A stretch of DNA of 64,000 nt from Streptomyces hygroscopicus (GTDB taxonomy: Bacteria > Actinomycetota > Actinomycetes > Streptomycetales > Streptomycetaceae). The stretch's first letter is position 1, and each line of letters starts with the position of its first letter. Shown one piece after another: positions 1 through 64,000 of this stretch. The notes beneath the pieces are model-generated. The model did not search any database. It saw only the letters and a program-made list of their open reading frames with translations, and was not told the origin of the DNA. The translations under genes were made by a program, and so were the position numbers. The stretch is taken from NCBI GenBank assembly GCA_002021875.1, contig CP018627.1, positions 10,354,001-10,418,000 on the forward strand, written 5' to 3'.

Positions 1-2329
1 GCGCGGTAAGCCGGTGATCGTGGGGGGTCTGGGGCCGCGTGGCGTGGTCGCCACGGCCTCCTATGAGGCCCGGGTGTTCGGGGTGCACTCGGCCATGGCG
101 ATGGCCCAGGCCCGCCGCCTGTGTCCGAACGCGGCGTTCCTCATCCCCCGCTTCACCCTCTACCGCGCCGTGAGCGACGTGGTCATGACCCTGCTGCACA
201 CCCTCTCGCCCCTGGTGGAGCCGCTCAGTCTGGACGAGGCGTTCGTCGATCTGGAGGCGGGCGGCACCGAGCCCACCGTGGGGGCGGCGCTCGCCGTGGG
301 GGAGCGGTTGCGGACCGACATCAGGGCGGTCACGGGGCTGACCGGCTCGGTGGGGCTCGCCGGATCCAAGATGCTCGCCAAGATCGCTTCGGAGCAGGCC
401 AAGCCCGACGGCCTGGTGGTCATCGACCCCGGGACGGAGCGCGAGTTGCTCGGCCCCATGTCGGTGCGGACACTCCCGGGAGTCGGCCCCGCCACGGCGG
501 AGACGCTGCGCCGGGCCGGGATCCACACCGTGGCCGAGACGCGGGAGGCGGGCGAGGCCGAGCTGGTGCGGCTGCTGGGCCGGGCCCACGGCGCGTCGCT
601 GTTTCTGATGGCGGAGGGCCGGGACGAGCGGCCCGTCGTCGCCGAGCGGGACGCCAAGTCCATCTCGGTGGAGGACACCTTCGACGTCGACCTCACCGAC
701 CGCACCCGGGTGCAGCTGGAGATCGCGCGGCTCGCCGACCGCTGTGTGCGGCGGCTGCGCGAGGCGGGTCGCTCGGGGCGGACGGTCGTGATCAAGGTGC
801 GGCGGTACGACTTCTCCACGCTGACCCGTTCGGAGACCCTGCGCGGGCCGACCGACGATCCGGGGGTGGTGCGGGAGGCCGCGGCACGGCTGATCGACGG
901 TGTGGACACCACGGCGGGTGTGCGGCTGCTGGGGGTCGGGGTCAGCGGTCTGGCGGACTACACCCAAGAGGATCTCTTCGCGCAGGCCGCCCAGGCCGCC
1001 CAGGCCGCCCAAGCGGCGCAGGCCGCCCAAGCGGCGCAGGCCGCCCAAGCGGCCCATGAGGCACTGGGGGACGCCCGGCGCGTGCCGGGCCCCGAGAGGC
1101 CGGAGCCTGTGGGAGAGGGCGCGGGAGAGGCTCCTGAGGACGCTGGGAAGCCGCGGCGCTGGCTGCCGGGCTCCGATGTGCGGCACGCCGAGTACGGGGC
1201 GGGCTGGGTGCAGGGGAGCGGGGTGGGCCGGGTGACCGTGCGCTTCGAGGAGCCGTGGTCGCGGCCGGGGCGGGTGCGGACGTTCGCCGTGGACGACCCG
1301 GCACTGGAGCCGACCGAACCGCTGCCGCTGCTACGACCGGACGAGGACGCGGCTCCTGGTCTGGACACGGCACCGGAGGACGCAGCGAGCCCGAACGCGG
1401 ACGGGGCTCCGGACGTGGCCCCGGGCCCGGAGGCACATCTGGTCCCGGAGGAGGCCGTGAACCCGGACCCGTACGCGGGGGAGGTCGCAGGCTCGGTCCC
1501 GGAGAACGCCGCGGGCCCGGGCCCGGACGTGGCCGGGGAGGCGGACCCGGACCTGGGCCCGGGGGAGGTCGCGGGCCCGGGCCCCGATGTGGCCGGGGAG
1601 GCGGGTTCGGACCTGGACCCGGTCCCGGACGTGGCCCAGAAAGCGGTCGCGGACCCGGACCCGTACGCGGGGGAGGTCGCAGGCTCGGTCCAGGAGGACG
1701 GCGCGGGCCCGGGCCCGGACGTGGCCCGGGAGGCGGTCATGAACCCGGACCCGGACCTGGACCTGGAGGAGATCGCGGGCCCGGGGCCCGATGTGGCCGG
1801 GGAGGCGGGTTCGGACCTGGACCCGGTCCCGGGAGTGGCCCGGGAAGCGGTCACGAACCCGGACCTGGACGCGGACCCGGCCGCGGAGGAGGTCGCAGGC
1901 TCGGCCCCGGAAGACGCCGCGAGCCCGGAGCCCGATGTGGCCCGGGAGGCGGTCGCGGACCTGGCCGTAGAAGGGACTACGGGCCGGGAGGGGACTACGG
2001 GCCGGGAGGGGACTACGGGCATGACCCCGGGGGAGGCCATAGCCTCCGATCCAGAGCAGATCGAGGGCCCGGATGACCTGGCCGCGAGACCAGGCGGCCT
2101 GGCCGCGGGCCCGGATGGGCTGGCCCCAGGACCGGGTGGCGGACCCGAGCAGGGCCAGGCCCCAGGCCACATGCAGGACCACGGCCTGGGCCGCGAGCAG
2201 CTCCCGGGCCACATGCAGGGCCACATGCAGCCCCCGGCCCCAGGCCACGAGCAGGGCCAGGGCCAGGGCCAGGGCCAGGGCCAGGGCCAGGGCCAGCCCC
2301 AGGGTCAGCCCGTGACGTCCAGTCCGTAG
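1..2329 (+). CDS. dinB: DNA polymerase IV (Y-family), 5' end outside window
   Basis: Translesion DNA polymerase of the DinB branch. The frame is already open at base 2, so the start codon and first catalytic aspartate are missing. The palm motif SLDEAF is at nt 227-244, the helix-hairpin-helix thumb follows ([16 protein letters not shown]), and the little finger ends near nt 960. A sliding-clamp binding box, QEDLF, is at nt 965-979. After it come AAQ repeats (about nt 980-1056), a short conserved block ([13 protein letters not shown], about nt 1180-1235) that I associate with actinobacterial Pol IV, and then about 340 residues of acidic Pro/Gly/Asp/Val-rich repeats ending in a Gly-Gln run. 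Relatives normally stop at roughly 350-480 residues, so the tail is abnormal. Its last 25 nt overlap the convergent PRC-barrel gene. Confidence 0.93.
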
Positions 2330-2622
2330 TGGTGGTAGAGCTGCAACTCCTGTTCGGGGGAGAGGTGGCGGCCGACTCCGAAGTCCGGGGCGTCCTTGAT
2401 CAGCGCCCGGTCGTACGGCACCCGCAGGGTGTCGCCGACGACCTCGCTCGGTTCGAGCGGTACGAAGACGTCCCGGCTGAACAGCCCGGTGCGTACCGCC
2501 GCCCATTCGGGCTCGCCGGTCGCGTCGTCGAGATAGACCTCGTCCACGGTGCCGATCTTGGAGCCCTCGCGGTCGAATGCCTTGCGGCCGATCAGGGTCC
2601 GCGGGTCGATATCGGTCTGCAC
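2305..2622 (-). CDS. PRC-barrel domain protein
   Basis: Small cytoplasmic protein of 105 residues, made almost entirely of a PRC-barrel fold (IGRKAFDREGSKIGTVDEVY near the N-terminus, then AAVRTGLFSRDVFVPL), with a short helical tail ([15 protein letters not shown]). PRC barrels occur in RimM and photosynthetic reaction-centre H subunits. Stand-alone Streptomyces versions have no firmly known role. I chose the GTG at 2622 because GGGAGAG sits just upstream and the residues before it are not conserved-looking. The 3' end overlaps dinB tail to tail. The promoter must lie in the 2623-2748 gap, close to the divergent glycine riboswitch. Confidence 0.88.
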   Translation of the reverse strand: MQTDIDPRTLIGRKAFDREGSKIGTVDEVYLDDATGEPEWAAVRTGLFSRDVFVPLEPSEVVGDTLRVPYDRALIKDAPDFGVGRHLSPEQELQLYHHYGLDVTG

Positions 2623-2748
2623 GCTCTCTCCCACAGGTGGCAAGTGGCCATTGATACCTACAAAAAGCCACATCGCCGCGCTCGGCCACTCGAACGCCGG
2701 CGACCGTCCCCCACGATAGAACCGCTGGTACGCTGACTGTGGCTGTAA

Positions 2749-2975
2749 ACCCCGTGCGGGAGAGTCCTCCGCCGACGCTGTCGGAGGCGCCGAAGGAGCA
2801 AATCCTCCCCGGAATCTCTCAGGCACACGTACCGTGCGGGTGAGGTCACTCTGGAAAGCAGGGCGGGCCACGGGCGAGCAGAGCTCCGGAACCCCTCCTC
2901 ACCGACGGTGAAAACCGGTCAGGCGGTATGTGGCCGGTGAAGCTCTCAGGTTGAGATGACAGAGGGGGAGGCCGT
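2749..2975 (+). ncRNA. Tandem glycine riboswitch
   Basis: Two glycine aptamers in series upstream of gcvP. Aptamer 1 (about 2749-2827) has the GTGCGGGAGAG opening, a variable stem, CGCCGAAGGAGCAA, and the closing GGAATCTCTCAGGCA. Aptamer 2 (about 2831-2966) repeats the pattern with GTGCGGGTGAGG, CTCTGGAAAGCAG, GGTGAAGCTCTCAGG and GATGACAGAGGGGGAGG. The short linker between them is typical. The GC-rich stretch 2970-3015 is probably the expression platform in front of the gcvP ribosome site. Glycine riboswitches usually turn glycine-cleavage genes on when glycine is high. The on/off direction here is inferred. Confidence 0.96.
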
Positions 2976-3034
2976 CCGGGCACCCGCGCCGCGGTGCCCC
3001 TCGCCGGTCGTTACAGACCAGGAGGCCCCCGCAG

Positions 3035-5950
<2,916 letters not shown>

Positions 5951-5977
5951 GGGCTTCCCCTCGGCAAACGCGTCAAT

Positions 5978-6011
5978 GGGGCCGGTGCGGCGGATGCGCC
6001 GGGCCGGCCCC
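5978..6011 (+). terminator. Hairpin downstream of gcvP
   Basis: GGGGCCGG (5978-5985) pairs with CCGGCCCC (6004-6011), with further pairing in the GC-rich loop. It starts 27 nt after the gcvP stop. There is no U-tract, as usual for Streptomyces terminators. Confidence 0.55.
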
Positions 6012-6066
6012 TGCGGGTACGTGCCGTCGACGGTGGGTCAGACCGTGGTGACGGCGTGGGCGGCCG

Positions 6067-6273
6067 TCAGGCCGCGGTGACGATGTGCTCGGAACCCCGC
6101 GGCCGGCACGGTGCGATGACGCGCCCGTCCGGCAGCAGCTCACCGGTGTCCTCGAAGAGCAGGACGCCGTTGCACAGCAGGCTCCATCCCTGCTCCGGGT
6201 GGTGCGCCACCAGATGGGCGGCCTCCCGGTCGGCGGAGTCGGCTGACGGGCAGGGTGGTTGATGCTGGCACAT
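6067..6273 (-). CDS. DUF5999 family small protein
   Basis: A 68-residue protein typical of Streptomyces, beginning MCQHQPPCPSADSADREAA and containing HPEQGWSLLCNGVLLFEDTGELLPDG. The family is widespread in the genus but has no known function. Conserved Cys and His residues near the N-terminus (C2, H4, C8) could bind a metal; this is a guess. The ATG at 6273 matches the usual family start. An upstream in-frame ATG would add 19 residues that do not look conserved. There is no clear partner gene. It is convergent with gcvP. Confidence 0.85.
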   Translation of the reverse strand: MCQHQPPCPSADSADREAAHLVAHHPEQGWSLLCNGVLLFEDTGELLPDGRVIAPCRPRGSEHIVTAA

Positions 6274-6481
6274 GACAGGGTTCTTTCGCTGCGGAGTGGT
6301 GAATGTCCTGCGGCTCGCTGCGGCGTTCATTGCCGCCCCCCGTGGTTTGAGTCGGTCGATTGCTCCAGTGTTGCCCTGCGGCCTGGAATCCGCAGGGATT
6401 TCGCGGTACCGGTCTCGCTAGATAATGACGCATCACCCGTCCGGACGGTTCATCGGCGCCGGACTGTTACGAGGATGCTGC

Positions 6482-6517
6482 GGAGCGCCCCGTGACCCGA
6501 CGGTCACGGGGCGCTCC
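6482..6517 (-). terminator. Strong hairpin terminator
   Basis: A perfect 16-bp stem (6482-6497 pairing with 6502-6517) with a 4-nt loop, CGAC. It lies 20 nt past the stop of the minus-strand gene ending at 6538 and separates it from the DUF5999 gene. Confidence 0.85.
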
Positions 6518-6537
6518 CAATCTGATGGAGGCCCAGG

Positions 6538-7125
6538 TCAGGCGGGTGAGCCAAGCAAGGGAGCCCGGGTGAGCCGGTGGGTGAGAACCGGCAGCAGGTC
6601 GGTTGCGCGATGCGCCCGGTGGGGCGCGATACCCGGCGGGGCCGGGGCGAGCGGCACCAACAGGTCCCCCGCGCCGAGGCCGCCTTCGGCGCCGTCCGCC
6701 GTCAGGTCGCCGTGCAGCCAGAGCGTGACCATGTAGAGCTCGGGGATGGACAGCAGCCGCGGTTGGTACGCGGAGGGCAGCGACTCGGCCTGGCTCAGGG
6801 CGAGTTCGGCCGAGCTGACATAGGGACCCTCGGAGAAGTGTGAGAAGGCCCAGCCGTCGGCGGTGAGCATCGCCTCGGCGGCGGCCACCGTGCGGTCGCC
6901 GTCGCGGATCAGGAAGCGCCAGCCGGTGAGCCGGGTGCTTGGCGGGCCGTCGGCGGTGGTGATGTCGTCCAGGACATGGACGGGGAGCGGGAGTTCGGGT
7001 TCGAAGGGGCCGGTGAGCGTGGAGAGTACCGGGGTGCGCGCCTCGCGGACGGCGGTGGGGGAGTCAAGGGCCGTGAGGACGCTGCGCAGGGCGGGCGCGG
7101 GGGCCTGGGGCACATGCAGCGGCAT
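6538..7125 (-). CDS. Hypothetical Streptomyces protein
   Basis: Soluble 195-residue protein of unknown function. It has no signal peptide or membrane helix. It starts MPLHVPQAPAPALRSVL and has a mixed alpha/beta-looking middle (LTGWRFLIRDGDRTVAAAEAML, here quoted only in part as GWRFLIRDGDRTVAAAE) followed by SELYMVTLWLHG-like sequence (actual LSIPELYMVTLWLHGD). The start at 7125 is preceded by GAGAGG. The upstream extension to 7200 reads like untranslated sequence. It ends at a strong terminator and has a long upstream region shared with the divergent GCS2-type gene. I do not recognise a named family. Confidence 0.7.
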   Translation of the reverse strand: MPLHVPQAPAPALRSVLTALDSPTAVREARTPVLSTLTGPFEPELPLPVHVLDDITTADGPPSTRLTGWRFLIRDGDRTVAAAEAMLTADGWAFSHFSEGPYVSSAELALSQAESLPSAYQPRLLSIPELYMVTLWLHGDLTADGAEGGLGAGDLLVPLAPAPPGIAPHRAHRATDLLPVLTHRLTRAPLLGSPA

Positions 7126-7571
7126 GGTGGGTCGCCTCTCGCTTGGAGACACGGTGAAGCGATAGCGGGCCGGGTTTGGGCGGCGCTGTCGGTGGAACAC
7201 GGGTCAGAGGGGAACCGGAACAGACTGTTCGGGCCTTATCTCTCTGCCTCGTTAGCCGAGTTTATACGACAAGTGTTCCCGTTGTGTTTCATCTAGCCGC
7301 TGCCCGCATTGCCGACAAGAGGTTATCCAGACCGTGAGAAGGCGGGGATTTTCCCCGATTCTGTGCTAGATGAACGGATATGACCTGGCATTTTGGGGCC
7401 GACGCGGTAGGCTGGAACTCGCCGGTCCAATTTTCCGGCGCAATGAGCAGTTCCAGAGAGCCTACTGGCTGGGTGGGGATCGCGGGGCGTTATCGATCAC
7501 ATTGGTGGGCATCATCGAGCGTGGTGTGCAGACGGCTGGCACCGATGATCCACTCGAGGAGGGACGCTTCG
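7126..7571. other. Long intergenic region with spaced inverted repeat
   Basis: A 446-nt gap between divergent genes, with lower GC than its neighbours and no credible gene. TTCATCTAGC at 7288-7297 is the exact reverse complement of GCTAGATGAA at 7365-7374. Between them is a compact palindrome, CGGGGATTTTCCCCG (7343-7357). A GAGGAGGGAC ribosome site precedes the 7572 start. Confidence 0.6.
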
Positions 7572-9074
7572 ATGGGGGACAAGCTCATAGCCGGTGAGTT
7601 CGACCCGTCCGGCCGGCGACGGCAGCGCGTCCGGTTGCGGCAGTGCCTCGACGGGCTGGGCCGGCTTCTGGCCGACAAGCGATTCGACCGCCCGAAGAAT
7701 CTGATGGGGCTGGAGATCGAGCTGAATCTCGCCGGGGCCGACGGACTGCCGAGGATGATGAACGCCGAGGTTCTGGAGCGCATCGGGAGTCATGATTTCC
7801 AGACTGAACTCGGGCAGTGCAACCTTGAAGTAAACATCGTGCCCCACCGTTTGCGCGGACGCGTTCTCGATCAGCTGTCGGAAGAGCTCCGAACCGGTTT
7901 GTCATATGCCGATCGCAAGGCGCGGGAAGTGTCCTCCGAGATCGTGATGATCGGAATTCTGCCGACCCTCGCCGCGGACGATCTGGGATCCACGAGCCTC
8001 TCCTATGACGACCGTTACAAACTCCTCAACGAGCAGATGCTGGCCGCCCGCGGCGAGGATTTCCTCATCGACATCGAGGGCCGTGAGCGGTTCACCTACG
8101 CCAGCGCCTCCATCGCGCCCGAGGCGGCCTGCACCTCCGTCCAGCTCCATCTTCAGGTCACCCCGGGGCGCTTCGCGGACGCGTGGAACGCGGCGCAGGC
8201 GGTGGCCGCCGTGCAGATCGCCGTGGGCGCCAACTCCCCCTTCGTCTTCGGCCATGAGGCCTGGCGCGAATCCCGGCCGCCGCTGTTCCTCCAGGCCACC
8301 GATGTGCGTCCGCCGGAGATCGCCGCCCAGGGGGCACGCCCGCGCACCTGGTTCGGCGAGCGCTGGATCGATTCCGCCTACGAGCTGTTCGAGGAGAACC
8401 TGCGCTATTTCCCGCCTCTGCTCTCCACCGGCGAGGACGAGGACCCGCTGCGGGTGCTGGACGAGGGCGGGGTGCCCGAGCTCCAGGAACTGGCGCTGCA
8501 CAACGGCACGATCTACCGCTGGAACCGGCCCGTCTACGACGTCGTGGACGGTGTGCCGCATCTGCGCGTGGAGAACCGCGTGCTCCCGGCGGGGCCCACC
8601 GTCACCGATGTCATCGCCAACGCCGCCTTCTACTACGGACTGGTCAGGGCGCTCGCCGAGGAGTCCCGCCCGGTGTGGACCCGGCTGCCGTTCGCGGCCG
8701 CCGCCGCCAACTTCGACGCGGCCTGCCGGCACGGCATCGACGCGGTCCTGCAGTGGCCCAAATCCGGCCGGTCGGCCTCCCTGGCCCGCACCTCCGCCGT
8801 ACGGCTGGTCCGCGAGGAGCTGCTGCCGCTCGCGGCGTCCGGCCTCGACTCCTGGGGCGTGGAGCCCGCCGACCGCGACCGCTACCTCGGCGTGATCGAG
8901 GAGCGCTGCAAGCTGCGGGTCAACGGCGCGTCCTGGCAGACGGCCACCTACCGCCGCGCGCTGGCCGGCGGGCTGGACCGGGACGCCGCGCTCGCGGCCA
9001 TGACCCGCCGCTACTGTGCCCTGATGCGGACCGACGCGCCGGTGCACACCTGGCCCACCGATCTCTCCGGGTGA
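7572..9074 (+). CDS. GCS2-family glutamate-cysteine ligase homologue
   Basis: A 500-residue carboxylate-amine ligase of the GCS2 superfamily, the fold of the YbdK and EgtA enzymes that join the gamma-carboxyl of glutamate to an amine using ATP. The N-terminal GLEIELNLAGADG (about residues 46-58) and TELGQCNLEVN (about 78-88) carry the acidic metal/ATP ligands of the family. The start at 7572 follows an excellent GAGGAGGGAC site. Streptomyces make mycothiol and ergothioneine rather than glutathione, so the true substrate is open. There is no ergothioneine gene alongside, so I do not call it EgtA. Confidence 0.82.
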   Translation: MGDKLIAGEFDPSGRRRQRVRLRQCLDGLGRLLADKRFDRPKNLMGLEIELNLAGADGLPRMMNAEVLERIGSHDFQTELGQCNLEVNIVPHRLRGRVLDQLSEELRTGLSYADRKAREVSSEIVMIGILPTLAADDLGSTSLSYDDRYKLLNEQMLAARGEDFLIDIEGRERFTYASASIAPEAACTSVQLHLQVTPGRFADAWNAAQAVAAVQIAVGANSPFVFGHEAWRESRPPLFLQATDVRPPEIAAQGARPRTWFGERWIDSAYELFEENLRYFPPLLSTGEDEDPLRVLDEGGVPELQELALHNGTIYRWNRPVYDVVDGVPHLRVENRVLPAGPTVTDVIANAAFYYGLVRALAEESRPVWTRLPFAAAAANFDAACRHGIDAVLQWPKSGRSASLARTSAVRLVREELLPLAASGLDSWGVEPADRDRYLGVIEERCKLRVNGASWQTATYRRALAGGLDRDAALAAMTRRYCALMRTDAPVHTWPTDLSG

Positions 9075-9150
9075 CGCCCACACCGTCGACCATGACACCG
9101 TATTGTCCGGTGAGCGGGGGGAGTGCACCCGATGAGGCGGACAAGCGGAA

Positions 9151-9960
9151 GTGGGGACAGGAGTGCGGTCACAGGCGCGGGGCGCGGATGCCCCGGTCGA
9201 GGACGGGCTCTCGCGGCGGATGCTGCGCAATGAGACGCTGCTCGTGCTGGCGCTTTCCCTCGGCGCGAGCGGGCTGTCCGCACTGATCAGCTTTATCGGC
9301 TCGGTGACCAAACCGGGCGGGCTCAAGGACCAGGCGGCCAATCTCAACTCCTCCGCCGCGCCGGGGCGGCCCTGGCTGGATCTCGCCTGGCAGCTCTTCG
9401 GCATCTCGACCGCGCTGGTGCCGGTCGTGCTCGTGGCCCATCTGCTGCTGCGCGAGGGCGCCGGGCTGCGGGCGATCGGCTTCGACCGCGACCGGCCGCG
9501 GTTCGATCTGGCGTGGGGCGCCGCGGTCGCGGCCGCGATCGGCGGCACCGGGCTGCTGCTGTATCTGGGGGCGCGGGCGGCCGGGGGCAATTTGACGGTG
9601 GTGCCCGAGTCGCTGCCCGATGTGTGGTGGAAGATCCCCGTACTGATCGCCTCCGCCGTGCAGAACGCGGTGCTGGAGGAGGTGATCGTGGTCGGCTATC
9701 TGCTGCGCAGGCTCGGGCAGTTGGGCTGGACCCCGATGGCCGCCCTGCTGGCCAGCTCGGTGCTGCGCGGTTCGTACCACCTCTACCAGGGGATCGGCGG
9801 CTTCTTCGGCAACCTGGCGATGGGCGTGATCTTCGTGCTGCTCTACCGCCGCTGGGGGCGGGTCGGGCCGCTGGTCGCCGCGCATGCGCTGATCGACATC
9901 GTGGCCTTCGTCGGATACGCCCTGCTGGCGGGCCGGGTGGACTGGCTGCCCACGGCCTGA
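9151..9960 (+). CDS. CPBP family intramembrane metalloprotease
   Basis: Polytopic membrane protein of 269 residues in the CAAX-protease/bacteriocin-processing (Abi) family. Glutamate pair motif NAVLEEVIVVGYLLRR, then RGSYHLYQG and AAHALID, are the three conserved active-site blocks and lie in the second half, as expected. About seven hydrophobic segments are visible. The GTG at 9151 is used here; a GTG at 9163 is a fair alternative. It lies 76 nt after the GCS2-like gene on the same strand and may be cotranscribed. The substrate is unknown. Confidence 0.85.
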   Translation: MGTGVRSQARGADAPVEDGLSRRMLRNETLLVLALSLGASGLSALISFIGSVTKPGGLKDQAANLNSSAAPGRPWLDLAWQLFGISTALVPVVLVAHLLLREGAGLRAIGFDRDRPRFDLAWGAAVAAAIGGTGLLLYLGARAAGGNLTVVPESLPDVWWKIPVLIASAVQNAVLEEVIVVGYLLRRLGQLGWTPMAALLASSVLRGSYHLYQGIGGFFGNLAMGVIFVLLYRRWGRVGPLVAAHALIDIVAFVGYALLAGRVDWLPTA

Positions 9961-9988
9961 CCCGCCCGGCCGACGCGACCGATGGGTC

Positions 9989-10813
9989 TCAGGCCAGCAA
10001 CTCGCCGTCGATGACGGTGACGGCGCCGCCCGTCAGCAGCGTACGGTCGCCGCGCAGCACGGTGCGGACCAGGCCGGTGCGCGCGGACACCTGCAGCCCG
10101 GTCAGCTCGTCGCGGCCGAACCGGGCCGACCAGTAGGGCGCGAGCGCGGTGTGGGCGCTGCCGGTGACCGGGTCCTCGTCGATGCCGACGGCCGGGGCGA
10201 ACATCCGCGAGACGAAGTCGTAGCCGCGCGTGGGGTCCTCGGCGGCCGCGGTCACGATGACGCCCCGGTGGCTGATCCGCTTGAGCGCGGCGAGGTCGGG
10301 GGCCAGGGCGCGCACGGTCTTCTCGTCGGCCAGCTCGATCAGCAGATCGTCGATATGCGGGCCCGCGTGATGGGCGGACACGATCTCGGCGCCGAGGGCT
10401 CCGGCGACCTCGGCCGTCTGCTGGGAGACCGGCAGCGCGGTCAGTGAGGCCGTGGGGAAATCCAGCGTGATCGAGCCGCCGTCGTCGGCCGTCGCCGACA
10501 GGACTCCGCTGAGGGTGGCGAAGCGGACCGTGCCGGTCGCGGCCCCTGCGGTCTTCAGCACATGGGTGGTGGCGAGCGTGGCATGGCCGCACATGGGCGC
10601 CTCGGTGACCGGGGTGAACCAGCGCAGCGCCCAGTCCGCCTCCGCGGGCTCGGGGAGTGGGTGGGCGAAGGCGGTCTCGGCGAGATTGACCTCGGAGGCG
10701 ACCCGCTGCAGCCAGCCGTCGTCCGGGAAGGCGTCGGTGTCGAGGAGGACGACCCCGGCCGGATTGCCGGCGAAGGGGCGCTCTGTGAACGCGTCGACGA
10801 TACGTATCCGCAT
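9989..10813 (-). CDS. PhzF family isomerase/epimerase-like protein
   Basis: A 274-residue member of the PhzF/YddE fold (diaminopimelate-epimerase-like). It begins MRIRIVDAFTERPFAGNPAG, has the conserved glutamate in VNLAETAF, and has the GHATLATTHV and DPVTGSAHTALAPYW blocks. PhzF isomerises 2,3-dihydro-3-hydroxyanthranilate in phenazine synthesis, but there is no phenazine locus here, so the substrate is unknown. It is convergent with the CPBP gene (28 nt apart). A second PhzF homologue lies at 41584-42432. Confidence 0.88.
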   Translation of the reverse strand: MRIRIVDAFTERPFAGNPAGVVLLDTDAFPDDGWLQRVASEVNLAETAFAHPLPEPAEADWALRWFTPVTEAPMCGHATLATTHVLKTAGAATGTVRFATLSGVLSATADDGGSITLDFPTASLTALPVSQQTAEVAGALGAEIVSAHHAGPHIDDLLIELADEKTVRALAPDLAALKRISHRGVIVTAAAEDPTRGYDFVSRMFAPAVGIDEDPVTGSAHTALAPYWSARFGRDELTGLQVSARTGLVRTVLRGDRTLLTGGAVTVIDGELLA

Positions 10814-11002
10814 GGCAGCGACCGTAGGCGGCGGGCGGCGGGGCGGCCATGGCCAATCCGTCAGGCGTGGCACCTCCCGGGGAGTGGGGTGGGGCCGGTG
10901 GTGCGGGCCGGGACCGGTGGTGCGGGGAGCGGCGGCCGGGGCCGGCGGGTGAGGGTGCGGGGCGGTATCGGCGAGCCAAAGGGGTTGGCATCCGATCGGT
11001 TC

Positions 11003-11012
11003 CGATATATCG
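11003..11012. promoter_or_regulatory. Palindrome in PadR gene promoter
   Basis: CGATATATCG is a perfect 10-bp palindrome 43 nt before the PadR start. It is AT-rich against a GC-rich background. PadR proteins often autoregulate through such sites; the binding is inferred. Confidence 0.5.
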
Positions 11013-11054
11013 TTGAAGTGTCGTGATGGATCGACGATAGAAAGGAGCGTCACG

Positions 11055-11711
11055 ATGCGTTCTCAAGGACATGGACGTGAACACTGCGGACCCGGTCACC
11101 GCGGCCGGGGCGAAGGTGAGGGGCGGCGCGCGGCATTCGGCCCGTTCGGCCCCGGTTTCGACGGCCCGCCCTTCGGTGGGCCCCCGTTCGGCGGCCGTGG
11201 CCGCGGCGGACCCGGCGGCCGCGGGCCGCGTGGGCGGGCGCGGCGCGGCGATGTGCGCGCCTCGATCCTGGCCCTGCTGAAGGACCGCCCGATGCACGGC
11301 TACGAGATGATCCAGGAGATCGCCGAGCGCAGTGGGGGAGCCTGGCGGCCCAGCCCCGGCTCGGTGTATCCCACGCTTCAGCTGCTCGAGGACGAGGGGC
11401 TGATCGGCAGCGAGAGCGAGGGCGGCAAGAAGCTGTTCGCGCTCACCGACACCGGCCGCACCGAGGCCGAGGCGGGGTCCGCGGCCCCGTGGGAGGAGGC
11501 CGGTCGCGGTATCGACTGGGAGGCCATGCACGAGGTCCGTCAAGCGGGCTTCGGGCTGATGGAGGCGTTCTCCCAGGTCTGGCGCACCGGCAGCGCGGAG
11601 CAGCGGCAGAAGGCCGTCTCCGTCATCAATGAGTCGCGCAAGCGGCTGTATCTCATCCTCGCCGAGCAGGACGAGGAGAAGGGCGGCACCGAGCGGGGCG
11701 GCGAGAGCTGA
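11055..11711 (+). CDS. PadR family transcriptional regulator
   Basis: A 218-residue regulator. A Gly/Pro/Arg-rich N-terminal stretch (about residues 1-65) precedes a winged-helix PadR domain (VRASILALLKDRPMHGYEM, then GSVYPTLQLLEDEGLI) and a C-terminal helical dimerisation part. Such Gly-rich extensions recur in actinobacterial PadR proteins. AAAGGAG lies 9 nt before the ATG. It is probably autoregulated through the palindrome upstream. No effector gene is adjacent on the same strand. Confidence 0.9.
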   Translation: MRSQGHGREHCGPGHRGRGEGEGRRAAFGPFGPGFDGPPFGGPPFGGRGRGGPGGRGPRGRARRGDVRASILALLKDRPMHGYEMIQEIAERSGGAWRPSPGSVYPTLQLLEDEGLIGSESEGGKKLFALTDTGRTEAEAGSAAPWEEAGRGIDWEAMHEVRQAGFGLMEAFSQVWRTGSAEQRQKAVSVINESRKRLYLILAEQDEEKGGTERGGES

Positions 11712-11782
11712 GCCCGATCGGACGGGGGAACGGCCGCACGGGGGCGGCGGAGCGGGATGCGGGACCAGGTGCCTGTCCGGCG

Positions 11783-12211
11783 CTAGACGACCAGCGCGCT
11801 CAGCTTGCGCAGCGACTCATTGAGCGCGCTGGTCGCCGAGTCCTTCAGCTTCCCGGCCATCAAGGAGACCGCCGCCCCCGTGAACTCCCCGTCCACGCGC
11901 ACCGTCGTGGCATCGCCGTCCGGTGTGAGCGAATAGCGCATGACGAGGTTCACGCCCATCGGGCCCTTGCCTCGGGTGGCCAGCAGCCGGGCGGGTTCGC
12001 ACTCCTCGACGGTCCAGGTCACCTCGGCCGGAAAGCCCATCAGTTTCATGTTCTCCTCATAGGTCGCCGCCACTTCCAGCGTGGCCGGGCCGCCCCGCGG
12101 AAAGCTGGTGTGGGTGGCGTTCCAGTCGCCGTACGTGGAGAAGTCCGTCAGCCGGGCCCAGACCTTCTCGGCCGGTGCCTCGATGCGTGTCTGCGCGCTG
12201 ACCTCGGCCAT
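11783..12211 (-). CDS. SRPBCC family protein
   Basis: A 142-residue START/Bet v 1-like lipid- or polyketide-binding fold. It begins MAEVSAQTRIEAPAEKVWAR, the usual polyketide cyclase/dehydrase opening, and ends in a helix with SATSALNESLRKLSALV. An AAGGGA site precedes the 12211 start. The gene stands alone downstream of a striking palindrome (12294-12310), so it is probably under a repressor encoded elsewhere. The ligand is unknown. Confidence 0.85.
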   Translation of the reverse strand: MAEVSAQTRIEAPAEKVWARLTDFSTYGDWNATHTSFPRGGPATLEVAATYEENMKLMGFPAEVTWTVEECEPARLLATRGKGPMGVNLVMRYSLTPDGDATTVRVDGEFTGAAVSLMAGKLKDSATSALNESLRKLSALVV

Positions 12212-12293
12212 GGGGGAGTCCCTTCGGCGGGTTCCTGCGGTGTGTGGTGCGACGGTGCCGGGCAACGTAGCCCCGGGGTCCGGAACATTCAAT

Positions 12294-12310
12294 ACTGACG
12301 AGTCGTCAGT
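12294..12310. promoter_or_regulatory. Palindromic operator, TetR-like
   Basis: ACTGACGA-G-TCGTCAGT has perfect 8-bp arms around one base. It lies 83 nt upstream of the SRPBCC gene on the minus strand. The size and symmetry fit a TetR-family operator. No tetR gene is close by. Confidence 0.6.
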
Positions 12311-12436
12311 TCCGGTGTTTCCCCTTCCCCTCCTCCCCGAGGATGAGAACCGGTCAACCACACACAACCATGGTGGGATGCGCACATGCTTCCCGGCGAG
12401 GATGCTCCGGCCTCAAGGGACTGATGGGGTGAGAGT

Positions 12437-12964
12437 GTGCGAAGTCCTACCCTTTCCGCCGGCCCGGACGACGCCGGATGCGAGGACCGGGTCAGCGAAG
12501 TGGTGGCCGCCGTGATCGCGGGGGCTCACCGGCGCGCCGTACGTGATGGTGACGCGCAGATCGACACCGCCCATCTGCTGCACGGCCTCCTGGAGTCCGA
12601 CCCGGAGGTGCAGGAGGTGTTTCCCGGTGGCCCGCCCCAAGTGATACGGCTGCTGGGGTATCTGGTGCAGCGCGTCATCGGCTACGGGCTCCGGTGGAGC
12701 GGCACCGTCGAGGTCTCGGGGGCGGCGCCGTCGGTGGGGAGCGGGATGGCCGGATGGTCGCCCGCCGCGGCGGCCGCCCTCGATGCGGCGGTCCGCCGCG
12801 CCGCCTCCCGTGGCGGGGCCCGCGCCGGTGGCCTCGATCTCCTCGCCGCGTTCGTCCGCGACCGGGAGTGCCGTGCCATGGAGGTGCTGCGGCGTGCGGG
12901 CGTCTCCGTCGAACCGCTGGTCACCGCCCTGGCCGTGAAGACCTGCCAGCAGTCAACGGGGTGA
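12437..12964 (+). CDS. Clp amino-terminal domain protein
   Basis: A 175-residue protein with features of the Clp N-domain repeat (AVRDGDAQIDTAHLLHGLLE, then AARSGGARAGGLDLLAAFVR-like; actual ASRGGARAGGLDLLAAF). There is no ATPase module, so it is a free N-domain pair, as seen in many actinobacteria. It may bind substrates or adaptors; the function is unproven. The GTG start at 12437 has only a weak ribosome site. It ends 31 nt before the next gene. Confidence 0.72.
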   Translation: MRSPTLSAGPDDAGCEDRVSEVVAAVIAGAHRRAVRDGDAQIDTAHLLHGLLESDPEVQEVFPGGPPQVIRLLGYLVQRVIGYGLRWSGTVEVSGAAPSVGSGMAGWSPAAAAALDAAVRRAASRGGARAGGLDLLAAFVRDRECRAMEVLRRAGVSVEPLVTALAVKTCQQSTG

Positions 12965-12995
12965 CGGTACTGACGTGAGCTGACATGATGACCCG

Positions 12996-13985
12996 GTGCA
13001 GGTATCCGGAGGCCACTCACAGCAAAGGAAAGTCGGCCTGGGGCTCGCCCTGGTGTCGGCGCTCACGTTCGGCGGATCGGGCGTCGCCGCCAAACCGCTG
13101 ATCGAGGCGGGGCTCGCGCCGCTGGAGGTCACCTGGCTGCGGGTGACCGGCGCGGCCCTGATCCTGCTGCCCCTGGCCTGGCGTCATCGCCGGCTGCTGA
13201 CCCGCCGCCCCGCCCTGCTGGTGGGGTTCGGTCTGCTGGCCGTCGCGGGGGTGCAGGCGTGCTATTTCGCGGCGCTCTCCCGGATCCCCGTCGGTGTCGC
13301 GCTGCTCGTCGAATACCTGGCGCCCGCGCTGGTGCTGGGGTGGGTGCGGTTCGTCCAGCGCCGGCCGGTGAGCCGGGCCGCGGCGATCGGCGTCGTCCTG
13401 GCCGTCGGCGGGCTCGCGTGTGTGGTGGAGGTCTGGTCCGGGCTGAGCTTCAACCCCCTCGGACTGCTGCTCGCCTTCGGCGCGGCCTTCTGTCAGGTGG
13501 GCTACTTCGTCCTCTCCGACCACGGCAGCGACGGCCAGGACCCGGCGGATCCGCTCGGCGTCATCGCCTACGGACTGCTGATCGGAGCCGTGGCGCTGAC
13601 CGTGGTCGGCCGCCCCTGGGGGATGGACTGGACGGTCCTCACCGGCGGCGCCGACCTGGCGGGCGCCCGTGTTCCCGCCCTGGTCCTGCTCGCCTGGATC
13701 GTGCTGGTGGCGACGGTGATCGCGTATCTCACCGGGGTGCTGTCGGTGCGTCGGCTCTCACCGCAGGTGGCCGGGGTGCTCGCCTGTCTGGAGGCGGTCA
13801 TCGCGACCGTTCTGGCGTGGGTGCTGCTGGATGAGCACCTGGGTGTGGCGCAGGTCGTCGGCGGTGTGGTGGTGCTGACCGGCGCCCTGATCGCCCAGAC
13901 TTCCACCCCGAAGGCCGCCGCGGCCGAGCCGGTGGCGGCCTCGGCGCCGGTGGAGGGGGAGCGGGAGTACACGGCGGGAGGGTGA
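12996..13985 (+). CDS. EamA/DMT family exporter
   Basis: A 329-residue drug/metabolite transporter with ten predicted helices and two EamA repeats, the first beginning GLALVSALTFGGSGVAAKP and the second ending LEAVIATVLAWVLLDEHLG. RhtA-type family members export amino acids or drugs. It starts with a GTG and has a long Ala/Glu-rich cytoplasmic tail. The substrate is unknown. Confidence 0.88.
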   Translation: MQVSGGHSQQRKVGLGLALVSALTFGGSGVAAKPLIEAGLAPLEVTWLRVTGAALILLPLAWRHRRLLTRRPALLVGFGLLAVAGVQACYFAALSRIPVGVALLVEYLAPALVLGWVRFVQRRPVSRAAAIGVVLAVGGLACVVEVWSGLSFNPLGLLLAFGAAFCQVGYFVLSDHGSDGQDPADPLGVIAYGLLIGAVALTVVGRPWGMDWTVLTGGADLAGARVPALVLLAWIVLVATVIAYLTGVLSVRRLSPQVAGVLACLEAVIATVLAWVLLDEHLGVAQVVGGVVVLTGALIAQTSTPKAAAAEPVAASAPVEGEREYTAGG

Positions 13986-14038
13986 CCGCCCCCCGTCCCC
14001 GGCGTGCGACGACCCGGAGGGTGTCGGGGTGCCTCCGA

Positions 14039-14740
14039 TCAGAGCCGGGTGAGGTAGCCGGGCACCGGCGTGTCGGGCGCGAGGTCGTCGGCGGGGTCCG
14101 GCGCGCCGTAGGCGCGGGCGACGGGCACCACGCCGCTCCAGTGGGGGAGCCCCAGATCCTCCGCGTCGTCGTTGGGCCCGCCGGTGCGGATCTTCGCGGA
14201 GACCTCTTCGAGGTCGAGGCTGAGCACGGCGGTGGCGGCCAGCTCCTTGCCGTTGGCGGGCCGGGAGTCGGCGGCACGGCCCGGCACCACATGGTCCACC
14301 AGGGCGTCCAGGGCCGCGGTGCGCTCGGCCGGATCGGTCACCGGGCGGGCGATGCCGTGCACCACCACCGAGCGGTAGTTGATGGAGTGGTGAAACGCGG
14401 AACGGGCCAGGACCAGCCCGTCGACATGGGTGACGGTGAGACACACCGGCAGCCCCGGCTCCTCGCTGCCCGGCGCGCCCGCCATGCGCAGGGGGCGCGC
14501 CCCTGTCGAGCCGTGGAGGTACAGCCGCTCCCCGACCCGGCCGTAGAGGGTCGGCAGGACGACGGGGGCGCCATCGCGTATGAAGCCCAGATGGCAGACG
14601 TAGCCCTCGTCGAGGATCGCGTGCACCACCTCCCGGTCGTACGACGCGCGCTCGCGGGAGCGGGTGGGCATGGTGCGGTCGGTCGGTGTGTAGGCGTTGT
14701 CGGGCGCGTTGGTCGCGGCGGTGGCGTCCGGGGCGGGCAT
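14039..14740 (-). CDS. Pyridoxamine 5'-phosphate oxidase-fold FMN protein
   Basis: A 233-residue flavin-binding split-barrel protein. It has the family pattern EVVHAILDEGYVCHLGFI, then VVLPTLYGRVGERLYLHGS, then SINYRSVVVHGIARPV. The ATG at 14740 is chosen because GGAGGACG lies just upstream; a further ATG at 14758 is less likely. The gene is divergent from a MocR regulator across 36 nt. MocR proteins that bind PLP (PdxR) often sit next to vitamin B6 genes, so a role linked to B6 or flavin is plausible. True PNPOx activity cannot be shown from sequence. Confidence 0.82.
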   Translation of the reverse strand: MPAPDATAATNAPDNAYTPTDRTMPTRSRERASYDREVVHAILDEGYVCHLGFIRDGAPVVLPTLYGRVGERLYLHGSTGARPLRMAGAPGSEEPGLPVCLTVTHVDGLVLARSAFHHSINYRSVVVHGIARPVTDPAERTAALDALVDHVVPGRAADSRPANGKELAATAVLSLDLEEVSAKIRTGGPNDDAEDLGLPHWSGVVPVARAYGAPDPADDLAPDTPVPGYLTRL

Positions 14741-14752
14741 TTGCGTCCTCCA

Positions 14753-14766
14753 TTGCATTAGTGCAA
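14753..14766. promoter_or_regulatory. Inverted repeat between PNPOx-like and mocR genes
   Basis: TTGCA-TTAG-TGCAA sits in the only 36 nt separating the two divergent starts. It is a candidate MocR operator controlling both genes. Confidence 0.5.
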
Positions 14767-14776
14767 AATAGCGTTT

Positions 14777-16105
14777 GTGCTAGGAGAATATCCGATCGTC
14801 GGCCGACGCGCAGCCGAGATCGCGGCCAGTGTGGAGCGCGCGGTCGGCGCCGGTGAGCTGCCGCCGGGCCAACTGCTGCCTCCTCTGCGGGAGTTGGCGC
14901 AGCGGCTGGGCGTGAACGCCAATACAGTCGCGGCCGCATATCGCGTGCTGCGCGAACGAGGCGTGATCGAGACGGCGGGGCGCCGCGGGAGCCGAGTGCG
15001 CTCCCGCCCCTCCAGTACGCCCCGCGAGTGGATCGGGGTCGACGCCAGCGGCGCGCGCGACCTGTCGAGCGGCAACCCCGACCCCGCGCTGCTGCCCCCG
15101 CTCGGCGCGCCGCTCGCGGCGGCCGCGGCCCGCGCGGCGGAGCGCCCCACGTTGTACGGCGCGCCGGACGTCGTCCCCGAGGTGGCCGAGCTCGCCCGGG
15201 CCGCCCTCGACGCGGACGGGGTGCCGGCCGGGCCGGTCGCCGTCACCTCGGGCGCGCTCGACGCGATCGAGCGAGTACTGGCCGCGCATCTGCGTCCCGG
15301 TGACGCGGTCGCGGTCGAGGACCCCGGCTGGGGCAGTCTGCTCGACCTGATCCCGGCGCTCGGACTGCGCGCCGTCCCGGTCGGGGTCGACGACGACGGA
15401 CCGCTGCCCGAGCGGGTGGAGCAGGCGCTGGCCCAGGGGGCGCGGGCGCTGGTGGTGACCGACCGGGCGCAGAACCCGACGGGCGCGGTGGTGAGCGCGA
15501 CACGCGCCCGCGAGCTGCGGACCGTGCTCGCCGCCCACCCTTCCGTGCTGCTGATCGAGGACGATCACGGGCACGGCATCGTGGACCTCCCGCTGCGTCC
15601 CCTGGCCGGGGGCACGGACCACTGGGCGCTGGTCCGCTCCACCGCCAAGGCGTACGGCCCCGATCTGCGGCTCGCCGTGCTCACCGGAGACCCCGTCACC
15701 CTGGACCGGGTGCGTGGCCGCCAGCGGCTGGGGCCGGGCTGGGTCAGCCATCTGCTGCAGGAGGCGGTCGGTGGGCTGTGGCGGGCGGGCGCGGTCGACG
15801 CGGCGGCGGTGGCGGCGTCGTACGACACGCGGCGCGCCGCGCTGGTGCGGGCGCTGCGGGAGCGGGGGATCGCCGCGCACGGGCGGAGCGGGATGAATGT
15901 GTGGGTGCCGGTCCCGGACGAGACCGGCGTGGTCGCCCGGCTGCTGGCGTCGGGCTGGGCCGTCGCCCCGGGGGCGCGCTTCCGCGTGGCCTCGCCACCG
16001 GGGGTCCGGCTGACGGTTTCGCCGCTGGCCGCCGACGAGATCGAGACGGTGGCCGCCGCGGTGGCCGCGGCGGCGGGGGCGACGGTCTCGGGGCGGCTGG
16101 ACTAG
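14777..16105 (+). CDS. MocR-type GntR regulator with aminotransferase domain
   Basis: A 442-residue regulator. A GntR winged helix lies at about residues 8-75 (PPLRELAQRLGVNANTVAAA) and a class I aminotransferase-like domain spans about 90-435, including TDRAQNPTGAVV, IEDDHGHGI and the PLP lysine in STAKAYGPDLR. MocR/PdxR proteins sense PLP or PLP-amino acid adducts and often control neighbouring genes. The start is a GTG with no Shine-Dalgarno sequence, and the transcript is probably leaderless. The divergent PNPOx-like gene is the likely target. Confidence 0.9.
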   Translation: MLGEYPIVGRRAAEIAASVERAVGAGELPPGQLLPPLRELAQRLGVNANTVAAAYRVLRERGVIETAGRRGSRVRSRPSSTPREWIGVDASGARDLSSGNPDPALLPPLGAPLAAAAARAAERPTLYGAPDVVPEVAELARAALDADGVPAGPVAVTSGALDAIERVLAAHLRPGDAVAVEDPGWGSLLDLIPALGLRAVPVGVDDDGPLPERVEQALAQGARALVVTDRAQNPTGAVVSATRARELRTVLAAHPSVLLIEDDHGHGIVDLPLRPLAGGTDHWALVRSTAKAYGPDLRLAVLTGDPVTLDRVRGRQRLGPGWVSHLLQEAVGGLWRAGAVDAAAVAASYDTRRAALVRALRERGIAAHGRSGMNVWVPVPDETGVVARLLASGWAVAPGARFRVASPPGVRLTVSPLAADEIETVAAAVAAAAGATVSGRLD

Positions 16106-16281
16106 TGTCCGTGATTCCGTACGCCGACCACGGGGGCACGGGCTCAACGCCAACCGGCAGGCGCGTCCGCGACCTGTCGGTTGCTGCTCGACACTCTGAT
16201 GTGACGGCCGGTGCGCTTGATCGGCCAACGGGCGGCCGATCGGCTGACGGGCGGCGGGGCGGCTATCGGGCGGTCGATGGG

Positions 16282-17235
16282 CTATCGCGCGGTGGAGCGC
16301 CGCTGGGTCAGGGCCGCACCGATGAGGACGACGGCCGCGCCCACCGGTGTGTTCCAGGTGAGGTGTTCCCCGAGGATCGCCACGCCCGCGGTGGTGGCGA
16401 TCACCGGAACGAAGTAGGTGACCATCATCGCCGTCGTCGGGCCGACCTCGTCGACGAGCCCGTACTGGACCAGGAACGCCACGCCGGTGCCCAGCGCGCC
16501 CAGGGCGAGTACGGAGAGCAGGGGCAGGACCGGGAAGGAGGTGGGCGTCGTCGCGAACACCGGTGCGACGAGGGCGAGTTGCACCGTGCCGAGCAGCAGC
16601 TGACCGCCGGACATCGACAGATGGGAGTGGCCCGTGTCGCTCAGCGTGCGCCGGACGTACTGCCAGCCGACCGCGTAGCTGGCCGAGGCGATCAGCGCCA
16701 GCACCGTGCCCAGCGGGTCCTGGCCGGAGAAGCCCTGCCAGGCGCCCAGCACGATCAACACGCCGATGAAGCCGAGCCCGAGACCCGCGACACGCTGACG
16801 GCTCGGCCGGTCGTCGGAGACCACGACCACCGCGAGCAGCATCCCCCACAGCGGCGAGGCGGCGTTGCAGATACCGGCCAGGGTCGAGGGGATCGTCAGC
16901 TCGGCGTAGGCGAACAGCGAGAACGGCAGCGCGTTGAGGAAGAACGCGGCCACCGCCAGATGGCCCCAGACCCGCGCCCCGCGCGGCAGCCGCTCCCGCT
17001 TCACCACCAGCGTCACGAGCAGTACGGCGGTGCCGAACAGCATCCGCCCGAGCGTGACGTACAAGGGGGCGAACGCCTCATTGCCCACCTTGATGAAGAG
17101 AAAGCTGAAACCCCAGATCAGGGACAGCACGCCGAAGCGGATCCGCCAGTCGAGGAGCGGTCGGCGGGCGGGGGAGGAGGAGGTCTCCGCCGTGGAGGCG
17201 GCGGCAGGGGGCGCCGAGGCGGTCGCTGAGGTCAT
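16282..17235 (-). CDS. EamA/DMT family transporter
   Basis: A 317-residue ten-helix transporter of the drug/metabolite superfamily. It shows RFGVLSLIWGFSFLFIKVG and LPFSLFAYAELTIPSTLAG in the first repeat, and FLVQYGLVDEVGPTTAMMVT and GVAILGEHLTWNTPVGA in the second. It is divergent from the LysR gene at 17309, with a 73-nt shared promoter region. By the usual logic of such pairs that LysR protein probably regulates it. The substrate is unknown. Confidence 0.9.
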   Translation of the reverse strand: MTSATASAPPAAASTAETSSSPARRPLLDWRIRFGVLSLIWGFSFLFIKVGNEAFAPLYVTLGRMLFGTAVLLVTLVVKRERLPRGARVWGHLAVAAFFLNALPFSLFAYAELTIPSTLAGICNAASPLWGMLLAVVVVSDDRPSRQRVAGLGLGFIGVLIVLGAWQGFSGQDPLGTVLALIASASYAVGWQYVRRTLSDTGHSHLSMSGGQLLLGTVQLALVAPVFATTPTSFPVLPLLSVLALGALGTGVAFLVQYGLVDEVGPTTAMMVTYFVPVIATTAGVAILGEHLTWNTPVGAAVVLIGAALTQRRSTAR

Positions 17236-17308
17236 GGCTTTACGATGTGGGCTACAACCTCTTAGGACAAGCGAGATTTCGTTCGCGGTATCGCGTAGGA
17301 TTCCTTAT

Positions 17309-18217
17309 ATGTTGAACCTGGATCGCCTACGGACCTTGCACGCCGTGGCCCGCCACGGCTCCGTGAGCGGCGCCGCCGAGGGGCTGCATGTCACCACCTC
17401 CGCCGTCTCCCAGCAACTCGCCAAGCTGGAGCGGGAGACCGGTCAGCAGCTCCTCGCCAAGAACGGGCGCGGGATCCGCCTCACCGACGCCGGTCGGCTG
17501 CTCTCCGATCACGCGGCGCGCATCCTCTCCCAGGTGGAGCTGGCCCAGGCGGACCTGGAGGCGCAGCGTGGCCATGCCGTCGGCGAGCTGCTGCTGGGCG
17601 CGTTCCCGACCGCCGTCCGCGGTCTCTTCCCGGACGCGCTGGGCCGGCTGCGCACCGAGCATCCGCAGTTGAACGTGCGGTTGCAGGAGATGGAGCCCGA
17701 TGAGTCGGTGCCCTCGGTGGTGCGCGGCGACATCGATCTGGCCGTGGTCCTGGACTGGTACAACAAACCCCTGCCGATGCCCGGCGGGCTGGTGAAGGCC
17801 GCCCTGCTGGACGACCCGGTGGATGTGGCGATGCCCGCCGACCACCCCCTCGCCGACCGCCACGCGGTCGAGCCGGAGGACTTCGTGGACGACGAGTGGG
17901 TCTCCTGGCCCAAGGGCGGGTTCTGCTACGACTGGCTGATGGTCACCCTGCGCGGCAAGGGCATCGAGCCGAGGATCCGGCACACCGCGCATGAGCACCA
18001 CACCCAGCTCTCGCTGATCGCCGCCGGGCTGGGCATCGCCGTGGTGCCCCGGCTGGGCCGCGGCCCGGTGCCCGAGGGGGTGCGGATGGTGCCCGTCAGC
18101 CAGCCCACGATGCGGCGGCACATCTACGCGATCTGGCGCGCGGACGCCGATCGCCGGCCCTCGATCCGCGCGGCGGTCGAGGTGCTGCGGTCCGTCGGCG
18201 AGAAGATCGTCGACTGA
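17309..18217 (+). CDS. LysR family transcriptional regulator
   Basis: A 302-residue LysR protein. The winged helix is at residues 1-60 (LRTLHAVARHGSVSGAAEGL, then TSAVSQQLAKLERETG), followed by a periplasmic-binding-like effector domain. The ATG at 17309 follows an AGGA site. It is divergent from a DMT exporter, the arrangement of ArgP/LysG-type exporter regulators. The effector is unknown. Confidence 0.92.
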   Translation: MLNLDRLRTLHAVARHGSVSGAAEGLHVTTSAVSQQLAKLERETGQQLLAKNGRGIRLTDAGRLLSDHAARILSQVELAQADLEAQRGHAVGELLLGAFPTAVRGLFPDALGRLRTEHPQLNVRLQEMEPDESVPSVVRGDIDLAVVLDWYNKPLPMPGGLVKAALLDDPVDVAMPADHPLADRHAVEPEDFVDDEWVSWPKGGFCYDWLMVTLRGKGIEPRIRHTAHEHHTQLSLIAAGLGIAVVPRLGRGPVPEGVRMVPVSQPTMRRHIYAIWRADADRRPSIRAAVEVLRSVGEKIVD

Positions 18218-18237
18218 CCGCCGACTGACCGGGAGCC

Positions 18238-18261
18238 GGGCCCGGAGCCCGGTCCGGGCCC
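18238..18261. terminator. Bidirectional hairpin between convergent genes
   Basis: GGGCCCGGA (18238-18246) and TCCGGGCCC (18253-18261) form a perfect 9-bp stem with a 6-nt loop, between the LysR stop (18217) and the convergent stop at 18280. Confidence 0.7.
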
Positions 18262-18279
18262 CGCTCCCCGGGCTCCGGG

Positions 18280-18747
18280 TCAGCCCTGCGGCATCTTGCG
18301 GAAGTCCCAGGAGCGGATCGCCTCGGGGGCCAGGCGCAGCCATGCGTGGCGCCCGTCGTGCGGCATGGCGTCCAGGCCGAAGTACTTCGCCGCGAACATC
18401 CGCTCCGGCGTGTCGAGTTCCGGGCACGACACGCCGGAGCGCGGCGCCTCGCCGACCAGGACCGCCTCGCCGGAGAGTTCCACCCCGCGCAGCTCGCCGT
18501 AGTCGTGCCCGTCGTCGACCACCACCGCGATCCGCGGATCTCGGCGAACCTCGGCCCAGCGGCGGCTGCGGGTCAGGGAGTACAGCCACAGCACGGCGCC
18601 GTCCCAGCAGAACCACAGCGGGCTGACATGCGGCCGCCCGTCCGCGGCCACGGTCGCCACCCGGCAGGTGCGCTGTTCGGCGAGGAAGGCGTCCAGCTCG
18701 TCCTGAGCCATCATGATGCGGCGTCCCCGCCGCTGGGTGACGGTCAT
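18280..18747 (-). CDS. Pyridoxamine 5'-phosphate oxidase family protein
   Basis: A 155-residue split-barrel flavin- or F420-binding protein: TCRVATVAADGRPHVSPLWF, then WLYSLTRSRRWAEVRRDPRI, then YGELRGVELSGEA. This is the typical Streptomyces PPOX layout. The start at 18747 is preceded by GGGAGG. It has its own promoter. The next gene, on the other strand, begins 57 nt away. Confidence 0.87.
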   Translation of the reverse strand: MTVTQRRGRRIMMAQDELDAFLAEQRTCRVATVAADGRPHVSPLWFCWDGAVLWLYSLTRSRRWAEVRRDPRIAVVVDDGHDYGELRGVELSGEAVLVGEAPRSGVSCPELDTPERMFAAKYFGLDAMPHDGRHAWLRLAPEAIRSWDFRKMPQG

Positions 18748-18804
18748 CCGACCCCGTACCTCCCGGTAACTGGATGTCCGGCACAGGATGATGGCTCTTC
18801 CTTG

Positions 18805-19509
18805 ATGACGCAAGGGGCGCTACTCTTCCGCGCCGTGACCCCGAGCCCCCGCGAAGACCTGGTGGAACTGCTCCGGCCGGAAGGCTGTGCCCTGCTCACC
18901 GTCGAATGCCAGCGCGGTGTGGTGGGCCCGGACAGCGCGCTGCCCGAACTGGCCGCCGTGGCCCAGGAGTCCGGTGCGCTCGGGCGTGTCGCCCAGCTGG
19001 TGGCCGCCGCCCACGACACGGGCGTCCAAGTGCTGCACGCGGTGGCCGAGCGGCGCGCCGACGGACGCGGCGCGAACCGCAACGCACCCCTGTTCCGGGC
19101 CGTCGAGCGGCTGCCGGTCCGGCAGCTCACCGGAAGCGCGGCGGTGGAGATCGCCGAACCGGTTCCGGTGGCCGCCGAGGACCTGGTCGTACGGCGGCTG
19201 CACGGCCTCTCGCCGATCGCCGGGACCGAGGTGGACGCGCTGCTGCGCAATCTGGGCTGCCGCACGCTGGTCATCACCGGCGTGTCGGCCAATGTGGCGA
19301 TCCCGGGCGCCGTCTTCGACGCCGTCAACCTCGGCTATACGGCCGTGGTGCCCGAGGACGCGATCGCCGGGGTGCCCGCCTCGTACACCCCGGCGATGGT
19401 CCGCCACACCCTCGCCCTCGTGGCCGCCGTCACCACGGCCGACGAGGTGGTCGCCTGCTGGCGGAGGACGGCCGTCACGCCATCCAGATCGAGCTTCCCT
19501 GCACCTTGA
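18805..19509 (+). CDS. Isochorismatase-fold protein lacking the catalytic cysteine
   Basis: A 234-residue cysteine-hydrolase/isochorismatase fold. It has CALLTVECQRGVVGPDSALP (the catalytic Asp of many relatives is Glu here), VRRLHGLSPIAGTEVDALLR, and ITGVSANVAIPGAVFDAVNL. The nucleophilic Cys of nicotinamidase-type enzymes would fall at the Ala of ANVAIPG. True isochorismatases also lack Cys, so it need not be dead. A GTG at 18835 (MTPSPRED) is a good alternative start. The last 35 nt overlap the convergent Rieske gene. Confidence 0.8.
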   Translation: MTQGALLFRAVTPSPREDLVELLRPEGCALLTVECQRGVVGPDSALPELAAVAQESGALGRVAQLVAAAHDTGVQVLHAVAERRADGRGANRNAPLFRAVERLPVRQLTGSAAVEIAEPVPVAAEDLVVRRLHGLSPIAGTEVDALLRNLGCRTLVITGVSANVAIPGAVFDAVNLGYTAVVPEDAIAGVPASYTPAMVRHTLALVAAVTTADEVVACWRRTAVTPSRSSFPAP

Positions 19510-19978
19510 TCTGCGCGCCCGGCAGCGGCTTCTGCGCCGGTCCGCCCTTCACACTGCCGTCGGTGATGTCGAACTTGCTCTGGTGGCACGGGCAGTTGAT
19601 GGTGCCGCCGGTCACATCGCCGACCGAGCAGCCCTGGTGCGTACAGATCGACGAGAACGCCTTGAACTCACCCGCCTTGGGCTGGGTCACCACGACCTTG
19701 TGGTCCTTGAAGACCATGCCGCCGCCCTCGGGGATCTGGGAGGTCTTGGCCAGTTCCATGCCGTCCCCGCCGGCCGACTGGCCGCCCTCCGCGCTCTGCG
19801 ACGGCTGCGACGGCTGCGACCCCCCGGCGTCCTGGGCGCTGCCCGCGCTGCCGCTGTCCGAATCGCCGCTGTCGTCCTTGCCGCATGCGGCAAGCGTGGC
19901 GGCCAGCCCGGCCACTCCCGCCGCGGTGACGACGGCGCGGCGGGTGGTGCCCTGCCCGTTGATTGCCGACTGCGTCAT
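19475..19978 (-). CDS. Tat-exported Rieske [2Fe-2S] lipoprotein
   Basis: A 167-residue exported iron-sulfur protein. A twin-arginine signal (TTRRAVV, R13-R14) and a lipobox LAAC (Cys32) are followed by a Ser/Gly/Gln-rich linker and a Rieske domain with C112-T-H114 and C129-P-C131-H132. The second cysteines of the two motifs (C117, C131) can form the usual disulfide. It is anchored outside the membrane and probably takes part in electron transfer with an unidentified partner. It is not the bc1-complex Rieske, which has N-terminal membrane helices. Confidence 0.93.
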   Translation of the reverse strand: MTQSAINGQGTTRRAVVTAAGVAGLAATLAACGKDDSGDSDSGSAGSAQDAGGSQPSQPSQSAEGGQSAGGDGMELAKTSQIPEGGGMVFKDHKVVVTQPKAGEFKAFSSICTHQGCSVGDVTGGTINCPCHQSKFDITDGSVKGGPAQKPLPGAQIKVQGSSIWMA

Positions 19979-20119
19979 GGTGGTGCCTCCTGATCAGGGG
20001 ACGTTTCTCTGCCATACGGATGGCGGGGCCCCCGCGTTCAGCCACCTGCTGGCATCCTCGGGCCCGGTCCGGGAAATCACTTTGCCGACAGGGCGGCCGG
20101 GCCGTGAGAATGCCGGACC

Positions 20120-21739
20120 ATGGGACATCTGGAGGCCGCGCACCTCGCCTATTTCCTGCCCGACGGACGGCTGCTGCTCGGCGATGTGTCGTTCCGCGTC
20201 GCGGAGGGCACGGTGGCCGCCCTGGTCGGGCCCAACGGGGCGGGCAAGACCACGCTGCTCCGGCTGGTCTCCGGCGAGGTGGAGCCGCACGGCGGCACGG
20301 TCACGGTCAGCGGCTCGCTCGGGGTGATGCCGCAGTTCATCGGCTCCGTACGCGATGAGCGGACGGTGCGCGACCTGCTGGTGTCGGTGGCCCAGCCCCG
20401 GATCCGCGAGGCCGCCCGCGCGGTCGACGAGGCCGAGCTGGCGATCATGGAGCGGGACGACGAGGCCGCCCAGATGGCCTATGCCCAGAGCCTGAGCGAC
20501 TGGGCCGAGGCGCGTGGCTACGAGGCCGAGACGGTATGGGACATGTGCACCACGGCGGCGCTCGGAGTGCCGTACGAACGGGCGCAGTGGCGCCAGGTGC
20601 GCACCCTCAGCGGGGGCGAGCAGAAGCGGCTGGTGCTGGAGGCGCTGCTGCGCGGGCCCGACGATGTGCTGCTGCTGGACGAGCCGGACAACTACCTGGA
20701 CGTACCGGGCAAGCAGTGGCTGGAGGAGCGGCTGCGCGAGACCCGTAAGACCGTGCTGTTCATCAGCCACGACCGGGAACTGCTGGCCCGCGCGGCCGAC
20801 CGGATCGTCAGCGTCGAGCCGAGCCCGGCGGGCAGCGATGTGTGGGTGCACGGGGCCGGTTTCGCCACCTACCACGACGCCCGCGAGGAGCGGTTCGAGC
20901 GCTTCGAGGAACTCCGGCGGCGCTGGGACGAGAAGCATGCCCAGCTCAAACGGCTGGTGCTGGACATGCAGCGGTACGCCGCCCGCAGCGACGAGATGGC
21001 CTCCCGCTACCAGGCCGCCAAGACCCGGCTGCGGAAGTTCGAGGAGGCCGGGCCGCCACCGGAGCCCCCGCGCAAACAGGACATCACCATGCGGCTCGCG
21101 GGCGGACGCACCGGGGTGCGGGCGCTGACCTGCCGGGCGCTGGAGCTGGAGGGGCTGATGCGCCCCTTCGACCTGGAGGTCTTCTACGGTGAGCGGGTGG
21201 CCGTCCTGGGCTCCAACGGCTCGGGCAAGTCCCACTTCCTGCGGCTTCTGGCGGGCCAGAGCGTCGACCACCGGGGGGAGTGGAAGCTGGGCGCGCGGGT
21301 CGTGCCCGGTCACTTCGCCCAGACCCACGCCCATCCGGAGCTCTTCGGGCGCACACTGGTCGACATCCTGTGGACCGAGCACGCCCGGGACCGGGGCCGC
21401 TCGATGAGCGCGCTACGGCGCTATGAGCTCGACCGGCAGGGCGACCAGACCTTCGACCGGCTCTCGGGCGGTCAGCAGGCCCGGTTCCAGATCCTGCTGC
21501 TCGAGCTGGCCGGGACGACCGCGCTGCTGCTGGACGAGCCCACGGACAACCTGGACCTGGAGTCGGCCGAAGCGCTGCAGGACGGGCTCGGCGCCTATGA
21601 CGGGACGGTGCTCGCGGTCACCCATGACCGCTGGTTCGCGCGCTCCTTCGACCGCTTCCTGGTCTTCGGTTCGGACGGTGTCGTCCGCGAGACGGCGGAG
21701 CCGGTCTGGGACGAGCGCCGCGTCGAGCGGGTCCGCTAA
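20120..21739 (+). CDS. ABC-F family ATPase
   Basis: A 539-residue soluble protein with two ABC modules and no membrane domain. Walker A GPNGAGKTT is at about residues 37-45, signature LSGGEQKR and Walker B VLLLDEPDNYLD follow; the second module has GSNGSGKSH, LSGGQQAR and LLLDEPTDNLDL. A charged linker near residues 255-310 corresponds to the P-site interaction motif. ABC-F proteins act on ribosomes as translation factors or antibiotic-protection proteins. No antibiotic gene is nearby, so the housekeeping/translation type is more likely. Confidence 0.93.
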   Translation: MGHLEAAHLAYFLPDGRLLLGDVSFRVAEGTVAALVGPNGAGKTTLLRLVSGEVEPHGGTVTVSGSLGVMPQFIGSVRDERTVRDLLVSVAQPRIREAARAVDEAELAIMERDDEAAQMAYAQSLSDWAEARGYEAETVWDMCTTAALGVPYERAQWRQVRTLSGGEQKRLVLEALLRGPDDVLLLDEPDNYLDVPGKQWLEERLRETRKTVLFISHDRELLARAADRIVSVEPSPAGSDVWVHGAGFATYHDAREERFERFEELRRRWDEKHAQLKRLVLDMQRYAARSDEMASRYQAAKTRLRKFEEAGPPPEPPRKQDITMRLAGGRTGVRALTCRALELEGLMRPFDLEVFYGERVAVLGSNGSGKSHFLRLLAGQSVDHRGEWKLGARVVPGHFAQTHAHPELFGRTLVDILWTEHARDRGRSMSALRRYELDRQGDQTFDRLSGGQQARFQILLLELAGTTALLLDEPTDNLDLESAEALQDGLGAYDGTVLAVTHDRWFARSFDRFLVFGSDGVVRETAEPVWDERRVERVR

Positions 21740-21794
21740 GCGCTCCGCTGGGTGTGCCGCGCCGTGCCGTCGGTCGTCTGTGGCGCCATCGTGG

Positions 21795-21860
21795 CTGGTC
21801 GCGCCCACGCGGCGGAGCCGCACATCGACACAGCCCCGCGCCTCTTCAGGGCACCTGCCG
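21795..21860. repeat. Possible dispersed Streptomyces intergenic repeat
   Basis: The stretch with GGCTGGTCGCGCCCACGCGG followed by CGGAGCCGCACATCGACACA resembles a sequence I remember as recurring between Streptomyces genes. It has no second copy inside this window, so the assignment rests on memory. Confidence 0.35.
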
Positions 21861-21939
21861 AACCGCAGTGGGCTTCGTCCGACCTGCTGAGTTGGGCGGC
21901 GTTCCGCCGGGTCTGCCGGATCTGCTGGAACGCCGCGGA

Positions 21940-22560
21940 TCAACGGTGGGCGCCGTTGACCGGCACCATGTTCTTCAGCTGCTGGACCGGGTGGAGGGCC
22001 GGCGAGTGCTGGATGACCACCATGGCGGCGTCGTCGCCCAGCCGCCCGCCGACATGGTCCAGCAGATCGCGGCGGAGGTGGTGCGGCAGCCCTTCGGGAC
22101 CGGAGGACCTCCACTGCCCGGTCCGTTGGGCCAGCGGGTAGAAGGACCCGTCGGGGGCGCGGGTCTCGATCACCCCGTCCGTAGAGAGCAGCAGCGTGTC
22201 GCCGTCCTCGAAGGCGAAGGTGTCGGGCGTGCGGGAGGCGCTCGAGCCGTGGGCGGCCTCCCGGAAGGCGCCCATCAGCACCGACGCGTCGCTGATGGAG
22301 GTCAGCCCCTTGCCACGGACATCCCCGATGATCATCCGGGTGGAGTCCTCGACCCGGGCCGCCGCGTACAGATCCCCGCCGATCTGCGCCTCGCCCTCGG
22401 CCGCCATGTACAGCGAAGCGACCCGCAGCGGGCCCAGCCGATGCGGCAACGGCCGCAGGACGACCCGCCGCGTGGCCTCGGACACCGGACCGCACCCGGG
22501 CCAGCTCACGGTGGCGCCGCCGCTGCTCCTGGAGGTGCGTCGCCTGCAGCGCGCCTGTCG
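21940..22560 (-). pseudogene. Broken PP2C/SpoIIE-type phosphatase
   Basis: Remnant of a Streptomyces PP2C phosphatase. The end of the N-terminal helix (QEQRRRHRELARVRS) is in one frame. One extra G near 22486 shifts to the frame of VSEATRRVVLRPLPHRLGPL, then AEAQIGGDLYAA-like (actual GEAQIGGDLYAA) and IGDVRGKGLTSISDASVLMG. At AFREAAHG the sequence jumps directly to DTFAFEDGDTLLLSTDGVIE, so about 90 residues of the catalytic core, including an acidic metal-ligand block, are missing. The last part, LPHHLRRDLLDHVGGRLGDD, is intact. One frameshift plus one internal deletion indicates loss of function. Confidence 0.85.
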
Positions 22561-22670
22561 CGGCCGGAAGATCGCACCACTGGGGACCGGAGGATCGCCT
22601 CTCGGGAGGGGTGAGGGCGCGCCGGTGGTGCCGGTGCGTGAGGCCCACGGCGGCGGGCTTTGCGTGGAGG

Positions 22671-23939
22671 TCAGTCCGCCTGCGCCCGTGCGGTATCGAT
22701 GGCCGTGGGCTGCCCGCCCGGTGCGGGTTCCGAGCGCGCGACCGGGTGGCCGGGCGTGGGCATGTGGTGGGGGAAACCGATCCGGAGCAGGGCTGCCGCG
22801 ACGGCGGACGCCAGGACGACGACGGCCGCGAGGATCAGGGCCTGGTGGTAACCGTGGTGCAGCAGAGGCGTGGCGACCAGCGGGCCGAGGATCTGGCCCA
22901 CCGAGTATCCGGCCGTCAGCAGGGCGACCGCGCGGGGGAAGCGCAGATGTGCGCCGGTCGCCAGCGCGAGCGTGCTGACGCCGATGAACGTGGCGCCGAA
23001 GAGCACCGCGGAGATCAGCGCGGCGGCGACGCCACCGATCAGCGCGGGCAGGGCGATGCCGACGGCCTGGATGGCCAGGGCGGCCAGCAGGAGGCCCGGG
23101 CGGGACCAGCGCCGGCCCAGCCCCGCCCACAGTGCGGAGGACGGGATGGCCGCCAGGCCGACCAGCACCCAGGCACCACTGCCGATCCAGCCGGGAGAAC
23201 TCTGCTCGATCGCGGCGACCAGGAAGGTGCCCGCGATGATGTAGCCGATGCCCTCCAGCGTGTAGGACGCGAGGAGCGCGGTGAACCACCGATGGGTACG
23301 CGGGCCGGTCGCCCGCCGCTCCGCTCCGGGCGTGGCGGACGCGGACGGGGGCGCGGGTTCCGGCCGCAGGAACCATGCGGGAAGGGCGAGCAGTGTGGTC
23401 AGCCCGGCGGAGGCCCACCACGCGGCCTGCCAGTCGGCGATGGCGCGCAGGGCGAGGACGAGCAGCCCGGACAGGGCGATACCGGCCCCGACTCCGCCGA
23501 AGGCCCACCCGGGCAAATGGGCGGGGTGGTCGCGCAGATGGCTGAGCAGGGAGCTGGCGGCGATGACGAAGATCAGCGCACTGGCCACGCCCGCACACAG
23601 CCGGAGCAGCAGCCATGCACCGGGGGAGTGGGTCACTGGCATCGCGGCCAGGGACACCGTCAGCACCACCAGGCAACTCCGCAGGACGGCCGGGGAGCGC
23701 ACCAGCCGAGGCAGGAAGGTGCCGGCGAGCGCGCCGATCAGATAGCCGACGTAGTTGGCGGTGGCGAGATTCGCCCCCGTCGCGGCGGACAGCCCGACCT
23801 GAGCGTGCATCAGGGGAAGAATCGGGGTGTAGACGAAACGGCCCACACCCATGCCCGCCCCCAACGCGGCGGCGGCCTGAAGGACATGGGCCCAGGGTGA
23901 GTGACGTACGCCTCGGGAGTCGGTGACGTGCTGCTGCAT
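22671..23939 (-). CDS. YbfB/YjiJ-type MFS transporter
   Basis: A 422-residue twelve-helix major facilitator. The N-terminal AAALGAGMGVGRFVYTPILP and GANLATANYVGYLIGALAGT are typical of the YbfB/YjiJ branch. The two halves are separated by a short loop with PGAERRATGPRTHRW. The substrate is unknown. The start at 23939 is chosen over upstream codons because it opens the hydrophobic protein directly. A long inverted repeat (23958-23997) lies just upstream and may be its operator. Confidence 0.88.
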   Translation of the reverse strand: MQQHVTDSRGVRHSPWAHVLQAAAALGAGMGVGRFVYTPILPLMHAQVGLSAATGANLATANYVGYLIGALAGTFLPRLVRSPAVLRSCLVVLTVSLAAMPVTHSPGAWLLLRLCAGVASALIFVIAASSLLSHLRDHPAHLPGWAFGGVGAGIALSGLLVLALRAIADWQAAWWASAGLTTLLALPAWFLRPEPAPPSASATPGAERRATGPRTHRWFTALLASYTLEGIGYIIAGTFLVAAIEQSSPGWIGSGAWVLVGLAAIPSSALWAGLGRRWSRPGLLLAALAIQAVGIALPALIGGVAAALISAVLFGATFIGVSTLALATGAHLRFPRAVALLTAGYSVGQILGPLVATPLLHHGYHQALILAAVVVLASAVAAALLRIGFPHHMPTPGHPVARSEPAPGGQPTAIDTARAQAD

Positions 23940-23957
23940 GGCCTCAGACTGCGCCCG

Positions 23958-23997
23958 CCAGCAGGGAGAATGCCAGGATCGGCTTCCTCCCTGCTGG
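23958..23997. promoter_or_regulatory. Inverted repeat upstream of the MFS gene
   Basis: CCAGCAGGGAG (23958-23968) is the exact reverse complement of CTCCCTGCTGG (23987-23997), with an 18-nt gap. It lies 18 nt before the MFS start codon, so it is either an operator or a 5'-leader hairpin. Confidence 0.55.
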
Positions 23998-24027
23998 TAG
24001 GCCCAGCCTCTTACGGGCACCGCCGCC

Positions 24028-24408
24028 TCAGTGATCAGCGGCGATTCGGGAGACGTGGTACTGACGGATCCGCCAACTGCCGCCCTCGCGCTGAAGGACC
24101 AACGACAGATGCACCGGGGCCTCCCAGCCCGTCGGATCCCGGAAGGTGACGTCCGCGAAGCCACCGGCCACGTGTTCGCCGATCCGGTAGCCGTGGACGT
24201 TCCCCAGATGGGCCCTGCGGTAGTCCGGAACGGCCGCGTAGTAGCCGCGCACCGCGTCCCGGCCGGAGATCGTTTCGGGCCCGAATCCCTGGAAGAGGGC
24301 GTCGGGCGTGAACAGGTCGGCCATCGCGTCTGGCTGGTGGCCGTCGAAAGCGGCCTGCCAGCGGCCCAGCACCTCGTGCAGGGGGTCGTTCAGCACGTCA
24401 GTACTCAT
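24028..24408 (-). CDS. SnoaL/NTF2-like protein
   Basis: A 126-residue protein of the SnoaL-like, SgcJ/EcaC branch. It contains LGRWQAAFDGHQPDAMADLF, FQGFGPETISGRDAVRGYY and a C-terminal sheet ending WRIRQYHVSR. Such cone-shaped alpha+beta barrels act as cyclases, isomerases or binding proteins. GGAGCTGAC precedes the start. It lies 124 nt downstream of the SDR gene on the same strand, and the two may work on one substrate. Confidence 0.85.
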   Translation of the reverse strand: MSTDVLNDPLHEVLGRWQAAFDGHQPDAMADLFTPDALFQGFGPETISGRDAVRGYYAAVPDYRRAHLGNVHGYRIGEHVAGGFADVTFRDPTGWEAPVHLSLVLQREGGSWRIRQYHVSRIAADH

Positions 24409-24532
24409 GGTGTCAGCTCCAACAGGGGGTGAGGCGTCGCTCGCCTGCCTGAGAGCCGACGCCTGAGGGTCATGGTCCGGGAAGGGTGTGCCCGGGCGGC
24501 GGGTGTGACGCCCGGGCGGTGTGTGCGGGGGG

Positions 24533-25246
24533 TCAGTGGCCGGCGCTCTGGCCACCGTCGACGTGGAGGATCTCGCCGGTGACGAAGGGAGCGTTCTCCA
24601 GGTACGTGACGGCGTCGACGATGTCGCTGATCTCTCCCATCCGGCCGACCGGGTGGAGGGCGGCGAGGGTGTCGTGGTAGTCCGCCGGGTGCATCGGTGT
24701 CTTGATGATGCCGAGTGACACGGCGTTGCTGCGCACCCCGCGGGTCGCGTATTCGATGGCCAGGGCCTTGGTCGCCGACTGGAGTCCGCCCTTGGTCAGG
24801 GAGGCCAGCACGGAGGCGACCGCCGAGTTGGCGTGGTCGACCAGGCTGGTGGTGATCTGGACGACGTGCCCGCCGCCCTGACGGAGCATCTGCTCGACCG
24901 CGAGCTGGGTGATGCGGAAGAAACCGCTCAGGTTGACGCCGGTGACCGTGTCGTAGTCCTGCCGCGTGTACTCGGTGAACGGCTTGGCGACGAAGATGCC
25001 GGCGTTGTTGACCAGCGTGTCGATGCGGCCGAAGCGCTCTATCGCGGCGCCGGCCACCCGCTCGGCGGTGGCGGGGTCGGCGATGTCGCCCTGGACGGTG
25101 AGGACCTGCGGGTCCGGTGAGGGAGCGATCCCGCGCGAGGTCGCGACGACGGCGTAGCCGAGCTTCCGGTACGCCTCGACCAGGCCCGCGCCGATGCCCT
25201 GGGACGCGCCGGTGATGATGGCGACCTTCTGGTCAGGAGTGCTCAT
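24533..25246 (-). CDS. Short-chain dehydrogenase with altered active site
   Basis: A 237-residue SDR. It has the NAD(P) motif GASQGIG (residues 13-19), LVNNAGIF, and ITTSLVDHAN holding the catalytic Ser. Where classical SDRs have YxxxK this protein reads ASLTK, so the catalytic Tyr is Ala while the Lys remains. The C-terminus ETGEILHVDGGQSAGH-like (actual VTGEILHVDGGQSAGH) is normal. It may be a binding protein or use another proton donor. Its promoter carries a palindrome in the spacer, and a LysR gene is divergent. Confidence 0.88.
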   Translation of the reverse strand: MSTPDQKVAIITGASQGIGAGLVEAYRKLGYAVVATSRGIAPSPDPQVLTVQGDIADPATAERVAGAAIERFGRIDTLVNNAGIFVAKPFTEYTRQDYDTVTGVNLSGFFRITQLAVEQMLRQGGGHVVQITTSLVDHANSAVASVLASLTKGGLQSATKALAIEYATRGVRSNAVSLGIIKTPMHPADYHDTLAALHPVGRMGEISDIVDAVTYLENAPFVTGEILHVDGGQSAGH

Positions 25247-25548
25247 GGTGACTTTCTCCAGTGAGGGTTGTCCGGCCGGTGTTCACGACCGGCTCCCCAT
25301 GAACATAGACGACCGGTCGACAAAACACCAAGGGAGGCGAGGGCATCCCGCCCGCCCCGGCGCCGCTGTGACCTGCGGTGGGAGGTGGCGCCTATCAGAT
25401 GGGAGGAAACCGGTCACACGGACGCCCCCGATGCGAGACCGCCCCTCCGCCCGCGCGTCGGGGCCACTGAGGGGGCGTGGACGCATGGGGGGCGAGGCGG
25501 CCGAGGGCGGGACCGGCCGGGTCCCAGGCCGCAGGTAGCATTGCGGGC
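25247..25548. other. Divergent promoter region of SDR and LysR genes
   Basis: A 302-nt gap without a credible gene. It holds the SDR promoter/operator at 25302-25331. Nothing else is recognisable. Confidence 0.5.
25302..25331 (-). promoter_or_regulatory. SDR promoter with palindrome in the spacer
   Basis: On the minus strand a TTGGTG -35 (25331-25326) and TATGTT -10 (25307-25302) are 18 nt apart. The spacer contains CGACCGGTCG (25310-25319), a perfect palindrome extended by imperfect pairing. This is a classic repressor position. Confidence 0.55.
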
Positions 25549-26463
25549 GTGGAGCTGCGCCAGTTGCGGTATTTCGTCGCGGTAGCCGAAGAGCTGAACT
25601 TCGGCCGGGCCGCGGAGCGGCTTCTGATCGCCGGCCCCTCCCTGTCCCAGCAGATCAAGTCGCTGGAACGGGATCTCGGCGTCCGGCTCTTCGACCGCGA
25701 CCGCCGTTCGGTGGCCCTCACTCCGGCCGGGGCGGCCCTGCTCCCGCACACCCGGGCCCTGCTCGAGCGCGCCGACGATCTCCGCAACCGCGCCGCCAGG
25801 ATCGCGGGCTCGGAACCGGTCCGGCTCGGCTACGTCAACTGGCTGCCCCCGGACCTGACCGCCCGTGCCTCGTCCGTGGCGCGCCTGCACATCGACACAT
25901 GGGTCGCGCCCTCCCACGCCCAGGCCGCCCGCGTCGCGGACGGCGGCCTCGACCTCGCGGTGTGCTGGATCCGTACCGACGACCTGGAGAAGCTCGGACT
26001 CAGCGCCAGACTGATCGGCGCGGAGCGGCTGTACGCCGTCTCGGCCGGGCAGGACACCGGCGAGGTCCGCGCCCGGGACATCGACGTTCTGCTGGACGAC
26101 GACACCACCACATGGCTGTCCTGGAACGACTACGCGGGGCGATTGGCCGAAGAGGCCGGCGTCCCCGCGGTGCGCATCACGGACGGCGGCATCACCGGTC
26201 CCGTGTTCTTCGACCATGTGCGTCGGAGCAGGCGGCCCATCCTCAACTCGCCCAAGGGCCAGACCACTCCACTGCCGCCCGATCTGGCCGCACGCCCCGT
26301 GGCCGAGCCGAAGGTCTACTGGACCTGGTCTCTCGTCTGGCGCCGGGACGAACTCCGCCCAGCCGTACTGAGCACCGTCGACGCCCTGACGGAAGGCGCC
26401 CGCGACTTCGGCATCCACGCGCCGGACGCATGGCTTCCTGACGGGGATCCGTACAAGCGGTAG
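25549..26463 (+). CDS. LysR family transcriptional regulator
   Basis: A 304-residue LysR protein with winged helix ELRQLRYFVAVAEELNFGRA and SLSQQIKSLERDLGVRLFDR, then a substrate-binding domain. A GTG start at 25549 gives the normal family N-terminus VELRQLRYF. It is divergent from the SDR/SnoaL-like pair, which is the natural target. The effector is unknown. Confidence 0.92.
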   Translation: MELRQLRYFVAVAEELNFGRAAERLLIAGPSLSQQIKSLERDLGVRLFDRDRRSVALTPAGAALLPHTRALLERADDLRNRAARIAGSEPVRLGYVNWLPPDLTARASSVARLHIDTWVAPSHAQAARVADGGLDLAVCWIRTDDLEKLGLSARLIGAERLYAVSAGQDTGEVRARDIDVLLDDDTTTWLSWNDYAGRLAEEAGVPAVRITDGGITGPVFFDHVRRSRRPILNSPKGQTTPLPPDLAARPVAEPKVYWTWSLVWRRDELRPAVLSTVDALTEGARDFGIHAPDAWLPDGDPYKR

Positions 26464-26621
26464 ACCGGGCCGGATCCTGGTGGGAGTGGCAGGCCCGGAC
26501 GGCCCCTCTCCCCCAGGAGTCCTTCACCTTCCGGACGAACCGCCCGGCGACCGGGCCCGCGGGCGCCTCACGCCCTTGCCGCCGTCGTCGGCGAAGAGCC
26601 GCCGCCGTCGGCGAAGGCGTG

Positions 26622-27404
26622 TCAGCAGTGGTGGCCGTGTCGGCCGAGGGTCTCCACGGGGGTCGTGCCGGGGCGGGTCCACTGCGGCACGGGGCGGCTG
26701 GTCGGGCCCCAGGTGGCGGTCCCGTCCGCGTCCGTGCGCCAGGACCAGCACGGGCCGCGCCCCTCGGGCCAGCCCTCGGGGTCGTCCTCCCACGCCTCGC
26801 GGCGGCCGTAGGGCGTCATGTCGAGCAGGCCGAGAGACCCGTTGACCCGCTCGTTGCCACGGCCCGTCGTGGAGTAGGTGAGGAACACGCGGTCGCCGTC
26901 GCGCAGGAAGGAGGTGAGGTAACCCATGTCCCCGCCGACCGGCGCGGCCACGTCGCGCACCGAGTACCAGGGCTCGGTGTAGCCCATGAACTCGACGTAG
27001 GAGGCCACCTCGTCCCACCGGCCCGTGGTCAGGATGGCGAACGAGACGCCGCGGGCGTTGAGGTAGGCGGCGTCCTTCAGGTGCCAGGCCGTGGTGGTGC
27101 ACCCCTCGCACTGCCCCTGGTGCGGCGCGCCGTCGTGCCACATGTGCTGGTAGACCACGAGCTCGTCGCGGCCCTGGAACAGGTCCAGGAACGGGACCGG
27201 GCCGTCCGGTCCGACGACCTCGACCGTCCCGTCGAACTCCACCATCGGCAGCCGGCGGCGGGCCGCGGCGATGGCGTCGCCCTCGCGGGTGTGGGCCTTC
27301 TCGCGGACCAGCAACGCGTCACGGGCGGCCTGCCAGGTGGCCAGGTCGACGATGGGCGGGCGGCCGGGCAGCGCGGTGGTCGGGTCGTCCGGTGCGGTCG
27401 TCAT
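26622..27404 (-). CDS. DUF899 family thioredoxin-like protein
   Basis: A 260-residue protein of the DUF899 family, distant thioredoxin-fold proteins. It has FLDLFQGRDELVVYQHMWHD, CEGCTTTAWHLKDAAYLNAR (a CxxC-like pair) and the C-terminal VPQWTRPGTTPVETLGRHGH. It has no signal peptide. It is the last gene of a minus-strand series with two YCII proteins and an ECF42 sigma factor and may belong to that regulon. The biochemical role is unknown. Confidence 0.87.
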   Translation of the reverse strand: MTTAPDDPTTALPGRPPIVDLATWQAARDALLVREKAHTREGDAIAAARRRLPMVEFDGTVEVVGPDGPVPFLDLFQGRDELVVYQHMWHDGAPHQGQCEGCTTTAWHLKDAAYLNARGVSFAILTTGRWDEVASYVEFMGYTEPWYSVRDVAAPVGGDMGYLTSFLRDGDRVFLTYSTTGRGNERVNGSLGLLDMTPYGRREAWEDDPEGWPEGRGPCWSWRTDADGTATWGPTSRPVPQWTRPGTTPVETLGRHGHHC

Positions 27405-27542
27405 GGTGTCCTCCGTGGTGTCTCGTGCCGGGCGGCGTCGTACGGCGTCCTACGACGGTCACCAGAACAGACTCGCGTCCCGGCCGGAACTCATCGCGGC
27501 AGCGGGCACAATCGGCCGCGCCCGCACCGGCCACGTCGGGCA

Positions 27543-28091
27543 TCACCGCCGCCCGCCGAACTCCCAGTCATGGACCTCGATGGCGGCATACCGGTCCGGG
27601 GTCAGGACGGCGCGTGCCGTGTCCGGGTCCGGGGCCCGCAGCAGCACCGCCGTACCCAGCCAGCGGGCGCCGTCGTCGGACAGCAGCGGCCCGTACGCGA
27701 TCAGCTCGTCCCGGCCCGGCGGTACGACGAGGTCGGCGGCTTCCCCCGAGCCGAGGCCGAGCACCAGGTACCGATGGCCACCGGTCCGGCCGCCGGGGAA
27801 ATCCCACATGGTGCGCCCCAGCACATTGCGCCACCGTCGCAACAGCACGTCCCGGTACGCGCCGGCCTGGTAGTTCGGCTCGTCGAAGGCGAACGCACGG
27901 GCGGCGGCGGGATCCGGCACGCCGAGGATGTGCACGCTGCCGGTGGGCGTATCGCCGTCGTCGGCGAGGGTCGGGCCGCGAGCGATCATCTCCGCCGCGT
28001 ACCGGTCCATGTACGACCAGTGCTCTTCCGACAGCTCCTTACGCAAGGTGACGGAGCCGGGCCGATCGCGGTGATAGCAGAAGAACTCCAT
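27543..28091 (-). CDS. YciI-like protein with two related halves
   Basis: A 182-residue protein containing two YciI-type ferredoxin-like halves: MEFFCYHRDRPGSVTLRKEL, then GDTPTGSVHILGVPDPAAAR, and in the second half GPLLSDDGARWLGTAVLLRA. YciI domains are dimeric alpha/beta folds. GGGGAGGG precedes the 28091 start. It lies 151 nt downstream of the ECF42 sigma gene and is likely part of the same transcription unit or regulon. Confidence 0.8.
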   Translation of the reverse strand: MEFFCYHRDRPGSVTLRKELSEEHWSYMDRYAAEMIARGPTLADDGDTPTGSVHILGVPDPAAARAFAFDEPNYQAGAYRDVLLRRWRNVLGRTMWDFPGGRTGGHRYLVLGLGSGEAADLVVPPGRDELIAYGPLLSDDGARWLGTAVLLRAPDPDTARAVLTPDRYAAIEVHDWEFGGRR

Positions 28092-28242
28092 GCCACCGAC
28101 CCTCCCCGACATACGGCGGCGCTGCAACGGAATTCGGCGCCGATGACGGCACGCTCCGCACGCGGCGGCACTCCGTCGGACGGCAGTGCTCCATCGGACG
28201 GTGGCCGCGCCCAGCGCCGCGGGAACGTCCGGGCGCGACTCG

Positions 28243-29418
28243 TCAGCCACGCCGAAGGGCGTTGAGCCGGGCGGCCCGGCGGGTCAGGTAGTCGCGCTCG
28301 GCGAGGTTGGGTGCCTGGTGGGCCGCCTCGGCGTACAGCCGTGCCGCCGTCGCCAGGTCGCCGTCGCGCTCGTGGAGGTACGCCGCCACCGCGGTGTGGC
28401 GGGGCATGGGGTGCCCCCTGCTCGAAGAGGCCGGGGACGAGTCGTTCAGCTCCGCGAGCGCCGCCAAACCGGCGCGCGGGCCGTCGGCCTCGCCGACGGC
28501 CACCGCGCGGTTGAGCCGGACGACCGGGCTGTCGGTCAGGCGCACGAGCTCGTCGTACCACTCCAGGATCTGCACCCAGTCGGTCTCCTCGACGGTGGGC
28601 GCGTCGGCGTGGAGTGCCGCGATGGCGGCCTGGGCCTGGAACTCGCCCAGCCGGTCGCGGGCGAGGGCCGCCTGCAGGATCTCGATGCCCTCGGCGATCG
28701 ACGCGGTGTCCCACCGGCCGCGGTCCTGCTCGGCGAGCGGCACCAGACTGCCGTCCGGCGCGGTCCGGGTGGCGCGCCGGGCGTGGTGGAGCAGCATGAG
28801 GGCGAGCAGCCCCGCCACTTCGGGGTGGTCGACCCGGGCCGCGAGCTGCCGGGTGAGCCGGATGGCCTCGGCGGAGAGGTCGACGTCGCCGGAGTAGCCC
28901 TCGTTGAAGACCAGGTAGAGGACGCGCAGCACGGTGGCGACGTCGCCGGGCTGGTCGAATCGCACATCGGAGACGGTGCGCTTGGCCCGGCTGATGCGCT
29001 GCGCCATGGTCGCCTCGGGCACCAGGTACGCCTGGGCGATCTGGCGGGTGGTCAGCCCGCCCACGGCGCGCAGGGTGAGCGCGACCGCGGACGACGGCGT
29101 CAGCGACGGGTGGGCGCACAGGAAGTAGAGCTGGAGCGTGTCGTCCACGGCGGGCGCGGGCCCGGGCGCCGGCTCCTCGTCGACGCGGTCCTCCCGCCGG
29201 CGGCGGGCGGCATCAGAGCGGGTGGCGTCGAGGAACTTGCGCCAGGCCACGGTGACCAGCCAGCCCTTCGCATCCCGCGGAGGGTCGGCCGGCCAGCCGT
29301 GGACCGCCTCGACCAGTGCGTCCTGTACGGCGTCCTCGGCCGCCGCGAAGTCGGCTCCGCGGCGGACGAGGACGGCGAGCACGCTCGGCGTGAGGCTCCG
29401 GATCAGGGCCTCGTTCAT
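28243..29418 (-). CDS. ECF42-type RNA polymerase sigma factor
   Basis: A 391-residue extracytoplasmic-function sigma factor. Region 2 (about residues 5-75: AAEDAVQDALVEAVHGWP, WLVTVAWRKFLDATRSD) and region 4 (about 125-175: GLTTRQIAQAYLVPEATMAQ) are followed by a helical TPR-like extension of about 200 residues (RVLYLVFNEGYSGD, WVQILEWYDELVRLTDSPV). This extension defines the ECF42 group, where it is needed for activity, and there is no anti-sigma factor. The ATG overlaps the stop of the upstream YCII gene by 4 nt (ATGA), so translation is coupled, as is usual for this group. Confidence 0.94.
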   Translation of the reverse strand: MNEALIRSLTPSVLAVLVRRGADFAAAEDAVQDALVEAVHGWPADPPRDAKGWLVTVAWRKFLDATRSDAARRRREDRVDEEPAPGPAPAVDDTLQLYFLCAHPSLTPSSAVALTLRAVGGLTTRQIAQAYLVPEATMAQRISRAKRTVSDVRFDQPGDVATVLRVLYLVFNEGYSGDVDLSAEAIRLTRQLAARVDHPEVAGLLALMLLHHARRATRTAPDGSLVPLAEQDRGRWDTASIAEGIEILQAALARDRLGEFQAQAAIAALHADAPTVEETDWVQILEWYDELVRLTDSPVVRLNRAVAVGEADGPRAGLAALAELNDSSPASSSRGHPMPRHTAVAAYLHERDGDLATAARLYAEAAHQAPNLAERDYLTRRAARLNALRRG

Positions 29419-29834
29419 TGATGAGGGCACTCCGTGATGGTGGGGTGCGGGCCCAGGAACGGGCGCAGCTCGAGCCACTCGTGGATCGGCTTGCCGCCCG
29501 CCCCGGGGGCGGCCGACAGCTCCCCGGCCAGTTCGACGGCGCGCTCGTAGCTGTCGACGTCGATGATCATCCAGCCCGCGATGAGGTCCTTGGTCTCGGC
29601 GAACGGGCCGTCGGTGACCGGCGGGCGCCCTTCACCGTCGTACCGCACCCATGTCCCCTCGGGGGCGAGTGCCTGGCCGCCGACGAACTCGCCGGTCCCC
29701 TCCAGCCGCGCCGCGAAGTCGTTCATGTACTGCACATGCGCCGAGACCTCCTCCGGCTCCCACTGGTCCATGGGTACGTCGTTGACCGCGGCCGGAGCGC
29801 CACGGTAGTGCTTGAGCAGCAAGTACTTGGCCAT
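29415..29834 (-). CDS. YCII-related (DGPF) protein paired with ECF42 sigma
   Basis: A 139-residue protein with a YCII/DGPF domain: MAKYLLLKHYRGAPAAVND, TDGPFAETKDLIAGWMIIDV and PIHEWLELRPF. The DGPF motif is visible as TDGPFAETK. Genes like this are nearly always adjacent to ECF42 sigma factors and are their targets. It overlaps the sigma gene by 4 nt. The molecular role of DGPF proteins is unknown. Confidence 0.93.
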   Translation of the reverse strand: MAKYLLLKHYRGAPAAVNDVPMDQWEPEEVSAHVQYMNDFAARLEGTGEFVGGQALAPEGTWVRYDGEGRPPVTDGPFAETKDLIAGWMIIDVDSYERAVELAGELSAAPGAGGKPIHEWLELRPFLGPHPTITECPHQ

Positions 29835-30020
29835 CGTGTTTCTCCTTGGTGCTGATGCGACCCATTGTGGTCGCGTTCACCTCGGGGACGGAGCCGGTCG
29901 CGGGTTCTCGACATCGCCGTCCGAACTTTTTTCGGTGCCCGTGCACGAGCAGGGGTGAGCGGACCGCTCCGGGGGTATTTCCGGGCCCTGCACAAAGGTG
30001 ATCAGGACCAGGACCGGCCC

Positions 30021-30557
30021 TCACCCCGTTGTGCCGGGCCCTGGTGTGAACCGGGGGCGGGGGGGCTGGTTCCAGGAGCGCAGTTTCTCGGGGTCGAGGA
30101 CGACCCAGACCCGTGCGACGCGGCGGTCGGTGATGTCGAGGCTGATGACGGCGGCGACCTGGCGGCCGTAGCGGGCGACAAGGCCGGTTCGCCCGTTGAC
30201 AGGGTGGGTGGTCAGGGTGGTGCGCGGGCGGTGGGCCAGGAGCGTCAGCAGGCTGTGGGCGACCCGTCGGCTGCCGTGCGCGGGCCTGATCAGCGTCCGG
30301 ACCTTGCCGCCGCCGTCGAAGAACGCCGTGGCGTCCGGACACAGCAGCGACGCGAGCAGTTCGGCGTCCTCGCTCAGACAGGCCCGGCGGACGGCGTGGG
30401 CGAGGGCATCGTGCTCGTCCGGCGTCGTGGGGCGCGAGTGCCGCATCCGGAGGCTGTGGCGGGCCCGGTCGGCGAGTTCGGCGCACTCCGGCTCGGTGCG
30501 CCCCATGATGTCGGCGACCGTATCGGGGGCCATGCCGAAGGCGTCACGGAGCACGCG
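30021..30557 (-). pseudogene. ECF41-type sigma factor, 5' part lost
   Basis: The reading frame enters abruptly at VLRDAFGMAPDTVADIMGRT, region 4 of a SigJ/ECF41 sigma factor, and continues through the SnoaL-like C-terminal extension (LLCPDATAFFDGGGKVRTL) to a normal end at 30021. Region 2, about 130 residues, is absent. Upstream sequence is unrelated and belongs to a LuxR gene on the other strand. Without region 2 it cannot act as a sigma factor. The break lies at about 30557. Confidence 0.8.
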
Positions 30558-30558
30558 C

Positions 30559-31054
30559 CCATGTGGACGGCCTGCTCCACCGCGACCCCCGCGCACTGGC
30601 ATCCGCGATCACCGCCTACCGGAGCGGTGACAGGCCGCTGGCCCTGGCCGCGGCCTGCGAGGACCTCGGCGAGCTCCTGGACGCCTCGGCCGATACGACG
30701 GCGGCGATCCCGCACTTCGAAGAGGCGGGCGAGCTGGCGTCGGCCTCAGGAGCCCTGCGCGATCACGAACGGATCAGGCGGCGCCTTCGCCGGCTCGGTG
30801 TACGCACCGGCGCCCCGCGGCACCCCACGACCGGCCCTTCGGGGTGGGGGACCCTGACCGAGTCCGAGCGGAAACTGATCCCGCTCGTCGTGGACGGTCT
30901 CACCAACCGCGCCATCGCCGACCGGCTCTGTGTGTCCGTGCACACCGTCAACACCCACATGAAGCACATCTTCACCAAGCTCGATATCAACACGCGGGTC
31001 GAACTGACCCGGCTGGCGATCGAACGGGGTGCTGTCGCGGGCGGGGCGGACTGA
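30559..31054 (+). pseudogene. LuxR-type (LAL) regulator, 5' part lost
   Basis: C-terminal piece of a large ATP-binding LuxR regulator. It starts at AHVDGLLHRDPRALASAI and has DRPLALAAACEDLGELLD, helical repeats, then a complete LuxR helix-turn-helix (LTNRAIADRLCVSVHTVNTH). The AAA-like module of many hundred residues is missing. A GTG at 30563 could still start a 163-residue DNA-binding protein, so residual function is possible. It abuts the decapitated sigma gene back to back. Confidence 0.78.
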
Positions 31055-31079
31055 GCGGTGCCCGCTCCCGGGGCCGGGC

Positions 31080-31805
31080 TCACCATGGGACGGTCTGACC
31101 GAAGCGATCCAGGTACTCGAGACCAGGCTTCCCCAGCCTGGACAGGAGAACGTCCACCACCCGCGGGACGCTGTCGCCGATGGTGAGTGGCGCGTCCGGT
31201 CCCCCCAGGGTGGTGCTGACCCAGCCAGGCGCCATGAGGACGAATGCGCGCCGGGTCTCGTGCTGTTGGACCTGTCGGACGGAGAAGCCGCGCATGAACA
31301 TGTTCAGGGCTGCCTTGCTGCCCCGGTAGACCTCGCGCGATGCGGTCGTGTTGTTCGTGATGCTGCCTTGCCCGGAGGACATCGCCCCGATGAGTCCGGT
31401 CGGAGAAACGAGGTCTTCGAGTGATTCGATGACGCGCATCGGGCTGAGCGCGTTGGTGACCATCACTTCCACGAAGTCGGTCGTCGGAACGGCACCGATC
31501 GGCGTCGGCTCGTTGTTCGTGGTCCCCGCGTTGACGAAGAGCACGTCGAGTTTGCGTTGGGCGAGACGCTCGTGGAGGGGCGCCAGCTGGGCGGGCTCGT
31601 TGATGTCGAGATGCTCGACGCGGACGCGCCCGTCGGAGCGGTCCGCGAGGTCGTGCAAGAGGGTGCGAGCGGTCGCGTCCCGGACCGTGCCGATGACGTT
31701 CCATCCCCTGTCGAACAGTTCGGCCGCCATCGCGTGTCCGAGACCGCGCGACGCCCCGACGATGAGAGCGGTTGGCGTGTGCTGGTCCGTGTCAGTTGAC
31801 GACAT
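31080..31805 (-). CDS. Short-chain dehydrogenase/reductase
   Basis: A 241-residue SDR with cofactor motif GASRGLG (residues 17-23), LFVNAGTT and an intact YRGSK active-site motif. It lacks the usual long C-terminal substrate loop, like many carbonyl-reductase-type SDRs. It is divergent from a tandem-AsnC regulator about 155 nt away, the likely controller. The substrate is unknown. Confidence 0.9.
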   Translation of the reverse strand: MSSTDTDQHTPTALIVGASRGLGHAMAAELFDRGWNVIGTVRDATARTLLHDLADRSDGRVRVEHLDINEPAQLAPLHERLAQRKLDVLFVNAGTTNNEPTPIGAVPTTDFVEVMVTNALSPMRVIESLEDLVSPTGLIGAMSSGQGSITNNTTASREVYRGSKAALNMFMRGFSVRQVQQHETRRAFVLMAPGWVSTTLGGPDAPLTIGDSVPRVVDVLLSRLGKPGLEYLDRFGQTVPW

Positions 31806-31961
31806 TCCGTGTCATCCCCTTATTTCGAGTTTCGAGGTGCCGACTGTGACGAGCGGCACCCCTCATGCGCTTCTGATGCGCCTCAAGCCTTGCCGCTCCA
31901 TCGCACTCGGGGCACGTCCGGGGCGCGGATTTGTACGATTGCCCTCATGACAGGAGCGCTG

Positions 31962-32999
31962 ATGGCTGAATCCGCCGCTCTGCAGCCCGATGATGTGCGA
32001 GTCATTCGCGCACTCCAGGTGGCTCCACGGGCCTCGTTCGCCTCGATCGCGGCGGTGCTCGGCCTCTCCGAGGGGGCCGTCGGCCGCCGATATCGTCGGT
32101 TGCTCGCCGATGGCGTCATCCGCGTAGCCGGTGTCGTCGATCCGGGGGCGCTGGGACAGAGCAGGTGGCTGGTGCGACTGCGGTGCCGCCCCGGCAGCGT
32201 TACGGCGATCGCCGACGCACTCGCGAAGCGCGACGATGTCAGCTGGGTGGCCCTCGGCGCCGCGGGCTCCGAAATCACCTGCGCGGTCCGGTCGCGGACT
32301 CGGGAACAGCGCGAGGACCTCCTCGGCCGGCGACTTCCGCGCACCGCGGCTGTCATCGACATCAACGCGTCCGCGATACTCCGTCAGTTTGTCGGAGGCC
32401 GCGGCCACTATTGGGCGGCTCTACGCGGCACGCTGACTCCACAGCAGGAGTCGATGCTCGGGAGCGATGGCGCCCCTTTCACGGAATCCCCGGTTGTCCC
32501 TCGCGTTCCCGTGCACCTCAGCCCCGAGGACGAGAAGATGCTCGACCTTCTCGCCGCAGACGGTCGCGTCGGTCTTGCCGATCTCGGCGCAGCGGCGAAC
32601 CTCACGCCTGGACGTGCATCACGCCGTCTTCAAGCCTTGCTCCGGCGCCGGGTCGTCCACATCGATGTCGAGATCGCCGCAGCGGCACTGGGCTATCACG
32701 CTCGGGCGAACCTTTGGCTCCGAGCGCACCCGACGGCGGTCAAGGACATCGGACGCACACTCGCGCGGGAACCCGAAATAGCCTTCGCCGCCGCCGTCTC
32801 CGGGCCCTACAACCTCCATGCCGTCGCGCACTGCCGCGACCTCGACGAGCTGTTCGAATACACCTCGGACCGCGTCGGGTCGCTGTCCGGTCTCCAGAGC
32901 ATGGAGGTCTCTCCTCTGCTTCAGCAGATCAAGCAGGCCGGCACGCTCGTGTCCGGCGACCGTCTCGTCCCACCGCACAGCGCTCGAGCGCGACGCTGA
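31962..32999 (+). CDS. Lrp/AsnC regulator with two AsnC-type halves
   Basis: A 345-residue regulator with two DNA-binding segments: VIRALQVAPRASFASIAAVL at about residues 13-32, and MLDLLAADGRVGLADLGAAA near residue 195, each followed by AsnC ligand-binding-like sequence. Typical Lrp proteins are about 150 residues, so this is the fused double form found in actinobacteria. The ATG at 31962 is chosen because CAGGAG lies just upstream; an ATG at 31947 is possible. The divergent SDR is the probable target. Confidence 0.87.
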   Translation: MAESAALQPDDVRVIRALQVAPRASFASIAAVLGLSEGAVGRRYRRLLADGVIRVAGVVDPGALGQSRWLVRLRCRPGSVTAIADALAKRDDVSWVALGAAGSEITCAVRSRTREQREDLLGRRLPRTAAVIDINASAILRQFVGGRGHYWAALRGTLTPQQESMLGSDGAPFTESPVVPRVPVHLSPEDEKMLDLLAADGRVGLADLGAAANLTPGRASRRLQALLRRRVVHIDVEIAAAALGYHARANLWLRAHPTAVKDIGRTLAREPEIAFAAAVSGPYNLHAVAHCRDLDELFEYTSDRVGSLSGLQSMEVSPLLQQIKQAGTLVSGDRLVPPHSARARR

Positions 33000-33033
33000 A
33001 GGCGCGGGCCCGGCGAGCCGGGCGATGGGTCTG

Positions 33034-35583
33034 TCAGCCGACGACCGATTGCGGGTGGAGCAGGAGCAGAGCGATGTCATCGCTGTGGGGATCGGTATGC
33101 GGGTCGTGGTGGATGAGGGCGTCGGCGAGGGCGTCCATGGGCTGGCCGCGGGCCTGTGTGAGCTGGTCGGCGAGGTGCGTGGTCGCGTCGTCGAGATCGA
33201 CGTCGGGACTCTCGACGAGGCCGTCGGTATAGAGGGCCAGCACGGCGCCGGGCGGCAGGGGGATCTCGGTGGCCGGGTAGTCGGCGCCGGGGTCGATGCC
33301 CAGCAGGAGGCCGGGTGGCAGGTGGAGGACCTCGGTGTGTCCGTCGGGGTGGCGCAGCAGCGGGGGCGGGTGGCCGGCGGTGGCCAGGTGGGCGACGTGG
33401 TGTGCCAGGTCGATGTGGGCGTAGAGGCAACTGGTGAACAAGCCGGGGTCGAGGTCGGTGAGCAGGCGGTTGGTGCGGGCGAGGACTTCCCCGGGATGTG
33501 CCCCGGCGGTGGCGTGGACGGCGGTGCGGACCTGTCCCATGAGGGCGGCGGCGTTCACGCTGTGGCCTTGGACGTCGCCGATGGCCGCGGCGACGGTGGT
33601 GGCGTCGCAGCGGATGAGGTCGTAGAAGTCGCCACCGATGTCCATGCCGCGAGCCGTGGGCAGATAGCGGGCCGCCACCTCCAGCCCGGGCACGGTCGGG
33701 AGGGCGGCGGGCAGCAGGCCGCTCTGCAGACCGTGGGCAAGCTGGTGTTCGGCGTCGTAGAGCCGGGCGCGGTCGAGGGCCTGGGCGATCAGTCCGGCGA
33801 GAGAGGTCAGGACGGCGCGTTCGTCAGGGGGGAAGTCGTGGGGCCGGTCGTAGGAGACCACGCAGCAGCCGACCGGGCGACCGGAGGCCAGCAGCGGCAG
33901 GAACGCCCAGGCCGCCCTTTTGGTCAGCCGTGGGATGTAGGGAGCGAGCTGATTCATCTCGTGCGGGGACGCGAAGAACAGGGGTGCTCCCGTGGTCACG
34001 GCGCGCACGGTAGGGGCCGAGTCGTCCCGGAGGGGAGGGATGTCGAGGCGGTTGATGACCTCGGGTGGGTATCCACGGTGGCCGACGACACGCAGCCGGT
34101 CGCCCTCCGCCACGGACAGGACGAAGCCCTGGGCGCCGAAGGCGGGCAGGACCAGGTCGGCGGTCAGCTCGACCACGTCCTGAACGCTGACGGCCTCGGT
34201 GAGCGCGCCGGCCAGGTGCATCAGGTCGTACAGCCTGCCGGACCGTGTCGGTGTGGCGATGTCCGCCCCGCGTCCCGGGCGGTCGATCGGGGCGGTGTTG
34301 TCGGTGGGGGAGACGCGCACACTGACACCGGAGGCATCCGGGCAGAGCTGGAAGGACAGCCACCGGTCCGGCGGGCGCAGGGCGGTGAAGGACGTGGGCC
34401 GGCGGCCGAGCACAGCGGTCCGGTAGCGGTCGTCGAAGACCGGGTCGTCCAGCCAGGGCAGCGCCTCCCACAGCGGTGCGCCGAGCAGATCCGGGACGCT
34501 CCCGCCGACCAGATCGGCGGCGGTGGCGTTGATGAAAGTGATCCGGCCCGCCACGTCCAGCGCGCAACAGCCCTCCGGGAGGCGGTCGGCGAAGTCCACC
34601 GCGGCCTGTGCCTGGACCGGCCCGGCGGTCCAGGTCCGTGGCGGGGCCGCCACGTGTGGCTCTTCGGGTGCTGTCGGATGGCCGTCCGCGGCGGCATGCC
34701 GCAGGAACGCCCCCACCCGGTCGCAGGTGGAGCCGATCACGGTGCGCTCATGGGCGCTCAGGTGCGGCCGGCGCGGACCGGGCCACAGCAGCACCAGTCC
34801 GCCCCAGACAGTGGTGCCGGATGTGACCGGTGCGGCGGCAAGCGCCACCGGGTAGGGCCATACCAGCGCTGCCCTCGGGTAGCGGCGCGCCAGCTCCGCC
34901 TGGCTGGCGAGCCACACCAGGCGCCGCTCACGCACCGCGTCCGCCACCGGACCCGAAGCCGGAAGCCGCAACCGTTCCCAGAGCTCGGCGATCTTCGGCG
35001 GCATCCCGGTCATCACGGCCAGCCGCAGCACCTGTCCGCCGGGCGGCAGCAGATACACCAGGCCCGTGGACGCGCCCGCTTCCCGTACCGCCGTGCACAG
35101 CAACGCATCCAGCGGCTCCATACCGGAGCCGGCGACAGGTGAGGCATCCTCCCGCGCCCCCTGCCCCTCCTCCGCGACGTGCCGCACACGCCCGAAGCGG
35201 CGCCTGGCCGCCTCGGCGCTGATCCCAAAGGCGGCGCCGATCCGCGCCCAGCCGATCCCGGCCTGCCGATCGGCCAGCACCGCGTGCCGCACCAACCGCT
35301 CGGCCAGTCCGGGAACCTCCGCCACCGCGGCACAGTGGCAGCCCACCGCGGCTTCCCGCGCCGGGGACAGCTCACCCGCCCGCTGCGCTGCCGCCTGAAC
35401 CCGGTCCAGCAGATCCGCGCCCGCGAGCACCATCGCCTGCCGCGACTCGGCCGCCGCCGGCCACCGACACCGCGCCCGCCAGGCCGCCTGCCGGTGTGCC
35501 GGACTGCAATACCGCCGGTTGTGGCCGGCCCGATTCGGTAGCGGCGCATCGCACCAACCGCACCGAACATCACCCATATACAC
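33034..35583 (-). CDS. Zn finger-HTH-GAF-PAS-GAF-SpoIIE phosphatase
   Basis: An 849-residue cytoplasmic phosphatase. The N-terminus has a CxxC...CxxxH finger (C8, C11, C26, H30) and a helix-turn-helix-like segment (AGIGWARIGAAFGISAEAAR, about residues 108-127). A GAF domain follows (about 155-290), then a PAS domain (about 325-440), a second GAF (about 455-600) and a PP2C/SpoIIE catalytic domain (about 610-845; MDIGGDFYDLIRCD, IGDVQGHSVNAAALMG, LALYTDGLVESPD, SDDIALLLL). SpoIIE enzymes dephosphorylate anti-sigma antagonists. No kinase or antagonist is adjacent. The start is uncertain within a few codons. Confidence 0.9.
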   Translation of the reverse strand: MYMGDVRCGWCDAPLPNRAGHNRRYCSPAHRQAAWRARCRWPAAAESRQAMVLAGADLLDRVQAAAQRAGELSPAREAAVGCHCAAVAEVPGLAERLVRHAVLADRQAGIGWARIGAAFGISAEAARRRFGRVRHVAEEGQGAREDASPVAGSGMEPLDALLCTAVREAGASTGLVYLLPPGGQVLRLAVMTGMPPKIAELWERLRLPASGPVADAVRERRLVWLASQAELARRYPRAALVWPYPVALAAAPVTSGTTVWGGLVLLWPGPRRPHLSAHERTVIGSTCDRVGAFLRHAAADGHPTAPEEPHVAAPPRTWTAGPVQAQAAVDFADRLPEGCCALDVAGRITFINATAADLVGGSVPDLLGAPLWEALPWLDDPVFDDRYRTAVLGRRPTSFTALRPPDRWLSFQLCPDASGVSVRVSPTDNTAPIDRPGRGADIATPTRSGRLYDLMHLAGALTEAVSVQDVVELTADLVLPAFGAQGFVLSVAEGDRLRVVGHRGYPPEVINRLDIPPLRDDSAPTVRAVTTGAPLFFASPHEMNQLAPYIPRLTKRAAWAFLPLLASGRPVGCCVVSYDRPHDFPPDERAVLTSLAGLIAQALDRARLYDAEHQLAHGLQSGLLPAALPTVPGLEVAARYLPTARGMDIGGDFYDLIRCDATTVAAAIGDVQGHSVNAAALMGQVRTAVHATAGAHPGEVLARTNRLLTDLDPGLFTSCLYAHIDLAHHVAHLATAGHPPPLLRHPDGHTEVLHLPPGLLLGIDPGADYPATEIPLPPGAVLALYTDGLVESPDVDLDDATTHLADQLTQARGQPMDALADALIHHDPHTDPHSDDIALLLLHPQSVVG

Positions 35584-35696
35584 ACATTACGCCCGTCAGG
35601 GGTGACGGCGGCGTCGGTACGCACATGCTCGTTGTCGGTGGCTGTCGGTCGCGTTGTCGGTGGCGTGTCGGCGGAGTCTGGAACTTTTCAAGAGAT

Positions 35697-35720
35697 CCTG
35701 CCGAATGCCCATTCGGCAGG
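35697..35720. promoter_or_regulatory. Perfect inverted repeat before the monooxygenase
   Basis: CCTGCCGAAT-GCCC-ATTCGGCAGG has 10-bp perfect arms. It ends 22 nt before the 35743 start. It is an operator or a leader hairpin that could sequester the AAGGA site. Confidence 0.65.
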
Positions 35721-35742
35721 CGTGCGACAACAAGGAACCAGC

Positions 35743-36876
35743 ATGACCACTGACGTCACGATCATCGGTGCCGGACTCGGCGGCCTGACGCTCGCCCGCG
35801 TCCTGCACCTCCACGGCATCCCGGCCACGGTCTACGAGGCGGAAATCTCTCCGACGGCGCGTGCGCAGGGCGGGATGCTCGACATCCACGAGGACAGCGG
35901 ACAGCCCGCCTTGCGGGCGGCCGGCCTGATGAACGAGTTCCGTAGCCTCATCCTGGAGGGCCGCCAGGCGATACGGGTTCTCGACCTGGACGGGACCGTC
36001 CTGTTCGACCATGCCGACGACGGCACTCGTGGCAACCCCGAGGTGCTGCGCGGCGAGCTGCGGCAGATGCTCCTCGACTCGCTCCCGGCCGGCACCGTCC
36101 GATGGGGCCACAAGGCCAGCGGTACCCGTGCCCTCGGTGCGGGCCGCCATGAGGTGACCTTCGCCGACGGCACCACCGTCACCACCGGCCTGCTGGTCGG
36201 CGCCGACGGCGCGTGGTCCCGAGTCCGGCCACTGCTTTCCGGTGCGGCACCCGAGTACATCGGCATGTCGTTCGTCGAGACCTACCTGTTCGACGCCGAC
36301 ACCCGGCATCCGGCCGGCGCGAAGGCGGTCGGCAGCGGGTCGCTGTTCGCGCTCGCGCCGGGCAAGGGATTCCTGGCTCACCGGGAGCGGGCCGGCACCC
36401 TGCACGCCTACATGATGCTCGCCCGGCCGCGGGACTGGTTCGCGGACATCGACTTCACCGATTCCGCCGCGGCCACCGTACGGATCGCGCAGGAATTCAA
36501 CGGCTGGGCACCGGAACTCACCGCGCTGATCGCCGACGGTGACACCGCACCGGTCCTGCGGCCCCTCTACGCCCTGCCCATCGAGCACCGGTGGGAGCGG
36601 CAGCCGGGGGTGACCCTGCTCGGCGACGCCGCCCACCTCTCGCTCCCGAACGGCGAGGGCGCCAACCTGGCCATGTACGACGGCGCCGAACTGGGCAAGG
36701 CCCTCGCCGCGCACCCCGAGGACGTCGAGGCCGCGCTCACCGAGTACGAGCAGGCCATGTTCCCCCGCAGCGCCGCGGCCGCCACCGAAGGAATCCAGGT
36801 CCACGAGATGTTCTACGGAGCGGGCGCACCCCACAGCCTGATCAACATGATGACCGGCCACGAGCAGACCCCGTGA
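35743..36876 (+). CDS. TetX-like FAD-dependent monooxygenase
   Basis: A 377-residue class A flavin monooxygenase. It has the N-terminal FAD motif IIGAGLGGLTLARVL (residues 6-20), the DG motif VGADGAWSRVRP, and the GD motif LLGDAAHLSLPNGEGANLAM near residue 290. Sequence style resembles TetX and rifampicin monooxygenase relatives, so drug or polyketide hydroxylation is possible but not shown. The ATG follows AAGGA. A strong inverted repeat directly upstream suggests repressor control. Confidence 0.9.
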   Translation: MTTDVTIIGAGLGGLTLARVLHLHGIPATVYEAEISPTARAQGGMLDIHEDSGQPALRAAGLMNEFRSLILEGRQAIRVLDLDGTVLFDHADDGTRGNPEVLRGELRQMLLDSLPAGTVRWGHKASGTRALGAGRHEVTFADGTTVTTGLLVGADGAWSRVRPLLSGAAPEYIGMSFVETYLFDADTRHPAGAKAVGSGSLFALAPGKGFLAHRERAGTLHAYMMLARPRDWFADIDFTDSAAATVRIAQEFNGWAPELTALIADGDTAPVLRPLYALPIEHRWERQPGVTLLGDAAHLSLPNGEGANLAMYDGAELGKALAAHPEDVEAALTEYEQAMFPRSAAAATEGIQVHEMFYGAGAPHSLINMMTGHEQTP

Positions 36877-36919
36877 GACACCGGCCGAGGGGACCCAGGG
36901 TGGCCACATCCGCCCCAGG

Positions 36920-37303
36920 TCAGGGGTGTTGGAGCCGGGCGTGCAGGAGGCAGAACACGTTGCCTTCCGGGTCGGCCAGGACGTGCCAGTTCTCGGTGCC
37001 GGTCTGGCCGACGTCGGCGGGCCTGGCGCCGAGAGCGAGCAGCCGCTCCAGTTCGGCGTCCTGGTCGCGGTCGGTGGCGTTGACGTCGATGTGCAGGGGG
37101 AGCTTCCCGGTCCGCGGGTCGCTGTTGGGGCTGAGGACGAGGGTGGGCCGCAGGCCGCCGAAACCGGTGTCGGGCGGCCCGATCTCGATGCTTCCGTCGT
37201 CTTCCCGGCCGAGTTCGACGTAGCCGAGGACCTCGCTCCAGAACGCGGCGAGCCGCTCGGCGTCGGCACATTCGAGGACCAGTTCACTGATGCGGCAGGC
37301 CAT
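36920..37303 (-). CDS. VOC family (glyoxalase-like) protein
   Basis: A 127-residue vicinal-oxygen-chelate protein with two beta-alpha-beta-beta-beta units: ISELVLECADAERLAAFWSE and LPLHIDVNATDRDQDAELER, ending WHVLADPEGNVFCLLHARL. A metal-site Glu/His pattern is partly kept. The substrate is unknown. It is convergent with the monooxygenase and lies 88 nt downstream of the 2-MIB methyltransferase stop, with its own start. Confidence 0.85.
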   Translation of the reverse strand: MACRISELVLECADAERLAAFWSEVLGYVELGREDDGSIEIGPPDTGFGGLRPTLVLSPNSDPRTGKLPLHIDVNATDRDQDAELERLLALGARPADVGQTGTENWHVLADPEGNVFCLLHARLQHP

Positions 37304-37390
37304 GCCCGTCAGTGTACGTAGACAACCCGAGAGCCGGCCGGCAGCACGTCGCCCCGCCACATGGCGACGGGGCGGTGTGCCAGGAGGCGG

Positions 37391-38302
37391 TCAGATGCGG
37401 TCGGCCGCGATCAGGAGGTACTGGAAGGAGCCGTCCTTGTAGGAGTTGATGAACGCTTCCTCAATGCCGGTGACCAGTGAGGACGTGGCTCGCAGCTCCC
37501 AGTACGGCAGGGTGGCGGCGGTGAGGTCGATGAGGGCCTGCGGTACGAGCCGGTTGTCGGCCATGGCGCGCAGATACTCCCGGCGGGAGTGGATGTTGCA
37601 CTCGAAGTGCGCGTTGATCTGGGAGACCCACTTCGAGGGCTGGCCGTAACGGGGGTTCCAGCAGCCGGTGATGGTCACATAGCGACCGCCGACCGCGAGG
37701 ATGCGGGAGTGCTCGGCGAAGAGGTCGTGCAGGTCGACGTACATGCTCGACTCGTTGTTCCACGAGGCCGCGATCTGCCCGGTCTCGAAGGGCGTACCGA
37801 GCATATTGCAGACACGGGCGTGGACGTGGTCCTCGATGCCGAGCTCGCGGGCGCGCTGGTTGGCGAAGTCCGCCTGCTTGGCCGACAGGGTGACGCCCTC
37901 GACCTTGCACCCGAAGCGCTGGTGGGCCATGACCATCGAGCCACCGCGGCCGCAGCCGGCGTCCACGAGCGTGTCGTCGCGCTCCATGGGGCCGAGGTGG
38001 TCCAGGAGGAGTTCGGCCTGTGCCGATTCCAGGCGGTGGAGTTCGGCGATCAGCTTCTTCTCGGATGCGCTGTCGTCCGCGTCGCCGAGGGCGGTGCGGT
38101 CGACAGCGCCGATGCCGTAGTGATGATGGTAAAGGCCGTCGACATCGCCGAGACGCAAGTTCACCGGCCTGGCCTCGCCGTCCCAGTAGCGGGCGATGTC
38201 CCCCTGGTAGGGCGTCACCGGGGCGGGGATGAACACGGAGGCGGCGCTGGTGGAGATGGCGGCGTCGGTGGTGAGGTCGGTACTGGTCACAGATAAGTCC
38301 AT
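37391..38302 (-). CDS. Geranyl diphosphate 2-C-methyltransferase
   Basis: A 303-residue SAM-dependent methyltransferase that methylates C2 of geranyl diphosphate, giving the C11 precursor of 2-methylisoborneol. It has ARYWDGEARPVNLRLGDVDG, GLYHHHYGIG and the SAM motif LVDAGCGRGGSMVM. The close match to the GPPMT family is reinforced by its position: its ATG lies only 5 nt after the stop of the 2-MIB synthase gene (TAA-GAAGA-ATG), so the two are cotranscribed and coupled. Confidence 0.95.
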   Translation of the reverse strand: MDLSVTSTDLTTDAAISTSAASVFIPAPVTPYQGDIARYWDGEARPVNLRLGDVDGLYHHHYGIGAVDRTALGDADDSASEKKLIAELHRLESAQAELLLDHLGPMERDDTLVDAGCGRGGSMVMAHQRFGCKVEGVTLSAKQADFANQRARELGIEDHVHARVCNMLGTPFETGQIAASWNNESSMYVDLHDLFAEHSRILAVGGRYVTITGCWNPRYGQPSKWVSQINAHFECNIHSRREYLRAMADNRLVPQALIDLTAATLPYWELRATSSLVTGIEEAFINSYKDGSFQYLLIAADRI

Positions 38303-38307
38303 TCTTC

Positions 38308-39636
38308 TTACCAGAAGTCGGGCAGGCTGTAGCGAAAGGTGTTGGTCTGGTGCCAGTAGTGGTTGCCGTCGACCCACGCGGCCACGCCCCGCAGAAAGCG
38401 CTGCACGCTCAGGACGGGGCAGGCGGCGGCCAGAGCCGCGGCTTCGGCTTCGAAGTCGTGCATGAGGTCGTTGTGGACGTCGACCGACTTCAGATAGGCC
38501 TCGCGGTCGGAGATGCCCTCACGTTCGGCGATCACCACGGGCAGGTTCAGGTGATGCCCGGGGGAGGCGAGTTCCTTGGTGTACGAGTACAGGTCGTTCA
38601 CGATGGTGGTGGCGTTCCCGGCGAGCGCGATGACGCGCTGCATGGCGGGCGTGGCGTGCAGGTCCGCCGGCAGCTCGTAGCCGCCGACGGTGTCCGTAAT
38701 GGTGGGGCAGGGGCGGAAGTTGTTGAACTGGCGCATCGCCAGGTATTCCCACACCTCGGGCACGTGGTCCGTCTGGGCCCAGGCGGCCTCGGCGAGGTAC
38801 CCCATGTGCAGACGGGCCATGTCGTGCCGGTACCGGTCCGCCTGGGAGGCGCTGGCCGCTTGGGCGAAGTACTCCATGGCGGAGCGGTACGCGCGCCGGG
38901 GCGCGTCCGAATGGAGCGATTCCGCCCACCGCGGTTGGTACTCCTCCGTCGTGTGCAAGGGGTCGAGGGCGGTGTGCGCCAGCAGCAGCCGTCCGCCGAG
39001 GCCGATGGGCGATCCGCCGTGGTCCTCGCAGTAGCAGTCGTCCACCGCGTTCTCGGCGACCATCAGGCGCGTGGCGAGCATCAGATGGTCGGCGGTGGGA
39101 GCGTCCGGATGGCAGGCGACCATATAGCGCCCCACGGAGAAGCCGTCGAACTGGTCTTCCCAGTCCTCCGGGTACAGATCGACCTCGTCCAGCGCCCAGG
39201 TCTTGATCCTGCGGCTGACCTCCTCCACCCGCACCGGGTCGGGCTCCGGCACCGGATGGTGGTAGAGGCCGGGGATCGGGGTGCCTTCCGCCGGAGCCGT
39301 CGGCGGCTCCACCGGCTCCACCGGCGCCGACGCGCCCTCGCACCGGGCCAGGTGCAGGCCCACCGTGCCCAGGCCACTGGGGCCACGCAGGATCCGACCC
39401 AGGTCGGCGCCCGCTGTTCGCACCTCGGCGGCAGGAATGTCGGTGGGAGGCGCAGCGGTGGCAGGGGCGTCGGCGGGAGGCGATACGGGCATGGACGGCG
39501 CGGGGGATCTGCCGCCGCCGAAGGCGGCCCTGATGTCGCGGGCGCGGGCGGCGGCCTCAGCGAGGACAAACGCCCCGGAGTGCGAACCGGCCCCGGGCGG
39601 GCTCGGCTGCGGAGGGGAAGGCTCAGGCGCGGGCAT
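38308..39636 (-). CDS. 2-methylisoborneol synthase
   Basis: A 442-residue class I terpene cyclase that turns 2-methylgeranyl diphosphate into 2-methylisoborneol, an earthy odorant. Mg-binding motifs are DDCYCED (D199-D205) and NDLYSYTKE (N347-E355); the C-terminus is NTFRYSLPDFW. The first ~120 residues are Pro/Ala-rich and predicted disordered, but contain two conserved-looking islands, AFVLAEAAARARDIRAAFGG (22-41) and ILRGPSGLGTVGLHLAR (82-98). This is the likely cargo-loading region for the shell encoded upstream. GAGGAG precedes the ATG. Confidence 0.96.
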   Translation of the reverse strand: MPAPEPSPPQPSPPGAGSHSGAFVLAEAAARARDIRAAFGGGRSPAPSMPVSPPADAPATAAPPTDIPAAEVRTAGADLGRILRGPSGLGTVGLHLARCEGASAPVEPVEPPTAPAEGTPIPGLYHHPVPEPDPVRVEEVSRRIKTWALDEVDLYPEDWEDQFDGFSVGRYMVACHPDAPTADHLMLATRLMVAENAVDDCYCEDHGGSPIGLGGRLLLAHTALDPLHTTEEYQPRWAESLHSDAPRRAYRSAMEYFAQAASASQADRYRHDMARLHMGYLAEAAWAQTDHVPEVWEYLAMRQFNNFRPCPTITDTVGGYELPADLHATPAMQRVIALAGNATTIVNDLYSYTKELASPGHHLNLPVVIAEREGISDREAYLKSVDVHNDLMHDFEAEAAALAAACPVLSVQRFLRGVAAWVDGNHYWHQTNTFRYSLPDFW

Positions 39637-39736
39637 CCATAGCTCCTCGGTGGGGTGGGTGGCTGTCCCGGATCACGGGCATGCTTGGCCGGCTGGGAGC
39701 GCCGGGCTCTCGTAGCCGCCGGGCAGGGCAGGACCT

Positions 39737-41149
39737 CTAGTCGCGGCTGCGGGCGATCTGCACGTTCTCCAACACACCGAGCGCGTCCGGCACCAGGATG
39801 GCGGCGGAGTAGTACGCAGTGACGAGGTAGGAGATGATCGCCTTTTCGTCGATGCCCATGAAGCGCACCGACAGACCCGGTTCGTACTCCTCCGGCAGAC
39901 CGGTATGGCGCAGACCGATGACGCCCTGGTTGTCCTCGCCGGTGCGCATGACGAGGACCGAGCTGGTGTTCTCCTTCGTGACGGGGATCTTGTTGCAGGG
40001 CAGGATCGGGACGCCGCGCCAGGCCGGGACCTGCTGCCCGCCCAGGTCGACGTGGGTCGGGTAGAGCCCGCGGGAGTTGAACTCCCGCCCGATCGCCGCG
40101 ATCGTCCTGGGGTGCGCGAGGAAGAACTTGGAGCCGCGGCGGCGGCACAGCAGCTCGTCGAGGTCATCCGGGGTGGGCGGGCCCGAGTGGGGCTGGATGC
40201 GCTGCTTGAAGTCGGCGTTGTGGAGCAGGCCGAACTCCCGGTTGTTGATCAGCTCGTGCTCCTGGCGCTCACGCAGCGCCTCGATGGTGAGCCTGAGCTG
40301 CTCCTGGGTCTGGTCCATCGGCTCGTTGTAGAGGTCGGCGACCCTCGTATGGATCCGCAGAATGGTCTGCGCGACGGAGAGTTCGTACTCGCGCGGCTTC
40401 AGTTCGTAGTCGACGAACGTGCCGGGCAGCGCGGGTTCGCCGGTGTGACCGGCCGCCATGGCGATCTCGGCCTCGCCGCGATGGTTCTGCGCGTGACCGC
40501 GCAGGGAACTGAACTCCCGGATGTGCGCCTGGAGGCTCGGCGCCGCGGACAGCACGGCGGCGAAGTCGGCGCGGGACAGGGTGAGCAGGGTGCCGGCGGT
40601 CTCGGCGGTGGCGGTGTAGTCCCACCGGGCCTCCGCGTTCAGCAGAGCGCCCTCACCAAAGCGGTCGCCATCGGCCAGTACGGCGACGGCGGTCTCATCG
40701 CCGTACGGTCCGACGGAGGTCTGGCTGACGCGGCCGTGGGCGATCAGGTGGAACTCCTCGGCGGGCCTGCCGCGCTCCACCAGCGTCTCGCCCGCGCGGA
40801 AGTCGCGCTGGACGCAGCGGTCGGCGATGGCGGTCAGCACCTCCACGTCCTCGAAGCCACGCAGCAGGGCCAGTTCGCCGAGTTCGCGGGGGATCACCCG
40901 GACGTCGGCACCGTCCTGGACGAACTCGACGCGCCCGTCGCCGACGGTGTAGCTCAGCCGGCGGTTCACCCGGTAGGTGCCGCCCTCGACCTCCACCCAG
41001 GGGAGCGTCCGCAGCAGCCAGCGGGAGGTGATCCCCTGCATCTGCGGGGCGGACTTGGTCGTGGTGGCGAGGTTGCGGGCGGCCGCCGTGCTCAGGCTGG
41101 ACTGCCGAGGCGGCTCCAGAGGCGCTTCCGAGCTGGTACCAACAGTCAT
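39737..41149 (-). CDS. eshA: Family 2B encapsulin shell protein, EshA-like
   Basis: A 470-residue HK97-fold shell protein with an inserted cyclic-nucleotide-binding domain (about residues 93-215: [30 protein letters not shown]). The N-arm ([20 protein letters not shown]) and the C-terminal half ([40 protein letters not shown]) are encapsulin-type. Such shells self-assemble around cargo enzymes. The cyclase encoded 101 nt downstream is the cargo by context. An AAGGAG site precedes 41149. EshA of Streptomyces was first described as a growth- and antibiotic-related nucleotide-binding protein. The ligand (cAMP or other) is not known from sequence. Confidence 0.94.
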
Positions 41150-41583
41150 CGGGCGAGCTCTCCTTCGTGAGGGCGATGGCTGGCGTGCGTGCGCGTCACC
41201 GGCAAAGAGGAAAGGAGGGGGCAAACGTCCGGGAATCCGTCCAGACCTGGGGAACAGTAGCGGCCGGTGCACCCATTCGGCCTCGGAGAGCCACTGGCAT
41301 TAACTCGATAAGATGACCGTGCCCCGCCCGTGGTTTGCCCCGGTGGCCGACGGTATTCGGACGCGGTCACGGCACGTGGGTGTCGAGACGGGCGTGAGCG
41401 TCGGCACGGGATGCGCCGCCATCGTGCGGGATCCCGCCCGCTTTCTCCCCGCCCCAGTAATCAGTCCACCCAGTCGTGACTGGCTGTTTTCCACCGGGCG
41501 GGCAGCCGCTGGGATGAAGCTTCCATGGACACGCTGGACGCCCGAAACCCGCTCGCCGCTTCCGCCACTTCGAAAGGCCCTTG
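41150..41583. other. Long gap upstream of the 2-MIB operon
   Basis: A 434-nt divergent region between the encapsulin gene and a PhzF gene. I see no credible gene. It must hold the operon promoter and the PhzF promoter. No clear palindrome stands out. Confidence 0.5.
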
Positions 41584-42432
41584 ATGACTACGCCACGCGC
41601 ACGCTCGTTCATGCAGGTCGACGTGTTCTCCACGAGCCCCTGTCTGGGCAACCCGGTCGCCGTCGTCCTCGATGGGGCGGAGATCACCGACGAGGAGATG
41701 CGGCGGCTGGCGCGCTGGACGAATCTGTCCGAGACCACGTTCGTCCTGCCCCCGACCACGCCGGAGGCCGACTACCGGCTGCGGATCTTCACCCCGGGAG
41801 GTGAACTCCCGTTCGCCGGGCACCCCACGCTCGGCTCGGCGCGCGCGTGGCTGGACAACGGGGGCGCGCCTCGGCACGCGGACCGTATCGTGCAGGAGTG
41901 CGGCGCCGGCCTGGTCACCGTGCGCCGTGGTGATGGCACCTTGTCGTTCGCCGCCCCGCCGCTGGTCCGCGACGGCGCGCTCGACGACGCGTACCTGAAC
42001 CGGATCGTCGCCGCGTTCGGTATCGAGCGGGATCGTGTCATCGCCCACCAGTGGGCCGACAACGGACCCGGCTGGGCCGTGGTCCAGTTGCCCACGGCCG
42101 AGGAGGTGCTCGCCCTCGAACCCGACCTGTCCCTCATCCCGGACGCGATGGTCGGCGCGATCGGTGCCCACCCCGAGGGATCCGAGCACGACTTCGAGAT
42201 GCGCACCTTCGCTCCCGGCGTCGGCGTGGCCGAGGATCCCGTATGCGGCAGCATGAACGCCTCGGTCGGGCAGTGGCTCACCGCCACCGGTGCGGCGCCG
42301 TCCGCCTACCGAGTCTCCCAGGGCGCGTGCCTGAGCCGGGCCGGGACCGTCGACGTCATCGCCGACGAGGACGGCACCGTCTGGGTCGGCGGCGCCGCCA
42401 CCAGCTACATCCGGGGCACCATCACCCTCTGA
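41584..42432 (+). CDS. PhzF family protein
   Basis: A 282-residue PhzF/YddE-fold protein. It opens SFMQVDVFSTSPCLGNPVAV, has the conserved glutamate in TNLSETTFVLPP, and the FTPGGELPFAGHPTLGSARA and EDPVCGSMNASVGQWL blocks. It is a paralogue of the protein at 9989-10813, with different substrate loops. AAAGG precedes the ATG. The substrate is unknown. The next gene downstream is a dead threonine aldolase. Confidence 0.9.
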   Translation: MTTPRARSFMQVDVFSTSPCLGNPVAVVLDGAEITDEEMRRLARWTNLSETTFVLPPTTPEADYRLRIFTPGGELPFAGHPTLGSARAWLDNGGAPRHADRIVQECGAGLVTVRRGDGTLSFAAPPLVRDGALDDAYLNRIVAAFGIERDRVIAHQWADNGPGWAVVQLPTAEEVLALEPDLSLIPDAMVGAIGAHPEGSEHDFEMRTFAPGVGVAEDPVCGSMNASVGQWLTATGAAPSAYRVSQGACLSRAGTVDVIADEDGTVWVGGAATSYIRGTITL

Positions 42433-42609
42433 CCTGCTCGGTTCTCCGCGGCGACCGCGCCTGCGCCTTCGGTCTGTTCGGTCCGGTGCCGAGCCCCGGT
42501 CACCTGCGGTATGCAGGCGGGTCTCCTCGCTCAGGAGGACCGCGGGAAGCGCACTTGACCGTCGTCTTCGCCGGCCCCATCGGAACCTGACACCAAGGAA
42601 TACCCACTC

Positions 42610-43036
42610 ATGAGCTCCACCATCGCCACCACCCCCGCCGGCCGCGCCTTCATCAGCGACAACATGGCCGGAGCATCCCCGGAGATAGTCCAGGCCGTCG
42701 CCGACGCGGCTGCCGGGCAGGTCCTGCCGTACGGCAACGACCCCTTCACCGACAGCGCCCGCCGCAAGCTGAGCGAGATCTTCGAGCGGGACGTCGATGT
42801 CTTCATGGTCTCCACCGGGTCCGCGCCAACGGTCTGAGCCTGGCCACCCTCACCCCGCCGTGGGGCAGCGTGCTGTCCCACCCCGACAGCCACATCAACA
42901 AGGACTCCTCGCGGACGGCTACGTCTTCCACCACGACCGCTGGGAGCCGGGGACAGTCCGTTTCGTCACCAGCTTCACCCACAGCGCCGACGACATCGAC
43001 CAGCTCCTCGACGCGGTCCGCCGCCACACACTCTGA
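42610..43036 (+). pseudogene. Broken low-specificity threonine aldolase
   Basis: A normal start (AGRAFISDNMAGASPEIVQA, then LPYGNDPFTDSARRKLSEIF) runs to FMVSTGSA. One base is then missing and the frame moves to NGLSLATLTPPWGSVLSHPD. After SHINKD about 200 residues, including the PLP lysine, are gone. The third frame continues with the C-terminus (YVFHHDRWEPGTVRFVTSFT) to 43036. A frameshift plus a large internal deletion makes it non-functional. Confidence 0.85.
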
Positions 43037-43130
43037 CGGTCCGGGCCCGAGGCGGCGTACCGGGCTTCGGCAGGCGCGGCCCTTATCTCCCGTGCGCCGG
43101 GGCGGTCGATCAGCGCGGTCGCGTTGTCGG

Positions 43131-43566
43131 CCACGCCCGGGGGTACGGCACCCGGAGCGCTTCCGCCGGGACGGGGGTGTGGTCCGCGGCGGCCTGGAGG
43201 CGGCCGTCGCGCAGCACGACGGCGCCGCTGCCGAGCATGGTGTCGATCAGCTCGGTGGCGAGTGCCTCGGGTGTGCGGTCCAGGAGCCGTGTGGCACCGT
43301 GGGCCTGGAGGAGGGCGTTGCCGCCGACGTGGTCGGAGTGCTGGGGGCACCCCCGGACGAAGTCTGGGGGAGGGTGTTCACGACCAGGGCGATGTCTCCC
43401 CTACGGGCGCGGGCCAGGCGGCGGTCTCCTCGGCGTGGCCGACGAAACCGCTGTCGACCAGGGCGGGTTGCCGCCCGTGGAGCAGGAGCGTGTTCGCGTC
43501 GGGAAAGGGCCTGCGCCGCCAGGTCACCCAGGCCGGGAGCCGCTCGGCGTCATCATCCGTGAACAA
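43131..43566 (-). pseudogene. Broken metallo-beta-lactamase-fold hydrolase
   Basis: It starts at 43566 with MFTDDDAERLPAWVTWRRRP and reads NTLLLHGRQPALVDSGFVGH. A one-base change after EETAAW shifts frame, RRGDIALVVNT being in the next frame. A ~33-nt palindromic element then interrupts the HxHxD metal site: the original NTHWHSDHVGG-like motif survives only as HSDHVGG after the insert. The sequence continues (NALLQAHGATRLLDRTPEAL, GAVVLRDGRLQAAADHTPVP) and is cut at about 43131, so the C-terminal half is missing. Confidence 0.8.
43341..43373. repeat. Short palindromic Streptomyces-type repeat element
   Basis: CTGGGGGCACCCCCGGACGA followed by AGTCTGGGGGAG forms a GC-rich stem-loop and matches a form of small repeat I recall as common between Streptomyces genes. 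Here it lies inside the metal-binding motif of the metallo-beta-lactamase-fold remnant, so it looks inserted. Confidence 0.65.
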
Positions 43567-43708
43567 CCTCCGTGTCAGCGATCAGCGCTTTGGAACGGGC
43601 GATTCTCATCGCCCGGGCCGAGCGGGACATCCGGGCCCTGACCACAGTGGCCCGGGAACTCGGCCCCTCCTCGACGCGGCGGTGAGCAAGCACGAGTGAC
43701 CGCCCGCG

Positions 43709-44893
43709 TTACGGAAGCGTGGCCACGAACGTCCCGAGCCGGGCGATCCCCTCGCGGAGCTCGTCGGCCGACGCCGCGTACGAGAGGCGGACGTGGCTGT
43801 CCGCCGTGTGGACGCCGAAGTCCCTGCCCGGAGTGAGGGCGACATGTGCCGATTGGAGCGCGCGTTCGCAGAACTGCCATGAGGTGAGCCCCGTGCCGCT
43901 GACGTCGAAGTAGACGTAGAAGGCGCCGTCGGGCGGGACGGGAACCGGCAGTCCGATCCGTGCCAGGCCGTCGAGGACGAGCGCGCGCCGCTCGGTGAAC
44001 TCGACGCGGCGGGCCTCGCAGACCGTGAGGGACTCGGTGGTGAAGCAGGACAGGGCGGCATGCTGGGCGGGTGCGGAGGCGCAGAGGAAGTAGTTCTGTG
44101 CCAGGCGTTCCATCGCCGGTACGAGCGTCTCGGGTACGACACACCAGCCCAGCCGCCAGCCGGTCATGCCGAAGTACTTCGAGAAGCTGTTGATGACGAC
44201 GGCGTCGGGGTCGTACGACAGCGCGCTGCGCGGAGACCGGCCCTGTGCGTCATGGTCGCTGAGGTTGAGGTAGATCTCGTCGACGATGCGCCATGCGCCG
44301 CGCTCGCGTGCCACGTCACAGATCGCCGCGAGTTCGTCGGCCGGCACCGAAGTGCCCGTCGGGTTCGAGGGGGAGGCGATCATGATCCCGCGGGTGTGGT
44401 CCGTCCAGTGCGAGCGCACCGATTCCGCGTCCAGCTGGAAGCGGGTTCCGGCCGTGGTGGGTACGAGCGTGACGCGGGCACCGAAGCTCTCGGCGATCTG
44501 CCGGTTGCAGGGGTACGACGGGTCGCCGATGAGCACCTCGTCGCCGGGATCGACGAGCGCGGCCGTGGCCAGCACCAGGGCTGCCGAGGCCCCCGCCGTC
44601 ACGACGACCCGGGAAGCAGCGACCTCGACACCGTGCTCATCCTGGTAGAACCGCGCGATGGCCCGCCTCAGCGCAGGCAGTCCGAGGGACTCGGTGTAGG
44701 GCATGGGCCGTCCGTCCATTGCCCCGCGCATCGCGTCCAGGACGGCCGGGGGCGCGCCGAAGTCCGGCTCGCCGATGCTGAGTTTGACGATGTGATGCCC
44801 CTGGGCCTCCAGCGCGGCGGCCTGCTTGCCGAACTCCATGGCGTAGAACGGGGCTACAGCCTGGGCGCGCTGCGAGATCTGTATGGTGCTCAT
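43709..44893 (-). CDS. Class I/II pyridoxal-phosphate aminotransferase
   Basis: A 394-residue fold-type I aminotransferase of the aspartate-aminotransferase superfamily. It has VKLSIGEPDFGAPPAVLDAM, IASPSNPTGTSVP, the PLP lysine K239 in INSFSKYFGMTGWRLGW, and the C-terminal DSHVRLSYAAS with the carboxylate-binding Arg. The substrate could be aspartate, an aromatic or a branched amino acid. It heads a minus-strand series with a thioesterase and a LysE-type exporter, so it may belong to an amino-acid export or catabolic context. Confidence 0.93.
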   Translation of the reverse strand: MSTIQISQRAQAVAPFYAMEFGKQAAALEAQGHHIVKLSIGEPDFGAPPAVLDAMRGAMDGRPMPYTESLGLPALRRAIARFYQDEHGVEVAASRVVVTAGASAALVLATAALVDPGDEVLIGDPSYPCNRQIAESFGARVTLVPTTAGTRFQLDAESVRSHWTDHTRGIMIASPSNPTGTSVPADELAAICDVARERGAWRIVDEIYLNLSDHDAQGRSPRSALSYDPDAVVINSFSKYFGMTGWRLGWCVVPETLVPAMERLAQNYFLCASAPAQHAALSCFTTESLTVCEARRVEFTERRALVLDGLARIGLPVPVPPDGAFYVYFDVSGTGLTSWQFCERALQSAHVALTPGRDFGVHTADSHVRLSYAASADELREGIARLGTFVATLP

Positions 44894-44960
44894 GCCGCGA
44901 CCTCCGGCTCGATGGTGGACGGAACTGCCAGGACGATGACTCCCTTGGGCTTCGGCGACT

Positions 44961-45416
44961 TCACTGCTCGGATCGCTGCACCCGGATCAGCGTCTGCTGC
45001 CCGTTGGCGACGAGTTTCCGCCCGCTGTCCTGGACACCGAACACCTCCAACTGGCAGACGGTCAGGGTACGTCCGGACTTCAGGACGGTTCCGACCGCCT
45101 CGATGTGGTCACCGGCGGCGGGCGCGAGGAGGTTGATCTTGTACTCGACCGTGAGCACCTCGGCGTCCTCGGGGAACAGGGTGAGGGCCGCGTAGCCGCC
45201 GGCGCTGTCCGCGATCGCGCTGGTGGCGCCCGCGTGGACGTAGCCGTGCTGCTGGGTCACCTCGGGGCGGGCCGGGAGCGCGATGTGCACGCGACCCGGC
45301 GCGATGTGCGCTATCCGGGCCCCGAGGTGGCTCATCAGCCCCTGCCGGCCGAAGCTGTCCCGGATACGCTCGCGCACCTCGGGGCTCGCCTGCTCCTGCT
45401 GCGCCTGGTCTTTCAC
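44961..45416 (-). CDS. PaaI-family thioesterase (hotdog fold)
   Basis: A 151-residue hotdog-fold acyl-CoA thioesterase. It has EVTQQHGYVHAGATSAIADS, the catalytic loop region of PaaI-type enzymes, and YKINLLAPAAGDHIEAVGTV. GTG at 45416 is preferred because GAAGGAG sits 6 nt upstream; the ATG at 45443 has no ribosome site. The aminotransferase gene follows 67 nt downstream and the LysE-type gene lies 49 nt upstream, all on one strand. Confidence 0.88.
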   Translation of the reverse strand: MKDQAQQEQASPEVRERIRDSFGRQGLMSHLGARIAHIAPGRVHIALPARPEVTQQHGYVHAGATSAIADSAGGYAALTLFPEDAEVLTVEYKINLLAPAAGDHIEAVGTVLKSGRTLTVCQLEVFGVQDSGRKLVANGQQTLIRVQRSEQ

Positions 45417-45465
45417 GTACTGCTCCTTCAGCGGACATCGCATGGTTCGTACGGACAGGGCGGGT

Positions 45466-46086
45466 TCACGAGCCTGCCAGGCGTTCCACCAGCAGGAGAC
45501 CGCCGATGGCGATCATCATGACACCGGAGACCCTGGTCACCGTCCGGGCCGCCGAGGGCCGGGTCCTGAGCACGGTGCGGGCCAGGACGCCGACGGCGAG
45601 ATAGACGGCCGCGCAGGCCGTCATGTGGACCGTGCCGAGCAGCCCGGTCTGCGCGGCGACGGGCCAGCCGCCCGAGGGGTGGATGAACTGCGGGAAGAGC
45701 GAGAAGTACAAGAGCAGCGCCTTCGGGTTCAGGCCGCTGATACCGGCCCCCTTGAGCGCGATCTGCCAGCGTGAGGAGGCCACGGTCTCGGTGGACGCGG
45801 TCAAAGCGGCGGGCTGCCTCAGTACGCCCCAGCCCAGCCACATCAGGTAGGCGGCCCCGGCGACGGTCAGCACGGTGAGGATCGTGGCCGAACTCGCCAC
45901 GATCACGACCAGGCCCGCCACGGCGAGCAGCGTGTACCCCGCGTATCCGGCTACCAGCCCGGCGACCGCCGGGACGACCGAACGGTCCCGCAGCCCGGCC
46001 GCGATCGCATAGGCCCAGTCCGCGCCGGGGGTGAACACCAGCAGCAAGTCCACTGCCAGGAAAGCCGCCACCGTCGTCGTGTCCAT
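45466..46086 (-). CDS. LysE family amino-acid exporter
   Basis: A 206-residue six-helix exporter of the LysE/RhtB family: FLAVDLLLVFTPGADWAYAI at the N-terminus, AYLMWLGWGVLRQPA, and KGAGISGLNPKALLLYFSLF, which are diagnostic blocks. It probably exports an amino acid or homoserine lactone. GAGAGGGATC precedes 46086. It is divergent from the Lrp gene at 46199, its likely controller (as in LysG/LysE and Lrp/BrnFE pairs). Confidence 0.92.
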   Translation of the reverse strand: MDTTTVAAFLAVDLLLVFTPGADWAYAIAAGLRDRSVVPAVAGLVAGYAGYTLLAVAGLVVIVASSATILTVLTVAGAAYLMWLGWGVLRQPAALTASTETVASSRWQIALKGAGISGLNPKALLLYFSLFPQFIHPSGGWPVAAQTGLLGTVHMTACAAVYLAVGVLARTVLRTRPSAARTVTRVSGVMMIAIGGLLLVERLAGS

Positions 46087-46184
46087 CGATCGATCCCTCT
46101 CACATTCCTTGCTCTGAGAGGGAAGATTACGTGCGATCTGCCCGAAAGTGTTTGCGCTCTGGCCTCGTGATCGCGCCGAATGAG

Positions 46185-46198
46185 GGAGAATCTTCTCC
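46185..46198. promoter_or_regulatory. Inverted repeat covering the Lrp gene ribosome site
   Basis: GGAGAA-TC-TTCTCC ends at the base before the Lrp ATG and includes the GGGAGAA ribosome site. It could be an autoregulatory site or hairpin that blocks translation. Confidence 0.45.
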
Positions 46199-46651
46199 AT
46201 GGATGCCTTGGACCGGAAAATTCTTACCGAGCTGCAGCTGGACGGCCGCCTGACGATCACCGAGCTGGCCGCCCGCGTGGGGCTGAGCGTTTCGCCGTGT
46301 CACCGCCGCTTGCGGGACCTCGAACGCGAGGGCGCCATCCGCGGCTACCGCGCCGTCGTGGACCCGGCCGCCGTCGGCCTGGACTTCGAGGCCGTGGTCT
46401 TCGCCACCCTGCGCTGGGAGGACGCCGACACCGTCACCACATTCGAAGAGGCCGTGGCCGCCATCCCGCACGTCATCCAGGCCCAGCGGCTCTTCGGCGA
46501 ACCCGACTACCTGCTGCGCGTCGCCACCACCGACCTGGCCGCCTACCAGCACCTCTACGACCAGCGGCTGGCCAAACTCCCGGGCGTTCAGCGCCTGAAC
46601 TCCACCCTCGTCATGAAGAACGTCGTCCACGACCGCCCCCTGCCCCAGTAG
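46199..46651 (+). CDS. Lrp/AsnC family regulator
   Basis: A 150-residue Lrp protein. The helix-turn-helix is LTITELAARVGLSVSPCHRR and the RAM ligand-binding domain has VVFATLRWEDADTVTTFEEA and FGEPDYLLRVATTDLAAYQH. It is divergent from the LysE exporter, so it probably activates or represses export in response to an amino acid. The start is certain (ATG, MDALDRKILTELQ). Confidence 0.94.
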   Translation: MDALDRKILTELQLDGRLTITELAARVGLSVSPCHRRLRDLEREGAIRGYRAVVDPAAVGLDFEAVVFATLRWEDADTVTTFEEAVAAIPHVIQAQRLFGEPDYLLRVATTDLAAYQHLYDQRLAKLPGVQRLNSTLVMKNVVHDRPLPQ

Positions 46652-46675
46652 CCGCTTGTCCCCGAAGCCCGTTGC

Positions 46676-46735
46676 CAGGACAGGACAGGACAGGACAGGA
46701 CAGGACTGGACGGGACTGGACGGGACTGGACGGGG
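46676..46735 (+). repeat. Tandem pentamer and decamer repeats
   Basis: About six copies of CAGGA run directly into about three copies of the decamer GGACTGGACG. It lies between the Lrp stop and the next gene. It has no spacer structure and no coding role visible. Confidence 0.85.
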
Positions 46736-46808
46736 CAGTGCAGGGTCACAGCGCACCAACTGGTCCTAAAATGGGTTGGCTTGGGGCCGACGGGGGAGGG
46801 TGACGAGC

Positions 46809-47507
46809 GTGGAGTTGGCACCGAAGTTAGTTGTGATCGCCTTGCTCTGCTGGTTGATCTACGCCCTGTTCGTATGGATCCGCGGCATCGTGCACCGGCG
46901 GCGGCTGCCGGAGCTGTCGGTCGCCCCGGGCCAGGTGGAGATGTATCAGGGGCAGGCATTCCGCGAGATCTGCCGACGGGCGGCGAACCCGGGTCGGCGC
47001 GTGATGATGACCGACTACTTCGCCCGGCGAGGATGGAATCGGGCGGACGCGATGCGCATCCTGGCCGAGCCGCTCAAGCACAAGCTGATCGATGTGGAGG
47101 GTTGGCGGTTCGGCAGTTACAGCGTGACGTACAAGGGCTGGACCGAGTACGAGGGCAAATTCATCTGGACGGGAGGCGAAGGGGTGCACATCTCCACTGG
47201 ACCGGGCGGCTTCGTCGTGGCGAACGTCAACAGCCATCATTCGGTGGTCCACGGCGGCTATGGCAACCGGGCGAACGCGCCTGACATCCCCCATCAGCAA
47301 CTGATCGACGCCCTGCGTACGGACGCGGACACCGCGACGTCCGATGAGGCGGTAAGGGCGCGGGAGTACGCCGACGACCTGGCCGCGGCCGTCGACGCGC
47401 AGGATGCCGACAGGACGGCTCGCATCCTCGGAAGGATCAACGCCCTCCTGTCCACCGCCACGGCTGCCTTCACCCTGGCCCGCGGACTCCTGCCACCCGG
47501 CTCGTAG
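46809..47507 (+). CDS. Membrane-anchored hypothetical protein
   Basis: A 232-residue protein with one N-terminal membrane helix (residues ~5-25: KLVVIALLCWLIYALFVWI) and a basic stop (RGIVHRRR), then a soluble part with YFARRGWNRADAMRILAEPL, which looks like a winged-helix or scaffold segment, and GEGVHISTGPGGFVVANVNS. I do not recognise a named family. GTG 46809 follows GGGGGAGGGTGA. It has its own promoter, after the repeat array. Confidence 0.65.
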   Translation: MELAPKLVVIALLCWLIYALFVWIRGIVHRRRLPELSVAPGQVEMYQGQAFREICRRAANPGRRVMMTDYFARRGWNRADAMRILAEPLKHKLIDVEGWRFGSYSVTYKGWTEYEGKFIWTGGEGVHISTGPGGFVVANVNSHHSVVHGGYGNRANAPDIPHQQLIDALRTDADTATSDEAVRAREYADDLAAAVDAQDADRTARILGRINALLSTATAAFTLARGLLPPGS

Positions 47508-47517
47508 CGCAAAGGTT

Positions 47518-47765
47518 CTGGAACAGGGCTGCTCGCCCGGACGATCGCGAGGGCGAGGTCAACGTGTCCGAAGGCCGCACCCGCGGTGGTGATGCCGCCC
47601 GAATCGATGACCATCCGGCTCTGAGCGAGCTGGACCCCCGCGTACCTTCTGCGGAAGACCGGTGCCGGCCACCAGGTCGTCGTCGCCCGCAGGCCGTCCA
47701 GGACTCCCGCCTCGGCCAGCAGGAACGTGCCGCCGCCTCGGATGCTGGTGCCTCCCTCAGTCGTG
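47518..47765 (-). pseudogene. GlxA/DJ-1-PfpI fragment
   Basis: An interior piece of a GlxA-family (DJ-1/PfpI-AraC) regulator. The reading GGGTFLLAEAGVLDGLRATT, then FRRRYAGVQLAQSRMVIDSG and GGITTAGAAFGHVDLALAIV is continuous and recognisable, but there is no start, no N-terminal half, and no AraC DNA-binding domain. It continues into unrelated sequence on both sides, so it is a remnant of about 80 residues. Confidence 0.65.
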
Positions 47766-47898
47766 CCACGCCGAAGTGATCGCTGAACTCGCCGACTCCG
47801 AAGAGGCTTCCCGTCGCCAGGCGACGTTCAGGAGCGTGGCAAACCCTCCGGCGCGTCCGGGCAGCGCGCCCGAGTAGCCGCCAGTCACAGGTGTCCAA

Positions 47899-47913
47899 AT
47901 CTGTAAATCAGAT
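47899..47913. promoter_or_regulatory. LysR-type box upstream of the catabolic operon
   Basis: ATCTGTAAATCAGAT fits the T-N11-A rule (ATC-N9-GAT) with 5-bp dyad arms. It lies 126 nt before the flavin-monooxygenase start. The last gene of that group encodes a LysR protein, so autoregulation of the set is the simplest model. Confidence 0.6.
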
Positions 47914-48038
47914 CGCCTACAGCGGAAACATCTGTTGGACAGCACTACGGCCATGCCCAAGGATCCCTCGTGCGGTAGCACCCACAGCACGGTCAACGCG
48001 ACACCGGGATGCACTACCGCCTGAGTGGAGGCTGAAAG

Positions 48039-49334
48039 TTGAGTGAAGAGACTGAGGTAGTCGTCGTCGGCGCGGGCCAGGCGGGTGTGGCGATGAGCGA
48101 GCACCTGGGAGCCCACGGTGTGCCGCATATCGTCCTGGAGCGGCACCGTATCGCCGAGCGGTGGCGCTCGGAGCGGTGGGATTCCCTGGTGGCGAACGGG
48201 CCCGCGTGGCACGACCGGTTCCCGGGGCTGGAGTTCTCCGACGTCGACCCCGACGTCCACCCCGACGCCTTCGCCTCGAAGGAGCAGATCGCCGACTACT
48301 TCGTCACCTACGCCGAGAAGATAGGTGCTCCGATCCGGTGCGGTGTCGAGGTGACCTCGGTACGGAAGCGGACCGGTCGGCCCGGCTTCCGGGTCGAGAC
48401 CTCGCAGGGCCCCATCGACGCGCGCTTCGTCGTGGCCGCGACCGGGCCGTTCCAGCGGCCCGTGATCCCGCCCATCGTCCCGGACGGCGCCGTCCCCGTG
48501 CAGCTCCACTCCAGCGGGTACCGCAACCCGGAGCAGCTCCCCGAGGGCGCGGTCCTCGTGGTCGGGGCCGGCTCCTCGGGGGTCCAGATCGCCGATGAGC
48601 TGCGCCGCTCCGGCCGCCGGGTCTTTCTCTCCGTCGGTCCGCACGACCGTCCCGCCCGCCAGTACCGCGGACGTGACTTCTGCTGGTGGCTCGGTGTGCT
48701 CGGGCGCTGGGACGCGGAGACGCCTCCCCAGGGTGCCGAACACGTCACCATCGCGGTGAGCGGCGCCCGCGGCGGCCACACCGTGGACTTCCGGGCCCTG
48801 GCCGCCGACGGCGTCGAGCTCGTCGGTCTGACCGCGTCTTACGACGACGGTGTGCTGCGCTTCGCGCCGGATCTCGCCACGAACGTCGCGCTCGGCGACG
48901 CGAAGTACCTCGAGCTCCTCCGGGCGGCCGATGCGTATGTCGAGCGCAACGGGCTCGACCTCCCCGAGGAGCCGCAGGCCCACGACCTCGGGCCGGACCC
49001 GGAAGGCGTGGCCGACCCCCGGCTGGAGCTCGACCTGGCCGCGGCCGGTGTCACCTCGATCGTCTGGGCGACGGGCTTCGCCACCGACTACAGCTGGCTC
49101 GAGGTCGACGCGTTCGACGAGAACGGCCGGCCGGACCAGCGGCGCGGTGTGTCCTGCGAGCCCGGCGTGTACTTCCTGGGCCTGCCCTGGCTGTCCCGCC
49201 GCGGATCGAGCTTCATCTGGGGCGTCTGGCACGACGCCGGATACGTCGCCGATCACATCACGACCCAGCGGGGCTATCTCGCGTACGGCACCACCGACCG
49301 GCCCGGCGCCGCGCCGGCGGCCTGGAAGAACTGA
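48039..49334 (+). CDS. Flavin-containing monooxygenase
   Basis: A 431-residue class B-type flavin monooxygenase. The FAD motif GAGQAG (11-16) and NADPH motif GAGSSG (176-181) are present, with WRSERWDSL and a C-terminal ATG-type motif VWATGFATDYSWLE. Family members hydroxylate N or S atoms or do Baeyer-Villiger reactions. The start is TTG at 48039 with GGAGG 7 nt upstream. It is the first gene of a tight plus-strand series with RidA, DUF1028, M20 hydrolase, symporter and LysR. The substrate is unknown. Confidence 0.9.
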   Translation: MSEETEVVVVGAGQAGVAMSEHLGAHGVPHIVLERHRIAERWRSERWDSLVANGPAWHDRFPGLEFSDVDPDVHPDAFASKEQIADYFVTYAEKIGAPIRCGVEVTSVRKRTGRPGFRVETSQGPIDARFVVAATGPFQRPVIPPIVPDGAVPVQLHSSGYRNPEQLPEGAVLVVGAGSSGVQIADELRRSGRRVFLSVGPHDRPARQYRGRDFCWWLGVLGRWDAETPPQGAEHVTIAVSGARGGHTVDFRALAADGVELVGLTASYDDGVLRFAPDLATNVALGDAKYLELLRAADAYVERNGLDLPEEPQAHDLGPDPEGVADPRLELDLAAAGVTSIVWATGFATDYSWLEVDAFDENGRPDQRRGVSCEPGVYFLGLPWLSRRGSSFIWGVWHDAGYVADHITTQRGYLAYGTTDRPGAAPAAWKN

Positions 49335-49341
49335 GGAGCAG

Positions 49342-49824
49342 ATGATGACCTCCACGAACGAGGGCCGCCGGGCGAACGCCGTCAAGGCCCCGGTCGTCGC
49401 CGGCGGGCACACCCGGATCCGTCCGTTCAACACCCGCGACACCTATCCCGAGCAGAACCTCGACAACGACCTCTGCCAGGCCGTCGTCGCCGGCGACACC
49501 GTGTACGTCCGGGGCCAGATCGGCCAGGACCTCGACACCAGCGAGTCCGTGGGCATCGGCGACGCCGAGGCGCAGGCCGAACAGGCCATGGCGAACATCA
49601 AGTTGCTGCTCGAAGAGGCGGGCAGCCGGATGGAGCACCTGGTCAAGCTGACCATCTATCTGATCGACCCGCGTTACCGCGAGGCGGTGTACCGCACCGT
49701 GGGCCGCTGGACCAAGGGCGTGCACCCCATCTCCACCGGCCTGGTGGTGTCGGCCCTGGCCCGTCCGGAATGGCTGTGCGAGATCGACGCCGTCGCCGTG
49801 ATCCCCGAGGAGGCGCGGGCATGA
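49342..49824 (+). CDS. RidA/YjgF family protein
   Basis: A 160-residue RidA-superfamily protein that usually hydrolyses reactive imines/enamines or acts as a deaminase. It has DLCQAVVAGDTVYVRGQIGQ and KLTIYLIDPRYREAVYRTVG; the imine-type Arg of the active site (VKLTIYLIDPRYR) is visible. It is longer than common RidA (about 130 residues) because of an N-terminal arm. It starts 8 nt after the monooxygenase stop with GAGGAG. Its stop overlaps the next start (ATGA). Placed in this operon, it may process an imine made by the monooxygenase. Confidence 0.9.
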   Translation: MMTSTNEGRRANAVKAPVVAGGHTRIRPFNTRDTYPEQNLDNDLCQAVVAGDTVYVRGQIGQDLDTSESVGIGDAEAQAEQAMANIKLLLEEAGSRMEHLVKLTIYLIDPRYREAVYRTVGRWTKGVHPISTGLVVSALARPEWLCEIDAVAVIPEEARA

Positions 49825-50495
49825 CATTCTCCCTGGTGGTCCGCGACGGCGAGCGGTTCGGCATCGCGGTCAGCTCGTCCAGTCCGGCGGTCGCCGCCCG
49901 GGTCGCCCATCTGCGGCCCGGGGTCGGCGCGGCGGCTTCGCAGAACGTCACCGACCCCACGCTCGGCACCAGCCTGCTGGCGGAACTGGCCGACCACGGT
50001 GACGCGGAACGCGCCCTGGCCGGTGTCACCGGCGCGGTGCGCAACGCGAAGTCCATCGCCCACCGTCAGCTGACCGTGCTGGGCCGCTCCGGGCCCGGGT
50101 TCGTCTACAGCGGCGCGCACACCCTGGGCAAGCACGCCTCGGCCACCGCCGAGGGCGCGGTGGCGGCCGGCAACATGCTGTGCGGCGAGCACATCCCCGG
50201 CGTCCTCCTCGACGCGTACTCCGCCGCCCCCGGGGAGCTGGAGGAGCGGCTGGTCACCGCCCTGAAGGCCGCGGTCGAGGCCGGTGGCGAGGAGGGGCCG
50301 GTGCACTCCGCGGGCCTCGCGGTCGTCGCGGACGTGGACTGGCGGGTGACCGACCTGCGCGTGGACTGGGCCGACGACCCCGTCGACCGGCTCGCCGAAC
50401 TCCTCGCCGTCTGGCTGCCGCAGCGGGACGACTACGTGCGCCGTGGACTCGACCCCGCCTCCGCTCCCTCGTACGGCGTCCCGGGCGATCGGTGA
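49821..50495 (+). CDS. DUF1028 protein (Ntn-hydrolase-like)
   Basis: A 224-residue DUF1028 protein. The opening MTFSLVVRDGERFGIAVSSS and ASQNVTDPTLGTSLLAELAD, plus GAVAAGNMLCGEHIPGVLLD, are typical. This family is thought to be related to Ntn hydrolases and is often near aminohydrolase genes, but it has no proven reaction. The start is locked by the ATGA overlap with RidA. Its stop TGA overlaps the start of the next gene by one base, so translation is coupled. Confidence 0.88.
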   Translation: MTFSLVVRDGERFGIAVSSSSPAVAARVAHLRPGVGAAASQNVTDPTLGTSLLAELADHGDAERALAGVTGAVRNAKSIAHRQLTVLGRSGPGFVYSGAHTLGKHASATAEGAVAAGNMLCGEHIPGVLLDAYSAAPGELEERLVTALKAAVEAGGEEGPVHSAGLAVVADVDWRVTDLRVDWADDPVDRLAELLAVWLPQRDDYVRRGLDPASAPSYGVPGDR

Positions 50496-51715
50496 TGGGG
50501 ACGATGGGGACCACGGGGCCGACGGGGACCACAGGGCCGATGGGGACCACGGGGCCGACGGGGACCACGGGCACGCTCAAAGAGGCCGCCCGGCGCGAGG
50601 TCGACCGGCATGCCGAGGAGCTGATCCGGCTGTCCGAGCGGCTGCACGCCGATCCGGAGACGGCCTGGGAGGAACACCGGGCGGCGGCTGCCGTACCCGA
50701 GCCGCTGGACCGCGCCGGATTCGACATCACCACGTCCTACCTGGGCCTGGAGACCGCCTTCCACGCCCGGTTCGGCAGCGGGCCCGTCCGGATCGCGCTG
50801 TGCGCCGAGTACGACGCGCTGCCCGGCCTCGGCCACGCGTGCGGGCACAACCTCATCGCGGCGAGCTCGGTCGGCGCCGCGCTCGGCCTCGCCGCCGTCG
50901 CCGACGACGCCGGCCTCACCGTCGAGGTCTACGGCACCCCGGCGGAGGAGGGCGGCGGCGGCAAGATCGAGATGCTCGACCGGGGCGCCTTCGCCGGGAT
51001 GGACCTCGCGATGATGGTGCACCCGGCGCCGGTCGACGTCGCCGAGGCCCGTCCGTTCGCGGTCAGCCACTCCAAGATCTCCTACACCGGTAGGTCCGCA
51101 CACGCCGCGGCCTACCCCGAGGCCGGGATCAACGCGGCCGACGCCTTCACCGTGGCCCAGGTCGCGATCGGGCTGCTCCGCCAGCAACTGCCCACCTCCG
51201 CCCGGGTGCATGGCGTGGTGACCCACGCCGGGGACGCCCCGAACGCCATCCCGGAACGGGCCACCGGCCGCTGGTACGTCAGGGCGGAGACCCTCGCCGA
51301 ACTGGCCGAGCTGGAACCACGGGTCATGCGGGCCTTCGAGGCGGGTGCCCTCGCGACCGGGTGCGAGCTGGAGATCGAACCGGAGAGCAAACCGTACGCG
51401 GAGTTCCGCACGGACGAGACCGCGCTCGCCCACTACCGCGCGAACGCCCTCGCCCTGGGACGGGAGTTCGCGCCGCCGGGACAGGCCGCCCGGATGAACC
51501 GCGCCTCCACCGACATGGGCAACGTCTCGCAGACGGTGCCCGCCATCCACCCGTACATCGGTATCGGCTCGCTGCCCGCCACCAACCACCAGCACGAGTT
51601 CGCCGCGTTCTGCGTGGGCGCGAACGCCCAGCGGGCCCTGCTCGACGGGGCGGTGGCGCTGGCCTGGACCGGTGTGGACCGGAGTTCGAGCCGCTACGCG
51701 AGCGCGAGCTCCTGA
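50495..51715 (+). CDS. M20 family amidohydrolase
   Basis: A 406-residue zinc-dependent hydrolase of the M20 family (aminoacylase/IAA-amino acid hydrolase type). It has LCAEYDALPGLGHACGHNLI (metal ligands C116, H118), GTPAEEGGGGKIEM (E151, E152), H176 and a dimerisation domain. It would cleave an N-acyl or amide bond. The first ~28 residues are a GTTGPx repeat encoded by five to six near-copies of a 15-nt unit (50498-50575), which is unusual for the family. It has no cysteine-rich targeting sequence. The start overlaps the DUF1028 stop. Confidence 0.92.
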   Translation: MGTMGTTGPTGTTGPMGTTGPTGTTGTLKEAARREVDRHAEELIRLSERLHADPETAWEEHRAAAAVPEPLDRAGFDITTSYLGLETAFHARFGSGPVRIALCAEYDALPGLGHACGHNLIAASSVGAALGLAAVADDAGLTVEVYGTPAEEGGGGKIEMLDRGAFAGMDLAMMVHPAPVDVAEARPFAVSHSKISYTGRSAHAAAYPEAGINAADAFTVAQVAIGLLRQQLPTSARVHGVVTHAGDAPNAIPERATGRWYVRAETLAELAELEPRVMRAFEAGALATGCELEIEPESKPYAEFRTDETALAHYRANALALGREFAPPGQAARMNRASTDMGNVSQTVPAIHPYIGIGSLPATNHQHEFAAFCVGANAQRALLDGAVALAWTGVDRSSSRYASASS

Positions 51716-51785
51716 CCGGGCCGACCCCCGCAGACGGCACCCGCACAGCTCCGGCTTCTCCCACCCCATTCCCAAGGAGGCGCGC

Positions 51786-53153
51786 ATGCCCACCACTCAC
51801 ACCGACGTCACCACGGCCGAGGTCGAGGTGGCCACCGACGTCGTCGCACTGCGCAGAAGCGTTGCCGCGGGAGCCGTCGGCGTATTCGTGCACTGGTTCG
51901 ACTGGGCCGCCTACGCCTATCTCGCGGGCACCGTCGCGACCGTGTTCTTCCCGGACGAGAACGGCACCACCGGACTGCTCGCCGTGTTCGGCGTGTTCGC
52001 CGTGTCCTTCGGCATCCGGCCCATCGGCGCCCTGGTGTTCGGACCGCTCGGTGACCGGATCGGCCGCAAGCGCACACTGTCGCTGGTCATCTTCATGATG
52101 TCCGGCGCGACCCTGACGATCGGTCTGCTGCCCGGCTACGCGGCGATCGGGGTCGCCGCCCCGGTGCTCCTGGTGATCCTGCGCCTGATCCAGGGATTCG
52201 CGGCGGGCGGCGAGTTCGGCAGCGCGGCGAGCTTCCTCGCCGAGAGCGCCCCCCGGCGCCGCCGCGGATTCGGGGTGAGCTGGCTGGAGGTCGGCTCCCT
52301 GCTGGGCTTCCTCGCCGGTTCGTTCGTCTATCTGCTGCTGTCGACGGGGCTCGACGAGGACCAGCTGACCGCCTGGGGCTGGCGCGTCCCCTTCCTCGTC
52401 TCGGCGCCGCTCGGCGTCATCGGCTTCATCATCCGCAACAAGATCGAGGACACCCCCGAGTACCGGACGCTCGAAGCCAACGACACCGTGCCGCGCACCC
52501 CCGTACGGGAATTGCTCCGCCGCCACAAGCGGCATCTGCTCCAGGCCGCGGGCCTGATGGCCGCCATGCACGTGCCCTTCTACATGGTGCTGACGTACCT
52601 GGTCACCTACGAGACCGACCACCTGGGGCACTCGGCCGGCAGCGCCGCCCTGCTGTCCACGGTGATCTCACTGCTGGGGCTGGTGCTGGTCCCGGTGTTC
52701 GGGATGCTGTCCGACCGCGTGGGACGCAAACCGGTCTTCGTCGGGGCCACCGCGGGCCTCCTGGTCCTCGCCACCCCCGCGTTCCTCCTCATGCGGACCG
52801 GGCTCGCCGGAACCTGGATCGCCGGGCTGCTGCTCGGCGTGATCCTCGCCGCGATCCTCGGCACCTACGCGGTGTGGTCTGCGGAGATCTTCCCCACCCG
52901 CACCCGCCAGAGCGGCCTGTCCATCGCCTACAACCTCACCGCCGCCCTGTTCGCCGGCACGGTGCCGTACCTGATGACCGTGCTCATCTCCGCGACCGGC
53001 AGCACCCTGCTGCCCGGCCCCTACCTGATGGTGTTCGCCGTCGGCGGCCTCATCGCCGCCCTGTCCCTCAAGGAGACCGCCGGTTCCGCCCTGCTGCGTC
53101 CCGAGGACGTCTCCGACGCGCCCGCGGAGCGCCACCAGGCACCGCCCGCATAG
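51786..53153 (+). CDS. Metabolite:H+ symporter (MHS) family MFS transporter
   Basis: A 455-residue twelve-helix major facilitator of the MHS branch. It has VFVHWFDWAAYAYLAGTVAT at the first helix, the loop motif GPLGDRIGRKRTLSLVIFMM, GFAAGGEFGSAASFLAESAP (diagnostic) and a second GMLSDRVGRK. MHS members import organic acids, betaines or shikimate-like anions with protons. An excellent AAGGAGG ribosome site is present. Its place in the operon suggests it imports the substrate of the monooxygenase/hydrolase pathway. Confidence 0.93.
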   Translation: MPTTHTDVTTAEVEVATDVVALRRSVAAGAVGVFVHWFDWAAYAYLAGTVATVFFPDENGTTGLLAVFGVFAVSFGIRPIGALVFGPLGDRIGRKRTLSLVIFMMSGATLTIGLLPGYAAIGVAAPVLLVILRLIQGFAAGGEFGSAASFLAESAPRRRRGFGVSWLEVGSLLGFLAGSFVYLLLSTGLDEDQLTAWGWRVPFLVSAPLGVIGFIIRNKIEDTPEYRTLEANDTVPRTPVRELLRRHKRHLLQAAGLMAAMHVPFYMVLTYLVTYETDHLGHSAGSAALLSTVISLLGLVLVPVFGMLSDRVGRKPVFVGATAGLLVLATPAFLLMRTGLAGTWIAGLLLGVILAAILGTYAVWSAEIFPTRTRQSGLSIAYNLTAALFAGTVPYLMTVLISATGSTLLPGPYLMVFAVGGLIAALSLKETAGSALLRPEDVSDAPAERHQAPPA

Positions 53154-53217
53154 GGTCCGGCCGCCGCATAGGGTCGGCATCGGCACGGACACCGATCACC
53201 AGGCGCGAGGGTCACGC

Positions 53218-54144
53218 ATGACGTCACCGGTGGGTTTCACCCTCCTCCAGCTCCGCTACTTCCTCGTGGCCGCCGAGCGCGGTTCGATGACGGAGGCGTC
53301 GGGGGCGCTCCACATCGCGCAGTCCGCCGTGTCCGCGGCCATCCACAACCTGGAGCGCGACCTGCGGGTGCAGCTGTTCATCCGCCGCAGGGGCCGGGGA
53401 CTGACCCTGACGCCCGCGGGGGAGAGACTTCAGCAGCACGCGCGGGAGCTGCTGACCCGTGCGCGCGAGATCGAGCGCGAAGCCCGGGGAGACGGCGAGA
53501 CGATCTCCGGGCCGGTGGCCGTCGGGTGCTTCGTGACGCTGGCCCCGTACTATCTGCCGCCCCTGTTCAGCGAATGCACCGACCGCTACCCGGGCATCGA
53601 GATCGACGTGGTGGAGGGAGAGACGGATCAGCTCGTCCAGGCCCTGCGCGCGGGACGCATCGACTTCGCCCTCACCTACGACCTCGGTCTGACGGCCGAG
53701 ATGGACCTGCGCAGCGAGACGATCGCGCGGGCCCCGGCCTATGTCATCGTCGCGGCCGACCACCCGCTGGCCCGGCAGGGCTCCGTGGAGCTGGCCGAAC
53801 TGTCCGCGGAACCCCTCGTCCTGCTCGACCTGCCCCACAGCCGCGACTACTTCCGCTCGCTGATCGCCGCCACCGGCACCGCGCCCGATGTCCGCTACCG
53901 CACCCGGAGCTATGAAACCGTACGTTCCCTGGTGGCCCGGGGGCTCGGATACTCCGTGCTGAACCAGCGGCCGGCGACCGGCCAGACCTACGGCGGCGGC
54001 GAGATCGCGGAACTGGAGCTGCGGGACGGAAGCCCCCCGCTCGAAGTCCAGATCGCCTCGGTGAAGGGCATGACCCAGACCGCCCGCGCCCGGGCGGTGA
54101 TGGAGCTGCTGCGGGAGATCGGCCCCCGCCCCGCCAGGGCCTGA
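53218..54144 (+). CDS. LysR family regulator of the catabolic operon
   Basis: A 308-residue LysR protein. The winged helix has LLQLRYFLVAAERGSMTEAS and QSAVSAAIHNLERDLRVQLF; the effector domain has VAVGCFVTLAPYYLPPLFSE. It is the last gene of the plus-strand series, starting 64 nt after the symporter stop. It likely binds the T-N11-A site at 47899-47913 in response to the pathway substrate or intermediate. Confidence 0.92.
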   Translation: MTSPVGFTLLQLRYFLVAAERGSMTEASGALHIAQSAVSAAIHNLERDLRVQLFIRRRGRGLTLTPAGERLQQHARELLTRAREIEREARGDGETISGPVAVGCFVTLAPYYLPPLFSECTDRYPGIEIDVVEGETDQLVQALRAGRIDFALTYDLGLTAEMDLRSETIARAPAYVIVAADHPLARQGSVELAELSAEPLVLLDLPHSRDYFRSLIAATGTAPDVRYRTRSYETVRSLVARGLGYSVLNQRPATGQTYGGGEIAELELRDGSPPLEVQIASVKGMTQTARARAVMELLREIGPRPARA

Positions 54145-54186
54145 AGAACACGGAACCGGACCGGGCCTTCGCGGCCGCGGCGGTGG

Positions 54187-55074
54187 TCAGGCGCTCGGGA
54201 CGGTGATGACCGGACAGCGTGCGTGCTGCGTCACGCCCTGGCTGACGGAGCCCAGCAGCAGGCCGGTGAACCCGCCGTGTCCGCGGGTGCCCACGACCAG
54301 GCCGAGGGCGTGTTCGGACGCCTCGGTCAGGACCTGTACCGGGTGGCCCGGCACGACCTCCTGGCGCAGTTCCACCTCCGGATGGCCGGTGGTACGCCCG
54401 GCGACGGTCTCCGACAGCAGCCGACGGCACTCCTGGACGGCGGCCTCCTCGTCGGGGGTTCCGAGCCGCGGAGGTTGCCATACGTAGAGGGCGCGCAGGG
54501 CCGAGCCGTGCACGGCGGCCTCGTCGAAGGCGAAGTCGACGGCGGCCGCGGAATGACGACTGCCGTCGACCCCGACCACGAAATGCGGCTGCCGCTCGGG
54601 GACGTGCTCCGGCTCGGAGACCTGCTCCGGCACGACCACCACGGGGCAGGGCGCGTGGGCGATGAGCGGCAGGGCGACGGCGGCGGAGGTGAAGACCTCC
54701 TGAAGAGCGCTCAGGCGCCAGGACCCGACCACCACTACCGTGGCGTTCCGCGCCTGCTCACGCAGCACCCACGCCGGATGCCCCTCGGCCAGCAGACCCG
54801 ATACCCGCACCTGTGGATGCCGGGACTCGACGAAGGCCACCGCCTCCTTCAGCATGCGATCCCCCGACGTGTGCAGCGACTCGTTCCACTCCTCCCAGGA
54901 CGGCCGCCCGCCCGTCGGCCGGTACCCGGGGGTCGGCAGGTTCTGCGCGAGGACCAGCAGCAGCGGCAGGCGGCGCCGGTCCGCCTCGTCGGCGGCCCAG
55001 CCGAGCGCCGCGCGTCTGCCCGGATCGGGGTCGAGGCCGACCACGATCGGTTCATCTCCGTGTGCGTGCGCCAT
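54187..55074 (-). CDS. Universal stress protein, two UspA domains
   Basis: A 295-residue tandem UspA protein. The second domain keeps the ATP-binding pattern GTRGHGGFTGLLLGSVSQGV; the first (VVGSWRLSALQEVFTSAAVA) is degenerate and may not bind ATP. AGGAGG precedes 55074. Such proteins help survival in dormancy, hypoxia or stationary phase. It is convergent with the LysR gene and stands alone. Confidence 0.93.
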   Translation of the reverse strand: MAHAHGDEPIVVGLDPDPGRRAALGWAADEADRRRLPLLLVLAQNLPTPGYRPTGGRPSWEEWNESLHTSGDRMLKEAVAFVESRHPQVRVSGLLAEGHPAWVLREQARNATVVVVGSWRLSALQEVFTSAAVALPLIAHAPCPVVVVPEQVSEPEHVPERQPHFVVGVDGSRHSAAAVDFAFDEAAVHGSALRALYVWQPPRLGTPDEEAAVQECRRLLSETVAGRTTGHPEVELRQEVVPGHPVQVLTEASEHALGLVVGTRGHGGFTGLLLGSVSQGVTQHARCPVITVPSA

Positions 55075-55437
55075 CGCCGACCTCCTATGACTCCTCCGAC
55101 CGGCACATCGCGCCGGAACGTCCCCCGGCGTCCACACCCCTCGGCCGCACGGCCTCGGCCGCTGCTTCCAGTGGGCTCAACCAGTCATGGCCTGTCACCT
55201 CGCGAAACGATGGCAGCCGGCCACTTCCATGCTGCGCGCCCCCACGCCACCCTGCGAATCGGACACCGAACGCTCGCGGCGGGGCCGGCTGCGGCCGCGC
55301 GGCAGCTCAGCCGGAGCGCCGCGTCGGACTCTCCGGGACGGCCACCGCCCGATCAGCGGTTTCCGCAGGTCGCTCGCGCCGGTCACGACCACCACCTTGC
55401 GCACTGGGGTCGGCCCTCGCGGTTCTGTGCTTGCGCC

Positions 55438-55860
55438 TCAGACCGTCGGGTCCCAGAGTCCGCCGGCCTCGCCGCGGGCGAGGTGTTCGGCGTAGACGCC
55501 GACCTTCCAGGCGATGACGGAGCGGCACTCCTCCAGTGCCTGGATCTGTGCGTCGACGCGTTGCCGGTGGGCGTCGAGGAGCCGCAGACGTTCCGCCTCG
55601 TTGCCCGGACCGTGCCGCACCAGTTCGGCGAACCGCTTGAGGTCGGCGAGCGGCATGCCGGATGCACGCAGCTTGACGCAGATCAGCAACCAGTCGACGT
55701 CGAACGCGGTGTACCGCCGCCGACCGCCGGAGGTGCGCTGGACCGGTCCGACCAGCAAGCCCTCGCGCTCGTAAAAGCGCAAGGCATGCACGCTGAGTCC
55801 GGTCCGCTCGGCCACCTCACCGATGCTCAGTGGCTCCGCGGAGGTCTCGCCAGTCGCCAT
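55438..55860 (-). CDS. MerR family transcriptional regulator
   Basis: A 140-residue MerR protein. The winged helix is LSIGEVAERTGLSVHALRFY followed by GRRRYTAFDVDWLLICVKLR, then a dimerisation helix and a short C-terminus. It has no metal-binding cysteines of the CueR/ZntR kind, so it is probably of the redox/aldehyde (NmlR/AdhR-like) or drug-sensing type. It is divergent from an SDR gene whose promoter has a MerR-type 19-nt spacer. Confidence 0.9.
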   Translation of the reverse strand: MATGETSAEPLSIGEVAERTGLSVHALRFYEREGLLVGPVQRTSGGRRRYTAFDVDWLLICVKLRASGMPLADLKRFAELVRHGPGNEAERLRLLDAHRQRVDAQIQALEECRSVIAWKVGVYAEHLARGEAGGLWDPTV

Positions 55861-55877
55861 GCGCCCCACTCCAGGAT

Positions 55878-55908
55878 TTGATCTAGACCTCGCGCTAGAT
55901 CGTAGCGT
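55878..55908 (+). promoter_or_regulatory. MerR-type promoter and operator
   Basis: TTGATC (-35, 55878-55883) and TAGCGT (-10, 55903-55908) are 19 nt apart, the over-long spacing MerR regulators correct. The spacer includes the dyad GATCTAG (55880-55886) and CTAGATC (55895-55901). The SDR ATG is only 8 nt past the -10, so its mRNA should be leaderless. Confidence 0.72.
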
Positions 55909-55915
55909 CGTCGGC

Positions 55916-56887
55916 ATGACCAGCACTGATCAGCAGCCGCTCGGCTCGCCCTTCTCCGCCGTCAGCACCGCCGAGGACGTCATGGCCGGCCTCAACCTCT
56001 CCGGCACGAGCGCCGTCGTCACCGGGGGCTACTCCGGGCTCGGCCTGGAAACCACCCGGGCCCTGTCGGCGGCCGGGGCCCGGGTCATCGTTCCGGCACG
56101 CAGGCCCGAAGTCGCCCGCGCCGCGCTCGCGGAGGTGGAGCGCTGCGAGGTCATCTCCATGGATTTGGCAGACCTCGACAGTGTGCGCGCCGCCGCCGCA
56201 CGGATCAGCGACTCCCTCGCCCGGCTCGATCTGCTCATGGCTGTCGCCGGCATCATGGCCACCCCGGAGCGGCGCGTCGGCCCCGGCTGGGAGAGCCAGT
56301 TCACCGCCAACCACTTCGGACACCACACTCTCGCCTGCGAGCTCTATCCGCTCCTGGCCGCCGCGGGCGGTGCGCGCGTCGTCGTCAACAGCTCCGCCGG
56401 ACATGCCCTGACCGATATCCGTTGGCACGACCCGCACTTTCGCACCGGCTACGACAAGTGGCTAGCCTACGGCCAGGCCAAGACCGCCAACGCCCTGTTC
56501 GCCGTGCACCTCGACGCCCTCGGACGCAACGACGGTGTCCGGGCCCTCGCGCTCCACCCGGGCAAGATCGTCACCGGCCTTCAGCGGGAGATGACACTTC
56601 GGGAGCAGATCGACCGCGGTTGGGTGGACGAGCACGGCAAGGTGATCGGCGCCGACTTCAAGACCCCCTCCCAGGGCGCCGCCACCGGCCTGTGGGCCGC
56701 CACGTCCCGACTCCTCGACGACCGAGGCGGCCTCTACCTGGAAGACTGCGAGGTCTCACGTATCTCCGCCCATGACGCTCTCATGGATGACGGCGGCGTC
56801 CGCGCGTACGCCATCGACCCCGGCGCCGCCGCACGGCTGTGGGACCTGTCCATCACCGCGACCGGTGCCACCCCGATCACCCGATGA
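55916..56887 (+). CDS. Short-chain dehydrogenase (retinol-dehydrogenase-like)
   Basis: A 323-residue SDR. The cofactor motif is GGYSGLG in VVTGGYSGLGLETTRALSAA, and the active site is YGQAK in WLAYGQAKTANALFA. The long length and QFTANHFGHHTLACELYPLL fit the light-dependent protochlorophyllide reductase/retinol dehydrogenase-like group. It is controlled by the divergent MerR protein. MerR/SDR pairs of this kind probably handle aldehydes or quinones, but the substrate is unknown. Confidence 0.92.
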   Translation: MTSTDQQPLGSPFSAVSTAEDVMAGLNLSGTSAVVTGGYSGLGLETTRALSAAGARVIVPARRPEVARAALAEVERCEVISMDLADLDSVRAAAARISDSLARLDLLMAVAGIMATPERRVGPGWESQFTANHFGHHTLACELYPLLAAAGGARVVVNSSAGHALTDIRWHDPHFRTGYDKWLAYGQAKTANALFAVHLDALGRNDGVRALALHPGKIVTGLQREMTLREQIDRGWVDEHGKVIGADFKTPSQGAATGLWAATSRLLDDRGGLYLEDCEVSRISAHDALMDDGGVRAYAIDPGAAARLWDLSITATGATPITR

Positions 56888-57194
56888 CCCTGCCCGGCAC
56901 GCGCCGCTGCGGCACTCGGCCCGGTACGAGAAGCCTCCGCCTTCAAGCCAGCCGGGCCGGGCCGACTGCCCCGGCGATCGACTGCCGTCGCAGGCAGAGA
57001 GATCTGGGCATGCCGCACGGCAACACACCTCTTACCGCCGAAGGCCGGCGTCGCCTCATCGAACGCTGTCGCACCCGCCCGACGCGCGCTTCGGGCACAG
57101 CGACCTGGCGCCCTCCCGTAACGCCCACCTCCCCCCCCCATCTGCCCATTCCGGCGCATGGTTTTTCGCCGGCGCCTCCCCGGCTGTCGCGGTG
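56888..57194. other. Gap with a transposase remnant
   Basis: A 307-nt region between an SDR gene and a small zinc-ribbon protein. The only recognisable element is the IS481-type N-terminus at 57010-57081. The rest looks non-coding. Confidence 0.5.
57010..57081 (+). mobile_element. Remnant of IS481-family transposase N-terminus
   Basis: It reads MPHGNTPLTAEGRRRLIERC then RTRP, matching the conserved first 24 residues of IS481-type transposases. The frame then diverges with no DDE catalytic domain, no terminal repeats and no target duplication seen. Confidence 0.6.
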
Positions 57195-57524
57195 CTAGGG
57201 GAGCTCGTGGCGGACGAGCGCCTGGACGAATGGCTCCCCGGTGGTTCGGGCGTACACCATCCGTTCGCGCACCTCGTGGAGTGTGCGTGGGCGGCAACCG
57301 GGTCCTCCACAGCAGCTCTTGTGGAATCGCACGCCTGCGTGGAGCAGCACGGACAGTACCCTCCACCCCGCTTTGTCGCGTCGGCGAGGCGCGGCGAAGG
57401 CGGACCCCACGTGGATCATCGGCTTTGCGCAGCGCGGGCACAGCCGGTCCTGAGCGCCGAGGTAGGGCTGCTTGTACGAACCCCGACATGGCAAGCATAC
57501 GTAGGAGGTTTTCGCGTGACGCAT
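57195..57524 (-). CDS. Small zinc-ribbon-like hypothetical protein
   Basis: A 109-residue protein: SYVCLPCRGSYKQPYLGAQD, then CPRCAKPMIHVGSAF, so two CxxC pairs that could hold one zinc, and a later CCGGPGC cluster. I recall Streptomyces relatives annotated misleadingly as deoxyxylulose-phosphate synthase; nothing in this protein supports that. There is no strong ribosome site. The function is unknown. Confidence 0.65.
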   Translation of the reverse strand: MRHAKTSYVCLPCRGSYKQPYLGAQDRLCPRCAKPMIHVGSAFAAPRRRDKAGWRVLSVLLHAGVRFHKSCCGGPGCRPRTLHEVRERMVYARTTGEPFVQALVRHELP

Positions 57525-57804
57525 GCGCTCAGGCTAAGCGCAGCGGCACTGGCGGGCGACAGGATTTCCGCAGGTAGAACCTGCTGCCGCGCATGCGGAG
57601 AGCACAGTCGCTGAGGCCACCACCTGGGGGGTCTGGGACCGCACCCCGGCCGGACCCCTCCAGGCCCAACCCCCAGCACCCACCGGGACAGTTCACCTCC
57701 CCGAAGACCTGGAGGCACTGGTCCACCGCGGATCCCGCGCGTCGCGATGAGTCCTGCGGCGTCTGGCGGTCGTACTGTCGAACCCGTATCGAGGAGGACT
57801 TCTG

Positions 57805-58368
57805 ATGCGCAGCGTGACCTATTCGATGGCCGTCTCACTTGACGGCTACATCGTCGGGCCGGACGGCGGCTTCGACTGGACGGCGCCCGGCGAGGACGTC
57901 TTTCGTTTCTCCATCGACGAGATCCGTGAGGTCGGCGTCCACCTGATGGGACGCCGACTGTACGAGACGATGCTGTACTGGGAGACCGCCGACCAGGATC
58001 CATCGCTCGATGACTCCATGCTCGAGTGGGCCGCGCTCTGGAAGCCGCTCCCCAAGGTGGTGTTCTCCACCACGCTGTCGGCGGTGCAGGGCACTGCCCG
58101 TCTGGTCTCCGGCGGGTTGGCGGAGGAGATCGAGCGGTTGCGGGTCGAGCCGGGGGAGGGCGATATCGCGATCGGCGGCGCGGCTCTCGCCGCCGAGGCG
58201 GCCGCGTTGGGTCTGATCGACGAGTACCGGGCCAGGGTCTATCCGGTGCTGGTCGGCGGTGGCATTCCGTTCTTTCCCCAGCGCGAGCGCCGGGTGGATC
58301 TCGAACTCGTGGAGACCCGCACCTTCAGCTCGGGAGTCGTCTACCTCCGCTACCGCGTGGCGCGCTAG
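57805..58368 (+). CDS. Dihydrofolate-reductase-fold (RibD C-terminal) protein
   Basis: A 187-residue protein with the DHFR/RibD-C fold: VTYSMAVSLDGYIVGPDGGF, HLMGRRLYETMLYW and the C-terminal FFPQRERRVDLELVETRTFS. Single-domain relatives are common in Streptomyces and of unknown substrate; they are probably NADPH-dependent reductases. AGGAGG precedes the ATG. It is followed 105 nt later by a VOC gene. Confidence 0.92.
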   Translation: MRSVTYSMAVSLDGYIVGPDGGFDWTAPGEDVFRFSIDEIREVGVHLMGRRLYETMLYWETADQDPSLDDSMLEWAALWKPLPKVVFSTTLSAVQGTARLVSGGLAEEIERLRVEPGEGDIAIGGAALAAEAAALGLIDEYRARVYPVLVGGGIPFFPQRERRVDLELVETRTFSSGVVYLRYRVAR

Positions 58369-58473
58369 CCGGGCCGTCCGCCGAATCTGGAAATGGTCGT
58401 CGCTGAGAGGATGTCAGCGGGCCCTCTTCATGCATGCCTGTTTTCGAAGTCCTGGCAGGTCTAGGCTCGGCTG

Positions 58474-58827
58474 ATGACCTTGGAATGGCGAAATGTAATC
58501 GTTCACTCCGCAGATCCGGTGGCCCTGGGGCAGTGGTGGGCCGAGGCTCTTGGCTGGGTTGTGGTCCACTCCTCTGATGTGGAGTTCGCGATCCGTCCGG
58601 AGCCGGATCGCGTGCCGGGGTTGGAGTTCGTCCGGCTTGATGAGCCCAAGAAGGCCAAGAGCCGACTGCATCTCGACTTCGTGCCTGATGATCAGGACGC
58701 CGAGGTGGCTCGCCTCGAGGCTCATGGCGCACAGCGTGTTGATATTGGTCAGGGTGACCAGTCGTGGGTTGTCATGGCAGACCCCGAAGGCAACGAGTTC
58801 TGTGTCCTCGGCCGACGGCGCGAGTAA
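58474..58827 (+). CDS. VOC family protein (glyoxalase-like)
   Basis: A 117-residue vicinal-oxygen-chelate protein: VIVHSADPVALGQWWAEALG, SRLHLDFVPDDQDAEVARLE and WVVMADPEGNEFCVLGRRRE. It has the typical two-module fold and no extra domain. The substrate is unknown. It ends one base before a strong terminator. Confidence 0.9.
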   Translation: MTLEWRNVIVHSADPVALGQWWAEALGWVVVHSSDVEFAIRPEPDRVPGLEFVRLDEPKKAKSRLHLDFVPDDQDAEVARLEAHGAQRVDIGQGDQSWVVMADPEGNEFCVLGRRRE

Positions 58828-58871
58828 CTGAGCGCCGGCTCCGCCCGCGTGCCGGCGGAGCCGGCGCTCAG
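58828..58871. terminator. Strong bidirectional hairpin
   Basis: 18-bp perfect arms (58828-58845 and 58854-58871) with an 8-nt loop, starting immediately after the VOC stop codon and facing the convergent gene ending at 59019. Confidence 0.88.
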
Positions 58872-59018
58872 GTCGCCCGTACGGCGATCGTTGGAGCCGG
58901 CGGGTGAAGTCCGGGCGTCGGCTCGGGTCGCCTTGTCCCACGGGATCTCCAGCGTCCAGAAGCCGTGGGAATGAGTCCGCTCCCACCGCCGGGCGGCTCC
59001 GCGTATGGCGCGTTGCGC

Positions 59019-59450
59019 TCAGTCGGTGATGAACCAATCGTCCTTGAGGTACTCCAGGGTGTAGCTGCCGAGGCCGTCGTCGGAGAACGTGGCGGAGGCC
59101 CTGACCGCTTCGGCCGGCATCTCGATCTTGTCGGGCGTGCGCACGGCGATGCGCTGCGGGTCGACGGTCGCGGTTTGCAGGGCCTTCTTCTGTGCGGACG
59201 AGATCATCTGGAACACGGCGGTGTACGTCGACGTGCACGGGCCGAGCCCTTGGTCCTGTGCCTTCTTCGCGGCGGGCCCGGCCACTTCGCAGACCGCGTC
59301 GATGTCCTCACGGCCGAGGGCGTGGAGGTACTGCTCGTACCGCCGGATCGCGCCCTCCTTCGTCCTGGGCGCGGGCTGGTCGCCGGTCGGGGTGGTCGAC
59401 GGCTTCTCGGTCCGAGCGGACGCGGACGGCGTGGCCGACGGCTCTTCCAG
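59019..59450 (-). CDS. Hypothetical protein, start unclear
   Basis: The C-terminal part is clear: RRYEQYLHALGREDIDAVCE, AAKKAQDQGLGPCTSTYTAV, PDKIEMPAEAVRASATFSDD, ending YLKDDWFITD. This looks like an extracytoplasmic NTF2-like domain after a Ser/Thr/Pro-rich linker. The frame stays open upstream to about 59585 but contains no ATG, GTG or TTG before the GTG at 59285, which lies inside the domain. The N-terminal helix or signal expected for this kind of protein is not seen. A frameshift or decay of the 5' end is likely. Confidence 0.5.
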   Translation of the reverse strand: MEEPSATPSASARTEKPSTTPTGDQPAPRTKEGAIRRYEQYLHALGREDIDAVCEVAGPAAKKAQDQGLGPCTSTYTAVFQMISSAQKKALQTATVDPQRIAVRTPDKIEMPAEAVRASATFSDDGLGSYTLEYLKDDWFITD

Positions 59451-59698
59451 GCGTCGTGATCGGTGCCGCCGGTCGGTGCCACCGATCGGTGCCGCGCTCG
59501 TCGCCGTCCCGCTGACGCCTGTGTTCCCCAGAACCCTGGCAATCCCCTGGCGTTGGTCGTACCGGCCGCCATGACACCCCCTCGGTCATGCCCCCCGTCA
59601 TGCCCCCGCGTGGCGACCGGACCCTTTTCCCGACTCACCGGGCAATTGGGGCGTACGCGGCGCCAGGTGACGGCTAGCCTGCCCCTGTCTATTCCGAG

Positions 59699-60544
59699 AT
59701 GCCCCTTGGGCCGGTTCAGCTGACGGTGATGTCCTACACGCCGCTGTCATCCCAGCGCACGCCCCGGCTCATCCGGCAGTCCGATCCGGAGATGTACCAG
59801 CTCGCGCTGACCATCGCGGGACAGCAGAGCATCGAACAGGCCCGGATGTACGCGTCGATTGGTCCCGGCGACCTGCTTCTGTACGACAGCTCGCGGCCGT
59901 TCACCGCCATCGCGGGCCCGAATCCCCCAGGAGCCCGGGCGATGCTGTTGCAGTTCCCCCGGCGCCTCCTGCCACTGCCGGAGAAGGCCGTGGCTCCGCT
60001 GTGTGGCACGGTGTTGCCCGGACGAGCGGGTGTCGGGCGGCTCCTGTGCCAGATGCTGACCGGCCTCGCCGATACGCACGCCGATCTCACGTCCGCTGAC
60101 AGCACCCGGCTGGGCACCACCGCGGTCGATCTCGCGACGGCCCTGCTCGCTCACCACGCCGACCGGCAGACCCTGATTCCAGCCGGGTCACGGCAGCGTG
60201 CACTGTTCGAGCAGATCAGTGCCTACATCGCCACCCACCTGCACGATCCCGGCCTCACACCAGGCGCCATAGCCGCGACGCACTTCATTTCCACGCGCTA
60301 TCTGCACCGCATCTTCCAACAGCACGGTGCCACGGTCGGCGACGTCATCCGGCAGCAGCGCCTCGCCCGCTGCCGACGGGACCTGGCCGACCCTTCCCAG
60401 CGCACCGTCCCCATCGCCGCCATCGCCATGCGCTGGGGATACCCCAGGCCATCCGACTTCACCCGCGCCTTCCGCGCCGCCAGCGGCATGACTCCGAGCG
60501 AGTACCGCTCCGCCGGCCAGGACGCGAACCGGGCACAAAGGTAG
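59699..60544 (+). CDS. AraC family regulator, N-terminus probably truncated
   Basis: A 281-residue protein of the AraC type: a ligand-binding half starting at LGPVQLTVMSYTPL and a C-terminal two-HTH domain (GAIAATHFISTRYLHRIFQQ, RWGYPRPSDFTRAFRAASGM). Relatives of this AraC_binding_2 form are about 320 residues and begin some 45 residues earlier; an in-frame TAG lies just upstream here. It may be a decayed or shortened but still translated regulator. No clear target gene is adjacent. Confidence 0.72.
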   Translation: MPLGPVQLTVMSYTPLSSQRTPRLIRQSDPEMYQLALTIAGQQSIEQARMYASIGPGDLLLYDSSRPFTAIAGPNPPGARAMLLQFPRRLLPLPEKAVAPLCGTVLPGRAGVGRLLCQMLTGLADTHADLTSADSTRLGTTAVDLATALLAHHADRQTLIPAGSRQRALFEQISAYIATHLHDPGLTPGAIAATHFISTRYLHRIFQQHGATVGDVIRQQRLARCRRDLADPSQRTVPIAAIAMRWGYPRPSDFTRAFRAASGMTPSEYRSAGQDANRAQR

Positions 60545-60689
60545 CTGCGCCGAGGGCGGGCCGGGGCTTCAGCTACCCAGATGCCGGGGTGAGCGGTGGT
60601 CTGCGGCGGCTTCGCGGTAGGGATGGCGGAGTCGGCCGTATCGAAGCCGAATTATCAAGATCAACATCGTGAATATTAAAGTCTATGGA

Positions 60690-60716
60690 TTGACTCCTTA
60701 ACAATCTCAATATAGA
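60690..60716 (+). promoter_or_regulatory. AT-rich promoter of the DUF2089 operon
   Basis: TTGACT (60690-60695) and TATAGA (60711-60716), with a short 15-nt spacer, in an AT-rich island. GATTG (60689-60693) and CAATC (60702-60706) form a dyad; GTCTAT (60681-60686) and ATAGAC (60712-60717) form a second one. Confidence 0.5.
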
Positions 60717-60756
60717 CATGAAGTGTGAAGAGGTTGCCGAGAGTAAGGAGCCGAGG

Positions 60757-61122
60757 ATGGACTGGCAGGACCTGACGGACCTGACGCGCGGTCGGCCGTT
60801 CGCGGTCGAGCGGGTCCGCCTCGCCGACAGCGGCGTCGCGATCGAGGGGCAGTTCGAGCCGCCGCAGCTGGCCCAGCTCAGCATCGACGACCAGATCTTC
60901 GTCGCCGCGTTCGTCCGGGCGCACGGATCCATCAAGGAGATGGAGCGGATCTTCGGGGTGAGCTACCCGACGATCAAGTCGCGGCTGAAGCGGATCGCCG
61001 AGCACCTCGACTTCGTCGACGTCGACCCAGCACCCACCAGCGCCGCCGATGTCGTCGACCGCCTGCACCGGGGCGAGATCACCGCCGAGGACGCCCTGGC
61101 CGAACTGGAGCGGGGCCGATGA
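60757..61122 (+). CDS. DUF2089 family regulator-like protein
   Basis: A 121-residue DUF2089 protein. RPFAVERVRLADSGVAIEGQ is followed by a helix-turn-helix-like block, VRAHGSIKEMERIFGVSYPT then IKSRLKRIAEHL. The C-terminus RLHRGEITAEDALAELERG is a SHOCT-like helix pair. The ATG at 60757 has AAGGAG upstream and is preferred over 60718. Its stop overlaps the next start (ATGA). It probably regulates its operon. Confidence 0.88.
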   Translation: MDWQDLTDLTRGRPFAVERVRLADSGVAIEGQFEPPQLAQLSIDDQIFVAAFVRAHGSIKEMERIFGVSYPTIKSRLKRIAEHLDFVDVDPAPTSAADVVDRLHRGEITAEDALAELERGR

Positions 61123-61379
61123 TCCCGCAGTTGGTGACGGTGCGCGTGCGCCGTTCCAACGGCCGCCGGGTGCGGCTGTACATCCCCGTGGTGCCGCTGG
61201 TGCTGGTGCTGTCGCCGCTGCTGCTGCTCGCCGTGCTGGGCGGAGTGGTCGCGTGCCTCATCTTCCGGATGAGCCCGGGAGGCGCGCTGCGCGGTGCCGG
61301 ACAGGTGCTGTGGGCGCTGCCCGGCACCCGGTTCGAGATGGCGCAGGGCCGGACAGCCGTGCTGGCCAGCGTGAGATAA
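61119..61379 (+). CDS. Small membrane protein
   Basis: An 86-residue protein with a basic N-terminus (VRVRRSNGRRVRLYI), one long hydrophobic stretch (about residues 22-50, VVPLVLVLSPLLLLAVLGGV) that could form a hairpin, and a short C-terminal part. It overlaps the DUF2089 stop by 4 nt and is followed by a YvlB-like gene. The function is unknown; the context suggests a membrane partner in an envelope-stress module. Confidence 0.85.
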   Translation: MIPQLVTVRVRRSNGRRVRLYIPVVPLVLVLSPLLLLAVLGGVVACLIFRMSPGGALRGAGQVLWALPGTRFEMAQGRTAVLASVR

Positions 61380-61402
61380 CTCAGAGAATCAGGAGCACAC
61401 GC

Positions 61403-61831
61403 ATGAACGAGCAGCGCCGCCAGATCCTGGAGATGCTGGCCGAAGGAAAGATCACCGCGGATGAGGCCGAGCGGCTGATCGAAGCGCTCGAGCGCGAGCA
61501 GCCCGAGACGCCGCCGGGAACGACGTCCCGCCCGAAGGCCCGCGCCAAGTACCTGCGCGTGGTCATGGACGCCGAGGACGACACCGGCGGTGGCCCCACC
61601 CGGCTCAACGTCCGTATCCCGCTGCAACTGCTGCGCGCCGGCGTCCGGCTCACCACCCTGCTCCCACCGGCGGCCATCACCAAGGTCAACGCGGAGCTGG
61701 ACAAGGCCGGGGTGCCGATCGACCTCGCCGAGCTCAAGCCGCAGCACCTCGATGACCTCATCGACCACCTCGACGACGTCATCGTCGACCTCGACGACCC
61801 CGGCTCCAAGATGCAGGTCTACTGCGAGTGA
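61403..61831 (+). CDS. YvlB/SHOCT-like domain protein
   Basis: A 142-residue protein. QRRQILEMLAEGKITADEAE is a SHOCT-like helical hairpin also seen at the N-terminus of YvlB/LiaX-type proteins. The middle has LNVRIPLQLLRAGVRLTTLL and the C-terminus is Asp-rich (LDDLIDHLDDVIVDLDDPGS). It has no membrane helix. AGGAG precedes the ATG, 24 nt after the previous stop. It is probably the effector of the DUF2089 operon. Confidence 0.82.
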   Translation: MNEQRRQILEMLAEGKITADEAERLIEALEREQPETPPGTTSRPKARAKYLRVVMDAEDDTGGGPTRLNVRIPLQLLRAGVRLTTLLPPAAITKVNAELDKAGVPIDLAELKPQHLDDLIDHLDDVIVDLDDPGSKMQVYCE

Positions 61832-61970
61832 TACGGCCCTGGCCGGCACCGACACCGGCGGGTCCGGCAGCCCCGTGGTCTACCTCAACGGCCGGTTCGC
61901 CACGCAGGGATGCAGCCCACTGGGCGAGCCGGAACCCCCGGCCGTCCCGTGGCTGTCAGGTCGAGGCGGC

Positions 61971-62555
61971 TCAGGAAGGCCACCACGCCGAAGGCGTGTC
62001 CACCGGGGGGATCGTGGAGTGCTGCTCGGTCCAGCCGGTGGCGGCCACCACCTCGCGCGCGATGTCCGCGACAGCCCGCCCGTCCGTCGCCACCCGCACT
62101 GCGTCCGCAGAGGTCTGCTGGTCCAGCAACCGCGCCTTACGGGTACTGCTCTCCCATTCCGTCTCCAGCTCCGAGCCGATTTCCCGGCGCTCCAGCCGTT
62201 CCCGCGTGGTCGTGTCGGTGGCCGTGAGAAGCACCCGCACGATCCGCACCCCGCTGCCCATGGCCCGCTCGAACATGCCGGTCGTCTCGGGCACCACGCT
62301 CAGTGTGTTCGTATAGATCAGACGCCGGTAGCCGCGGCGTGCGTAGTTCGTCCACACCGCAATCAGATTGCTTTCAGTGATCTCCGCACGGCGCGGATCT
62401 CCTTCCGGAGCTGGATGCACCTGTCCCATGAAGTCACCGTCGATGACCGCGTGAGGGACCGCCGCGCCTCGCAGCAACGCCGAAACCTCCCACCCCACCG
62501 TCGTCTTGCCGACCCCGGCCCGCCCTCCGATGAGGAGCACTTCCGCGTGATCCAT
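61971..62555 (-). CDS. P-loop kinase/AAA-type ATPase
   Basis: A 194-residue small P-loop protein. Walker A is GGRAGVGKTT in LLIGGRAGVGKTTVGWEVSA, then HAVIDGDFMG and LIAVWTNYARRGYRRLIYTN. It resembles gluconate/shikimate-kinase-like or AAA_33 NTPases of unknown substrate; an N-terminal extension to 62576 has no support. It is surrounded by unrelated genes and a pseudogene. Confidence 0.82.
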   Translation of the reverse strand: MDHAEVLLIGGRAGVGKTTVGWEVSALLRGAAVPHAVIDGDFMGQVHPAPEGDPRRAEITESNLIAVWTNYARRGYRRLIYTNTLSVVPETTGMFERAMGSGVRIVRVLLTATDTTTRERLERREIGSELETEWESSTRKARLLDQQTSADAVRVATDGRAVADIAREVVAATGWTEQHSTIPPVDTPSAWWPS

Positions 62556-62633
62556 GTACGCAGCCTGGCAGCCCACCTCCGTCTCACGCGATCGAATATC
62601 GAAGTGCCCCGCAGAAGCGGGCGGTCAGGCCAC

Positions 62634-62963
62634 GACGACACGGACTGGGACACGGTCCTCACCCTCGCCGACCGCACCAGCCCGTACGCCCTGGCCGGTT
62701 CCATCTTCACCACCGAGCGCACGGCGATCTCCCAGGCACTCAGCGTGCTGCGCGACACCGCGGGCACGACCTACGTCAACGACGAACCCACCGGGGCGCT
62801 CATGGGCTGGCAGTACTTCGGCGGCGGCCGGGCGTCCGGCACCAACGACAAGACCGGCTCCCCGCTCGCCCTCCGGCGCCGGGTCAGCGGCCGCTACATC
62901 AAGGAGAACATGAACCCCGACCTGGACTGGACCTATCCCTTCATGGGCACCGAGGGAAACTGA
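62634..62963 (+). pseudogene. C-terminal fragment of P5C dehydrogenase
   Basis: About 109 residues matching the end of delta-1-pyrroline-5-carboxylate dehydrogenase: DTVLTLADRTSPYALAGSIF, NDEPTGALMGWQYFGGGRAS, GTNDKTGSPLALRRRVSGRY and the final TYPFMG. The first 430 or so residues, including the catalytic Cys and Glu, are absent. Fragments this size cannot be active. The start of the remnant is placed where similarity begins. Confidence 0.85.
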
Positions 62964-63081
62964 CCCGGAGCAGGATGAGCACCCGCGCCGCCCCCTACTT
63001 CCCCGGACCGAAGCCGTACCCCCGACACTCCTGCCACGGAACCCGATCGGCCAGGCCGGCCGGGATGGAGACGAACTCGAC

Positions 63082-63708
63082 ATGCAGTCACCGAAGAAGC
63101 CCACCGGAGAACCGGGAAACGGCTCGGCGGACACCGCACACATCATCCCGATGGCCACGCTCGAACCACAACGGTGGGCCAACGGACGGGGCTGGACCCG
63201 CGAGATCCATCGTGAGGCCGCCGCGGATTCCCCGGAGACGGTCACGTGGCGGCTGAGCCTCGCGGACATCGAGGACACCGGCCCCTTCTCACCCTTTCCG
63301 GGGGTGGAGCGCCATCTGCTGTCGGCCGCCCCCGTGCCCCTTCAGCTGTCCATCGACGGTGCCGTCCACGATCTGCGTTACACCCAGATCGTCACGTTCG
63401 ACGGGACCGCCGAAGTGGCCACGACCGCAGTTCACGGCAGGGCGCGGGCGCTCAACCTCATGGTGCGCAGCGGCATCCGCGGCAGCCTCGACCTCCTCGG
63501 GGGCGACGCGCAGCTGTCGGTCTCGGCCGCGTTCGCCACCGCTTTGGTGGTCCTCGACGGCATCGTCACGCTCGGTGGCCGACGGCTGGAGCGTTTCGAC
63601 ACCATCCTTCCTGGCGCCGAAGAGACACCACTCACTCTCCAGGACGCGACCGTGGCCCGGGTGCGCGTCGAGACGTCGGCGGCGGATGCCGCGCCCGCCC
63701 CCGCCTAG
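63082..63708 (+). CDS. HutD family protein
   Basis: A 208-residue cupin-like protein of the HutD family: QRWANGRGWTREIHREAAAD, WRLSLADIEDTGPFSPFPGV, LMVRSGIRGSLDLLGGDA. HutD is a poorly understood protein of histidine-utilisation loci that may limit Hut induction. No other hut gene is near, so here it is an orphan. The start at 63082 is the first good ATG; the ribosome site is weak. Confidence 0.85.
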   Translation: MQSPKKPTGEPGNGSADTAHIIPMATLEPQRWANGRGWTREIHREAAADSPETVTWRLSLADIEDTGPFSPFPGVERHLLSAAPVPLQLSIDGAVHDLRYTQIVTFDGTAEVATTAVHGRARALNLMVRSGIRGSLDLLGGDAQLSVSAAFATALVVLDGIVTLGGRRLERFDTILPGAEETPLTLQDATVARVRVETSAADAAPAPA

Positions 63709-63836
63709 CACCGCCCGAACTCACATTCCCACCCCGCGACCCCACCCCCAGGAGCCACGCTTCCTCATGCCTCACCGAACAACCACCGTCACCGAGGCCC
63801 GCCTTCGCCGGATCCGGAGGCGGGCCCTCGGCCTGC

Positions 63837-64000
63837 CTATCCGTTCTCGACGAGTGCCTTGAGCCGCGGCAGCGTCTTCTCGATGCCCTCGGCGTTCATC
63901 TTGGTCCAGCGGGTGCGCACCAGCAGCCCGCCGATCGGCGAGGTGGAGAAGTCGCAGGTCTCGACAACCCGCGTCCCGCCCGGAACCTCCTGGAGCTCGT
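63837..64000 (-). CDS. SRPBCC family protein, 5' end outside window
   Basis: The minus-strand reading at the right edge gives GGTRVVETCDFSTSPIGGLL and RTRWTKMNAEGIEKTLPRLK before a TAG at 63839-63837. This is the C-terminal part of a START/SRPBCC protein. The start lies beyond the window. Confidence 0.75.
   Translation of the reverse strand, partial: ELQEVPGGTRVVETCDFSTSPIGGLLVRTRWTKMNAEGIEKTLPRLKALVENG

Follow-up and report, generated by a model that had tools for sequence, protein, structure and literature searches.

Which steps of a 2-methylisoborneol (2-MIB) pathway take place inside a protein compartment, what would bring an enzyme there, and does the pathway depend on the compartment? 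These questions are raised by three adjoining genes on the minus strand of a 64,000-nucleotide stretch of Streptomyces hygroscopicus DNA (hereafter the window, G000:C1:10354001-10418000), part of a host genome of 12.0 Mb that was assembled as a single contig. The three genes lie where the preliminary description had placed them, and each scores above the curated cut-off of its NCBIfam model (400 bits in all three cases), well past what chance would give. The first (39737..41149) encodes a 470-aa family 2B encapsulin shell protein of the EshA type (NF041163, 774.9 bits), the second (38308..39636) a 442-aa 2-MIB synthase of the encapsulin-cargo type (NF041167, family 2 encapsulin cargo terpene cyclase, 506.6 bits), and the third (37391..38302, with its likely ATG at 38302) a geranyl diphosphate 2-C-methyltransferase (NF041943, 475.6 bits). 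Shell and cyclase are 100 nt apart, and 5 nt separate the cyclase stop from the likely methyltransferase ATG; this spacing makes the single operon proposed at the outset credible, as does the eshA-mibA-mibB operon described in PMC6428758 for S. venezuelae.

Solved relatives confirm the identity of the enzyme pair. The cyclase matches the PDB entries 3v1v (659.3 bits) and 3v1x (651.7 bits), and its terpene synthase catalytic domain (38455..39063, minus strand; PF19086, 107.2 bits) displays the motifs DDCYCED and NDLYSYTKE in the alignment, while the best PDB relative of the methyltransferase is 4f84 (558.7 bits). Streptomyces sp. 11-1-2 has a cyclase with 98% identity to that of the window, and in the gene tree the rows closest to the window are those of S. 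niphimycinicus and S. samsunensis. A conserved upstream block, TCATCTTATCGAGTTAAT (41299..41316, minus strand), is possibly part of the operon promoter; its pattern was counted in 36 of 64 regions upstream of shell-bearing operons, counting that of the window, in 12 of 15 shell-less loci and in none of 15 shuffled regions. In S. venezuelae, the promoter of the corresponding operon is bound and activated by BldC, according to PMC6428758.

The shell protein has the domain order of family 2B encapsulins, with an N-arm, a cyclic-nucleotide-binding (CNB)-like insertion at residues ~115-201 (40547..40807, minus strand; PF00027, 62.7 bits) and a SrpI-like, HK97-fold shell domain at residues ~219-467 (39749..40495, minus strand; PF19307, 465.7 bits). 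The Pfam domains agree with the NCBIfam assignment, and the PF00027 match bears out the earlier remark that the shell carries a domain of the CNB type. The best PDB relative of the shell is 9bhu_A (852.6 bits), whose first residue aligns with residue 42 of the longer ORF and whose match runs to residue 508; the shell start at 41149 agrees with this N-terminus. An AlphaFold2 model of the window shell was unusable (mean pLDDT 38), while the relative 9BHU has a solved structure. Andreas and Giessen are said to have found in 2024 that the S. griseus shell contains 2-MIB synthase, loaded via the N-terminal domain of the enzyme, and that cAMP is not bound. The 2021 survey PMC8346489 counts 904 operons of family 2B in which a terpene cyclase is encoded; many of these operons also encode C-methyltransferases, usually beside 2-MIBS-like cyclases.

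The same survey describes cyclase heads of 100-120 residues that are usually unannotated and often predicted to be disordered. The window cyclase possesses an unannotated head of this length, and its composition, together with the survey, suggests that it may be disordered as well; the AlphaFold2 model of the cyclase (mean pLDDT 50, from a 23-row alignment) is too poor for testing this. Two conserved islands of the head had been put forward as the loading signal (residues 22-41 and 82-98); they are taken here as island 1 at residues 21-41 (39514..39576, minus strand) and island 2 at residues 79-96 (39349..39402, minus strand). Both appear conserved in a set of 121 close cyclases (the window and 120 among the matches listed), in which residues 21-41 are fairly well kept and G85, P86, G88, G90, T91 and L94 are invariant. 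The core of island 2, GPSGLGT (residues 85-91, 39364-39384, minus strand), compares with the GPTGLGT consensus that PMC8346489 suggests as a possible targeting sequence.

The two islands were then compared over 80 rows, that is, the window and 79 loci (the contig-end locus L044 was left out), each head being set against the best of 30 shuffles. The shell group comprised 65 rows (62 loci with a shell, the two decayed loci L065 and L111, and the window) and the shell-less group 15. Island 2 exceeded the shuffled heads in every row (65/65 and 15/15), and the exact pattern GPxGLGT was found in 61 of 65 and in 15 of 15 rows, respectively; island 1 exceeded them in 36/65 and 6/15 rows, which indicates that island 2 is the general signal and that island 1 is specific to certain lineages, where it may help. 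One cyclase that has a shell (L117) begins almost at once with island 2. On these sequence grounds, island 2 (RILRGPSGLGT) is likely the loading tag, so that the two-island proposal stands for the second island and fails for the first as a general signal. Encapsulation of the 2-MIB synthase, as the preliminary description had it, is likewise supported, by family membership and by the motif that PMC8346489 puts forward as a tag.

Taken together, the locus is very probably a standard 2-MIB operon from the Streptomyces violaceusniger group, with a tag-loaded synthase, an untagged methyltransferase outside the shell and a CNB-like domain that does not serve cAMP or cGMP. By analogy with its relatives, the shell protein would assemble into an HK97-fold compartment, and the RILRGPSGLGT segment of the flexible head would pull the 2-MIB synthase inside. 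The methyltransferase sequence has no GPxGLGT motif, and the enzyme would most likely remain outside, supplying 2-methyl-GPP that would pass into the shell while volatile 2-MIB would pass out. The CNB-like domain may take another ligand, or serve as a structural or display element. Gene identity, conservation of the tag and erosion of the phosphate-site arginine in close relatives were observed here, while assembly, loading and substrate traffic are modeled on those relatives; the reported loading of 2-MIB synthase and the presumed lack of cyclic-nucleotide binding come from the work attributed to Andreas and Giessen and from one sentence of a later paper of the same group (PMC12407261). The cluster is an ordinary member of a known Streptomyces operon type, and the main idea is established knowledge, as the preliminary description had rightly acknowledged by calling the cluster not novel.

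The compartment itself appears to be accessory to 2-MIB synthesis, not a prerequisite. PMC6428758, citing older work, states that 2-MIB biosynthesis does not need EshA, and PMC10580876 shows production of 2-MIB in E. coli with no more than two cyanobacterial enzymes. Natural loss of the shell gene points the same way. The sample was drawn from the best 80 of 296 confirmed relatives, two genomes giving two loci each, and contained 79 assessable loci; because it consists of close relatives, it yields no shell-loss rate for the genus. A shell gene adjoins the cyclase in 62 of these loci, 15 lack it, one (L111) has a remnant, and another (L065) has shell residues 1-315 fused in frame with the cyclase head. 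None of the 15 shell-less loci has a shell gene within 8 kb upstream, and all 15 retain the tag core and intact catalytic motifs in the enzymes. Species without the shell include S. iranensis, S. violaceusniger and Streptomyces sp. S465, whereas their close relatives S. coffeae and S. niphimycinicus have it.

Alignment of the window DNA with the 15 shell-less loci breaks off at ~41047-41233, close to the shell start (41149); in 14 of them it picks up again at ~39396-39823, in the stretch from the final shell codons to the cyclase head, and L064 retains additional shell pieces. Assembly gaps cannot account for all of the losses, since L047 comes from a complete chromosome and L055 from a contig of 9.2 Mb; in both, the first shell codons are joined in frame with the cyclase head. 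A further candidate fusion, L093, was rejected as a stop separates the two genes. The junction sequences differ among five close species (L042, L048, L055, L067 and L081), although one old deletion widened later may still lie behind them, and the non-sister loci L056 and L081 have identical BLAST boundaries and align across the junction. On a quick gene tree, in which 26 of 76 inner branches have less than 80% support, the shell state changes a minimum of 8 times, and these changes were read as 8 losses. The same tree has a very long branch for L102, which is not among the shell-less rows; the likeliest cause is that its methyltransferase match stops two residues short and that the rows were unaligned.

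Selection on the enzymes was estimated from dN/dS, which in six picked shell-less pairs was 0.076-0.259 for the cyclase and 0.074-0.148 for the methyltransferase, inside the span of values (0.021-0.305 and 0.036-0.156, respectively) given by ten pairs with a shell, although much of the divergence behind the shell-less values may predate the losses. The shell-less locus L042 belongs to S. rugosispiralis RCU-064, for which PMC10525797 lists a 2-MIB cluster as a prediction and no measured product. A literature search found no title on such a shell loss, which is weak evidence of novelty. The deletions suggest a dispensable compartment and continued selection on the tagged synthase, and the use of the shell for 2-MIB can be tested on them, through comparison of related species that have the shell with others that lack it. 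They also count against the proposed working of the operon in one respect, as retention of the tag in 15 of 15 shell-less loci may mean a second role or partner for the tag, or that the losses are recent.

One candidate for such a partner is another shell. Where the cognate shell has been lost, and perhaps here too, other family 2B shells might take up tagged cyclases in trans, a doubtful possibility on the present evidence. All 15 shell-less genomes keep the tag core and hold another family 2B sequence (14 over the cut-off; L073 has only two contig-end fragments), and the only over-cut-off shell of L183 adjoins a geosmin synthase with two tag-like motifs. However, 55 of 59 shell-bearing control genomes likewise hold a further 2B shell, so that no enrichment can be claimed for the shell-less genomes, and retention of the tag may merely reflect recent loss. 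Moreover, the retained shells are just 45-73% identical to the window shell, whereas the 2-MIB-adjacent shells of the 62 loci are 77-96% identical to it. This comparison covered the over-cut-off 2B shells listed for the 15 shell-less genomes, in which a 76-bit fragment (G403:C12) and weak matches under 50 bits also lie below the cut-off. It indicates that none of the shells compared is the 2-MIB shell; relocation of that gene was accordingly rejected. Another cargo is suggested for the shells of L181 and L182, which lie near a ROK regulator like that of a separate tandem 2B shell pair in the host; this pair is located ~176 kb from the window operon, with the regulator and a xylulokinase gene in its neighborhood. 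The reach of the tag to other shells can be tested in strains without the cognate shell.

A broader version of this idea would make the 2B tag a shared address, the synthase using another shell after the deletion and the 2-MIB shell being able to carry an unlinked, tagged geosmin synthase. If it were true, both earthy odorants may share a compartment; as a whole it is judged quite unlikely. The host geosmin synthase (G000:C1:6530964-6533297, L186) bears the tag HGPTGLGTSAARI in its C-terminal part and is separated by megabases from the host's three 2B shells above the cut-off; no 2B shell lies near it. The association was examined across the host's genus in 61 genomes, of which 59 had a geosmin synthase at the cut-off used; these gave 60 regions (two from G466), and 59 rows after the split gene of G423 was dropped. 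A tag was defined as a GPxGLGT-like motif anywhere or PxG[LFI]GT within the last 70 residues, and the shells considered were those listed, down to ~624 bits, which may leave out weaker ones. The tag was present in 15 of 32 rows with a 2-MIB-adjacent shell and in 17 of 27 without one (Fisher p = 0.30). Tag and shell thus show no association in these rows, and loading of geosmin synthase in trans finds no support.

The preliminary description had further proposed that access to the shell, or its assembly, is controlled by a cyclic nucleotide. Gating or assembly by cAMP or cGMP through the CNB domain could appeal to the PF00027 match and to the FGE...R pattern of the window shell, which itself has both Glu166 and Arg175. 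The proposal was weighed on 121 close shells, namely the window and 120 listed out of 8000 matches (83-98% identical to the window shell), whose phosphate-binding cassette reads FGExALL...xRW. In this set of close relatives, Gly165 and Trp176 are conserved in 100% and Glu166 in 93%, and T181 and A182 are invariant, whereas the Arg175 position is R in 68 of 121 (56%), T in 33 and G in 7; the phosphate-binding Glu and Arg are therefore not both conserved. Loss of the phosphate arginine among such close orthologues makes a conserved cAMP/cGMP sensor unlikely. In addition, CNB domains usually have a small residue where these shells carry the bulky Trp176. The mean identity to the window in the same set is 0.82 for the inserted domain, 0.70 for its linker and 0.90-0.91 for the HK97 parts. 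According to PMC12407261, which cites a preprint of the same group, earlier work had shown that the insertion domain does not bind cyclic nucleotides, and some other ligand may be bound. The inserted domain of the window shell is thus probably no cAMP/cGMP gate, and the gating proposal, which is set aside here, appears very improbable.

Least tenable of all is that EshA forms no compartment and is a transcription or signaling regulator, since the names of PDB chains and proteins ("Crp/Fnr family transcriptional regulator") and an older title on large multimers and developmental effects in the reference list of PMC6428758 stand against a SrpI-like shell domain of 465.7 bits, a curated shell model of 774.9 bits and a best PDB relative, 9bhu, which PMC12407261 calls the family 2B encapsulin of S. 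griseus and took as the starting model for the S. lydicus Sl-Enc2 map.

Several known systems come close to the locus. The S. griseus shell Sg Enc (formerly EshA; PDB 9BHU, with 9BHV and 9BI0 of the same sequence) aligns over its whole length with the window shell at 852.6 bits, and the one difference seen is sequence divergence; its cargo is presumably 2-MIB synthase. Both window enzymes are covered over nearly their whole length by solved proteins, the 2-MIB synthase 3V1V/3V1X and the geranyl diphosphate C-methyltransferase 4F84/3VC1. In gene content, the window matches the S. venezuelae operon as described in PMC6428758. It has the shell family and the CNB-like insertion in common with Sl-Enc1 and Sl-Enc2 of S. 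lydicus, although that species has two shell genes and the window operon one (PMC12407261). The Pseudanabaena cluster cnbA-mtf-mtc-cnbB likewise brings together genes for a methyltransferase, a 2-MIB synthase and CNB-capsid-like proteins, but its two cnb genes flank mtf-mtc and are transcribed separately from them, as reported in PMC10580876.

Intact genes for the 2-MIB synthase and the methyltransferase persist after loss of the shell gene in 15 of the relatives' loci (L042, L045, L047, L048, L055, L056, L062, L064, L067, L068, L073, L076, L081, L082 and L109), and the cyclases of all 15 retain the core of the tag, the likely shell-loading signal in the synthase head. On a quick gene tree, the shell-less state requires at least eight changes.

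At a further relative's locus (L065:1867-3930), a truncated shell comprising residues 1-315 is joined in frame to the head of the 2-MIB synthase, the tag of the fusion reading GGPRGLGT. In another genome (G452:C1:782452-783273), the shell match begins only at profile position 177 and is directly followed by a 2-MIB-type cyclase; this gene is possibly an N-terminally truncated shell.

The host also encodes a tandem pair of family 2B shells (C1:10571027-10573842; L180:7025-9897, minus strand at that locus), which share about 65% identity with the window shell and lie close to a xylulokinase gene and one for a ROK regulator. No 2B shell gene was found near the host geosmin synthase (C1:6530964-6533297; L186:4965-7298, minus strand at that locus), which carries HGPTGLGTSAARI close to its C-terminus, resembling the 2-MIB synthase tag.

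Within the window, an 849-aa minus-strand ORF (33034-35583) has a SpoIIE phosphatase domain (PF07228, 168.7 bits) together with PAS and GAF domains, and a plus-strand PhzF-family gene (41581-42432, 207.3 bits) is divergent from the shell operon. Upstream of this operon, the block TCATCTTATCGAGTTAAT (41299-41316) is common to many 2-MIB operons, shell-less ones included, and is a candidate promoter or BldC-region element, BldC being the regulator reported in S. venezuelae to bind and activate the promoter of the eshA-mibA-mibB operon (PMC6428758).
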